From Pseudomonadota bacterium (GTDB lineage: Bacteria > Pseudomonadota > Alphaproteobacteria > SP197): 46,151 bases of DNA. This document shows, one piece after another, positions 1 to 46,151 of this stretch. Each line of letters begins with the position of its first letter. The first letter of the stretch is position 1. The translations under genes were made by a program, and so were the position numbers. The DNA lies in contig JBCCIS010000041.1 in the NCBI GenBank assembly GCA_039028155.1, forward strand, positions 1 to 46,151. The letters run 5' to 3'. Under the pieces are notes generated by a model. It did not search any database, was not told the origin of the DNA, and saw nothing but the letters and a program-made list of their open reading frames with translations.

Positions 1-676
1 CGATCAGACTGTCCAGATCATGCGTGACCATAAAGACCGTCAGGCCAAGGCTTTCGCGCAAACTGCCGATTAACTGGTCGAAGTTTGCGGCGCCGATCGG
101 ATCCAGTCCTGCGGTCGGTTCGTCGAGAAAGAGAATGCCCGGATCAAGCGCCAGCGCACGGGCCAGACCGGCGCGTTTGCGCATGCCACCGGAAAGCTCG
201 GACGGGAACTTCGCCGCCGTGTCGACCGGCAGGCCGGTCATGGTGATCTTGACGCGGGCCAGTTCGTCCATCAGCCGAGGCGACAGTTTGGTGTACTCCT
301 TGATCGGCACCTGGATGTTCTCGGCGACGGTCAGCGAGCTGAAGAGGGCGCCGTCCTGGAAAAGTACGCCCCAATGGGCGCGCAGGGCTTTCGCTTCGCG
401 CGCCGACAACGTTTTGGTGTCCTGGCCCAGAACTTCGATGGTGCCGGCCTGCTGCTCGCGCAGGCCGACGATCGTGCGCAGCAACACCGACTTGCCGGAG
501 CCAGAGCCGCCAACGACGCCGAGAACTTCGCCCTCCAGCACGTCCAGATCCAGATTGTCGTGCACAACCTGTTTGCCGAACTGATTGCGCAGTCCGCGCA
601 CCCGAATGACCGGCTCGCCCTTCGGCGTATGCAGATCACTCGGGGAGTCAAACTCCTGCTCGTCTCGTAGTGCCAT
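1..676 (-). CDS. mlaF: MlaF-type ABC transporter ATP-binding protein (3' part missing)
   Basis: This is the ATPase of an Mla-type lipid ABC transporter, which drives phospholipid movement between outer and inner membrane from the cytoplasmic side. The reverse strand reads openly from an ATG at 676 to the window edge (225 codons). It shows Walker A GGSGSGKS near residues 56-63, a Q-loop in LFQDGALFSS, the ABC signature LSGGMRKR, Walker B ILFLDEPTAGLD and the switch histidine in MVTHDLDSL, so only the C-terminal tail is missing. Its start overlaps the stop of mlaE by one base (TGATG), which indicates translational coupling. MlaD would be expected just outside the window. The family call is firm; the substrate is inferred from the MlaE partner. 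Confidence 0.93.
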   Translation of the reverse strand, partial: MALRDEQEFDSPSDLHTPKGEPVIRVRGLRNQFGKQVVHDNLDLDVLEGEVLGVVGGSGSGKSVLLRTIVGLREQQAGTIEVLGQDTKTLSAREAKALRAHWGVLFQDGALFSSLTVAENIQVPIKEYTKLSPRLMDELARVKITMTGLPVDTAAKFPSELSGGMRKRAGLARALALDPGILFLDEPTAGLDPIGAANFDQLIGSLRESLGLTVFMVTHDLDSLI

Positions 677-1812
677 CAGATCCCCAAGAACGAGAAGAGG
701 ACGGAGAAGAACGCGTCAAGGACGATCACCAGGAAGATCGCCTGGACGACCGCCTTGGTCGTCATTTTGCCGACGCTCTCGGCACTGCCGGCAACCTTCA
801 GACCGTTGTAACAGCCGATCATGGCGATGACGAAAGCAAAGAACGGCGCCTTGATGATGCCGACCCAGAACGCCCACATCGGCACGGCGCTGTTCAACTG
901 ATCGATGAAGCGCGTCAGCGAGATGTCGAGAACAATGATTGACATGATCGCGCCGCCGATCAGGCCGAGGATATCGGCATAAAAGCCCAGCAGCGGCAGC
1001 ACGATCATGAGCGCGACAAGACGCGGAATGACCAGCAGCTGTATCGGGCTCAGGCCCAGCGCGCTCATCGCGTCGATCTCTTCGTTCACCTTCATGGTGC
1101 CGATCTGCGCGGTAAACGCGCTGCCGGATCTGCCGGCGACAATGATCGCTGTAATCAGGATACCGATTTCACGAAGGAAGGAGACGCCCAGCAAGTTGAC
1201 GGTGAAGATCTCCGCGCCGAAACGGCGGAGCTGGTCGGCGCCCTGAAACGCAATGACGATACCGATCAGAAAGGCCAGAAGACCGACGATCGGCAGGGCG
1301 TTGAATCCGGTCTGCTGCATCTGGTTGACGACGGGTACCAGTTTGATGCGTCGCGGATGCACCAGCATGTGACCGACGGAAACACAGATCTCGCCGAAGA
1401 ACGACAAGAGTTCGGCTGCCTCTTTGCCCGCCTGAACGGTCCGGTAGCCGACCTGTTCGACCATGCCCAGGATGGGATGGAACGGTCGTTTCTCCAGGTC
1501 CGGCTTTTCCTGACACGCGACGATATGGTCGAAGAGATGCTGGAACTCCGGCCTTATGTTCTCGAACGCGGTGTCGTAGCCTTCGTCAGTCAGGCGTTGA
1601 CGCAGGCGGAACAGCACCCATGCGCCGGCGGTATCCAACTTCTCGATACCCGCCAGATCGATCCGCACCGTGGCTCCGCTGGGCGGGCTGATGGCGCGCA
1701 CGGAATCGTCCAGGGCCTGCACCGTGGTGATATCCCAGACCCCGTCGACGGTTACGATACAGCGGCCGTCACCCCCCGAAAGGGCAAGCGTACCCTTGTG
1801 CAACACAGCCAT
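676..1812 (-). CDS. mlaE: MlaE family lipid ABC transporter permease with N-terminal STAS domain
   Basis: Permease of the Mla lipid transporter, 378 aa from the ATG at 1812. Residues about 1-110 form a STAS-like domain (IDLAGIEKLDTAGAWVL is the typical STAS strand-helix with Asp-Thr-Ala-Gly). The remainder is the MlaE/YrbE permease with about five hydrophobic segments and the conserved stretches GLLAFLIGIVIAFQGA, REIGILITAIIVAGRSGSAF and GTMKVNEEIDAM. In many proteobacteria the STAS function is a separate MlaB protein; the fused form is also common. The frame is open further upstream to 2013, but that extension is arginine-rich and low in hydrophobicity, so I chose the internal ATG. The gene is coupled to mlaF. 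Confidence 0.92.
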   Translation of the reverse strand: MAVLHKGTLALSGGDGRCIVTVDGVWDITTVQALDDSVRAISPPSGATVRIDLAGIEKLDTAGAWVLFRLRQRLTDEGYDTAFENIRPEFQHLFDHIVACQEKPDLEKRPFHPILGMVEQVGYRTVQAGKEAAELLSFFGEICVSVGHMLVHPRRIKLVPVVNQMQQTGFNALPIVGLLAFLIGIVIAFQGADQLRRFGAEIFTVNLLGVSFLREIGILITAIIVAGRSGSAFTAQIGTMKVNEEIDAMSALGLSPIQLLVIPRLVALMIVLPLLGFYADILGLIGGAIMSIIVLDISLTRFIDQLNSAVPMWAFWVGIIKAPFFAFVIAMIGCYNGLKVAGSAESVGKMTTKAVVQAIFLVIVLDAFFSVLFSFLGI

Positions 1813-1958
1813 AAGGCGCGCGTTTCCCCGTTCTGTAGCCCCTAACTCACGCCGCGGAGTATAGCGACCATCGCGATTGTCACCAGCCCCGTCATTCTCC
1901 CTTGATGTTGAGCGCTTCTGCGGCCAGCATCCCGCGCCCAATTGGTGCGGGAAGGCCG

Positions 1959-2387
1959 ATGGACAGTGAAAGCGGCGGCAGGCGCCGCGGAAGGCGAAGC
2001 AGCCAGCCGACACTCAGGGTGTGCGTGACCTGCCGCTGGCAGGGCCTGGAGACGCTGGGCGAGCCGGATGTGCGCCCCGGTCAGCACTTGCACGACCTGG
2101 TCGTCGCCCGAGCCAGGCCCGACCAGCGCGACCGTGTTCAAGAGATTGTCTGCCTGACCCATTGCTTGAATGCTTGCAACGCGGTGGCGATGCAGCGCGG
2201 CAAAGCGCCGCTCTTGATGACTCAGATGGCGCCCGACGAGGCCTCGGCCGACGCCTTGCTCGCCATGCTGGACGCTTATGGCGAGAGTTCCGATGGCACC
2301 GTTGACGACAACGATGTGCCGGAGGCCATCCCGCTTGCCCGTCCGTTGGTGCCACCGCGCCGGCCGGGCCGGGGCGATGAGGAGTAG
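1959..2387 (+). CDS. DUF1636 family cysteine-rich predicted metal-binding protein
   Basis: Small cytosolic protein (142 aa) of unknown role. It has the DUF1636 arrangement: an N-terminal CVTC (Cys22, Cys25), a second cluster CLTHCLNAC (Cys65, Cys69, Cys73) followed by AVAMQRGKAPLL, and a helical tail. The spacing suggests a ferredoxin-like or metal-binding fold; no ligand has been assigned here. I chose the ATG at 1959 because GGGAAGG lies just before it; the frame opens earlier at 1902. The C-terminus (after about residue 105) is proline- and arginine-rich. The stop at 2385-2387 lies inside the ribosome-binding region of the downstream oxidase, so the two genes look translationally coupled. 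DUF1636 genes elsewhere often sit near cobalamin or metal genes; none is seen here. Confidence 0.75.
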   Translation: MDSESGGRRRGRRSSQPTLRVCVTCRWQGLETLGEPDVRPGQHLHDLVVARARPDQRDRVQEIVCLTHCLNACNAVAMQRGKAPLLMTQMAPDEASADALLAMLDAYGESSDGTVDDNDVPEAIPLARPLVPPRRPGRGDEE

Positions 2388-2391
2388 GCCG

Positions 2392-3957
2392 GTGTCGAAG
2401 CGCACCAGTGAGCATCGAAAAGCCAAGCATCGCCGGATCGAGTCCTGGTCTGGGTTCAAACATCCGGAGCTCGCGGCATTCGGTATCGCGGCGCAAGACG
2501 TCATCGATTTGGAGCACGCCGTTTATGGCCAGACCGTGCTTCCAGAAGATGTCGACTACGATCTCGCGCGCCAGGTCCATGAGCCGGCGTTCCAAAACTT
2601 TCCGCTTCTGATCGCCTATTGCGAAACGCCGGGCGATGTCCGCCACTGCCTTGCCTTTGCCAGGCGTCACGAACTGCGGGTGACCTGTCGGTCCGGTGGC
2701 CACAACACGGCTGGATATTCGGTCGGCAACGACGCCATGGTGATTGATACCAGCCGGATGCAGTACGTTCATCTATCGCACGATGACGGTGGGGACGGGC
2801 TGCCGATCGCCCATGTCGGCGCCGGCAGCCAGTGGGGCTATGTGGCCGCCGTCCTGGATAGCCACGGTTTTCATGTCCCCGGCGGCGCGTGCGAGAGTGT
2901 CTGTGTCGCCGGCTACATGCAGGGCGGCGGGTACTGCTTCACCTCGCGCATGTACGGCATGAACTGCGACAATGTCGTCGCCGTAAAGGTGATGCTGGCC
3001 GATGGCCGTATTGTAATTGCCAACGAACAACAGAATGCGCCGTTGTTCTGGGCAATTCGCGGCGGCACCGGCAACAACTTCGGCGTACTGCTGGAGATCA
3101 GTTACCAGGTCCAGCGGCCCGACCCTCTGTGGGGGTTCAGCATACGCTGGGAAATCGATGATGCGCCCCAGGCGATCGTCGCCATGCAGGACGGCTTCAT
3201 GAAGACCAACCCGTCACGGCGGATCGGCTATGAGACGCAGGGCATCACGATCGACGGTCGGCAGATCCTGCAGATGCGCGGCATGATTCGCGGGTCCGAG
3301 ACCGAGGCGCTGGCTGATCTCCGGCCCATGCTCGCAACACCTGGCGCCCAACTGGAGTATGGTTTTCCGAGCAGCTACTACGAGCTCAACAGGCGCCATG
3401 ACATCGGTTTCCCCGGTCCCATGCCGACCGGCATCAAGGAGGACAAACAGTCGGGTTATCTGCGCGCGCCACTCACGTTCGCCGAGTGGGAGCAAGTGAT
3501 CGACATGTTCAAACGCTCGCCCAATCCCTACAGCATCTTCAACATCGAGGCCTATGGCGCGGCGATCAACGATGTCGCGTTGGGCACCAACGCGTTCATG
3601 CACCGCGACGCCTATTGCGACTTCTATCTGGATGTCTTCTGGGTCGAAGAGAGCGAACGCCAGACCTCGGTCCAGTATCTCGACGACTTCATGGCCATGA
3701 TGCAGCCGTTCTTCGAGCGGCCGGATGGGCGCGCGCAGTCCAATCAGAACTATCCGCGCGCAACCTTGACGAACTACATGGAGCTCTACTTCGATGGGTT
3801 TGTTCGCGATTTGGTGACGGCAAAACGCCTCTACGATCCTGAAAACCGTTTTGGCTTCGAGCAGGGCATTCCGCTTGAAGTCCCTGCGGACGCTCGCGTC
3901 GATCCGGCATCGCCCGGGTTCACCGGCAACGAAATCATCATCGCCGAAGACATCTAG
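2392..3957 (+). CDS. FAD-linked oxidase, berberine bridge enzyme type
   Basis: Flavin oxidase of the PCMH/VAO superfamily, 521 aa from the GTG at 2392 (GAGGAG seven bases upstream); an ATG at 2377 in frame is the alternative. The FAD-binding half carries RSGGHNTAGYS, where His104 sits at the site of the 8-alpha-histidyl flavin bond. It also has GGACESVCVAGYMQGGGY, where Cys167 aligns with the 6-S-cysteinyl residue of bicovalent enzymes. The C-terminus has the BBE motif RLYDPENRFGFEQGIP. There is no signal peptide, so it is probably cytosolic. The family oxidises sugars, alcohols or alkaloid-like compounds; the substrate here cannot be read from sequence. It follows the DUF1636 gene with a tiny gap or overlap. 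Family certain, bicovalent FAD inferred. Confidence 0.88.
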   Translation: MSKRTSEHRKAKHRRIESWSGFKHPELAAFGIAAQDVIDLEHAVYGQTVLPEDVDYDLARQVHEPAFQNFPLLIAYCETPGDVRHCLAFARRHELRVTCRSGGHNTAGYSVGNDAMVIDTSRMQYVHLSHDDGGDGLPIAHVGAGSQWGYVAAVLDSHGFHVPGGACESVCVAGYMQGGGYCFTSRMYGMNCDNVVAVKVMLADGRIVIANEQQNAPLFWAIRGGTGNNFGVLLEISYQVQRPDPLWGFSIRWEIDDAPQAIVAMQDGFMKTNPSRRIGYETQGITIDGRQILQMRGMIRGSETEALADLRPMLATPGAQLEYGFPSSYYELNRRHDIGFPGPMPTGIKEDKQSGYLRAPLTFAEWEQVIDMFKRSPNPYSIFNIEAYGAAINDVALGTNAFMHRDAYCDFYLDVFWVEESERQTSVQYLDDFMAMMQPFFERPDGRAQSNQNYPRATLTNYMELYFDGFVRDLVTAKRLYDPENRFGFEQGIPLEVPADARVDPASPGFTGNEIIIAEDI

Positions 3958-3990
3958 GTTTGTGATTAAGTCGGCCAGACCGACCCGCAC

Positions 3991-4956
3991 CTAGCCGCTG
4001 ACCAGCCTGCCCAGACGAACGGCGGTCTTGCCCTTAACGGGTTCGCGCGCCGGCATCACCATGACGCAATTGTCATAAGGCGTCTCGACCGGATTGCCGC
4101 CGTCGGTGCCGATCAAGGTGCCGGCGTCCGGCACGATCTCGAAACCCTCGAAGATACGATCGAACACGAACTCGTCGGTCTCGATGGTGACCGGTCCCGT
4201 CACCTCGATGAAGAGCTGGTCGGGCTGTGGCGAGCGGTCGAGATGCTTGTCCCGCGTCGCGCCGTCGAGGGCGTCGTAGAAGTCGAGGAACCTGAGCGAG
4301 GTCTGGATGGCGATGTCACTGGCCTCAGGAAAGAAGTGATAGCCGCATTCGACCAGCATGGCCGCGTTGGGCAGGTCGGGGTCGTCGAACGCCGCATAAT
4401 CGCGCAGCCGCTTGCCGGCGGCGTGGCCGGCGTCGATCACCACGTGGGCGGGGGCGCCGATGCCCTTGGCAAGCGCTGCGCCTTTCTTGCAGGTGCCGGC
4501 CAGCAGCATGCCCGGCTGCGGGATTTCGACCGAGTGGATGTCGAGCAGATGGTCGACCTGATCGACCACCGGCCGGAGCTCCCTGGCACGGGTGAGATCC
4601 CGGCTCTGGCGCGGACCGTCAAGCGTTTCCTCGTTCCACAATCGGTTGAAGTCTTCGTCCTGATACCTTGAAACAAAAGGATAATTCGGATCGAACTCCT
4701 CATAGGCTCCGACATTTGCGAAGGACAGTGTCAGTTTGCCTTTGGTGGCGCGGATGTCTTCGTCAAACAGGAACTTCAGCGCATGAGCGCCGCACATTTC
4801 GTTGCCATGTGTGATCGCGTTGATCATCAGGTGCGGACCCGGCTTGCCGCTGTCGAATGTGGTGACGTAGTCGACGCCGGTGTTGCCGGCCCGGTAGGGC
4901 GTGATGTCGCAGGGCATCAGGTGAACCCCGTGCGGGGCGATGGGCGATGCGGTCAT
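3991..4956 (-). CDS. Succinylglutamate desuccinylase/aspartoacylase family metallohydrolase
   Basis: Zinc carboxypeptidase-like amidohydrolase of the M14/AstE-AspA family (321 aa). The metal-binding pattern is visible as ITHGNEMCGAHAL (His-x-x-Glu near residues 49-52) and the later LLDIHSVE (third zinc histidine). A conserved MLVECGYHF segment carries the probable catalytic glutamate. The C-terminal about 90 residues form the beta-rich domain typical of the family. Members remove acyl groups from N-acyl amino acids or modify ectoine derivatives; no arginine-succinyltransferase or ectoine genes are nearby, so the substrate is open. It is 33 bases downstream of nadK on the same strand and is probably cotranscribed with it. 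Confidence 0.85.
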   Translation of the reverse strand: MTASPIAPHGVHLMPCDITPYRAGNTGVDYVTTFDSGKPGPHLMINAITHGNEMCGAHALKFLFDEDIRATKGKLTLSFANVGAYEEFDPNYPFVSRYQDEDFNRLWNEETLDGPRQSRDLTRARELRPVVDQVDHLLDIHSVEIPQPGMLLAGTCKKGAALAKGIGAPAHVVIDAGHAAGKRLRDYAAFDDPDLPNAAMLVECGYHFFPEASDIAIQTSLRFLDFYDALDGATRDKHLDRSPQPDQLFIEVTGPVTIETDEFVFDRIFEGFEIVPDAGTLIGTDGGNPVETPYDNCVMVMPAREPVKGKTAVRLGRLVSG

Positions 4957-4989
4957 GGATTCGGATCAAGCTCCAAGGGATTGGACGGA

Positions 4990-5757
4990 TTAGTAGGAGA
5001 ACTGCTCCTTCAGGATGCGCTCTTCAAGATTGTGTTCGGCGTCAAACAGGACGCGGACGCTGCGTTCGGGGTCTTCGATGATTCGTACGGCCACGACATC
5101 GCGCACCTCGGTGAAATCGGCGACGGCGCTGACCGGCCGCTTGTCGGGCTCCAGGACGGTCAGGTCGACCGTCGTGCCGAAGGGCAGCAGGGCGCCGCGC
5201 CACCGCCGCGGCCGGAAGGCGCTGATCGGCGTTAAGGCCAGAACCTTGGCGTCGATCGGCACGATCGGACCATGCGCCGAGAGGTTGTAGGCTGTGCTGC
5301 CGGCCGGGGTCGCGACCAGGACACCGTCGCAGATCAGCTCGTCGATACGCACGACGTCGTCGATGGCGATGCGGATCTTCGCCGTCTGACGGGTCTCGCG
5401 GAACATGGCGACCTCGTTGATGGCGATGGCCTCGGTCACGTTGCCGTCTTCGGCGGTGGCCATCATGCGCAGCGGGTTCAGCTTCGTCTCAACCGACTTC
5501 TCGATACGCTCGGGCAGCTTGTCGGTGTGGAACTCGTTCATCAGGAAACCGACACTGCCTCGGTTCATGCCATAGACCGGGATGCCGCGATCCATGTACG
5601 CGTGCAAGGTCTCCAGCATGAAACCGTCGCCGCCCAACGCAACGATCACATCGGCGTCTTGGGGGTCGCAGGTGCCATAGCTGGCACACAGTTCGTCCAG
5701 CGCACCTTGCGAGTTGTCAGTCGGGCTGGCCACGAAAGCGAGACGTTGCGTGGTCAC
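4990..5757 (-). CDS. nadK: NAD kinase
   Basis: ATP-dependent phosphorylation of NAD to NADP in the cytosol. The 255-aa protein has the family signature [14 protein letters not shown] (GGDG at residues 42-45) and the second conserved block [14 protein letters not shown]. The third block is [25 protein letters not shown], which contains the NAD-binding and substrate-positioning residues. Length and order match the short alphaproteobacterial NadK form. It starts at the ATG at 5757 and leads a two-gene unit with the downstream M14-family hydrolase. The 139-base gap to the divergent secreted-protein gene should hold both promoters; I see no clear consensus there. Identification is secure. Confidence 0.95.
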
Positions 5758-5896
5758 GATCGGCGCTCCGGGATGGCAGGGGAGAGAATCACGCTGGCGT
5801 TACTATAGACGAGCCGGCGACGGCGCGCGATGAGGTGACATCGCCCGGCTTGGCGGGCACACTTGCGCCAGCGCGCCGCCATGGAGGTTATTGCTC

Positions 5897-6403
5897 ATGT
5901 CACCCATTCGCCTGTTGTTTCCTGCCTTCACGGTGGCCCTTTTAGTCGCGTTCGCCGGACCGACACTTGCCCAGGACGAGGGCGAGGAAGGCGGCGACCG
6001 TCACGCCGGCTATTACTATCCCGAGCCCCAGTCGGAAGAAACCTATGTCGCGCGCGCCGTCACGCTGCCCGACAGCGATCGGTCAAGGCGCCTGGGCTTC
6101 GTGACCTTGCTGACCCAGCAGCAGCTCACCGCGCCATACTCCCCCTCGATCGCCATGTTCGCCAAGGGCGAGGAGGCCGAAAAGCTGATCATCGTCGGCC
6201 TGCGCGACGGGCCGATGGACACGATCTATCGCGCCCGCGGCGTCCTCGCCATGCTAACGGCCTCGGCGCGCACGTCCGAGCTGTTCCGCCAGTATCAGGT
6301 CCAGGACATCTTTACCTTCTTCGATCTGCTCAAGCTCCTGGGTTTCGAACGGTTGACCGTGACCAACGGCAAAGACTTCGCCCACGTGATCTACATTGAG
6401 TAG
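5897..6403 (+). CDS. Conserved secreted protein of unknown function
   Basis: A 168-aa protein with a clear Sec signal peptide (basic start, hydrophobic LLFPAFTVALLVAFAG, cleavage expected after TLAQ). The mature part has HAGYYYPEP, then FVTLLTQQQL, FAKGEEAEKLIIVGL, a YRARGVLAMLTASAR helix and a C-terminal FTFFDLLKLLGFERLTV block. I do not recognise a catalytic motif. From memory, similar alphaproteobacterial proteins are sometimes labelled as molybdopterin-guanine dinucleotide synthesis protein A in databases; nothing in this exported sequence supports nucleotidyl transfer, and the real MobA is at 12152. I chose the ATG at 5897 because GGAGG lies nine bases upstream; a TTG at 5891 is too close to it. 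It is three bases from hyi and probably cotranscribed with it. Confidence 0.72.
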   Translation: MSPIRLLFPAFTVALLVAFAGPTLAQDEGEEGGDRHAGYYYPEPQSEETYVARAVTLPDSDRSRRLGFVTLLTQQQLTAPYSPSIAMFAKGEEAEKLIIVGLRDGPMDTIYRARGVLAMLTASARTSELFRQYQVQDIFTFFDLLKLLGFERLTVTNGKDFAHVIYIE

Positions 6404-6406
6404 GTC

Positions 6407-7180
6407 ATGACTCGGTTTTCGGCCAACCTGGGCTTCCTGTTCACCGAACTTCCGTTTCTCGATCGATTTGATGCGGCTGCCCGGGCCGGTTTCAAGGCGG
6501 TCGAATTTCCGTCGCCCTATGACCATGGTGCCGAGGATGTCGCGCGTGCGGCGCGCGAGGCCGCGGTCGAGGTGATTCTGATCAACCTGCCAACCGGCGA
6601 TGAGGACAAGGGCGATGTCGGCCTCACCGCTGTGCCGGGCCGCGAGGCGGACTATGCCGAAAGCCTCGAAACGGCCCTGCACTATGCGGCCGTGCTCGAC
6701 TGTCCGCGCCTCCACACCATGGCGGGCATCGTGCCCGATGGTCTGCGCGACGACGACTGCATGGCCGTGTTCGCCGATAACCTTGCCAAGGCATGCGCGG
6801 CGGCGGGAGAACAGGGGCGCGATATCATGATCGAGCCGATCAATCGCGTTGATCTGCCCGGCTACGTCCTCTCCTACCAGGATCAGGCGCGGCGCCTGAT
6901 CGAAACGGTGAGGGCGCCCAACCTGAAGCTCCAGTTCGACGTCTATCACTGCCAGATCATGGAGGGCGACCTGGCGCGCAGCTTCAAGCGCCTGTTGCCG
7001 CTTATCGGCCACGTGCAGATCTCCGATAATCCGGGACGCCATGAGCCGGGCACCGGTGAGATTAACTACCGCTACCTGATCCCCGAAATGGCTCGGCTCG
7101 GCTATGACGGCTGGGTTGGGTGCGAATACGCACCGAAGGGCAAGACCGAAGACGGGCTGGGCTGGATAGAGGCCTTTTAG
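6407..7180 (+). CDS. hyi: Hydroxypyruvate isomerase family protein (Hyi/OtnI type)
   Basis: TIM-barrel sugar isomerase of the AP-endonuclease 2-like fold (257 aa), which interconverts hydroxypyruvate and tartronate semialdehyde or acts on the related 2-oxo-tetronates. The expected landmarks are present: N-terminal [24 protein letters not shown] with the metal-binding glutamate, [14 protein letters not shown] with metal Asp and His, [18 protein letters not shown], and the closing [11 protein letters not shown] with another metal glutamate. Start at the ATG at 6407 with GAGTAGG before it. No glyoxylate carboligase or tartronate semialdehyde reductase is next to it, so the exact substrate is uncertain. 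Its stop interlocks with the stop of the convergent moaA (7177-7180). Confidence 0.87.
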
Positions 7181-8172
7181 CCGCCGGTGACGCTCATGTG
7201 GCGTCCGACCGCGGGCTTGTTCTGGCGCCGGTCGATGACGAAGTCGTGGCCCTTCGGCTTGCGCGCGATGGCCTCGTGAATGGCCTCGATCAGCGGACCA
7301 TTGCTCTCGCTTGAGCGCAGCGGCGTCTTCAGGTCCGCCGCGTCTTCCTGGCCCAGGCACATATAAAGCGTGCCCGTGCAGGTCAGCCTGACGCGGTTGC
7401 AGCTTTCGCAGAAGTTATGGGTCATCGGCGTGATGAACCCCAGCTTCTGGCCGGTCTCGCTAATCTCCACGTAGCGCGCTGGTCCGCCCGTGCGGTAGGG
7501 AATGTCGGTCAGTGTCCAGTTTTTCTTCAGGCGGCTTCTGACGACCGAAAGCGGTAGGTACTGGTCGGTACGATCACCGTCGATGTCGCCCAGCGGCATG
7601 GTTTCGATCAAGGTCAGGTCGAAGCCGTTGTCGCCGCACCAGGCGATCATGGTGTCGTACTCGTCCTCGTTGACCCCTTTCAGGGCGACCGCGTTGATTT
7701 TGATCGCGAGGCCCGCTGCCTTGGCCGCATGGAGCCCTTCCATGACCTTCTCGAAGCTTCCCCAGCGCGTGATCGCCTTGAACTTCGTGGGGTCGAGCGT
7801 GTCGAGGGATATGTTCACGCGTCTCACGCCAGCGGCAAAAAGTTCCTCGGCGAAACGGGGCAGCTGGGTGCCATTGGTCGTGACGGTCAACTCCTCCAGG
7901 CCGTTGCCCAGATGGCTGCCGATGCCATGGAACAGCTGCATGATCCCCTTGCGCACCAGGGGCTCGCCGCCTGTCATGCGGATCTTCTCGACGCCCAACT
8001 CGATAAAGGCCGCGGCGACCCTCTCTAGCTCCTCCAGTGTCAGCAGGTCCTTTTTCGGCAGGAACGTCATGTCTTCGGACATGCAGTAGACGCAGCGGAA
8101 GTCGCAGCGATCCGTCACCGAAATGCGGATGTACGAAACCTCACGTCCAAAAGGGTCGACCAGTCTGCTCAT
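7177..8172 (-). CDS. moaA: GTP 3',8-cyclase (molybdenum cofactor biosynthesis MoaA)
   Basis: Radical-SAM enzyme for the first step of molybdopterin synthesis, converting GTP to 3',8-cyclo-GTP (331 aa). The SAM-cluster motif C-x3-C-x2-C is Cys23, Cys27 and Cys30 in [19 protein letters not shown] follows. The second 4Fe-4S cluster that binds GTP is seen in [15 protein letters not shown] (C-x2-C-x13-C). The protein ends in Gly-Gly, the conserved MoaA C-terminal tail. It is monocistronic here and convergent with hyi, with no room for an intergenic terminator. Together with mobA, fdhD and the formate dehydrogenase genes in this window it fits a molybdoenzyme theme. Confidence 0.96.
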
Positions 8173-8267
8173 CTACCGCCCTGTCAGGGGATTAACGACA
8201 TCGTTGGCTTTCTTATATATGCGAGCCCTTCCGGCCGCACAACCAGACTGTTTTTGGGGATTTGACC

Positions 8268-8903
8268 TCACGAAACCCGCCAAACCCAACAACGATGGCG
8301 GATGTGGGGTTCGGACCCGATGGATGGGAACGGTTCGCCGGCCTCGACCAGCCGCCAGCTGCCCGCCTGCTCGAGCTCAAGGTGCTTTCCGGCGAATTCC
8401 GGCGGCTCCTCATCGGCCCGCAAGGTGTAGAGGATCAGGCCACCAGGTTTTGTGATCCGCACGAGTTCGTCCAGCGACGAGGCCGGCGCATGATTGGGTG
8501 TGAAGACGCCGCATACCGTCACGGCATCATAAGTGTTGCTCGCATAGGCAAGTGACTTGCCCAGTTCCATCAACTGGCAATCCCGATAAATGCCTTTGGT
8601 CTTCGCGATCTCAAGCATGCCCTCGGAGAGATCGTTGGCGTCCATGGTCGTGAAACCCCGCTCGGCGAGCTGATCGCCCAGCATGCCGGTGCCGGCACCG
8701 GCATCGCACAAGGTGGCGGTGGGGTCGACGAGGCGGGCGACGACGTCGGCAAGCGCGAGGTGCCCGCGCCATCCGACATCGCTTTCCATCGCCGCGTCGT
8801 AAACGGTCGCGGCGTCGTCATAGCGCTCGATCAGCTGGTCCTGGTCCTCGGCGAGATAAAACCCTTTCGGATCGGCCTTGGTATGTTTCGGGCTGATGGC
8901 CAT
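8268..8903 (-). CDS. Class I SAM-dependent methyltransferase
   Basis: A 211-aa methyltransferase. The start was chosen at the ATG at 8903 because GGGAGA precedes it; the frame runs upstream to 9212, but that extension crosses the divergent promoter region. Motif I is LCDAGAGTGMLGDQL, motif II contains the acidic MDANDLSEGML, and motif IV/V is YDAVTVCGVFTPNHAP followed by LVRITKPGGLILYTL. The arrangement resembles the WBSCR27/METTL27-like or UbiE-like small-molecule methyltransferases. The substrate is unknown. It is separated from moaA by about 95 bases and is probably transcribed from the gap shared with the acyl-CoA synthetase. Confidence 0.83.
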   Translation of the reverse strand: MAISPKHTKADPKGFYLAEDQDQLIERYDDAATVYDAAMESDVGWRGHLALADVVARLVDPTATLCDAGAGTGMLGDQLAERGFTTMDANDLSEGMLEIAKTKGIYRDCQLMELGKSLAYASNTYDAVTVCGVFTPNHAPASSLDELVRITKPGGLILYTLRADEEPPEFAGKHLELEQAGSWRLVEAGEPFPSIGSEPHIRHRCWVWRVS

Positions 8904-8959
8904 GGCGCTCTCCCGTGGCTCGGTGCGTCTGCCAACAGTTTTGGGCGCGCCATCCGTTA

Positions 8960-8978
8960 TTGCAAATTGCTTTTGCAA
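8960..8978. promoter_or_regulatory. Repeated TTGCAA hexamers in a divergent promoter region
   Basis: Two TTGCAA hexamers, each a perfect palindrome, sit seven bases apart (8960-8965 and 8973-8978). They lie in the 242-base gap between the divergent methyltransferase gene and the acyl-CoA synthetase gene. The gap has no other convincing gene. The arrangement looks like a binding site for a dimeric regulator, but no matching regulator gene is in view; this is inference only. Confidence 0.3.
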
Positions 8979-9145
8979 CCAGCTCCTGCTTAGGTTCTCC
9001 CGCCGCAAGGGCAGGGACGAGCATGACAGCGAAAAACGAGACCACGGTCGGCGGACCGCGCGCACCAGACAGCGGTTTTCTGTTCCGCCAATAGGCGGTC
9101 CCAAAACGACCCACCCCCCATATCGAGACATTACGAGACACCTGC

Positions 9146-11248
9146 ATGTCGACCGTAAAAGACGGCACGTCCCGGCTTGATCATCACTGGATGGCGCCAC
9201 TCCTGGCGCCACGCACCATCGCCATTGTCGGCGCCTCCAACCGAGCGGGCAGCGTTGGCGCCAACGTGATGGCCGCGCTGCAGTCGGGCCGCTACGACGG
9301 TCAACTTTGGCCGATCAACCCGCGCTACGAAAAAGTCGCCGAGCTCGATTGCGTGGGATCGATGGCCGACCTGCCGTCGCCGCCGGATCTCGCTGTACTG
9401 TCGGTGGCGTCCGAACGCATGGAGAGTGTGTTTGCCGATGCGATCGAGCAAGGCGCGCGGTCGCTCGTCATCTTCGATCCCTGCATGATCGAAAACGACA
9501 GCGAACCCAAATTGCTCGACCGTCTGAAAGCGCGCGCGAAAGAGGCGCGCATCCCCGTATGCGGCGGCAATGGCGTCGGTTTCTATAACTTCGTGTCTCA
9601 GACTTTCGCCTGTTTCTCGCGACCGATTGTGAACGAAGTCGGACACATCGCCGCATTTTGTCATTCCGGTTCCGTGTTCGGCATGGTCGGCAAGTTCGAC
9701 CCCAGGTTTCGCTTCAACTTGCTGACGTCACAGGGCCAGGAAATCAATGGTTCGGTGGCCGAGTACATGGACTATGCGCTGGAGCTCGACTCGACGCGGG
9801 TCCTGGCGCTGTTCCTGGAATCGGTGCGCGATCCCGAGCGCTTTCTGACCGTGCTGGAAAAAGCGCGGGACAAGGACGTGCCCGTGGTCGCGACCAAGGT
9901 CGGGCGGACCGCACGCAGTGCCTTTCTGGCGACCACGCACTCCGGCGCCGTAGCCGGCAGCGACAGCGCGTTTGATGCGGTGTGCGACAAGTTCGGCGTG
10001 CTGCGAACCGATGACCTTGACGGTCTGATGGCGACCGCGCAGATCCTCGCCATGCCGCATCGCGTCGGACCAGGAGACCTGGCCGCCGTGCTTGACTCCG
10101 GCGGTCTGCGCGAACAGTTGATCGACATGGCCGGCGACATGGGCGTGCCGCTTGCCGATCTGACAGATGACACCACCAAGAAACTGCGCGGCCGGTTGCC
10201 GCACATGTTGGAGGCGGTCAACCCGGTTGACGCTGCGGGGCCGCTGCGTGACGACTATGAGGACATCATCATCGACAGCGTCGGGTTGGTTGCCGGTGAT
10301 CCCAATGTCGCGATCACGGCGCACGAGATCTATATCACCGATACGATCGACGCTGATACGCCGCAGGCCGATGCGGCGCTCACCATGGCCGAACGGTTCG
10401 GCAAGCCCTTCATCGTCATCAACAGCTTTGGCACAACATCGAATGCCCAGGTGGCGAACCGGCTTATGGACGGCGCTGTGCCATTGATCAATGGCCTGCG
10501 CCCCGCGTTGACCGCTATTCGCCACGCCTTTGCCTACCGCGAGAGCAGGAATGCCGAGGATGCGCCGCCAGAAACAGTCGATGGCGCTATTGTCGCGGCA
10601 TGGCGCGAAAGGCTCGGCGGCGGCGCCATCGACGAAAGCGCGGGACTTGCCATGTTGAGCGACTTCGGCGTGCCGGTCGCGCATTCGACGACGTGCGCGA
10701 CATTTGATGAGGCCAAGGCGGCCGCCGCGGCAACGGGCTATCCGATTGTCATGAAGACGGCCGAGCCCGGCATCGCGCACAAGTCCGATGTCGGCGGCGT
10801 ACGTTTGGGAATCTCTGATGAGGACGGACTGGCCGAAGCCTATGGCGACATCTCCGGCCGATTAGGGCCAAGCGTCACGGTCGCGGCCATGGTGCCGCGC
10901 GGCGTCGAGCTCGCGTTCGGCATGGTGCGTGATGTCCAATTCGGTCCGATCGTCATGGTCGGGGCCGGGGGTACGTTGATCGAGAGTCTCGATGACCGCT
11001 GCTTCGGCCTGCCGCCGTTTGGCGAGGCGACGGCGCGGCGTCTGCTCGGCCGGCTGAAACTGGCGCGGCTGCTTCAGGGCGTACGCGGTGCGGCGCCTGC
11101 GGACATGGATGCCCTGGCCTTCGCATTGTCGCGGTTTTCCGTTCTGGCCGCCGCGCTCGGTGATCTCGTGCCCGAGATCGACGCCAACCCGGTGATCGCC
11201 GGTCCTGATGGCGCGGTTGCCGTCGATGTCCTGGTCGAGGTTGGCTGA
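9146..11248 (+). CDS. ADP-forming acyl-CoA synthetase (acetate--CoA ligase family)
   Basis: Single-chain (alpha-beta fused) NDP-forming acyl-CoA synthetase, 700 aa, which interconverts acyl-CoA + ADP + phosphate with acid + CoA + ATP. The N-terminal CoA-binding Rossmann domain starts TIAIVGASNRAGSVGANV. Two succinyl-CoA-synthetase-like ligase domains follow, with phospho-histidine regions in AFCHSGSVFGM and ATTHSGAVAGS. From about residue 490 there is an ATP-grasp domain (GYPIVMKTAEPGIAHKSDVGGV, MVGAGGTLIE, EIDANPVI). The acyl substrate is not predictable. It is 38 bases upstream of fdhD on the same strand, so it heads a likely operon with fdhD-mobA-tauE. That company hints at one-carbon or oxalate/formate-type acids, but this is only inference. 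Confidence 0.88.
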   Translation: MSTVKDGTSRLDHHWMAPLLAPRTIAIVGASNRAGSVGANVMAALQSGRYDGQLWPINPRYEKVAELDCVGSMADLPSPPDLAVLSVASERMESVFADAIEQGARSLVIFDPCMIENDSEPKLLDRLKARAKEARIPVCGGNGVGFYNFVSQTFACFSRPIVNEVGHIAAFCHSGSVFGMVGKFDPRFRFNLLTSQGQEINGSVAEYMDYALELDSTRVLALFLESVRDPERFLTVLEKARDKDVPVVATKVGRTARSAFLATTHSGAVAGSDSAFDAVCDKFGVLRTDDLDGLMATAQILAMPHRVGPGDLAAVLDSGGLREQLIDMAGDMGVPLADLTDDTTKKLRGRLPHMLEAVNPVDAAGPLRDDYEDIIIDSVGLVAGDPNVAITAHEIYITDTIDADTPQADAALTMAERFGKPFIVINSFGTTSNAQVANRLMDGAVPLINGLRPALTAIRHAFAYRESRNAEDAPPETVDGAIVAAWRERLGGGAIDESAGLAMLSDFGVPVAHSTTCATFDEAKAAAAATGYPIVMKTAEPGIAHKSDVGGVRLGISDEDGLAEAYGDISGRLGPSVTVAAMVPRGVELAFGMVRDVQFGPIVMVGAGGTLIESLDDRCFGLPPFGEATARRLLGRLKLARLLQGVRGAAPADMDALAFALSRFSVLAAALGDLVPEIDANPVIAGPDGAVAVDVLVEVG

Positions 11249-11286
11249 GCCTTGGCGTCGGCGCGACGGGCTCCCATACTCTCACG

Positions 11287-12162
11287 ATGACCGATTATCT
11301 GGTTCGCCCCGATCCCGCCGATCCGCGCCTGACACGCCGTGTCAGCGGCCGTGACCACGAGGGCAAGGATATTGAGACCGCCGTCACCATGGAACGGCCC
11401 TTGACGCTGTTCCTGAACGGCCAGGAGATCGTCACCATGATGACGATCGGCGACTACCCGGAGTACCTCGCGGTCGGGTATCTCCTGAACCAGAACATGC
11501 TGCGGCCCGATGACGAGATCACGGCGATCGATTACGACGACGATGTCGAAACTGTGGTCGTCAGGACCGCGCGGAAGACCGATTTCGAGGACAAGCTGAA
11601 GCGCAAGACGCTGACCTCTGGCTGTGCCCAGGGAACCGTGTTCGGCGATCTGATGGAAGAATTCGACGACGTGACGCTGGACGCCGACGCGCGGATCAAG
11701 ACGTCATGGCTCTACACGCTATCCAAGACGATCAACACGACGCCGAGCCTTTATCTGGAGGCCGGCGCCATCCACGGCTGCGTTCTCGCGCACCAGGACC
11801 GGCCGCTTGTTTACATGGAGGATGTCGGTCGACACAACGCGGTCGACAAGATCGCCGGCTATATGATGACCGAGAACATCGCGCCAGAAGACAAGATCTT
11901 CTACACGACCGGGCGGCTCACCAGCGAGATGGTGATCAAGACGGTCAAGATGCGCATCCCGATTCTGGTGTCGCGCTCGGGTTTTACCGCGTGGGGTGTC
12001 GATCTGGCGCGCCAAGCCGATTTGACCTTGATCGGCCGCATGAAGGGCAAGCGGTTTCTGGTGTTGTCCGGCGAGGAGAGGGTGGTCTATGACGCCGATC
12101 CCGCTAGTCTAGGCGAGGAACCATCACGTCATCGTCGCAAGGGGGCCGAAGATGACAACTGA
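11287..12162 (+). CDS. fdhD: Formate dehydrogenase accessory sulfurtransferase FdhD
   Basis: FdhD carries sulfur from a cysteine desulfurase to the molybdenum cofactor so that formate dehydrogenase becomes active (291 aa). The family landmarks are ERPLTLFLNGQEIVTMM, YPEYLAVGYLLNQ, the cysteine loop TSGCAQGT (Cys113) and the GCVLAHQDRPLVYMEDVGRHNAVDK region, followed by YTTGRLTSEMVIK and SRSGFTAWGVDLA. E. coli FdhD has a C-x2-C loop; here only one cysteine remains, a variant seen in other alphaproteobacteria. The start ATG at 11287 lies 38 bases after the acyl-CoA synthetase, and its last codons overlap mobA by 11 bases. Its client enzyme is probably FdsA at 16048-18816. Confidence 0.95.
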   Translation: MTDYLVRPDPADPRLTRRVSGRDHEGKDIETAVTMERPLTLFLNGQEIVTMMTIGDYPEYLAVGYLLNQNMLRPDDEITAIDYDDDVETVVVRTARKTDFEDKLKRKTLTSGCAQGTVFGDLMEEFDDVTLDADARIKTSWLYTLSKTINTTPSLYLEAGAIHGCVLAHQDRPLVYMEDVGRHNAVDKIAGYMMTENIAPEDKIFYTTGRLTSEMVIKTVKMRIPILVSRSGFTAWGVDLARQADLTLIGRMKGKRFLVLSGEERVVYDADPASLGEEPSRHRRKGAEDDN

Positions 12163-12793
12163 CGACGTGGCGGGCGACACACCGGAGGTGGTTGCGGTCG
12201 TGCTCGCCGGTGGCTTGTCCCGGCGCATGGGAGGCGGCGATAAGGGGCTTCTGGAACTCGACGGCCGGCCAATCCTGGATCACGTGATCGATCGTGTGGC
12301 GGCCCAAGTTCGCATGGTGGTTATCAACGCGAACGGCGATCCCGAGCGGTTCGCGCGCTGGAACCGGCCGGTCGCCGCCGATGTCCTACCCGACAATCCC
12401 GGCCCCTTGGTCGGCGTCCTAACGGGCATGGAATGGACGGTGGCAAACATCCCGGGCGTCGAATGGATCGTCACGGTGCCGACCGACTCGCCGTTTCTGC
12501 CGGGGGACCTCGTCGGACGTTTCCTCGAAGCCGTTGCGCGAGAGAAAGCCGACATGGCATGCGCGGTGTCAAACGGGCAGCGCCATCCTGTCTGCGGTCT
12601 GTGGCCTGTCAGCCTGCGCCTGAATCTAAGGCGCGCCCTGGTCACGGACGGCATACGCAAGGTCGACAAGTGGACGGGTCAGCACACGGTCGCCGACGTC
12701 GACTTTTCGACCGATCCCATCGACCCTTTCTTCAATGCCAACGAGCCGGCGGACCTCGACGAAGCCCATCGTCTGCTTGCCACAGAAGCCTGA
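12152..12793 (+). CDS. mobA: Molybdenum cofactor guanylyltransferase MobA
   Basis: Transfers GMP from GTP to molybdopterin to give the MGD form of the cofactor needed by DMSO-reductase-family enzymes such as FdsA (213 aa). The nucleotide-binding motif is VVLAGGLSRRMGGGDKGLLEL near residues 16-36. Further conserved points are LPDNPGPLVGVLTGM, the metal-binding VPTDSPFLPGDL and HPVCGLWPVSL, and the C-terminal FFNANEPADLDEA. The start overlaps the 3' end of fdhD, which points to coupled translation. The tauE permease gene starts 12 bases downstream. Identification is secure. Confidence 0.95.
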   Translation: MTTDDVAGDTPEVVAVVLAGGLSRRMGGGDKGLLELDGRPILDHVIDRVAAQVRMVVINANGDPERFARWNRPVAADVLPDNPGPLVGVLTGMEWTVANIPGVEWIVTVPTDSPFLPGDLVGRFLEAVAREKADMACAVSNGQRHPVCGLWPVSLRLNLRRALVTDGIRKVDKWTGQHTVADVDFSTDPIDPFFNANEPADLDEAHRLLATEA

Positions 12794-12805
12794 CCGGCCA
12801 GCGCC

Positions 12806-13552
12806 ATGGCCGAGACGGCCGTCATCCTGTTCGTCACTTTCCTTCTTGCCGGCACGGTCAAGGGCGTCGTCGGCTTGGGGTTCCCGACGGTCTCGTTGGC
12901 GCTTCTGACGCTTGCGTTCGGCTTGAAGGACGCGATGGCGATGCTGATCGTGCCGTCGCTCCTCACCAACATCTGGCAAGCCGGTGTCGGTGGTCAACTT
13001 GGCGCGATACTCAAACGGTTTTGGCCGCTGCTGATCACGACCTGCATCGGCGTTTTTGCCGGCGCATGGGTCCTTGCCGGTTCCGACGCTGTCGGGCTGA
13101 CCGTTCTGTTGGGCGTTCTCCTGATCGCCTACGCCGTCTACGGCCTGGCAACGCCCGTCTTCCCGTCGCCCGGACGGCATGAGACTTGGCTCTCGCCGGT
13201 GGTCGGTCTCTTGAGCGGCGTCGTGACCGGCCTTGTCGGCATCTTCCTGATGCCAAGCGTGCCTTATCTGCAGGCCATCGGTCTCAAGCGCGATCACCTG
13301 GTGCAGGCGATGGGCGTGTTCTTCACCGTCTCGACGGCGGCGCTCGGTGTCGCGTTGGGCGGTTTCGGCGTCATGACCGGCGATCTCGCCGTTTGGTCCG
13401 TAGCCGGCATTGTGCCCGGTATCCTCGGCATGGCGATCGGCCAGCGCATCCGCCAACGTCTCGACGAGAACCGGTTTCGACTGGTGTTGCTGGTCGCGAT
13501 TCTGGTGATGGGCCTGGTCGTTGCCGTAAAGGCGCTTGCTTTGGAATGGTAG
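12806..13552 (+). CDS. TauE/SafE family anion permease
   Basis: Inner-membrane permease of 248 aa with about seven to eight hydrophobic helices and two family repeats (FLLAGTVKGVVGLGFPTVS at the start and SPVVGLLSGVVTGLVGIFLMP in the second half). TauE/SafE proteins move sulfite, sulfoacetate or other small organic anions. As the last gene of the run after acyl-CoA synthetase, fdhD and mobA, it might serve an acid substrate of that pathway, but this is inference. The last 13 coding residues before the C-terminal tail, AILVMGLVVAVKA, reappear in a truncated copy at 15100-15165, on the far side of the AT-rich segment that begins right after this stop codon. Confidence 0.87.
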   Translation: MAETAVILFVTFLLAGTVKGVVGLGFPTVSLALLTLAFGLKDAMAMLIVPSLLTNIWQAGVGGQLGAILKRFWPLLITTCIGVFAGAWVLAGSDAVGLTVLLGVLLIAYAVYGLATPVFPSPGRHETWLSPVVGLLSGVVTGLVGIFLMPSVPYLQAIGLKRDHLVQAMGVFFTVSTAALGVALGGFGVMTGDLAVWSVAGIVPGILGMAIGQRIRQRLDENRFRLVLLVAILVMGLVVAVKALALEW

Positions 13553-13565
13553 TCAGCACCTAGGC

Positions 13566-14618
13566 CTAATCTGATGCCAGTTCGAAACGTTCCGGCAAAC
13601 TCTCGATCTGTTCATTCACATCTCGTTGCAGCCGGAAGAACATTAGACCAATTGCCTCGGTTATGGCCGTGGATGCCAGACCAACAATACCGCTTGCAAA
13701 CATTTCTTGAGTATTGTCTGCAGAAAAAACAAAAAATAGTGTAACAACAAAAACAATCACACCAAGAAAGATGCACAAGACCCCTAACGGAAATGTCCAC
13801 CTTTTATCCCTAACAACTGTTTCAGTAAGAGTCCGAACGACATTCTCTCTGAATAGTTTATCTTCTATTGCCGCTTCTCGCTCCAGGCCGGCACCGCGAA
13901 CGAGGCGTTGATACTCCATTGGAATGTCGTCAATCTTTTTGTCTATGCTTCTGAACTTGAGGTAGCGATTGATTATCCAAAACATCACAGCGGCGCCATA
14001 GATAGAGCCGGCAGTTAGAAGGTAATGAGTAGGGGACTGTTGGTATGAACTTGCACCAGATTTTGCAATCGAGCTTGAATTGACAAAGGCGTACAGTAGT
14101 AGAGAAACAAAAGCGAATGCAATGATTAGGGAGTATGCCAACCACTTACTAGCATTATGTTTTTGGATCTGCAGTTTCTGAGCGGTTTCGTCAATGTACA
14201 CCCTAAGAATTCGAACCATTTTCTCGGCGTCATTCTTGTCATCTGATGCAAGTATTGGCTGCATGCGAAGGTCCAAAAAATCGACGCTGTTAATGTAACC
14301 TTCTCGTGTTCGACTAAGGATTCTGTGTCTTACCAGTGAAAATACAAAACTGATTGCAAACATGTTTGTCAGAAATCTTACATTAAAGTCATTATACAAA
14401 GAAACAATTGGTTTCCCAGATACAACCAAAGGATATGCAACAAAGAAAGCATATACTATGAAGAGTATTGTGATTGACCAGGCGGCAAGAACACAATACT
14501 GCTGACGCTTAAAGCGGTGTCGCCAAATCTCTTCGCGCCTCGCTAAAAATCTCTGTGCAAGTGCGCTTGCGCTACCAGTTTCATTGGCGTCTGGGATCTC
14601 AATTTGGCCTGATACCAT
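13566..14618 (-). CDS. AT-rich multi-spanning membrane protein of unknown function
   Basis: A 350-aa protein, start chosen at the ATG at 14618 (GGGG seven bases upstream; TTG at 14630 is an alternative). I count six hydrophobic segments in three pairs: about residues 41-65 and 80-97, 160-182 and 200-217, 275-302 and 312-332. Each second helix ends in an aromatic/basic run (FSLVRHRIL, FWIINRYLKFR, MFFRLQRDV), which suggests three copies of a two-helix hairpin. The last hairpin, with FASGIVGLASTAITEAIGL, faintly resembles the two-helix domain attached to bacterial TRADD-N proteins; this is a weak visual match. Base composition is much richer in A and T than every neighbour, which suggests acquisition from elsewhere. 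No partner gene is present. Function unknown. Confidence 0.75.
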   Translation of the reverse strand: MVSGQIEIPDANETGSASALAQRFLARREEIWRHRFKRQQYCVLAAWSITILFIVYAFFVAYPLVVSGKPIVSLYNDFNVRFLTNMFAISFVFSLVRHRILSRTREGYINSVDFLDLRMQPILASDDKNDAEKMVRILRVYIDETAQKLQIQKHNASKWLAYSLIIAFAFVSLLLYAFVNSSSIAKSGASSYQQSPTHYLLTAGSIYGAAVMFWIINRYLKFRSIDKKIDDIPMEYQRLVRGAGLEREAAIEDKLFRENVVRTLTETVVRDKRWTFPLGVLCIFLGVIVFVVTLFFVFSADNTQEMFASGIVGLASTAITEAIGLMFFRLQRDVNEQIESLPERFELASD

Positions 14619-15093
14619 GGAAAGCCCCAATGACTAAATCTCTTGCAGACATGATGTAACACGCGCAAATCAACTTTCTATCGAACTCGTACTAATGACC
14701 AGCCTTTGGCTAACTTAGTCGTTTGTCGGTACTTTTCGTCGGTCAACGAGGCGATAGTTCATTTTGTATACGGAGGCGGAGTACAAAATCTTAAAGACGG
14801 AAATGACCTCCTACCCTCTCTTTTATCTTGCAAGTGTAGCGGGTCGGGATCTCGGTCGTTCGCTCCCCACATGCGTTTCATTTGGCGCAGTTACACTAAA
14901 ACTGTTTGTATTTTGTAGCAAGTTTATCACGCAACGATATGTTTGTCGCCTGTGTATCGCGCATTGATTGTTGTTCTGAGTTCACAATACAAGGTAGGCG
15001 TCGCGGTCGAGCCGCGGCTCTTGACAGCGCTTGCATAGATGCGTTGTGAGGAGCCAGATTGGTCGGTTGTGTTACTTGCATCACAATGTCTAG
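14619..15093. other. AT-rich intergenic stretch without a convincing gene
   Basis: About 475 bases continue the AT-rich composition of the membrane-protein gene. Two overlapping plus-strand frames of 60-70 codons (from 14706 and 14764) are open, but they have no good ribosome-binding site or recognisable domain and are cysteine- and serine-rich in a way that suggests chance. No tRNA, integrase, transposase or clear terminal inverted repeat is visible. The promoter of the minus-strand membrane gene should lie near its left end. GC-rich sequence resumes near 15095. Confidence 0.5.
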
Positions 15094-15099
15094 CACCTT

Positions 15100-15165
15100 C
15101 GCCACGTCACACTCGGCGCCATTCTGGTGATGGGTCTCGTCGTCGCGGTAAAGGCGATCGGCTAG
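15100..15165 (+). pseudogene. 3' remnant of a second TauE/SafE gene
   Basis: A 21-codon fragment ends in TAG at 15163-15165. It encodes AILVMGLVVAVKA, identical over 13 residues to the C-terminus of the intact permease at 12806-13552, with weaker similarity for a few residues upstream (R-x-V-x-L spacing kept). Over 39 aligned bases (15118-15156 against 13498-13536) there are five differences, all at third codon positions. This means the fragment descends from a functional paralogue or homologue rather than from a recent exact duplication. Everything 5' of it is AT-rich insert. Simplest reading: an insertion or deletion replaced the body of a tandem tauE copy. Confidence 0.6.
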
Positions 15166-15175
15166 TCCGTCAACA

Positions 15176-15979
15176 TCAACCGAAACGCGCCATCGTCACA
15201 ACGGACTGGTAGTCGACATGCAAGACGCCATCGTCGGACGCTTGGGGGTGAAGTGCATCTTTCAGATGCGCCATGACCTCGGACTCGCTGCGCTCGCGCA
15301 CGGCGACCTTGAAGTGGGAGGTCGAGCGGACGTAGCCGATGAAATCATCGACGGTGCGCCGCCACGTCCAGACGTCGACAAGCTGTCGGACGTTGCGGGC
15401 GGCGGCGTGTCGCTGTAGCTCGCCCTCGCAGTCGAAGTCGCGATAGCCGCGGTGGTAGCCGGGCGCCAGCCTTTTCAAGGCACCTTCCAGCGCGAGAGCG
15501 ACCGGGCGATCCATGATGCGGTTATTGTAGAGAACCGCCAATGCGCCGTCCGGGCGCAGCACGCGGGCACACTCGTCATAAAAGGCGCTGCGATCGAACC
15601 AGTGGGCGGCCTGGCCGACTGTGATGAGATCGAGTGAACCATCCGCGACGGGCAGGCTTTCGGCGTGCGACGCGAACCACGAGAGATCCAGCTCGGCAGG
15701 GGTTGTGTCGGCCGCTGTGCGCAGCATGTCCGAACCCGGTTCGCCACCGACGATGACGGCGTCCGGAAACTGCCGACGCAACGCGCGGGTCAAGATGCCT
15801 GTGCCGCTGCCCAGATCGAGCACATAGCGCGCATTGCCGGTGTAGCTGGCTAGGGCCTGGAGGGCACCTTCGCTGTAGTGCGGTCGGAACTGATCGTAGT
15901 CGTCAGTCAGTCCGTCGAAGATCTTCCTTGGGTCGGCCCAGTGCTGCGACCAGACGTGCTTGCCATGAGGCGCGGTCAC
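15176..15979 (-). CDS. Class I SAM-dependent methyltransferase
   Basis: A 267-aa methyltransferase. Motif I is VLDLGSGTGILTRAL, followed by the acidic motif II in VIVGGEPGSDML, then ESLPVADGSLDLITVGQAAHWFD and the post-motif ECARVLRPDGALAVLYNN. The pattern matches UbiE/Coq5-like and trans-aconitate-methyltransferase-like enzymes; the QAAHWFD segment is typical of the group that includes yeast Trm9-like and Crg1-type proteins. The substrate is unknown. The C-terminal about 110 residues probably form the substrate cap. It lies 68 bases downstream of fdsA on the same strand and could be read through from it. Composition is normal, unlike the insert just beyond its 3' end. Confidence 0.84.
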   Translation of the reverse strand: MTAPHGKHVWSQHWADPRKIFDGLTDDYDQFRPHYSEGALQALASYTGNARYVLDLGSGTGILTRALRRQFPDAVIVGGEPGSDMLRTAADTTPAELDLSWFASHAESLPVADGSLDLITVGQAAHWFDRSAFYDECARVLRPDGALAVLYNNRIMDRPVALALEGALKRLAPGYHRGYRDFDCEGELQRHAAARNVRQLVDVWTWRRTVDDFIGYVRSTSHFKVAVRERSESEVMAHLKDALHPQASDDGVLHVDYQSVVTMARFG

Positions 15980-16047
15980 GGCGCGTTAACCGTTGCAAGA
16001 ACAGGACCCGGATCATCTGCGGTGACGATCCGGCGGGCCATCGCTGC

Positions 16048-18816
16048 TTACTCAGCCGCCTCGGGAACGGTCGCCTTATCGACGCGCACGGCGCAGAACT
16101 TGAACTCCGGGATCTTGCCGTAGGGATCGAGCGCCTGATTGGTCAGCATGTTGGCTGCGGCTTCGGCGTAGCAGAACGGCACGAAGATCATGCCGGGCTG
16201 GATGCCGGCATCCAGACGCGCCTTGGCTTCGATGACGCCGCGCCGCGTCGAGATGCGGATCGGTTCGCCGGGTGCGATGCCGAGACGTTCCATGTCGACC
16301 GGGGCCATGGTCGCGATGGCTTCCGGTTCCAGCGAGTCCAGATAGGTCGCGCGCCGTGTCATGGCGCCGGTGTGCCAGTGCTCCAACTGACGACCGGTGG
16401 TCAGCACCATCGGATAATCCTCATCGGGCAATTCGTCCGGCGACACGATGTTCGCGGGAACCATTTTGCCGCGACCCGACGGCGTCGGGTATTCCTCGGA
16501 AAAGACGATCGGCTGACCGGGATCGTCTTCGGAGAGGCATGGATAGGTGACCGCGTCCTCGCGCTCCAGGCGCTCCCAGGTGATGCCGGTGATCGAGTGC
16601 ATGGAGCGGCGCATCTCGTCATAGACGTCGGAGACGTGATCGTAGCGCCAGTCAAGACCGATGCCGCGCGCCATCTGCTGAATGATCTCCCAGTCCTGGC
16701 GCGCCTCGCCAGGCATCTCGACGGCTCTTCTGCCGCGTTGCACTTGACGGTTGGTGTTGGTCACCGTGCCGTCCTTTTCCGGCCAGGCGCTGGCCGGCAG
16801 GACGACGTCGGCATGCATCGCCGTCTCGGTCAGAAACAGGTCCTGGACGACCAGAATGTCGAGCTTGGCCAGCGCGTCGCGCGCGTGGTTGGCGTTGGGG
16901 TCCGACATCGCTGGGTTCTCGCCCATGATGTACATGCCCCGGATCGCACCCTCGTGGATCGCGCCCATGATCTCGACCACGGTCAGGCCCGGTTCCTTGT
17001 CCAGAACCGCGCCCCAGAACTCGCTGAACTTGTCATGGACTTCTTCACTCGCGACCGGCTGGTAGTCGGGATAGACCATCGGAATCAGACCGGCATCGGA
17101 CGCGCCCTGCACGTTGTTCTGGCCGCGCAGGGGATGCAGACCGCTGCCCGCGCGGCCGGTCTGTCCGCACATCAGCGCAAGCGCGATCAGGCAGCGCGAG
17201 TTGTCGGTGCCGTGTACGTGCTGGCTGATGCCCATGCCCCAGAAGATCATCGCCCGTTCGGCCGTGCCGTAGAGGCGGGCGACTTCGATCAGAGTATCGG
17301 CCGGAATGCCGCAGATCTCTTCCATCGCCTCGGGTGAAAAGTCCTCAAGATGCTCTTTGAGCGCCTCGAAGCCTTCGGTCATGCCCTGAATGTACTGCTC
17401 GTCGTAGAGTTTCTCCTTCACGATCACATGCATGATCGCGTTCAACATCGAGACATCGCCGCCCGGTTTGAACTGCAGCATGTGTGTCGCGTGCTTTCTG
17501 AGCGCCTGGCCGCGGGGATCCATGACGATCAGTTTCGCGCCGTCCTTGACCGCCTGCTTAAAGAAGGTCGCTGCGACCGGATGGTTCTCGGTCGGGTTGG
17601 CGCCGATGACGATGAAGACGTCGGACTTTACAGCGTCGGTAAAGGGTGCGGTCACGGCGCCCGATCCAATCGTCTCCATCAGCGCAGCGACGGAGCTGGC
17701 ATGACACAGCCGCGTGCAGTGGTCGACGTTGTTGGAGCCGAAACCGGTGCGCACCAGCTTCTGGAACAGATAAGCCTCTTCGTTCGAGCCTTTCGCCGAA
17801 CCGAAACCGGCCAAGGCGCGTCCGCCATGCTCGTCGATGATCTTGCGCAGGCCGCCGGTCGCTTTGTCGAGCGCCTCGTCCCACGTCGCCTCGCGGAAAT
17901 GGGTCAGCGGGTTGCCGGGGTCCATGTCGAAGTCGCCACTTTTTGGTGCGTCATCACGCCGGATCAGTGGCTTGGTCAACCGATGCGGATGGTTGATGTA
18001 GTCGAAGCCGAAGCGGCCCTTGACGCACAGGCGGCCGTGATTGGATGGGCCTTCCTTGCCCTTGACCGCGACAATACGGTTGTCCTCGATCTGATAGGTG
18101 AGCTGGCAGCCGACGCCGCAATACGGGCAGACGCTGTCGACCTCCTTCTTCGGCTTGGCCTTACCGACGCCCTTGGCGTCGACCATGGTCGCGGGCATCA
18201 GCGCGCCGGTCGGACACGACTGCACGCACTCGCCGCAGGCAACACAGGTCGATTCGCCCATGGGGTCGTCGAAGTCGAAAATGATCTTCGCGTGGTGGCC
18301 GCGATTGGCCATGCCAATGACGTCGTTGACTTGGATCTCGCGACAGGCGCGGACGCAGCGGGTGCAGTTGATACAGGCGTCGAGGTTGACCGCCATCGCC
18401 AAATGGCTGAGGTCGGGCAGGTGCGTGCCTCGCGCCGGGAAGCGGCTTTCGTGAACCCCCATCTCGTCCGACCAATGCCAGAGCTCGGACTCCTGTGTGT
18501 GCGCGACATCGCGCTCCGGCTGATCGGCGACCAAAAGCTCCAGCACCATGTTGCGTGATGCTTCCGCGCGATCCGAGCCGGTCTTGACCACCATGCCCGG
18601 ATTGGGTTCGCGGATGCAGGACGCGGCCAGCGTTCGTTCGCCTTCGATCTCGACCATGCACAGTCGGCAATTGCCGTCGGCGCGGTAGTCGGCCATCTCG
18701 GTGAAACAGAGGTGAGGGATCGTCTTGCCGTGACGCTTGGCGACTTGCCAAATGGTTTCGCCCGGTTCAGCGGTCACCTCGTTTCCGTCGAGGGTGAAGG
18801 TGATCGGATCGCTCAC
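16048..18816 (-). CDS. fdsA: NAD-dependent formate dehydrogenase, molybdenum catalytic subunit
   Basis: Cytosolic catalytic subunit (922 aa) that oxidises formate to CO2 at a bis-MGD molybdenum centre. The order of domains is: N-terminal 2Fe-2S ferredoxin fold (about 1-80, CRLCMVEIEG); His-Cys cluster segment; two 4Fe-4S sites (CINCTRCVRACR and CVACGECVQSCPTGAL); the 4Fe-4S of the molybdopterin domain (CPYCGVGCQ, LCVKGRFGFDY); and the Mo ligand Cys371 in HCTRLCHASS, a cysteine rather than selenocysteine. The C-terminal pterin-binding domain closes with TGRQLEHWHTGAMTRR. The start GTG at 18816 has GGAGG upstream and overlaps the fdsGB stop (GTGA). FdhD and MobA for its maturation are encoded at 11.3-12.8 kb. 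Confidence 0.95.
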   Translation of the reverse strand: MSDPITFTLDGNEVTAEPGETIWQVAKRHGKTIPHLCFTEMADYRADGNCRLCMVEIEGERTLAASCIREPNPGMVVKTGSDRAEASRNMVLELLVADQPERDVAHTQESELWHWSDEMGVHESRFPARGTHLPDLSHLAMAVNLDACINCTRCVRACREIQVNDVIGMANRGHHAKIIFDFDDPMGESTCVACGECVQSCPTGALMPATMVDAKGVGKAKPKKEVDSVCPYCGVGCQLTYQIEDNRIVAVKGKEGPSNHGRLCVKGRFGFDYINHPHRLTKPLIRRDDAPKSGDFDMDPGNPLTHFREATWDEALDKATGGLRKIIDEHGGRALAGFGSAKGSNEEAYLFQKLVRTGFGSNNVDHCTRLCHASSVAALMETIGSGAVTAPFTDAVKSDVFIVIGANPTENHPVAATFFKQAVKDGAKLIVMDPRGQALRKHATHMLQFKPGGDVSMLNAIMHVIVKEKLYDEQYIQGMTEGFEALKEHLEDFSPEAMEEICGIPADTLIEVARLYGTAERAMIFWGMGISQHVHGTDNSRCLIALALMCGQTGRAGSGLHPLRGQNNVQGASDAGLIPMVYPDYQPVASEEVHDKFSEFWGAVLDKEPGLTVVEIMGAIHEGAIRGMYIMGENPAMSDPNANHARDALAKLDILVVQDLFLTETAMHADVVLPASAWPEKDGTVTNTNRQVQRGRRAVEMPGEARQDWEIIQQMARGIGLDWRYDHVSDVYDEMRRSMHSITGITWERLEREDAVTYPCLSEDDPGQPIVFSEEYPTPSGRGKMVPANIVSPDELPDEDYPMVLTTGRQLEHWHTGAMTRRATYLDSLEPEAIATMAPVDMERLGIAPGEPIRISTRRGVIEAKARLDAGIQPGMIFVPFCYAEAAANMLTNQALDPYGKIPEFKFCAVRVDKATVPEAAE

Positions 18817-20516
18817 GATACGTCCTCCGGAAAATACTTCATAACCGTCAAGATGGGGTTTGGCGCCGCCTGGCCCAAGCCGCAGATCGACGCATCGATC
18901 ATCGTCGTCGACAGCTCGCCCAAAAGGGCTGCGTCCCAAGGACCTCTCGACATCAGCTTCACCGCCTTCTCGCAGCCGACCCGGCACGGCGTGCATTGGC
19001 CGCAGCTTTCGTCCTCGAAGAACTTCATGAGGTTGATCGCGGCGTCCTTCATGTTGTCCTGGTCGGACAGAATGACGACGGCGGCCGAGCCGATCAGCGC
19101 GCCGTGGGGCTGCAGCGTGTCGAAGTCGAGGGGCACGTCGCCCAGCGAGGCCGGCAGGATGCCGCCCGACGCGCCGCCGGGCAGGTAGCCCTTGAACGTA
19201 TGGCCGTCGGCCATGCCGCCACAGTATTCGTCGATCAGTTCCTTCACCGTGATGCCGGCGGGCGCCAGCTTGACGCCCGGCTCCTTGACCCGGCCCGACA
19301 CCGAAAAGCTGCGTAGACCAACCCGCTCATGGCGGCCGTGCTGGGTGAAACTCTCCGGGCCGTTGTTCAGGATATCGGTGACCCAATAAAGGGTCTCGAC
19401 GTTATGGACCAGCGTCGGCTGGCCGAAGATGCCGATCTTGGCGACAAACGGCGGACGGTGACGGGGCAGGCCACGCTTGCCCTCGATCGATTCGATCATC
19501 GCGGACTCTTCACCGCAGATGTAGGCACCGGCGCCGCGCCGCAAATGGATCTTTGTGCGCTGATCGAGGCCCGCGTCGCACACCTTCTGGAGTTCCTTTT
19601 CTAGGATCTCCAAGACGGACGGGTACTCATCGCGCATGTAGATATAGACCGCCTCGGCCTCGACGACCCAGGCGGCGATCAGCATGCCTTCGATGAACTG
19701 GTGGGGCTTGCGCTCAAGGTAATAGCGGTCCTTGAACGTGCCGGGCTCTCCTTCGTCGCCGTTGACCGCCATCAGTCGCGGCGTCGTTTCCATGCGCACG
19801 AACTTCCACTTGCGCCCGGCCGGGAAACCGGCGCCGCCCAGGCCGCGAAGGTTGGAGGCCTCCATGGTGGCAATCAGGTCGTCGGGCTCGTGCTTGCCCG
19901 CCAGCACGTCACGCAGGAAGGCGTAGCCGCCGTCAGCGACATAGGCGTCGTAATCCTGGTAGTCGGGGATCGGCGCATCGAGGTCGCCGGCTTTAACGGC
20001 CGCTTCGATCGTCGCCCTGTCGGCGTGATCGATATCGTTGCGTCCGACTTTTGCGACCGGCGCCGTGTCGCAGCGTCCCATGCAGGGCGCGCGCACGACG
20101 CGGACATCGGGGCCGAGGTTGCCGTCAAGCGAGTCGATCAGGGTATCGGCCCCCATCATCTCGCAGGTCAGGCTGTCGCAAACCCGGATGGTGATCGGCG
20201 CGGGCGGTGTCTCGCCTTCCTTCACCACGTCAAAGTGATGATAGAACGTCGCGACCTCATAGGCCTCGGCCATCGGGATGCGCATCAACTCGGCCAACGC
20301 CTGCAGGTGACGCGCGGAGATGTGTTTGTAGCGGTCCTGGATCAGATGCAGATATTCAATCAGAAGGTCGCGGTCGCGCAGGCGGCCGTCCAGCAGCGCG
20401 CCGATTTCGGCGAGCGCCGTCGGGTCCGGTTGCCGGCCCTTGGCCGTTGTCCGGGTCTTGCGTTTGCCGGCGCCGGGATGGCGTCGTCGTCTTAGTTCGC
20501 CGGTAGCGGTCGTCAT
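18813..20516 (-). CDS. Formate dehydrogenase FdsG-FdsB fusion (NADH-reducing subunit)
   Basis: A 567-aa fusion of two subunits that are separate in Cupriavidus- or Rhodobacter-type enzymes. The N-terminal about 160 residues are FdsG/NuoE-like with a 2Fe-2S site (VCDSLTC and APCMGRC). After a short linker the FdsB/NuoF part begins: FMN site (LRGLGGAGFPAGRKW), NAD site (GAGAYICGEESAMIESIEGKRG), and a 4Fe-4S site near the C-terminus (ESCGQCTPCRVGC). It passes formate electrons from FdsA to NAD+. I chose the ATG at 20516; an in-frame GTG lies at 20525. The first 30 residues are Arg/Lys-rich. Stop and start of fdsA overlap. No fdsC or fdsD gene follows in the cluster. Confidence 0.93.
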   Translation of the reverse strand: MTTATGELRRRRHPGAGKRKTRTTAKGRQPDPTALAEIGALLDGRLRDRDLLIEYLHLIQDRYKHISARHLQALAELMRIPMAEAYEVATFYHHFDVVKEGETPPAPITIRVCDSLTCEMMGADTLIDSLDGNLGPDVRVVRAPCMGRCDTAPVAKVGRNDIDHADRATIEAAVKAGDLDAPIPDYQDYDAYVADGGYAFLRDVLAGKHEPDDLIATMEASNLRGLGGAGFPAGRKWKFVRMETTPRLMAVNGDEGEPGTFKDRYYLERKPHQFIEGMLIAAWVVEAEAVYIYMRDEYPSVLEILEKELQKVCDAGLDQRTKIHLRRGAGAYICGEESAMIESIEGKRGLPRHRPPFVAKIGIFGQPTLVHNVETLYWVTDILNNGPESFTQHGRHERVGLRSFSVSGRVKEPGVKLAPAGITVKELIDEYCGGMADGHTFKGYLPGGASGGILPASLGDVPLDFDTLQPHGALIGSAAVVILSDQDNMKDAAINLMKFFEDESCGQCTPCRVGCEKAVKLMSRGPWDAALLGELSTTMIDASICGLGQAAPNPILTVMKYFPEDVS

Positions 20517-20725
20517 CGACCTCACTCGTCACATCATAGCTTGTACGCCAGACGGCTACGTGGCCGTGGCGGCGACCGATACAAAGTGCATGTTTTGCGC
20601 TGTGGCAATCGGAATCATGCGTTTTGCGGTTTCTCAACCAATAACAGACCAATTTTTGCCCCGAATCGTTAGGATTGGGGACGAATTGGCCCTGAAAAAC
20701 CGGCGGGAACCTGCCAGACGAAACA

Positions 20726-20908
20726 TCAAAAGTCACGCTCTGACGCGACAATCTGCAGCGTCACGATGTCGCTATTGATCAAGCGCTTGCCGGCGTTCTC
20801 GAAATTGACCGTGACACGCGCGCCGATGACGCTCTGCACCTGTCCGATACCCCAGTCCGGCTCGGCCGGATGGCGAACCAGCGTGCCGGGTGCGAGCAAG
20901 TCGTGCAC
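20726..20908 (-). CDS. DUF3553 family small protein
   Basis: A 60-residue protein with the compact DUF3553 pattern: PGTLVRHPAEPDWGIGQVQSVIG, then VTVNFENAGKRLI and a hydrophobic end. The fold looks like a small beta barrel of the CarD/Tudor-like kind, found elsewhere beside helicases, but its role is not established. It is monocistronic here, about 200 bases from the start of fdsGB and divergent from chpT. That 200-base gap has no other gene I can support; it should carry the fdsGB promoter. Confidence 0.8.
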   Translation of the reverse strand: MHDLLAPGTLVRHPAEPDWGIGQVQSVIGARVTVNFENAGKRLINSDIVTLQIVASERDF

Positions 20909-21019
20909 ATCAATCTCCCAATCAGCGTGGTGACAACAAGCGGTTAACTTGCTGCGGCGTCAAAATAGAACGATGTTGTGTGGACGACCATGGCGCTAAT
21001 CGGAGGCACCCAGGCAGGT

Positions 21020-21619
21020 ATGATGGATGACAACGACGCCTTGCGGTTGGCAGCGCTGTTGTGTTCGCGTTTGGCGCATGAACTGGCTGGTCCGGCCGGT
21101 GCGGTTGCCAACGGTCTGGAACTCAGCGCCGGAGACCATGGCATCGATGATGCCAATGATCTGACGCGCGACGCGTGTGCACAGCTTACGCGTCGGCTGA
21201 CGTTTTTCCGGCGCGCCTACGGCACGGGCGAGGGAATGACGTGGCACGAGGCGCGCAAGGTCACAGCGGATTACCTGGCAGAGACCCGATATCACCTGAA
21301 CTGGTCCGATTCATGTGTCGAAGGAACCAGTTCGGGCGCGCGTTTGGTGCTGAACCTAATCTTGTGCGCGATGGAAACAACCCCGGCCGGCGCTGTATTG
21401 GAGATCTTGGATACTGGCCATCCAGCGGTCGCGGCAAAGGGCGAATTGGCCGAGATTGCCCTGCCAACGGAGGGGAACATTTATCAAGCGATGAGTCCGC
21501 GCGATGTGCAGCCCGTGTTTACGGCACAGTTGGCTTGGTCAATGGGGTTGGATTTGGATGCAGAGGTGCGCGATGCCGGCCACATAGTCTGGCATGCGCG
21601 CCCGATCGAGCATGGTTGA
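21020..21619 (+). CDS. chpT: Histidine phosphotransferase ChpT
   Basis: Phosphotransfer protein between the kinase CckA and the regulator CtrA. With the start at the ATG at 21020 (199 aa), the dimerisation helix is ALRLAALLCSRLAHELAGPAGAVANGLEL. His20 is the expected phosphorylated residue, followed by Glu, as in the family pattern S-R-x-x-H-[DE]. The second half is a degenerate histidine-kinase ATPase-like domain (LVLNLILCAMETTPAGAVLEI) without full ATP-binding boxes, as known for ChpT. Alternative starts at 20978 or 20990 would add up to 14 residues. A TTAAC half-site lies at 20944. It is convergent with ctrA across a strong terminator. Confidence 0.88.
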   Translation: MMDDNDALRLAALLCSRLAHELAGPAGAVANGLELSAGDHGIDDANDLTRDACAQLTRRLTFFRRAYGTGEGMTWHEARKVTADYLAETRYHLNWSDSCVEGTSSGARLVLNLILCAMETTPAGAVLEILDTGHPAVAAKGELAEIALPTEGNIYQAMSPRDVQPVFTAQLAWSMGLDLDAEVRDAGHIVWHARPIEHG

Positions 21620-21767
21620 TCCGCTGCATTAGGTTCCCCGACCCGCGAAGGCACCCATCGTTTACACGCGCTGTTGCGTCGTCGCGCCCCTGAGCGCTAA
21701 CCAAGGTCCAGAACACAGGTTTCCCTGCCGCATCAAGCGGACTTGGTCTCGAACTCGACCTCGACAT

Positions 21768-21808
21768 AAAAGGGCCGGCGCATGCGGTCTGGCATGCCCG
21801 GCCCTTTG
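21768..21808. terminator. Bidirectional intrinsic terminator between chpT and ctrA
   Basis: A long hairpin with arms of 16-17 bases pairs AAAGGGCCGG-C-GCATGC with GCATGCCCGGCCCTTT around a six-base loop, with a single bulged base. The A/T flanks give a T-run on each strand, so it can stop both convergent genes. The 150 bases between the chpT stop and this hairpin show nothing else. Confidence 0.8.
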
Positions 21809-21828
21809 CTTAAGCTTAAACGACGCGG

Positions 21829-22536
21829 TCAGCTTGCCTTGCGCTCGACGTGGGCGCCTGGCTCCGGCTCACGCAGCGAGTAGCCGCGGCCCCAATCGGT
21901 CTCGATATAGTGGTCGCCGCCGGTTGCCTTGGCGATCTTACGGCGCAGCTTGCACACGAAGACGTCGATGATCTTCAGTTCCGGCTCGTCGACGCCACTG
22001 TAAAGGTGGGTCAGGAATTGGTCCTTGGTGACCGTGGTGCCCTTGCGCAATGCCAGAAGCTCGAGAACACCGAACTCCTTGCCAGTCAGCGAGACCGGCA
22101 CGCCATCGACCTCGGCCCGGCGATCGGTCATCTTGATTTTCAAGCGTCCGACCTCGACCTCGGACTGGGCGTGGCCTTCCGAGCGCCTGACGATCGCATG
22201 AATGCGCGCGACCAACTCCTCGCGGTCGAAGGGCTTGGTCAGATAGTCGTCGGCGCCCTGGCCCAGACCACGCACCTTATGGTCAAGCTCCGCGAGACCC
22301 GACAGCATGAGGACAGGCGTCGTTACCCGCGCGTCGCGCAATTGGCGCAGAACACCGTGGCCCTCAACGTCCGGCAGCATGATATCCAGGATGATCAACG
22401 AGTAATCGTAGGATCGTGCCAGCCCCAGGCCTTCCTCGCCGGTCGCGGCGACGTCAACCGCGCACCCTTCCGCCTCCAAGATACGGCGGACGGTTTCGGC
22501 TTCGAGCTCGCTGTCTTCAATCAGAAGCAGTCGCAT
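21829..22536 (-). CDS. ctrA: Cell cycle response regulator CtrA
   Basis: OmpR/PhoB-family DNA-binding regulator (235 aa) that controls cell-cycle, motility and division genes in alphaproteobacteria. The receiver domain spans residues 1-120, with the acidic pocket at Glu7-Asp8, phosphorylated Asp51 in LIILDIMLPDVEG, Ser79 in MLSG and Lys102 in LTKPFD. The winged-helix domain includes the CtrA recognition region GTTVTKDQFLTHLYSG and DVFVCKLRRKI, and the closing WGRGYSLREP. The chpT and cckA genes that phosphorylate it flank it. A CtrA-like box and a GANTC site sit in its own upstream region, which suggests autoregulation and methylation control. Confidence 0.97.
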   Translation of the reverse strand: MRLLLIEDSELEAETVRRILEAEGCAVDVAATGEEGLGLARSYDYSLIILDIMLPDVEGHGVLRQLRDARVTTPVLMLSGLAELDHKVRGLGQGADDYLTKPFDREELVARIHAIVRRSEGHAQSEVEVGRLKIKMTDRRAEVDGVPVSLTGKEFGVLELLALRKGTTVTKDQFLTHLYSGVDEPELKIIDVFVCKLRRKIAKATGGDHYIETDWGRGYSLREPEPGAHVERKAS

Positions 22537-22540
22537 ACCT

Positions 22541-22580
22541 TTAACCCCGACTCTGTGGGCTAAGTTTACGGGAAGTTAAC
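22541..22580 (-). promoter_or_regulatory. Candidate CtrA box and CcrM (GANTC) site upstream of ctrA
   Basis: Read on the ctrA strand, 22580-22564 is GTTAACTTCCCGTAAAC. This gives TTAA, seven bases, then TAAA, one change from the CtrA consensus TTAA-N7-TTAA. A GAGTC at 22553-22549 fits the CcrM methylation site GANTC, and another TTAA half-site lies at 22544-22541, just before the start codon. Position and content match the known self-regulated, methylation-sensitive ctrA promoter logic in Caulobacter; function here is inferred. Confidence 0.55.
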
Positions 22581-22751
22581 CAATTCCATCAAAAGCGAAC
22601 GCGACGAGATGTGACGACCGTCAACCGATTTTCCACAATTTGTGACAATTCCTGGCAACCCACCTTTGAGGGACTTGCGGAATCCCCCGCTTCCGACCTA
22701 TAAGCGCGCCCGCAATCAAGGCTTTGCAACAACATCCAGCAAGAGGGGTGC

Positions 22752-23174
22752 ATGGCCACCGAACTTGAACTCCCTGATGGTTACCGACCCACCAAGAGAG
22801 AGCCGTTCATGAACCCCGTTCAGCGGGAGTATTTTAGGAGAAAACTCCTCAATTGGCGGGAAGAACTGCTTAAAGATTCAACCGAAACAATCCGTCATCT
22901 GCAAGAAGAAACGTCGCCCGAGCCGGACCTGGCCGACCGGGCATCCACCGAGACCGACCGGGCGATTGAGCTGAGAACCCGTGATCGCGAACGGAAGTTG
23001 ATCTCGAAAATCGATGCCGCGCTGCGCCGGATCGATGATGGTACTTACGGTTTCTGCGAGGAAACCGGTGAACCAATCAGCATCAAGCGCCTGGAAGCCC
23101 GCCCGATTGCCACCCTGAGCCTGGAGGCCCAGGAGCGACATGAACGTCGTGAGCGTGTGTATCGCGACGACTAA
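22752..23174 (+). CDS. dksA: DksA/TraR family RNA polymerase-binding transcription factor
   Basis: DksA enters the RNA polymerase secondary channel and, with ppGpp, tunes rRNA and amino-acid promoters. The 140-aa protein has the globular N-terminus (EYFRRKLLNWREELLKDS), the coiled coil with the acidic tip DLADRASTETDRAIELR, and the C-terminal finger region YGFCEETGEPISIKRLEARPIATLSLEAQE. Only the first of four zinc-finger cysteines remains; the other three positions are Thr, Ser and Ala, the C-T-S-A type known in alphaproteobacteria. It starts at the ATG at 22752 after an AAGAGGGG ribosome-binding site. TATAAG at 22700 may be its -10. An intrinsic terminator follows. Confidence 0.94.
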   Translation: MATELELPDGYRPTKREPFMNPVQREYFRRKLLNWREELLKDSTETIRHLQEETSPEPDLADRASTETDRAIELRTRDRERKLISKIDAALRRIDDGTYGFCEETGEPISIKRLEARPIATLSLEAQERHERRERVYRDD

Positions 23175-23226
23175 GATAGAATAGCGCGCCCGCCCGACGT
23201 CGCGGGGGCCTCGACAACCTGCCTGA

Positions 23227-23257
23227 GGGGTTCGGACACTGTCCGGGTCCCTTTTTT
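23227..23257 (+). terminator. Intrinsic terminator after dksA
   Basis: A GC stem CGGAC-ACT-GTCCG, extended by weaker outer pairs (GGGG with TCCC), is followed directly by six T residues at 23252-23257. It lies about 50 bases after the dksA stop and before cckA, so the two genes are separate units. Confidence 0.75.
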
Positions 23258-23448
23258 GTTGGCGGTTGGCCTTCGCGTGATCGTGTTGACGGTCACCAGA
23301 AGGGCAGCCAATTGGGGTCGCGCAAAGGCGGTAAACTGGTTTATGATACGGTCCTAAGGCATTGAAGTAGAGTTGGATTCGCGGGTTGGGTGCTACCGTC
23401 CGGGCGGGTTCTGACGACTTTTGTGCCCGGTACTTGGGGATCCCGGCC

Positions 23449-25539
23449 ATGGCCGATGCGAAGTATGCGGCGCTTGAGGAGCGTGCCGACCGGCAACGCC
23501 GCCGCCGCCGCGCGGCCATTCAGATGGCTGTCGTCAACGGCCTCTTGTTCCTGCTGGGCGCGGCCGCTGCGTTCCTGGCGCTTCGCTCGTCGTCAGGCCA
23601 GATGGTCGCGCTGATCGCCGCCATCGTGGTCGTTGCCCTTGGCATTCTATCCGCGATCTTCATCGTCCTGAGTGCTCGGTCGCAGGCCCGCGCCCTGCCG
23701 GTCGACGTGCTGGATGCAGTGGTCGATGGTCCCGTCGGGATGTTTCATGTCGACGATCGTGGCGCCGTCACGTTCATGAACTCGAGCCTTTGCGACTGGC
23801 TCGAGGCCGACGACCGGGAGGAGTTCGCGCGCGGGCTATTCCAGCAAGCCCTGGACGGGGCGGATAGTGAGCCGCGTTTGGAGGTCAGAACCACGACTGG
23901 TCGCCTTTTGCGTTTGACCGCCAACATCATGGACATCGATGGCGGCGGGCGTATGGGGCTGGTCTGGCGCCGGCATCCGTTCCCCGCCGCGGGGCTGACG
24001 GCGCCGCCCGAGACGCTGGCGCGCCACTTTATCGATTTGCTGGACGAAACGCCGCTTGGGGCCGCCGTCGTCGATTCGACGGGCAAGCTGGTCACCGCCA
24101 ACCCGGCTCTCGTCGCCATGCTCGGCGACCAGCACATCGAGGGCCGCTATCTGGCCGACTATGTCGCGGTCGAGGATCGCTGGGGACTGATCCGGCTTTT
24201 GGCCGACGCTGCCCAGTCTGGCTCCCAGCGCGGCGCCATCGAGGTGCGCCTGGCCAACGACAGCGAGCGAAGCACGACCATGATCCTGACCCCGTTGCGT
24301 CAGCCCGGCAGCGCGGTGCGCGGTATCCTGCTTCATGCGGTCGACACCACGGCAAAGCGGCACCTGGAGCAGCAGTTCGAGCAGTCCCAACGTCTCCAGG
24401 CGGTTGGCCAACTGGCCGGCGGCATCGCCCACGATTTCAACAACATCCTGACCGCCATCAAGGGCTTCTGCGATCTGCTGCTGCGCCGCCACCAGGCGGG
24501 CGACCCGTCGTTCGGCGAGATCACCCATATCCGGCGCGAAACAGACCGGGCGGCGGGGCTGGTGCGCCAGTTGCTCACCTTCTCGCGCCGCCAGACGCCT
24601 CGGCCCCAGGTGCTCTCCCTGGACCGAACGATCGATGACCTGTCGCAGCTCCTTCGGCGTCTGATCGGTGAGGACGTGACGCTTCATGTCGAGAGCGACG
24701 CCGACCAAAGCTCGGTCCGGGCCGACCAGGGGCAGCTAGAGCAGATCATCACCAATCTGGTCGTGAATGCGCGCGACGCCATGCCCCAGGGCGGCCGCAT
24801 CTTGCTTCGGACATCCGAGGTGGAACTGCGCGAGCCGCACGCGACGGCTCACGGTATGGCGCCGGTGGGACCCTATGTCTGCCTGGAAGTGGTGGACGAG
24901 GGCTGCGGTATCGCTGAGGCGGATCTGGCCAAGATCTTCGAGCCTTTCTTCACCACCAAAGACGTCGGCAAGGGCACAGGACTGGGGCTGGCGACCGTCT
25001 ACGGCGTGCTGCAACAAAACGACGGCTTTATCGAAGTCGAGAGCGAGGTCGGCGCGGGCACGGTCTTCCGGGTCTATCTGCCCCGCGTTCGCGCGATCGG
25101 CGTGCCGCTGGAACCGATTGCTGTGGATAACGTCGCCGAACCCGCCGTCTCGGTGCCGCGGGACAAGGGAACGGTGCTCTTGGTCGAGGACGAGGACACC
25201 GTGCGCCAGTTTGCGGTGAGGGCGCTCAGCGCCAGTGGCTACAACGTCATGTCGGCGGAATCGCCCGCCGTGGCGCTGGGTTTGTTGGACGGCTATCAGG
25301 GTCCGCTCGACCTAATCGTCAGCGATGTCGTCATGCCCGGGATGAGCGGACCTGAGTTTGTCGCCGCGGTAACCAAACAGCGCGGGCCGCTCAAGGTAAT
25401 CTATATATCCGGCTATGCGGAAGACGCCGTCGGTTCAGACGCGATCGACGATGCCGCCTTTCTCGCCAAACCCTTTGATCTGGCGCAGCTTTCCGCCAAG
25501 GTCGGCGAGGTTTTGAACCAGCACGGTACGGCCGCCTGA
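23449..25539 (+). CDS. cckA: Hybrid sensor histidine kinase CckA
   Basis: Membrane-bound bifunctional kinase/phosphatase at the top of the CtrA relay (696 aa from the ATG at 23449; the frame is open to 23386). After a basic N-terminus there are two transmembrane helices (about 24-44 and 51-74), then two PAS-like sensor domains (about 85-180 and 200-310). The HisKA helix follows, with His328 in [17 protein letters not shown]. The ATPase domain has the N box [12 protein letters not shown]1 [22 protein letters not shown] and [12 protein letters not shown]. The C-terminal receiver has Asp626 in [13 protein letters not shown] and Lys in FLAKPFD. It has its own upstream region of 190 bases after the dksA terminator, with no CtrA box that I could see. 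Confidence 0.95.
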
Positions 25540-25603
25540 TCCGGCTCGCCAGACGTCGTCGTTAACCTTTTCACGCCCAGCGTTGTTCTAATCTCCATGG
25601 TTT

Positions 25604-25618
25604 GTTCTATTTTAGTTC
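25604..25618 (+). promoter_or_regulatory. Alphaproteobacterial LexA (SOS) box of recA
   Basis: GTTC at 25604-25607, seven bases, then GTTC at 25615-25618: an exact match to the direct-repeat LexA operator of alphaproteobacteria. A third GTTC lies at 25585. The box overlaps a plausible promoter (TTGTTC as -35 with a TATGTG-like -10 near 25623), so LexA binding would block recA transcription until DNA damage. Confidence 0.82.
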
Positions 25619-25695
25619 TTGCTATGTGAGAACAAAAACGGTACCAGGATGTTTCGTTGCGCCGCCCCCGGCGCCGTGGAATAAGGAGACCGTCG

Positions 25696-26797
<1,102 letters not shown>

Positions 26798-26799
<2 letters not shown>

Positions 26800-26859
26800 A
26801 GCGGATCATGGTTAGGTGGAACCGTCTTACGGTTCCACCTAACGATGTGAATCCGCTCT
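26798..26859. repeat. 62-nt palindromic repeat element, copy 1 (overlaps the recA stop)
   Basis: A near-perfect palindrome runs from AGAGCGGAT to ATCCGCTCT. Its core is a 17-base perfect stem (GTTAGGTGGAACCGT paired with ACGGTTCCACCTAAC, plus CTT in the loop). The outer 9-base arms are separated from the core by short unpaired bases. Two bases of the recA stop codon lie inside it. It could serve as the recA terminator or as a dispersed palindromic unit; no T-run follows. Confidence 0.75.
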
Positions 26860-26871
26860 TCATCTATGAAT

Positions 26872-26933
26872 AGAGCAGATTCACCTGTCTCGTCGGAATC
26901 GCGAAGCGATTCCACCAAAACAGGATCTGCTCT
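26872..26933. repeat. 62-nt palindromic repeat element, copy 2 (opposite orientation)
   Basis: A second palindrome from AGAGCAGAT to ATCTGCTCT with the perfect inner stem GGAATCGC-GAA-GCGATTCC. It is exactly the same length as copy 1. When copy 1 is reversed, the two share about two thirds of their bases, including AGAGC-x-GATTCAC at one end and TTCCACC in the core. The two therefore belong to one family, placed 12 bases apart in opposite orientation. The rest of the recA-to-27098 gap (26934-27097) shows no gene. Confidence 0.72.
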
Positions 26934-27097
26934 AAGACAAACGTTCAGCCCGACCTCCCTGAGCGTGTCCGTCGCGCCGGTGTTCCCCACGCACCGGCGC
27001 GATGGGTGTTGCGGACGACGCATCGGCGTCAGCAACGCCTTGACGGCGCCAGGTCGATCGCGTCCCCTCATCGCCGTGGCAAGCGGGAGTAGGGGCT

Positions 27098-27514
27098 ATG
27101 GCCGACCGAGCGACGAACGAACAGACCCTTCGCGATCTGATCGATGTCTTCTGGAACCAGCAGGCGTTTGATCAGTTTGACAGGTTCTTCCACGAAACCG
27201 CGGTCCGGCATTCCGGCATCACCGACTACCCGGGATCCGAGGGCTTGTGCGATCGTTTCGCCGTGCCCTTCGTTCAGGCGTTCCCGGACTTGAGCCACGA
27301 GATCGTGTTTCTTGTGGTCGACGGTGACGTGGCGGCCATGCGTTACCACGGAACCGGCACGCTGAAGGGCGACTACGGCGGCTTGAAAGCGGCGGAACAG
27401 AAGCTGGACTACCACGGCACCGTGATCTTCCAGATGCGCGATGGGCGCATTGCCGAAGTCTGGGGCCATTCCGACCTCGCCGACTGGGTGGCCGCCCAGG
27501 ACAATAACGCCTGA
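27098..27514 (+). CDS. SnoaL-like (NTF2 fold) ester cyclase family protein
   Basis: A 138-aa protein with the NTF2/SnoaL fold pattern: helix NEQTLRDLIDVFWNQQAFDQFDRFF, then HSGITDYPGSEGLCDRFAVPFVQAFPDLSHEI, the strand pair VDGDVAAMRYHGTGTLKGDY, and the closing VIFQMRDGRIAEVWGHSDLADW. Family members include polyketide cyclases and many proteins of unknown role. His and Asp residues line the expected pocket, but no substrate can be given. It stands alone between recA and alaS. The start ATG at 27098 follows a GGGAGTAGGGG ribosome-binding region. Confidence 0.75.
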   Translation: MADRATNEQTLRDLIDVFWNQQAFDQFDRFFHETAVRHSGITDYPGSEGLCDRFAVPFVQAFPDLSHEIVFLVVDGDVAAMRYHGTGTLKGDYGGLKAAEQKLDYHGTVIFQMRDGRIAEVWGHSDLADWVAAQDNNA

Positions 27515-27690
27515 GGGGCGCTGCCAAGCAGTCTTGACCGGCCGGTTTGAACCGCCACATCTCCTGGCGGGCCAGTGCCGCCTGCTGGACAGCGGCGGGG
27601 CCCGGCGTTAAAAGCGCGCGGCTCGGGCGTTTCCGGCGATTTTCGTCCGTCCGATGGTAGCCTGAGCCCTGATATCATGAGGAAAAGACC

Positions 27691-30354
<2,664 letters not shown>

Positions 30355-30361
30355 GTCTGCG

Positions 30362-31204
30362 CTATGCCGTCTCGACGATGTCGCGGATCCGGGCGGCGAT
30401 CAAATCCGGGCGGTGGCGCATCTTGGAGACGTGGCCGAGGCCGGGTATTTCGTAGAAGTGACCGTCCTTAGCGAGGTCCGACACGACCTTGCACATGGCG
30501 GGCGCCGTCTGCACGTCCTCGGAAAACGAGATGACGTGGAACGGCACCGGGCAGTCGGGCAGGGCGTCGCGGCAATCGAAATCGAGGCAGGCCTGCCACT
30601 GATCGATGGTGTCTTCCGGTGCGCGCCCGCCGAACCGCGCCGAATAGGCGTCCTTGATCTGCGGCCACAGCGCGGGATCGTGCAACGCCTTGGCGGGATA
30701 GGCATAAACCGCGTAGTGCACCGGCAGGAAGTAATCGGGCAGCTCGACGCCTTCGCGCCTTAACCGGATCTCGGCTTCCATCCAGTCGCGCGTGAAGCCG
30801 TCGATATAGGCGGCGGTTCCCATGGGGATCGCCAAGCGTACCTTGTCGGGAAAATCGATCGCGACCTGTTGGGTGATCAGCCCGCCCATGGAGAGGCCGC
30901 ATACGACGACCGGGCCGTCGCAGCATGCATCGATCAGTGCCGCGCAGTCCGCCGCGAAGTCGGCCATGGTCCACGGGCCGGCCGGCGACGTGGTGCCGGG
31001 AATGCCGCGGGGGTCATAGGTGATGCAGTGGAAGGCATCGGTCAGTTCGTTGAACAGGTGCAGATAACTCTCGGCCGGTGCGTCGCCGCCGGGGACAAAG
31101 ACGATGTCGGGTCCCGAACCTTCGTCGACGACGCGCATCGAGACGTCACCGGCGCTGATCTGGCGCACGCGCGCATTGGGTCCGAAAGCCGGATAGCCAG
31201 ACAT
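30362..31204 (-). CDS. Alpha/beta hydrolase
   Basis: Serine hydrolase of the alpha/beta fold (280 aa). The oxyanion region is IVFVPGGDAPAESYLHLFNEL, the nucleophile elbow is CGLSMGGLI (Ser in GLSMGG), the acid is probably Asp in SFSEDVQTAP, and the catalytic His is in EIPGLGHVSKM near the C-terminus. No signal peptide, so cytosolic. The GLSMGG-type elbow and overall pattern fit esterases, lactonases and C-C bond hydrolases; no substrate can be assigned. A GGGAGAC ribosome-binding site precedes the ATG at 31204. It follows icd by 30 bases and may be cotranscribed with it. Confidence 0.84.
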   Translation of the reverse strand: MSGYPAFGPNARVRQISAGDVSMRVVDEGSGPDIVFVPGGDAPAESYLHLFNELTDAFHCITYDPRGIPGTTSPAGPWTMADFAADCAALIDACCDGPVVVCGLSMGGLITQQVAIDFPDKVRLAIPMGTAAYIDGFTRDWMEAEIRLRREGVELPDYFLPVHYAVYAYPAKALHDPALWPQIKDAYSARFGGRAPEDTIDQWQACLDFDCRDALPDCPVPFHVISFSEDVQTAPAMCKVVSDLAKDGHFYEIPGLGHVSKMRHRPDLIAARIRDIVETA

Positions 31205-31234
31205 CGTCGTCTCCCGTCTTGCCGTGACGCCTTG

Positions 31235-32449
31235 TTAGCCGATCTTCTTCTGCAGGTTCTCGTCGAGCTTGGCGAGGAACTGGTTGGTCGTCATGAACGG
31301 CTGGTCCTTGCCGATCAGAATGGCGAGGTCCTTGGTCATGTCGCCGGCTTCGACCGTTTCGACGCAGACATCTTCCAGAGCATGGGCGAAGGCCGTGACG
31401 TCAGGCGTCTCGTCGAACTCGCCGCGATAAGACAGGCCGCGCGTCCAGGCAAAGATCGAGGCGATCGGGTTGGTCGACGTCTCCTTGCCGGCCTGATGCT
31501 GGCGATAGTGGCGCGTCACCGTGCCGTGGGCGGCTTCGGCTTCAACCGTCTTGCCGTCCGGCGTCATCAGGACCGAGGTCATCAGGCCGAGCGAGCCGAA
31601 GCCTTGCGCGACCGTGTCGGACTGTACGTCGCCGTCATAGTTCTTGCACGCCCAGACGAAGCCGCCGTCCCACTTGAGCGCGGCGGCGACCATGTCGTCA
31701 ATCAGGCGGTGTTCGTAGGTGATGCCGGCGGCGTCGAACTTCTCCTTGAACTCGGCGTCGAAGACTTCCTGGAACAGGTCCTTGAAGCGGCCGTCATAGG
31801 CTTTCAGGATCGTGTTCTTGGTCGAGAGATAGACCGGCCATTTGAGGTTCAGGCCATAGTTCATGCAGGCGCGGGCAAAGCCGCGGATCGATTCATCCAG
31901 GTTGTACATGGCAAGCGCCACGCCGCCGCCGGGAAAGTCGAAGACGTCGTGGGTGATGGGCTCGCCGCCGCCCTCGGGCTGAAAGGTGATGGTGAGCTTG
32001 CCCTTGCCCGGAACGACGAAGTCGGTCGCGCGATACTGATCGCCGAACGCGTGACGGCCGATGACGATCGGTTTCGTCCAGCCGGGCACCAGGCGCGGCA
32101 CGTTCTTGCAGATGATCGGCTGGCGGAAAACGGTGCCGCCGAGGATGTTACGGATCGTGCCGTTGGGCGAACGCCACATCTTCTTCAGACCGAATTCCTC
32201 GACCCGCGCTTCGTCGGGCGTGATTGTCGCGCACTTGACGCCGACGCCGTGCTTCTGGATCGCGTGCGCGGCGTCCACCGTGATCTGGTCGTCGGTGGCA
32301 TCGCGGCTTTCGATGCCGAGGTCATAGTAGAGAAGATCGACGTCGAGATAGGGCAGGATCAGCTGGTCCTTGATGAAGGCCCAGATGATCCGTGTCATTT
32401 CGTCGCCGTCGAGTTCGACGACGGGGTTCTTGACCTTGATCTTCGCCAT
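31235..32449 (-). CDS. icd: NADP-dependent isocitrate dehydrogenase
   Basis: TCA-cycle enzyme converting isocitrate to 2-oxoglutarate with NADP+ (404 aa). It belongs to the eukaryote-like type II family common in alphaproteobacteria. Features: N-terminal [14 protein letters not shown], substrate-binding [19 protein letters not shown] and [13 protein letters not shown], the metal-binding aspartates in [34 protein letters not shown], and the NADP loop [15 protein letters not shown]. The start ATG at 32449 has GGAGGCACC upstream. Its promoter lies in the about 100 bases before the LOG gene, which is on the same strand. Confidence 0.97.
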
Positions 32450-32555
32450 GGGTGCCTCCGGATCAGCGTATCTGCGTGGTGGATTGGGCCGTCATTGTGC
32501 AGCGCAACATAAACCGCGCATCGTCCGGTTCAAGGGAAATTCCCGCACCCATCGC

Positions 32556-33113
32556 CTAGGCCGGCCGAGCGACGCCGAGAGCCGGCAGGACAGCCTCGGC
32601 ATCAGGCACGAGGGAGTAGAAGTCGTGGATCGTCTCAGGCGCGAAACGGTGCGCGATCAGGCCATCAAGCATCGTCGTCAGATCGGACCAGTACCCGTCG
32701 ACATCGACCAGCACCGATGGCTTGGCGTGCAGGCCCAAAAGGCGCAGCGTGACGACCTCCATCATCTCGTCGACCGTGCCGATACCGCCGGGCAGGCTGA
32801 CAAAGGCGTCGGCGCGCTCGATCATCACCGCTTTGCGCGCGAACATGGTCTCGACCTCGATCATGTGGGTCAGACCCTCATGCGCCACCTCGACCCGGCG
32901 CAGCATGGTGGGGATGATACCGGTGACGACGCCATTGGCGGCGAGCGCCGCGTCGGCCACGATGCCCATCAAGCCGACATGGGCGCCGCCATAGATCAAC
33001 TCGATATCGTGCTTGGCGATGGTTTCGCCTAGTATCTGGGCCTGCTGGCGATAGATCTCCCGATCGCCCAGGCTTGAACCGCAGAAGACGCAGATGGACC
33101 GGATCTCAACCAT
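32556..33113 (-). CDS. LOG/TIGR00730 family phosphoribohydrolase-like protein
   Basis: Rossmann-fold protein (185 aa) of the LOG family, whose members release the base from cytokinin nucleotides or from AMP. The signature is complete: SICVFCGSSLG at the start, LIYGGAHVGLMG, MFARKAVMI with the conserved Arg-Lys, and SLPGGIGTVDEMMEV (PGGxGTxxE). No plant-hormone genes are near, and in bacteria the physiological role is often unclear. I placed the start at the ATG at 33113, as family proteins begin right before the first strand. That start shares bases with the start of the divergent gene, so neither gene has room for an ordinary promoter between them. Confidence 0.86.
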   Translation of the reverse strand: MVEIRSICVFCGSSLGDREIYRQQAQILGETIAKHDIELIYGGAHVGLMGIVADAALAANGVVTGIIPTMLRRVEVAHEGLTHMIEVETMFARKAVMIERADAFVSLPGGIGTVDEMMEVVTLRLLGLHAKPSVLVDVDGYWSDLTTMLDGLIAHRFAPETIHDFYSLVPDAEAVLPALGVARPA

Positions 33114-33483
33114 GATGGATCGTTTCGTTCTTATGTTGCTGGTGCTGGCGGTCGTGGCCGGCATCCGGCCGGCGACAGCCGGCGAGGCGGATGTGGTTGC
33201 GGTTGAGGTAATCGAAACCGCCGAGCGCGTCTATACGTTCCACGTGACGGTGGCCCATGCCGATACCGGCTGGGAGCACTATGCGGACCGGTGGGATGTC
33301 GTCGCGCCTGACGGCACGGTCCTGGGGACGCGGGTGCTGTTTCACCCCCATGTCGAGGAACAGCCGTTCCGGCGCAGCCTGTCAGGCGTCGAGATCCCCC
33401 AAGGCATCACCGAGGTCGAGGTGCGCGCCCATGACAGCCAGCATGGCCTGGGCGGCGCCGTCATGACCGTTACCCTGCCGTGA
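33112..33483 (+). CDS. Small exported protein of unknown function
   Basis: A 123-aa protein with a Sec signal peptide (MDRFVLMLLVLAVVAGIRPATAG, cleavage likely after ATAG). The mature part is about 100 residues, beta-rich and largely acidic/His-containing: YTFHVTVAHADTGWEHYADRWDVVAPDG, TRVLFHPHVEEQPF, then EVRAHDSQHGLGG. The several His residues could bind a metal, but no family motif is recognised. Start at ATG 33112 or the adjacent ATG 33115. It is divergent from the LOG gene, with the two start codons interlocked. The downstream LysM gene is 93 bases away. Probably periplasmic. Confidence 0.7.
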   Translation: MMDRFVLMLLVLAVVAGIRPATAGEADVVAVEVIETAERVYTFHVTVAHADTGWEHYADRWDVVAPDGTVLGTRVLFHPHVEEQPFRRSLSGVEIPQGITEVEVRAHDSQHGLGGAVMTVTLP

Positions 33484-33576
33484 ATCCTGGGCAATCCGGG
33501 TGATTTGTTGCCTTCTTGACAATCATGCTACACCGGGGCGCTTGGACCGCACCGTGAAGAAGTCGACGCTACTGAC

Positions 33577-34878
33577 ATGAGGACCGTTCTCGCCCTTGTA
33601 GTGCTGCTTGTGCTCGCCGCTCTCGTGTTCTTTGTGATTGAGCCCGACGATGCAGAGCAGAACGCAGAGATTACCACCGAGACCAGTGACGTCTCCGGCG
33701 GTGATGATGACGATGGCAACACCGCGACGACGACCGGGGGCGACGAGGGCGGTGAAACCGCCGCGTCGGACGCCGGCGCCGATGACGCCAGCACGGCAGC
33801 TCAGACATCGGACACGGACGAAAACGCCACAACCGAGGACGCTGCATCCGCGGATGCCACGACCGAGGAGCAGGCTGGAAGTGACCAGGTCGACACGAAC
33901 CAGACCGATACGGACGACGGTACCGAGACCGCGGCGCTCCAGGACGACACCTCCGGCGATATGACCGGGGTCGAACCGGTCACGCCAAGCTTCGATATCG
34001 TGCGTGTCGAGACCACCGGAGACGCGGTGATGGCAGGCCGCGCATCACCCGGCGCGACCGTTCAGATCTATAGCCACGACGGTCTGGTCGCGGAGACAAC
34101 GGCGGACGATCGCGGCGACTGGGTCATCGTTCTCGACGAGCCGCTGGAAGCGGGCAGCCATGAGTTGTGGTTGAAGTCCGAAGACACGAACGGGACGGTC
34201 AGCGAATCACGTGAAAGCGTGGCGATGCTGGTGCCCGAAGCCGACGATGCGCCTTCGGACGACGGGGCTGCATCGGCATCAGGCACGGCGTCGGCCGGCA
34301 GCGATTCCGCGCCGACGGAAACGTCTGCGGACGATATCGATGAGACCATCGCCGTCCTGGTGCCACGTGACGACGACGGTCAGGTCGAGATCCTGCAGGA
34401 GCCGGAAGACGGTGTGGGTCTTGCCGGCGGTGACGGCCTGTCCCTCGACACGCTGAATTATGATGAAGCCGGCGAGGTCTCGCTTTCCGGCAAGGCCGAG
34501 GCCGGAGCCGAGATCCGCGCCTATGTTGACGGCGAACTCGTCGGGCGCACGCTGGCCAATAGCGCCGGCGAATGGCGCATGATGTTGGAGAAGCCGGTCG
34601 CCGAAGGTCTGCACGCGCTCAGGATCGATCAGGTCGACGAGGGCGGCACCGTTCTGGCGCGTGTTGAAACACCTTTCGACCGCGAGTCCCTGCAGCTACC
34701 GGCGAGCGCGGAGCCGGTTGTGATCATTCAGCCGGGCAACAATCTTTGGACCATCGCGCGCCACTCCTATGGCTCCGGCGTCCACTACACCCATATCTTT
34801 GAGGCCAATCAGGGCCAGATCGCCGATCCCCACCTGATCTATCCCGGCCAGATCTTCGTTCTGCCGACCATCAACTAA
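33577..34878 (+). CDS. LysM peptidoglycan-binding envelope protein with Ig-like repeats
   Basis: A 433-aa envelope protein. Residues 2-21 are one hydrophobic anchor. Residues about 24-130 are a highly acidic, Thr/Asp/Glu/Ala-rich low-complexity spacer. Two bacterial Ig-like units follow (about 145-215, VMAGRASPGATVQIYSHDG; about 300-370, VSLSGKAEAGAEIRAYVDG), separated by another acidic linker. The C-terminal about 50 residues form a LysM domain (VIIQPGNNLWTIARHSYG, DPHLIYPGQIFVLP). It is expected to be tethered in the inner membrane and reach the cell wall. Similar LysM proteins are common in alphaproteobacteria; the precise role is unknown. Confidence 0.84.
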   Translation: MRTVLALVVLLVLAALVFFVIEPDDAEQNAEITTETSDVSGGDDDDGNTATTTGGDEGGETAASDAGADDASTAAQTSDTDENATTEDAASADATTEEQAGSDQVDTNQTDTDDGTETAALQDDTSGDMTGVEPVTPSFDIVRVETTGDAVMAGRASPGATVQIYSHDGLVAETTADDRGDWVIVLDEPLEAGSHELWLKSEDTNGTVSESRESVAMLVPEADDAPSDDGAASASGTASAGSDSAPTETSADDIDETIAVLVPRDDDGQVEILQEPEDGVGLAGGDGLSLDTLNYDEAGEVSLSGKAEAGAEIRAYVDGELVGRTLANSAGEWRMMLEKPVAEGLHALRIDQVDEGGTVLARVETPFDRESLQLPASAEPVVIIQPGNNLWTIARHSYGSGVHYTHIFEANQGQIADPHLIYPGQIFVLPTIN

Positions 34879-34929
34879 GGCCGCCATCTACTGAGGCGAT
34901 CGGCGTGATCGATCGTTCAGGAGGCGGCC
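34879..34929. terminator. Hairpin between convergent LysM and AsmA genes
   Basis: An imperfect 51-base dyad: GGCCGCC pairs with GGCGGCC at the ends, CTGA with TCAG, and CGATCG with CGATCG around a seven-base loop. It begins right after the LysM stop and overlaps the last codons of the AsmA gene. No long T-run follows, so its role as a terminator is tentative. Confidence 0.4.
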
Positions 34930-37535
34930 GGGCAGGTGACCGCATGCTGCACATGGCGGCCGAACCGCACGTGGCCGTTATCCGTCCACGGCTGCGGCCG
35001 CGCGCAGTTGCTGGCGACCGGCTGGGCGGCGTTGCTGGCGCCGCGATCGGGATCAAGGGCCGCTTTGCACGGTGAGTCGTCGTCGCCGGTCAGGCCCAGA
35101 ATCGGCATCAACGCCTTGACCGGCGCCAGGATCGAGGAGAGCAGGCTGCCGCCAACGCCGGTTGCCACGTCAAGTGGGCCGACGGAGAGTTTGGGGTCGT
35201 CGATCGGCCCGGTTATCTTCACCGCTGAAGCCAGACTCAAAAGCGTCGCGTCCTTCGGCGTCGGCGCCAGGCGCAGGTTGAACGTCTCCTCCAACATGTT
35301 GATGTAACCGCTGCCGGCGACCGTCATGGTCGAGGTGTCAAGCAGGGTGACTTCGCTCGTCGCCTTGCCGTCGGCGAGATCGTAGCGCAGCACAAGGCAC
35401 TCAACGACGCTTGGATCTTTCTTGTTGCGCCATGGCGCCAAGAGATTGACGAAACTGTCGGCCTTGCGCAGCACGTCGCTGCCGACATAACCATTCTGCA
35501 ACACGATGTCTGCGTGGCCGGTGACGTCTTTCAGCGTCTCGTTGACATTGGCGATATCGCTATCGGCTTCGATATCAATGTTCAGCGGCCCGCGAACGTC
35601 ACCCGGCAAATCAAACATGGTCGAGATATCGGTGGTCGATGCGTCGGCCAGTTTTAGGGTGCCGTTGATCGGTGGGTTTTCAATGCTGTGCGCAATCTTG
35701 AAATCCGTTGTCAGCTTGCCGGACGCGAACAACGCGGTCAGGCCATAGACGCCGACTTCCCGGTCGTCGGTACGGACGCGCAAGTGCGCGTTCTGAAACT
35801 CCAGGTCGTCGATGGTGACCTTCGTACTCTGTAGGGTGATGTCCAGGTCGATCCCGGGATCGGGGATGATCAGAGGTTCGTCCTCGGCCAGGTCGTCGGC
35901 GGCCATGGTATCGGCGATGTCAGCCACATCGAGCTCATTGGTCGACAGGTTGCCGGCGAAGGCTGTTCGCTCGCCGCTGTCGTCGATGTCCAGGGAGCCG
36001 GTCAGGGTGTGATTGTCGATCTGGGCTTTCAGGCTGCTCAAGGTGTAATGGTCGCCGTCCTTCTCGATCAGGTTGGACGACATTGTGAAGGGCAGGGCAG
36101 GCAGGTCGATGTCGTAGAGGTTGCCGATCGCCTGCAGATTGTCTGTTGTCGCCTGCAGCGGCATCGGCTGGCCCAGGGGATCGTCCAGATTGGCAATCGT
36201 CGCGCCGAACGTGGCATTCGCCGAACCGGATGCGGCGATGCCGTCGGTAATCACAAACTTCCCGTCGGTATCGGTTCCGGTCAGCGACATGGTGAAGGCG
36301 GCTGCGGGCAACTCGATGTCGAGCCAGTCGCCAAGGCGCGACATATCGGGGCCGGCAAGCGACAGTTTAATCGACTGCGGCGGTATGCCGTCCCACGTCG
36401 CGTCGGTGACGTCGAATGAGATGTCGGTTTCGCCCAGCTTGCCACTGCCCTTCGCCTGAAGCTTGTCGGTCACGCTGAACTCGGCTTCCATCGTGTAACT
36501 CTCCGACGGCAGATCGACCGTCGCGAGCTTCGCAATCCATGCGGGGTCGTCGCCGGATACTGAAACCTTGCCGGAAACCGAAGGCGGCGACACGTCGGTT
36601 CCGACCGTCACGTCGAGCTTGACTGTCGTGTCGGTCAGCGTCGCATCGCCCTTGGCGACAATCTGATCGCCCGTGACACTGGCATTGCCGGTGAAATGAA
36701 GCGGCTGTGCCGGTAACGGCACGCCGGCCAGTGGCGACAACGATGAGATGTCATCGCTGTCAATCGTGATATCGGCCGAGCCAGCGGCGTTACCGTCATC
36801 GTCCAGACCGACGTCTCCGTCGATGGTCACCGTTAGCCCCAGGGCGACGACGTTGCCTTTGACCGGCGTATCGAGGTCCGGGTCGACCACCGCCTCTAGG
36901 CTCGGCAAGTTGAGGTCGATCGAAACCGGCGTATCGTCGATCTGGCCTGTCGTGGTGATGTCCAGATTGTTCGACGATGACGCCAGATGCACATCGTCGA
37001 ACCAGCCCGACAAACTATCGCCTGCGGCCCTGTCGTCGAATGTGACGTTCAGTCGTTTGATGCTGAGATCGTCCGGCAGCGTGATTGACATGCCGCCGCC
37101 GCCACTGTCGCTGGCCGTTTCCAGGTTCCAGTTGGCCTCGCCATCACTCGACATCTCAAGATTGGCGTCGACCTGTTCGGCATCCAGTTTGTCGAAGACA
37201 ACGTTGCCGGTGAACAGGGGAAACAACTGAACCGTCGCGTCGAGTTTGCTGATGACAAGCATGTCTTCCGCACTGGCCCACGTCGCGTTCTTCAGTTTGA
37301 CGTCGGTGGCGGTGATCTCCGGCGTCAGCGAAATCGAGACGCTGAGGGTGCCGTCGATATCCAGGCGCCGGCCTAGGCTCTCCTCCAACCGGTCGGCCAG
37401 GATCTGGTCGAACATGTCCTTGTCAAATTGACTGACAGCCACCACCAGTCCGACGAGTACGGCGATAACGACCAGTCCGGTCAGCTTAAGCAGGCGCCGC
37501 CGCCATGATTTGCGGCGTTGACGACGTTTAACCAT
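34917..37535 (-). CDS. AsmA family outer-membrane biogenesis protein
   Basis: Large inner-membrane-anchored periplasmic protein (872 aa from the ATG at 37535; open to 37583). A basic cytoplasmic start (KRRQRRKSWRRRLLKL) leads into one transmembrane helix (LVVIAVLVGLVVAV). AsmA features follow: DQILADRLEESLGRRLDIDGTLSVSISLTPEITATDVKL, many beta-strand repeats, and the C-terminal AsmA block (LADGKATSEVTLLDTSTMTVAGSGYINMLEETFNLRLAPTPKD). AsmA-type proteins are thought to bridge the membranes and carry phospholipids. It lies divergent from tamA-tamB, whose TamB is a distant relative, making an envelope-lipid block. The C-terminal about 50 residues with two cysteines are unusual for the family. 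Confidence 0.85.
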   Translation of the reverse strand: MVKRRQRRKSWRRRLLKLTGLVVIAVLVGLVVAVSQFDKDMFDQILADRLEESLGRRLDIDGTLSVSISLTPEITATDVKLKNATWASAEDMLVISKLDATVQLFPLFTGNVVFDKLDAEQVDANLEMSSDGEANWNLETASDSGGGGMSITLPDDLSIKRLNVTFDDRAAGDSLSGWFDDVHLASSSNNLDITTTGQIDDTPVSIDLNLPSLEAVVDPDLDTPVKGNVVALGLTVTIDGDVGLDDDGNAAGSADITIDSDDISSLSPLAGVPLPAQPLHFTGNASVTGDQIVAKGDATLTDTTVKLDVTVGTDVSPPSVSGKVSVSGDDPAWIAKLATVDLPSESYTMEAEFSVTDKLQAKGSGKLGETDISFDVTDATWDGIPPQSIKLSLAGPDMSRLGDWLDIELPAAAFTMSLTGTDTDGKFVITDGIAASGSANATFGATIANLDDPLGQPMPLQATTDNLQAIGNLYDIDLPALPFTMSSNLIEKDGDHYTLSSLKAQIDNHTLTGSLDIDDSGERTAFAGNLSTNELDVADIADTMAADDLAEDEPLIIPDPGIDLDITLQSTKVTIDDLEFQNAHLRVRTDDREVGVYGLTALFASGKLTTDFKIAHSIENPPINGTLKLADASTTDISTMFDLPGDVRGPLNIDIEADSDIANVNETLKDVTGHADIVLQNGYVGSDVLRKADSFVNLLAPWRNKKDPSVVECLVLRYDLADGKATSEVTLLDTSTMTVAGSGYINMLEETFNLRLAPTPKDATLLSLASAVKITGPIDDPKLSVGPLDVATGVGGSLLSSILAPVKALMPILGLTGDDDSPCKAALDPDRGASNAAQPVASNCARPQPWTDNGHVRFGRHVQHAVTCPAAS

Positions 37536-37641
37536 GATCGCACTGTAGACTGAATTTCCGGCGCGGTAACCCGTCACAACCATGGAGCGCGCCGGCTTGG
37601 TAGGATGGGTCGCTGATGGTTTGGAGGCGAAGTTAGGTCAC

Positions 37642-37836
37642 GTGTCTAAATCTGATGAGCCTCTGAGCGAGGCCACATTGTCTCTTTATCTGCGACAGTT
37701 GGTCCAAGACGAGATCGACCGATCGTTCAAGCTCGGGCTGTCGGCGCCCAAAAACGGCCGCCACCGGGCTGATCACCCTAAGTCCGACCCACAGCCGGCA
37801 CTTGGTCCGGCACGGCGTGGCAACGGGGGGCTATGA
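37642..37836 (+). CDS. Possible small protein upstream of tamA
   Basis: An open frame of 64 codons from a GTG at 37642 (AGG six bases upstream), or 84 codons from the ATG at 37582. It encodes an amphipathic helix SEATLSLYLRQLVQDEIDRSFKLG followed by a basic, proline-rich tail. I do not recognise it. It ends 18 bases before tamA. It could be a real small gene or an open leader region; coding signs are modest. Confidence 0.35.
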   Translation: MSKSDEPLSEATLSLYLRQLVQDEIDRSFKLGLSAPKNGRHRADHPKSDPQPALGPARRGNGGL

Positions 37837-37854
37837 CCACCCTAAGCGTGGGGT

Positions 37855-39786
37855 ATGGCGAAGCCGCGTGACCGGCTATACCAAGTCGCGATGGCGTGCG
37901 TGACATCCTACCGACACTGTTTGACGTGCTTGATCGCGGTGCTTTTGCTTGTTTCGTCCATGGCCTGGGCCGATGAGCAAGAGCCCGTTGATCAGCCTGA
38001 GACGGAAGAGGAAGGGCCGCACGTCGACTACGACGTTATCCTGAACATCCCCAACATTGAGGGCCTGCGCGGCCAGATCGAGGAAAGCTCACAACTGATG
38101 AGCCTTTCCGATGACCCGCCGGCCAGCCTGAGTGGCCTCAGGCGGCGTGTCGACGCGGATGTCGAGCGATTCGACGCGGTCATGCGCTCACGCGGCTATT
38201 ACGACAGCGACATCATTTCGCGGATCGACACGGAAACGGAACCGGTGACGGTCGAGATTTCGGTGACGACCGGCGAGCAGTACCTGATCGCCGCTTACGA
38301 CATCGCCTATTTCGGCGGAGCCCCGGCGCACGAGGCAGCGCGCGTCGACCTTGATGATATCGACATCACACTGGGCGAGTCGGCGATGGCGGAGGCCGTG
38401 GTCGGCGCGGAGTCCCGGGCGGTCCGGCATCTGCGCAACAACGGCTATCCGTTTGCCGCGGCGGACGATCGGCTGGTTCTCGCCGATCATGCCGACAAGA
38501 CGATCTGGGTTCAGGTGACGATCACGCCCGGTCCCTTCGTACGCTATGGGCCGACGTCGCTATCGGGCCTTGACCGCACCGAATCCAACTACTTTTTGCG
38601 CCGTGTGCCCTGGCAGGAAGGTGAGATCTACGATCAGTCGGTGGTCGACCAGTACCGCCAGGACCTCGTCGACACCGGTCTCTTCAGCCAGGTCACGGTC
38701 AAACCGGACGAGGACACGGACGAGGAGACCCGCACGGTCGAAGTCACCATAGAGGAGGGGCCGCCGCGCACCGTCCGCGCAGGTATTTCCTACTCGACCG
38801 AAGACGGTGTGGAGGTCCGTTTCGGATGGCAACACCGCAACATCTTGGGTGAGGCGGAATTGCTGGATCTTTCGACCACGCTTGGTCTGATCCGCCAACG
38901 ACTGGATGCGACCTATCGCCAGCCCGGTTTCCGGCGTCTGGAACAGGATCTCGTCGTGACTGGCGCCGTGCTCAACGAGGAACTGGAGGCGTTCCGGCAG
39001 ACCGGTGCGACTGGCTCGGTCGCCATCGAGTGGCCGGTCAGCGAGTACTGGACGGGTTCCATGGGTATCGCCGCGGAGTTCCTGGAGATCAATGAGGAGC
39101 AGATTGGCGAGGAGGACCAGACGGTCTTTCTGGTCGGGTTTCCGGTCTCCTACAGCTACGACGACACCGACGATCTGCTGAACCCGACCGAGGGGTTTCG
39201 TCTGAACCTGGCGACAACACCATGGACTGGGCGGATCGGGCCGGTCTTCAACGTCGTTTCATCGGCCGTCGGCGCGGTCGAGACGGACAGCAGCGCCGCC
39301 GTATCGTTCCTGTCGTCGGAGATTTCTGGTTCAACGTACTATCCGCTCGACGAGTATGACGACTACATCATCGCCGTCAGGGGACGCGTGGCGTCGGTCG
39401 GTGGCGAGCCGACTCAGACCTTGCCGGCGAACAAGCGGCTCTATGCCGGTGGCGCCGGTTCGGTGCGCGGGTATGAGTTCCAAAAGGTCGGTCCGTTGGA
39501 TGCGGAGAACAATCCGGTCGGCGGACGCTCGTTGATCACCGTCGGCGCAGAGCTCCGCGTACGCTTCCTCGACGACTTCGGCGTTGTCCCGTTCATCGAC
39601 GGCGGCAGCGTCTACGATTCGACAATCCCCGATTTCGAGGAGGAGTTTTTCTGGGGCGCCGGTCTGGGCGTGCGCTACTACACGGATTTTGGGCCGCTAA
39701 GGCTGGACGTCGCGGTGCCATTGGATCGCCGCAAGGATATCGATGATCCCTTTCAGTTTTACATCAGCCTGGGTCAGGCGTTTTGA
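37855..39786 (+). CDS. tamA: Outer-membrane translocation protein TamA (Omp85 family)
   Basis: Outer-membrane barrel partner of TamB (643 aa). The signal peptide lies within the first 39 residues (LTCLIAVLLLVSSMAWA). Three POTRA-like domains span about 60-340, including RRRVDADVERFDAVMRSRGYYDSDI and YFLRRVPWQEGEIYDQSVVDQYRQDLVDTGLFSQV. The Omp85 barrel follows, with the conserved loop-6 motif as KRLYAGGAGSVRGYEFQKVGP and the C-terminal strand ending in Phe (QFYISLGQAF), as expected for BAM substrates. Start taken at ATG 37855; 37891 is an alternative just before the hydrophobic core. The stop overlaps the tamB start. Confidence 0.93.
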   Translation: MAKPRDRLYQVAMACVTSYRHCLTCLIAVLLLVSSMAWADEQEPVDQPETEEEGPHVDYDVILNIPNIEGLRGQIEESSQLMSLSDDPPASLSGLRRRVDADVERFDAVMRSRGYYDSDIISRIDTETEPVTVEISVTTGEQYLIAAYDIAYFGGAPAHEAARVDLDDIDITLGESAMAEAVVGAESRAVRHLRNNGYPFAAADDRLVLADHADKTIWVQVTITPGPFVRYGPTSLSGLDRTESNYFLRRVPWQEGEIYDQSVVDQYRQDLVDTGLFSQVTVKPDEDTDEETRTVEVTIEEGPPRTVRAGISYSTEDGVEVRFGWQHRNILGEAELLDLSTTLGLIRQRLDATYRQPGFRRLEQDLVVTGAVLNEELEAFRQTGATGSVAIEWPVSEYWTGSMGIAAEFLEINEEQIGEEDQTVFLVGFPVSYSYDDTDDLLNPTEGFRLNLATTPWTGRIGPVFNVVSSAVGAVETDSSAAVSFLSSEISGSTYYPLDEYDDYIIAVRGRVASVGGEPTQTLPANKRLYAGGAGSVRGYEFQKVGPLDAENNPVGGRSLITVGAELRVRFLDDFGVVPFIDGGSVYDSTIPDFEEEFFWGAGLGVRYYTDFGPLRLDVAVPLDRRKDIDDPFQFYISLGQAF

Positions 39787-42700
39787 AACGGCGCATCCTC
39801 ATCATCACCGTGGCGGTCGTTGGACCGCTTGTCGTCCTGGCGCTGGCCGTTGTCGTCGGCGGTCTGATCTATATCGACTCCAACAGTGGCCGTGCGTGGT
39901 TGGCCCGAACGATCGAAGACGCGGCACGCGACCCCGGCGTCATGGAGGTCGAAATCGGCTCGATTGCCCCGGGGCTACCGGGCACGATCGCCATCGATCA
40001 GGTTGTCGTGTTGGACGGCGAGGGGCCTTGGTTGACCTTGGAGAACGTCGCGGTCGCCTGGGACCCTTGGGCGCTGCTCACACGCAATCTGACCATAGAC
40101 TCCTTCGAGGTCGGCGAGGTCGTTGTCAGTCGTCCCCCCGCTGCCGTAGGAACCGAGGACGATGTCTCTTCCGATGATGACGCCACGGCAATCCCGGAAC
40201 TGCCGGTCGGAGTGACGGTCGACGAGATTTCCGTGGCGCGCGTCGATCTGGACGAAGCGCTGTTTGGTGTTGCGGCGACCCTGAAGGTCGAAGGCATGGC
40301 AAGCGCCTCGCGCGCAGGCGAGGTCACGCTCGACCTTGGCGTCTTCCGTACCGACGGTGTCGGCGGGGCCGTGCAGACCAAGGCGGATGTCGATTTGGCC
40401 GCTAACCGGTTGTCACTGTGGGCCAACGTCTATGAGCCCGCCGGTGGCGTCATCGTGCACATGCTGGATCTGGAGGGTGCGCCGCCATTCGACCTGACGC
40501 TGGAGGGTGACGGCCCGGCGAGTGATTGGTCGGGTACGCTTAACGCGAACGCCGGTGACGATCTTGCCGTTGATGTCGGCCTGCGGGTTCAAGCTGGTGA
40601 CACGCTGATGGTGGCGCTCGACGGCGACGCAAGCCTGAACCCCCTGATGCCGGCTGAGCTTCAGCCGTTGATCGGCGCGCCGGTAACCCTTGATACCGCC
40701 CTGGTGATCGATGGCGATCTCTACCGTGTCGAACGCCTGATGGTAGAGGCGCGTGCCCTCGCGATTTCGGCGACAGGCCAGGCAGACCTGGCGGCGAACA
40801 CGGTCGACCTCGCGGCAACGCTGGAGGGCCGCGACAATGCACCGATCGAGGCTCTGGCCGACCCGGTAAGTTTGGGCGCCTGGCAAATCAATCTGACCGC
40901 CATGGGCGATCTCGCCGCGCCAGATGTGACCGTGGCGGGTTCGGTCGATGGGCTGGACGTTCCCGATGCGCTCGCCGGGGATGTCACGCTTACAGCCACG
41001 CTGTCACCAGACGGCGCTCAGGGCTGGGAGGGCGAGGGGCAGATCGTCGTCGACAGCCTGGTCGCCGGCGAGCCCGCCGTCGGCACGTTGCTGGAGGAGA
41101 AGGCCCAGATCGACTTCGCCGTCGGCATCGACGGTGACTTCGCCGAATTCTCTGTCGCAACCCTAGAGGTCACGGGCGCCAATTTGAATGTCGCCGCCCA
41201 AGGCATCATCGATCTCAACGACCTGTCGGGCGAGGTCGATGCCGATATCGACGTTGCCGACCTTTCAGGCTTCAGCGACATGGCCGGCTTGCCGCTCAGC
41301 GGCGGCCTGACGGTACAGAGCAATCTGACGTTGGCGCCCGATCTTTCGCTCGTCTCCGGCCCTGTCGCGATCGACGGCATGGGGCTTGAGGTCGCCATGA
41401 ACAGTGTCTCGCCCTTCATTGGCGACAGCCTGTCCGTGACGACGGAATTGGAGAGCGATCTTGCGACCTACGCGGTTCTCGACGCTCTCACCGCAACCAC
41501 CCAGTCCGTCAATGTTGCCGGACGGATCGACCTGATCGATGGTTTCGCGGTCCTGGACGGCAACCTGGCGGGCGACCTCACGGTCACACCGGCCGTTGCC
41601 GGGATGCTGGGTGCCGATGCCGGCGGCAGCGCCTCGTTTCAGGCTCAGCTGACCGGGTCCGTCGAAGACCCCGTGATTCGCGCGGAGGCGGTACTCAACG
41701 GGGTCAGCATGGCCGGCGTCTCGGCCGATGGCGTCACCGCCGCCGCTGAAGTCGGCGACCTTTCTGGCGCGCCGAGCGGCAAGGCTCTGATCACCATGCC
41801 GCCTCAATCGGGGTCTTTGAAGATCGCGCTGTCCTTTGTCGAAGAGGGCGAGGATATCAACCTGCCGGTGATCGCGCTGAACGGCCCCGGTCTTGTTGGC
41901 AACGGCTCGCTTCGGGTCGATGGTGCCGGTGTTGTCTCCGGTGTCATCCAGACGAGCGATGCCGATATCGGACCGCTCGCCGGTCTGGCCGGCATGGAAG
42001 GCGCCGGGAGCTTGTCGTTTCGGATCGATGCCCGGGTCGGTGCCAATGGCGGACAGGATGCCCAGATTGCCCTGAGCGCCGGCAATCTAACCCTGGCGCT
42101 CGCCGATGGCGGCCTTCTGACGCTGGGCGACATACGCGTCAACGCCGACCTCAGCGATCTGGAGGGCGAGCCAGGTGGTGTCGCCGACATTTCGTTGAGC
42201 CAGGCCGCGTTCGATGCCTACACGTTGGACGGGGCGGTCGTGCGCGCCGAACTGGCCGGCGACCTTGCAACGGTCGACGCGCAGGCCAGCGGCAATGCCG
42301 GCGTGCCGGTCAGCGTCGACACGGCGTTTCAGGCTGACTTGGCCAGCGAAGAACTTGAGCTTTTGTTCGACCGTCTGTCCGGCAGTGTGAGCGAGCAGGA
42401 CTTCGCGCAGAACGGTCCGCTTCGCCTGCAACTTGGCGACGGCACCGTGGTCGTCGAGAACATCGTGCTGGAGATGGGCGGCGGCACCGTGTCGGGCGAT
42501 TTCGTGCGCACGGCCCAATCGCTTGAGGCGGGCCTGGAGATCGAAAGTCTGCCGTTCGAGCTGATCAGGATCGTTGCGCCCCGATCGCGCGCGACCGGTC
42601 TGATCGAGGGCACGGCCCAGATGACGACCCGCAACAACGTTGTGGTCGGGTCTGTCGCGCTGGCGGTCAACGACCTCGATCTTTCCGAACGCACCGGCGA

Positions 42701-44141
42701 GGAAACGATGGTCGCGGACATTCGGTTCAACGCCGAACTGGACGAGAACCAGATGACGGCCGATCTGGAGGTCTCGGGTCTGCCTGGAAGCCAGCTCTCC
42801 GGTCAGGCACGGATTGGCGCCGCGTTGAACGCCACCACGTTGGAAGTGGCGAACGCGATGTCGGCGCCGCTGGACGCGGCCGTCGACGTCAACATCAAGC
42901 TGGCGGAGATATGGGAAACCCTGCCTGCGAGCGACCAGCGGATGTCGGGCAACCTGGTCGCCGCGCTGACCGCGCAGGGTGTCGTCGGCAATCCGGATGT
43001 CGCCGGTCAACTGACCTTGCGCGACGGCACCTACGAACACCTTGTCTACGGTACCCTGATTGACCAGATCGCCCTGACAGTCACCGGCGACAGCACCGAG
43101 AGCCTGGCCATCACCCTTCAGGCCAGGGATGGCGCCGATGGCCGCATCGAGGCCAATGGTGACGTGAACCTGGCCGGCGAGGTGGACATTCAAGCGGCCC
43201 TGTCACTCAGCAGCGCCACACTCGTTCGCCGTGACGACGTCATGGCGACCGCCAGCGGCAACATCACCTATGCCGGCACGCCGTTGCGCGGTGCCATCCA
43301 GGGGGCGATTACAACGGACGTCGTTGAAATCAATCTGGTCAACTCGCTACCGCCGTCGGTCGTGGTGCTGGATGTCCAGGACGTCTATGGCGGCCGCGGC
43401 AACGGCACGTCGGCCGACGGATCCGGCCTGTGGCTCGCCGATCTTGATGTCACGATCGACATTCCCCGCCGTTTCTTCGTTCGCGGCCGTGGCGTTGAGA
43501 CCGAATGGTTCGGCAACATCGCCATAACCGGCACCACTGACGAACCGGTCGTGAACGGCAAGATCGAGGTGCAGCGCGGCCAAGTCCTACTCGTCGGCCG
43601 GCCGTTCGAGATTACCCGCGGCATCGTGGAGCTGGATCCCGAGCAGATCGATAACCCGATTCTGGACGTTTCGGCGCAAAGCAGCCGCGAGGAGGTGACC
43701 GGGATCATCACGATCAGTGGCCGCGCGCTTGATCCCGAGATCGAAATCACCTCGAACCCGCCTTTGCCCCAGGCCGAGGTCCTGCCGCGCGTCCTCTTTG
43801 GCAAGAGTTCGTCCAATCTCTCGGCGTTCGAGGCCTTCGAGGTGGCCTCGGCCGTCGCCGAACTGAGCGGCGTAACCGGCGGTTCGGGCATTTTGGACCA
43901 GACCCGTCAGACGCTTGGGATCGACGTGCTGCGCGTCTCGTCCGACGATGAGGGTGATACCCGTGTCGGTGCCGGCAGCTACGTTACCGAAGACGTCTAT
44001 GTCGGCGTCGAGCAGGGCACCCAGACCGGGTCCGGCGCCGTCACCGTGGAGGTCGAACTGACCGACAGCCTGTCCGTTGAGACCTCGACAGGGACCGATG
44101 CCAGCGCCAATGTGGGCGTCAACTGGCGATGGGACTATTAA
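39783..44141 (+). CDS. tamB: Translocation and assembly module protein TamB
   Basis: Very long periplasm-spanning protein (1452 aa) that works with TamA in outer-membrane protein assembly and lipid homeostasis. One N-terminal transmembrane helix (ILIITVAVVGPLVVLALAVVVGGLIYI) anchors it in the inner membrane. The middle is a long run of beta-strand repeats forming the hydrophobic groove. The C-terminal DUF490 domain runs over about the last 300 residues (DLDVTIDIPRRFFVRGRGVETEWFGNI, PPLPQAEVLPRVLFGKSSSNLS), closing with NWRWDY. The start codon is TTG at 39783 and overlaps the tamA stop (TTGA), so it is translationally coupled. An Asp/Glu-rich patch sits near residues 125-140. Confidence 0.94.
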   Translation: MKRRILIITVAVVGPLVVLALAVVVGGLIYIDSNSGRAWLARTIEDAARDPGVMEVEIGSIAPGLPGTIAIDQVVVLDGEGPWLTLENVAVAWDPWALLTRNLTIDSFEVGEVVVSRPPAAVGTEDDVSSDDDATAIPELPVGVTVDEISVARVDLDEALFGVAATLKVEGMASASRAGEVTLDLGVFRTDGVGGAVQTKADVDLAANRLSLWANVYEPAGGVIVHMLDLEGAPPFDLTLEGDGPASDWSGTLNANAGDDLAVDVGLRVQAGDTLMVALDGDASLNPLMPAELQPLIGAPVTLDTALVIDGDLYRVERLMVEARALAISATGQADLAANTVDLAATLEGRDNAPIEALADPVSLGAWQINLTAMGDLAAPDVTVAGSVDGLDVPDALAGDVTLTATLSPDGAQGWEGEGQIVVDSLVAGEPAVGTLLEEKAQIDFAVGIDGDFAEFSVATLEVTGANLNVAAQGIIDLNDLSGEVDADIDVADLSGFSDMAGLPLSGGLTVQSNLTLAPDLSLVSGPVAIDGMGLEVAMNSVSPFIGDSLSVTTELESDLATYAVLDALTATTQSVNVAGRIDLIDGFAVLDGNLAGDLTVTPAVAGMLGADAGGSASFQAQLTGSVEDPVIRAEAVLNGVSMAGVSADGVTAAAEVGDLSGAPSGKALITMPPQSGSLKIALSFVEEGEDINLPVIALNGPGLVGNGSLRVDGAGVVSGVIQTSDADIGPLAGLAGMEGAGSLSFRIDARVGANGGQDAQIALSAGNLTLALADGGLLTLGDIRVNADLSDLEGEPGGVADISLSQAAFDAYTLDGAVVRAELAGDLATVDAQASGNAGVPVSVDTAFQADLASEELELLFDRLSGSVSEQDFAQNGPLRLQLGDGTVVVENIVLEMGGGTVSGDFVRTAQSLEAGLEIESLPFELIRIVAPRSRATGLIEGTAQMTTRNNVVVGSVALAVNDLDLSERTGEETMVADIRFNAELDENQMTADLEVSGLPGSQLSGQARIGAALNATTLEVANAMSAPLDAAVDVNIKLAEIWETLPASDQRMSGNLVAALTAQGVVGNPDVAGQLTLRDGTYEHLVYGTLIDQIALTVTGDSTESLAITLQARDGADGRIEANGDVNLAGEVDIQAALSLSSATLVRRDDVMATASGNITYAGTPLRGAIQGAITTDVVEINLVNSLPPSVVVLDVQDVYGGRGNGTSADGSGLWLADLDVTIDIPRRFFVRGRGVETEWFGNIAITGTTDEPVVNGKIEVQRGQVLLVGRPFEITRGIVELDPEQIDNPILDVSAQSSREEVTGIITISGRALDPEIEITSNPPLPQAEVLPRVLFGKSSSNLSAFEAFEVASAVAELSGVTGGSGILDQTRQTLGIDVLRVSSDDEGDTRVGAGSYVTEDVYVGVEQGTQTGSGAVTVEVELTDSLSVETSTGTDASANVGVNWRWDY

Positions 44142-44228
44142 TCTAGTCGGCGAATCGAGACCGCGCGTCGACGCAGGATGTGTCCGAAATCGCGATTGAC
44201 CGAGAACGCAGCTTACGGGGAGGCGAAG

Positions 44229-44465
44229 ATGGACAGATCGACATTGGGGCGGCGCGCGCTGCTGCAGGGGGCCGCACTGGTCGGCGCTGCCGGTTACGCC
44301 CAGGCCGGCGGCGACGACGGCGAGGCGGGCCTATGTCCTGAACTGGTCGGGCTGACGCTGCGCGTCGTGCGACCCGGTGACATGGTGACCATGGATTACC
44401 GCGAGGACCGGGTGACCGTTCATGTCGACGAGAACGGTGTAATCGAGCGGCTGGAGATCGGCTAG
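44229..44465 (+). CDS. Small exported I78-like (protease inhibitor) protein
   Basis: A 78-aa protein. The ATG at 44229 follows GGGGAGGCGAAG; the frame is open to 44178. The N-terminus LGRRALLQGAALVGAAGYAQA looks like a signal peptide with a twin arginine, so Tat export is possible. The mature about 45 residues fit the peptidase inhibitor I78 pattern: CPELVGLTLRVVRPGDMVTMDYREDRVTVHVDENGVIERLEIG region with the D-x3-D-R-x-x-V core. Only one cysteine remains in the mature part, so the disulfide seen in some members is absent. It follows tamB by 87 bases. Function inferred. Confidence 0.7.
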   Translation: MDRSTLGRRALLQGAALVGAAGYAQAGGDDGEAGLCPELVGLTLRVVRPGDMVTMDYREDRVTVHVDENGVIERLEIG

Positions 44466-44623
44466 GGCCGATGCCGTATTCGATCGACAGGATATGTGCC
44501 GACATGGCACATCCGGTGCCATGAGGGTCGCCAATCGGGCATGTGAACGCCGTTCACGCTGGCGTCGTAACTTCCTGTTACGAAAAGGAAAATCGTCGAA
44601 GCATGGCAGGGCTGCTGGAGAAC

Positions 44624-44699
44624 TGGTGCCGGATGTCTGACTCGAACAGACGACCTACCGCTTACAAGGCGGTTGCTCTACCAACTGAGCTAATCCGGC
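44624..44699 (-). tRNA. tRNA-Thr(TGT)
   Basis: A complete cloverleaf on the minus strand, 76 bases including an encoded CCA. The acceptor GCCGGAT pairs with ATCCGGC, the D arm is GCTCAGTTGGTAGAGC, and the anticodon arm CCGCC-TTGTAA-GCGG has TGT at 44664-44666. The T arm is GTCTGTTCGAGTCAGAC. It lies 61 bases downstream of rlmB on the same strand. Confidence 0.96.
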
Positions 44700-44760
44700 G
44701 CCGCGGCTCACCTAGCATAATCCAGGTTCATGCAAAACCGATTGTGAGACACTCGGGCTG

Positions 44761-45561
44761 TTAACCCTTGGATCGCGTCGTTTCGAGGCTCGAGCGGAGG
44801 GCATAAAGCGCAACCGCCGCCGCGTTGGAAACGTTCAGGCTCGCCATGCCCCCGGTAAAGGGGATCTGCGCCAGCACGTCGCAGGCCTCGCGGCTCAACC
44901 GGCGCAAACCCGGCCCTTCGGCGCCAAGAACCAGGGCGATCGGCCCGCTTTCGGCCACGCGATCAAGCGATGCCGGCGCTTCGGCGTCCAGCCCGACAAT
45001 CCAAAATCCCATCGTTTTGAGCTCATCCAGCGCGCGGGCCAGGTTCACCACACGCACCATCGGCACCTTTTCGACGGCGCCGGAGGCGGCTTTCGTGAGC
45101 GCGCCGGTGGCGGCCGGCGAGTGCCGGTCTTGGAGCACCACGGCGGATGCGCCAAAGGCCGCCGCAGAGCGCAGAATGGCGCCGATGTTGTGCGGATCGG
45201 TCACCTGATCGAGGACCAAGACCAGATCGTGCCCGGAACACGCCGATTGCAGGTCTTCGTCCGGCAGCGGATCGGCTTGCAGCGCCAGGCCCTGGTGGAC
45301 CGATCCTGGTCCCAGTTGGCGGTCGATTTCCTGGCGGTCGGCGGTTTTGACCGTGAGATCACCGGGCAAATCGACCTCTTTTTGGAGGTTTCTAAGCGCA
45401 TCGGCGGTCGCCAGCAGCAGGCGGCAGCGTCGCGCCGGGTTGCTGATGGCGGCCAAAACGGGATGATGGCCATACATCCACAGCCCCTGGTTGCCGGTTT
45501 TGCGGCTCTCCGAGCGTGATTTGCGGGGGCCGGATCGTGGGCGGTTCTTGCGATTCATCAT
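44761..45561 (-). CDS. rlmB: 23S rRNA (guanosine(2251)-2'-O)-methyltransferase RlmB / TrmH family
   Basis: SPOUT-class methyltransferase (266 aa) that probably methylates G2251 of 23S rRNA. After a basic N-terminus (about 25 residues) the substrate-binding domain starts LWMYGHHPVLAAISNPARRC. The SPOUT motifs are DQVTDPHNIGAILRSAAAFGASAVVL (motif 1 with Asn-Ile-Gly), LVLGAEGPGLRRL (motif 2) and ASLNVSNAAAVALYALR (motif 3), which form the knotted SAM site. Length and spacing agree with RlmB rather than TrmL or TrmH proper, but the position of action is by family only. ATG at 45561 or the adjacent 45558. Confidence 0.9.
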   Translation of the reverse strand: MMNRKNRPRSGPRKSRSESRKTGNQGLWMYGHHPVLAAISNPARRCRLLLATADALRNLQKEVDLPGDLTVKTADRQEIDRQLGPGSVHQGLALQADPLPDEDLQSACSGHDLVLVLDQVTDPHNIGAILRSAAAFGASAVVLQDRHSPAATGALTKAASGAVEKVPMVRVVNLARALDELKTMGFWIVGLDAEAPASLDRVAESGPIALVLGAEGPGLRRLSREACDVLAQIPFTGGMASLNVSNAAAVALYALRSSLETTRSKG

Positions 45562-45658
45562 GCCGATGTTATATGTTCAAAAACGACAAGCAGACACATC
45601 AATGACGTGCCGACGTGACGGACGCGGAGCGCGAAGTGGCGTTCGCGCTTCGTTTTCG

Positions 45659-45686
45659 TTGACAATATAGGAGAATTCCCATAGTT
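45659..45686 (+). promoter_or_regulatory. Candidate promoter of the tRNA-Tyr/tRNA-Gly/tuf unit
   Basis: A perfect -35 hexamer TTGACA at 45659-45664 is followed after 15-16 bases by CATAGT/ATAGTT as a -10. Transcription would start about 30-35 bases before tRNA-Tyr. No terminator is visible between the tRNAs and tuf, so one transcript may cover all three. Confidence 0.55.
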
Positions 45687-45724
45687 CGCCTGCCTCCGGC
45701 GGCGGCGATGGACATACTAAAACT

Positions 45725-45809
45725 GGAGGGATGCCTGAGTGGTTAAAAGGGACGGGCTGTAAACCCGTTGGCTATGCCTACGGTGGTTCGAATCCACCTC
45801 CCTCCACCA
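45725..45809 (+). tRNA. tRNA-Tyr(GTA)
   Basis: Class II tRNA of 85 bases with a long variable arm and encoded CCA. The acceptor GGAGGGA pairs with TCCCTCC. The anticodon arm is CGGGC-TGTAAA-CCCG with GTA at 45759-45761, and the T arm is GGTGGTTCGAATCCACC. It is the first gene of the run leading to tuf. Confidence 0.97.
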
Positions 45810-45865
45810 CCATTTCGGCATCGCCGACGCGACGTTTGGAACGGGACAGGAATCGCGGATCGAGC

Positions 45866-45939
45866 GCGGGTGTAGCTCAATGGTAGAGCCCCAGCCTTCC
45901 AAGCTGGTTATGCGGGTTCGATTCCCGTCGCCCGCTCCA
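45866..45939 (+). tRNA. tRNA-Gly(TCC)
   Basis: A 74-base cloverleaf with encoded CCA. The acceptor GCGGGTG pairs with CGCCCGC (one T-G pair), the D arm is GCTCAATGGTAGAGC, and the anticodon arm CCAGC-CTTCCAA-GCTGG has TCC at 45898-45900. The T arm is GCGGGTTCGATTCCCGT. It lies 56 bases after tRNA-Tyr and 71 bases before tuf. Confidence 0.96.
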
Positions 45940-46010
45940 AATGGTGTGACAGACACAACGAAAGCCCGGATTGGCGGGTCAGCTTAAGTCTAAGTAGGAG
46001 ACGGCGCAGG

Positions 46011-46151
46011 ATGGCGAAGGAGAAGTTTGAGCGTAACAAGCCGCATGTGAACATCGGCACGATTGGTCATGTTGACCATGGTAAGACGACGCTGACGGCT
46101 GCGATTACGAAGGTTTTGGCGACGACGGGTGGTGCGACGTTTACGGATTAC
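46011..46151 (+). CDS. tuf: Elongation factor Tu (5' part only)
   Basis: The first 47 codons of EF-Tu, the GTPase that delivers aminoacyl-tRNA to the ribosome; the rest is beyond the window. The N-terminus [19 protein letters not shown] leads to the P-loop [20 protein letters not shown] lies about ten bases upstream of the ATG at 46011. Codon use (many GGT, ACG, GCG) differs somewhat from neighbouring genes, as expected for a highly expressed gene. tRNA-Tyr and tRNA-Gly directly upstream match the tRNA-tufB arrangement of other proteobacteria. Confidence 0.97.

Follow-up and report, generated by a model that had tools for sequence, protein, structure and literature searches.

PMC5361080 cites reports of homology-facilitated illegitimate recombination from Acinetobacter, Streptococcus and Pseudomonas. 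The same paper describes the sequential displacement of T6SS effector genes, with orphaned Rhs 3' regions, and displaced effector genes in Vibrio cholerae. Integration of ICEs and IMEs beside the protein genes guaA, radC and dusA is recorded in PMC8627217. Integrase-free gene gain is usually invisible once complete, and the literature listings and passages searched nowhere treat stumps of gene tails between convergent genes as a class of their own. In this study, we analyzed a 46,151-nucleotide stretch of DNA (the window) from a draft genome of 118 contigs (G000). It holds a tauE locus that is probably, judging by its sequence, the scar of one horizontal gene gain by one-sided homologous recombination together with an illegitimate joint.

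The locus begins with an intact tauE-like gene of the sulfite exporter TauE/SafE family (12806-13552, forward strand, 248 aa; PF01925, E 3e-27). It is followed by an insert of 44% GC (13553-15094, right edge approximate), which is missing from the family members G007, G013 and G015. The one gene of the insert (13566-14630, reverse strand) is convergent with tauE and encodes a 354-aa membrane protein with a match to PF20712 (E 1.8e-7). To its right lies an in-frame stump of a tauE 3' end (15095-15165, forward strand, left edge approximate), the frame of which reads HLRHVTLGAILVMGLVVAVKAIG and closes with the TAG at 15163-15165. Ten nucleotides separate this TAG from the stop of the native convergent neighbour, a class I methyltransferase gene (15176-15979, reverse strand; PF08241, E 7.2e-18) with 84% amino acid identity in G001, a relative of the same genus. 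The GC content of the window is 62%, and it falls from 0.63 to 0.43 at the insert, with best-fit breakpoints at 13536 and 14995; the GC3 of the insert gene is 0.41 vs 0.80 for tauE. Among 1646 1-kb segments of the G000 DNA scanned, in which adjacent stretches overlap by 1 kb, one had a GC content below 47%. An earlier note on this DNA had claimed about 1.5 kb of clearly AT-richer DNA with one gene between two tauE ends, which these figures bear out. It had also expected sharp steps in composition: the left step is sharp and in place, but the right one lies about 100 bp ahead of the stump.

The left copy of the duplicated tauE end (13490-13534, forward strand) shares 38 of 45 nucleotides with 15112-15156. 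The best other 45-mer anywhere in the window reaches 26/45 on the forward and 27/45 on the reverse strand, and the ungapped score of the pair was equalled by none of 200 shuffles. Weaker homology extends to about 15095, and in frame to the TAG. The earlier note had counted five differences over the 39 bases of 15118-15156, all at third codon positions, and this count is exact. Six of the seven differing codons of the two tails are synonymous and one is nonsynonymous (P 0.005 relative to random change). The tails share no exact repeat longer than 14 nt (13499-13512 and 15121-15134). An artefact of the draft assembly, which the 118 contigs might suggest, is extremely unlikely: a 14-nt repeat is shorter than usual assembly k-mers, which makes misassembly unlikely, and four such loci with coherent flanks exist in the genome.

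Comparison of the two tails with G001, which has 86-88% DNA identity around the locus, bears on which of them is native. The intact tauE shows 86% DNA identity to G001 up to 13512. In blocks of 20 codons its identity is 0.82-0.93 up to codon 220, and in an ungapped comparison it drops to 0.68 for codons 221-240 and to 0.37 for codons 241-249. The intact gene ends in ALALEW, unlike that of G001, and is three codons longer than both the stump and the G001 gene. The stump has the length to stop of G001. An exact 17-nt stretch is common to the stump and G001, and the left copy has part of it. At informative sites the stump agrees with G001 at nine and the intact copy at six; these counts are low, and the alignment is weak over its outermost 15 nt. 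A perfect duplication with later decay of the stump was rejected for tauE (P 0.002, assuming that 0.77 of private changes fall in the stump). Since the working copy is the more derived one and decay is rejected, it is most likely that the left, working tauE end came in with the insert. The right copy is best read as the displaced native tauE end, still beside its old neighbour, and not as a second gene. It had earlier been taken for a coding stump of a separate homologue; the synonymous differences support its coding nature, whereas its origin from a separate homologue is not upheld.

Analyses of related genomes point to the same native arrangement. In G007, G013 and G015 of the same family, tauE and the methyltransferase gene are convergent and 39, 161 and 13 nt apart, respectively, in agreement with the proposal of the earlier note that the junction was left by integration. 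Exactly one tauE match (E<=1e-10) was found in each of the nine tauE-bearing genomes among 16 from the family. The native state is likely one tauE gene, tail to tail with the methyltransferase gene. The G001 junction holds a different gene, of 253 aa, 60% GC (ordinary composition) and weak methyltransferase-like similarity, and other ORFs occupy the junction in G009 and G006. No tail copy above shuffled sequence was detected at this junction in G001, G009 or G006 (133, 35 and 56 of 200 shuffles, respectively, reached the score). Of the nine tauE-bearing genomes, three have empty junctions and four, G000 included, have different genes there, G002 and G012 not being judgeable on their contigs; what lies at the tauE-methyltransferase junction varies across the family. 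Two further observations concern this junction. In G009 (L045:4959-7352) it contains a small nuclease-like (GIY-YIG-like) gene and a GMC oxidoreductase-like gene, both named by eye. In G003 (L049:5866-6036) all that was found between a MobA-like gene and the methyltransferase gene is 57 aa of tauE similarity (39% identity), which suggests decay of tauE.

The second proposal of the earlier note, replacement of a tandem tauE paralogue, fares badly in the same comparison. It would have most of a tandem paralogue lost and foreign DNA put in its place, and the coding-like right copy fits it, as does the M24 peptidase gene of a further locus described below, of which several relatives have two adjacent copies. 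However, none of the nine tauE-bearing family genomes has a second tauE, the stump has the G001 length to its stop and is placed where the single native end of the relatives is, and the M24 stump is 95% identical to its adjacent gene, in contrast to only ~71-76% for the tandem copies of relatives. We regard this paralogue reading as distinctly unlikely.

Residues 276-341 of the insert protein match CyanoTRADDas_TM (PF20712), the cyanobacterial TRADD-N-associated two-transmembrane domain, with 31.6 bits against a curated cut-off of 24.3. No TRADD-N domain occurs among the Pfam matches of the protein, and the accessible part of the TRADD-N paper (PMC8195603) does not describe the CyanoTRADDas_TM domain. 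PF20712 is present in three of 289 genomes of the class, G000 included. Among 385 class genomes, only G000 yielded the protein itself, and a phylum set of 398 genomes, which overlaps the class set, added two short matches (E 0.002 and 0.005). It had no match in PADLOC and nothing near a cut-off in NCBIfam; its best E-values were 0.018 in PHROGs and 0.31 among solved structures, and its AlphaFold model, computed without an alignment, is poor (mean pLDDT 50.4). A role of the protein in defence or cell death would thus be only a lead. Plasmids, phages and viral contigs (IMG/VR) gave no match for the insert gene at the sensitivity used, and an origin from any of them was set aside. There is no second copy of the insert in its own genome and no tRNA or Rfam match within it, and the longest inverted match between its 80-nt ends, looked at for terminal inverted repeats, is 6 nt.

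Restoration of a gene end with synonymous differences is typical of site-specific integrative elements. The insert might accordingly be the remnant of such an element, which entered the 3' end of tauE and rebuilt that end from its own sequence, in the way of ICEs at some protein genes; the look of the locus fits this, and the identical 14-nt run could be the core. Against it, the ORFs of the 1.5-kb insert include no integrase, transposase or other mobility gene, the G001-like sequence of the stump goes on at the outer side of the 14-nt run, viral contigs lack the tail pattern, and such scars occur at four different host genes. An integrative element is, in our judgement, a highly improbable source.

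Three more loci in G000 follow the same plan, namely an intact gene, a foreign gene, a stump of the 3' end of the intact gene and a convergent neighbour. In L068, an intact M24 peptidase gene (10348-11724, reverse strand) is followed by an APH-family insert gene (9351-10190, forward strand), a frameshifted M24 stump (~8938-9196; core match 180/189 nt) and a convergent methyltransferase ORF (8048-8941, forward strand), the stop of which overlaps that of the stump. In L122, an intact pseudopilin gene (15407-16162, forward strand) is followed by an insert of 43% GC with a 187-aa ORF, which lacks a Pfam match and appears membrane-bound by eye. The pseudopilin stump (16866-16917, 43/52 nt) lies 12 nt from a sigma-54 response regulator gene (16930-18354, reverse strand). 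In L123, an intact RF-1-domain gene (18547-18972, reverse strand) is accompanied by a 1019-aa NHL-repeat gene as insert (15371-18430, forward strand) and by an RF-1 stump (~15079-15217, 110/137 nt), 14 nt from a GcvT-like ORF (13781-15064, forward strand). At three of the four loci the foreign and the intact gene converge; in L122 both point the same way. Two of the four inserts are AT-rich (GC 0.44 and 0.43) and two are not (0.60 and 0.58).

The G001 DNA examined at the places of L068, L122 and L123 contains neither insert nor stump. There, the M24 end is directly followed by a remnant of the methyltransferase end, the parts aligning to the pseudopilin and regulator genes are 84 nt apart, and a gap of 18 nt separates the RF-1 gene from a convergent ORF. 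The GcvT-like gene is also missing from the G001 RF-1 site, which suggests two successive gains at this site in G000. Several side observations were made at the M24 locus. The end of the methyltransferase ORF beside the M24 stump (L068:8814-8941) is a ~130-nt dispersed repeat with a core matching both strands; among the matches listed, it has many copies in G000, G001 and G012 and a few in G009. Because its last 130 nt are this repeat, the native end of the methyltransferase ORF is uncertain. In G001, the ~55 nt that follow the M24 gene (L071:1460-1514) match a stretch close to the end of the methyltransferase ORF (L068:8765-8819); these ~55 nt are possibly a gene-tail remnant of the opposite gene.

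The four loci together bear on the main rival of the proposed gene gain, an insertion that duplicated its target. Here a long (~50-260 nt) duplication would have left two tails that were identical at first and later diverged mostly in the unselected stump. Such a duplication would explain why both neighbours stayed intact, and the M24 and RF-1 stumps are indeed the more derived copies (9:3 and 27:4, respectively), that of M24 being frameshifted; the RF-1 stump alone looks like an old, decayed one. Private sites summed over the four loci stand at 46:20, on which decay is not rejected (P 0.11). All four stumps end in CTAG, which makes up 12.5% of the stops counted in G000 (2e-4 for four); it could be a target preference, and was noticed post hoc. 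The codon differences speak against duplication. The synonymous to nonsynonymous counts are 6:1 for tauE, 4:2 for pseudopilin, 5:2 for M24 (before the frameshift) and 10:13 for RF-1, so that 25 of 43 differing codons are synonymous vs ~0.27 expected at random (P 2e-5). Under duplication plus decay, the synonymous count has P 0.04 for all four loci and P 0.005 for the 15 of 20 at tauE, pseudopilin and M24. At tauE, moreover, the tails differ synonymously and in length, the intact copy is the more derived and the insert has no transposase. Pairwise comparison of the four inserts, left ends with left ends and right ends with right ends (80 nt each), showed no common 8-nt word. Taken together, we hold target duplication to be unlikely. 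The 25 synonymous codon differences fit tails that diverged in two lineages before meeting, and the lack of common end words is as expected of recombination and not of a defined element.

The further loci came from a scan for direct repeats 0.3-6 kb apart in 80 stretches of 20 kb from G000 plus the window (1.646 Mb with overlaps, ~1.6 of 5.31 Mb), with G007, which is GC-richer, as the control. A total of 107 repeat pairs were obtained from G000 and 155 from the control, of which 57 and 109, respectively, were set aside as lying in the same ORF or being paralogue-like. Among the remaining 50 and 46, those with <=3 copies were considered (27 and 14), and multi-copy pairs (23 and 32) were dropped unseen. 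Four of the 27 own pairs, those of the window, L068, L122 and L123, were accepted as having the same plan. The pairs of L061 (88 nt), L105 (527-582), L106, L121, L130, L145 and L150 were inspected and not accepted; the remaining own pairs and all control pairs were judged from coordinates alone, and on coordinates no control pair was judged to show the plan. A 3'-end filter passed 10 of the 107 own and 11 of the 155 control pairs, nine of those 11 lying in one repeat-rich patch. In G007, the repeat-rich patch L161:1-5280 contains numerous direct repeats that overlap one another and are perhaps mobile elements. In L061 (7258-8320), a hydantoinase-like start region is repeated (73/88 nt) across a peptidase-like gene (names by eye), a second copy of which lies ~4 kb away (553/683 nt); these repeats are perhaps a diverged segmental duplication. 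A decoy scan of non-paralogous gene-end copies, which used crude gene calls and missed the tauE and RF-1 loci, showed no excess of downstream copies in G000: 7 lay downstream vs 6 upstream there (1217 genes), and 10 vs 6 in the control (391 genes). The filter and the decoy scan thus weigh against generalizing, and the recurrence is an observation and not a tested enrichment.

In the gene gain that we propose, the incoming DNA would have borne a related tauE end followed by a foreign gene. It would have paired with the resident tauE by homology, with a crossover inside the gene, and its non-homologous other end would have been joined illegitimately to the resident tauE, within the final ~70 nt. 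The two host genes would thereby stay whole, and the old tauE tail would be left as a stump. A few shared bases occur near 15095-15101 at the right joint, which shows no clear microhomology, and no donor genome in which the 354-aa gene follows tauE came to light. Such an outcome would be favoured between convergent genes that almost touch, as in this locus with its 10 nt, there being hardly room for a clean insertion. Where the genes are separated by <=14 nt, most of the other possible joints would disrupt one of them, and the events that survive may thus be expected to leave a tail stump. In light of the three further loci, the one-sided route was probably used repeatedly in G000. Alternatively, a dedicated and so far undescribed process of this lineage may insert single foreign genes between convergent genes, duplicating one 3' end (the CTAG stumps) with no encoded recombinase and with both neighbours surviving, which we think quite improbable. 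One short tauE stump led to three more in G000, and the recurrence is of more interest than the single scar. If one-sided recombination leaves such stumps of gene tails next to convergent genes, they could be read as its fossils and, counted across genomes, would tell how often flexible genes arrive by this route.

The locus can now be set beside the known systems. As in the ICE and IME cases of PMC8627217, the insertion stands beside a protein gene; unlike them, it has no integrase or conjugation genes, and several different host genes are involved. On the proposed reading it would share with homology-facilitated illegitimate recombination one homologous anchor, which the two divergent coding tauE ends fit, one illegitimate end and the gain of non-homologous DNA; foreign DNA with an empty site in relatives, a trait of such scars, is found at the tauE locus. 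Unlike in the reports of that process, recombination is here deduced from the scars that it would have left in an uncultured bacterium. As in the T6SS effector displacement of PMC5361080, new DNA with a homologous anchor would have pushed the resident 3' part downstream. The T6SS case displaces effector ends together with immunity genes, whereas the loci of G000 carry short stumps of ordinary genes at convergent junctions; by analogy, the mechanism proposed for tauE would be close to the one put forward there for T6SS effector genes.
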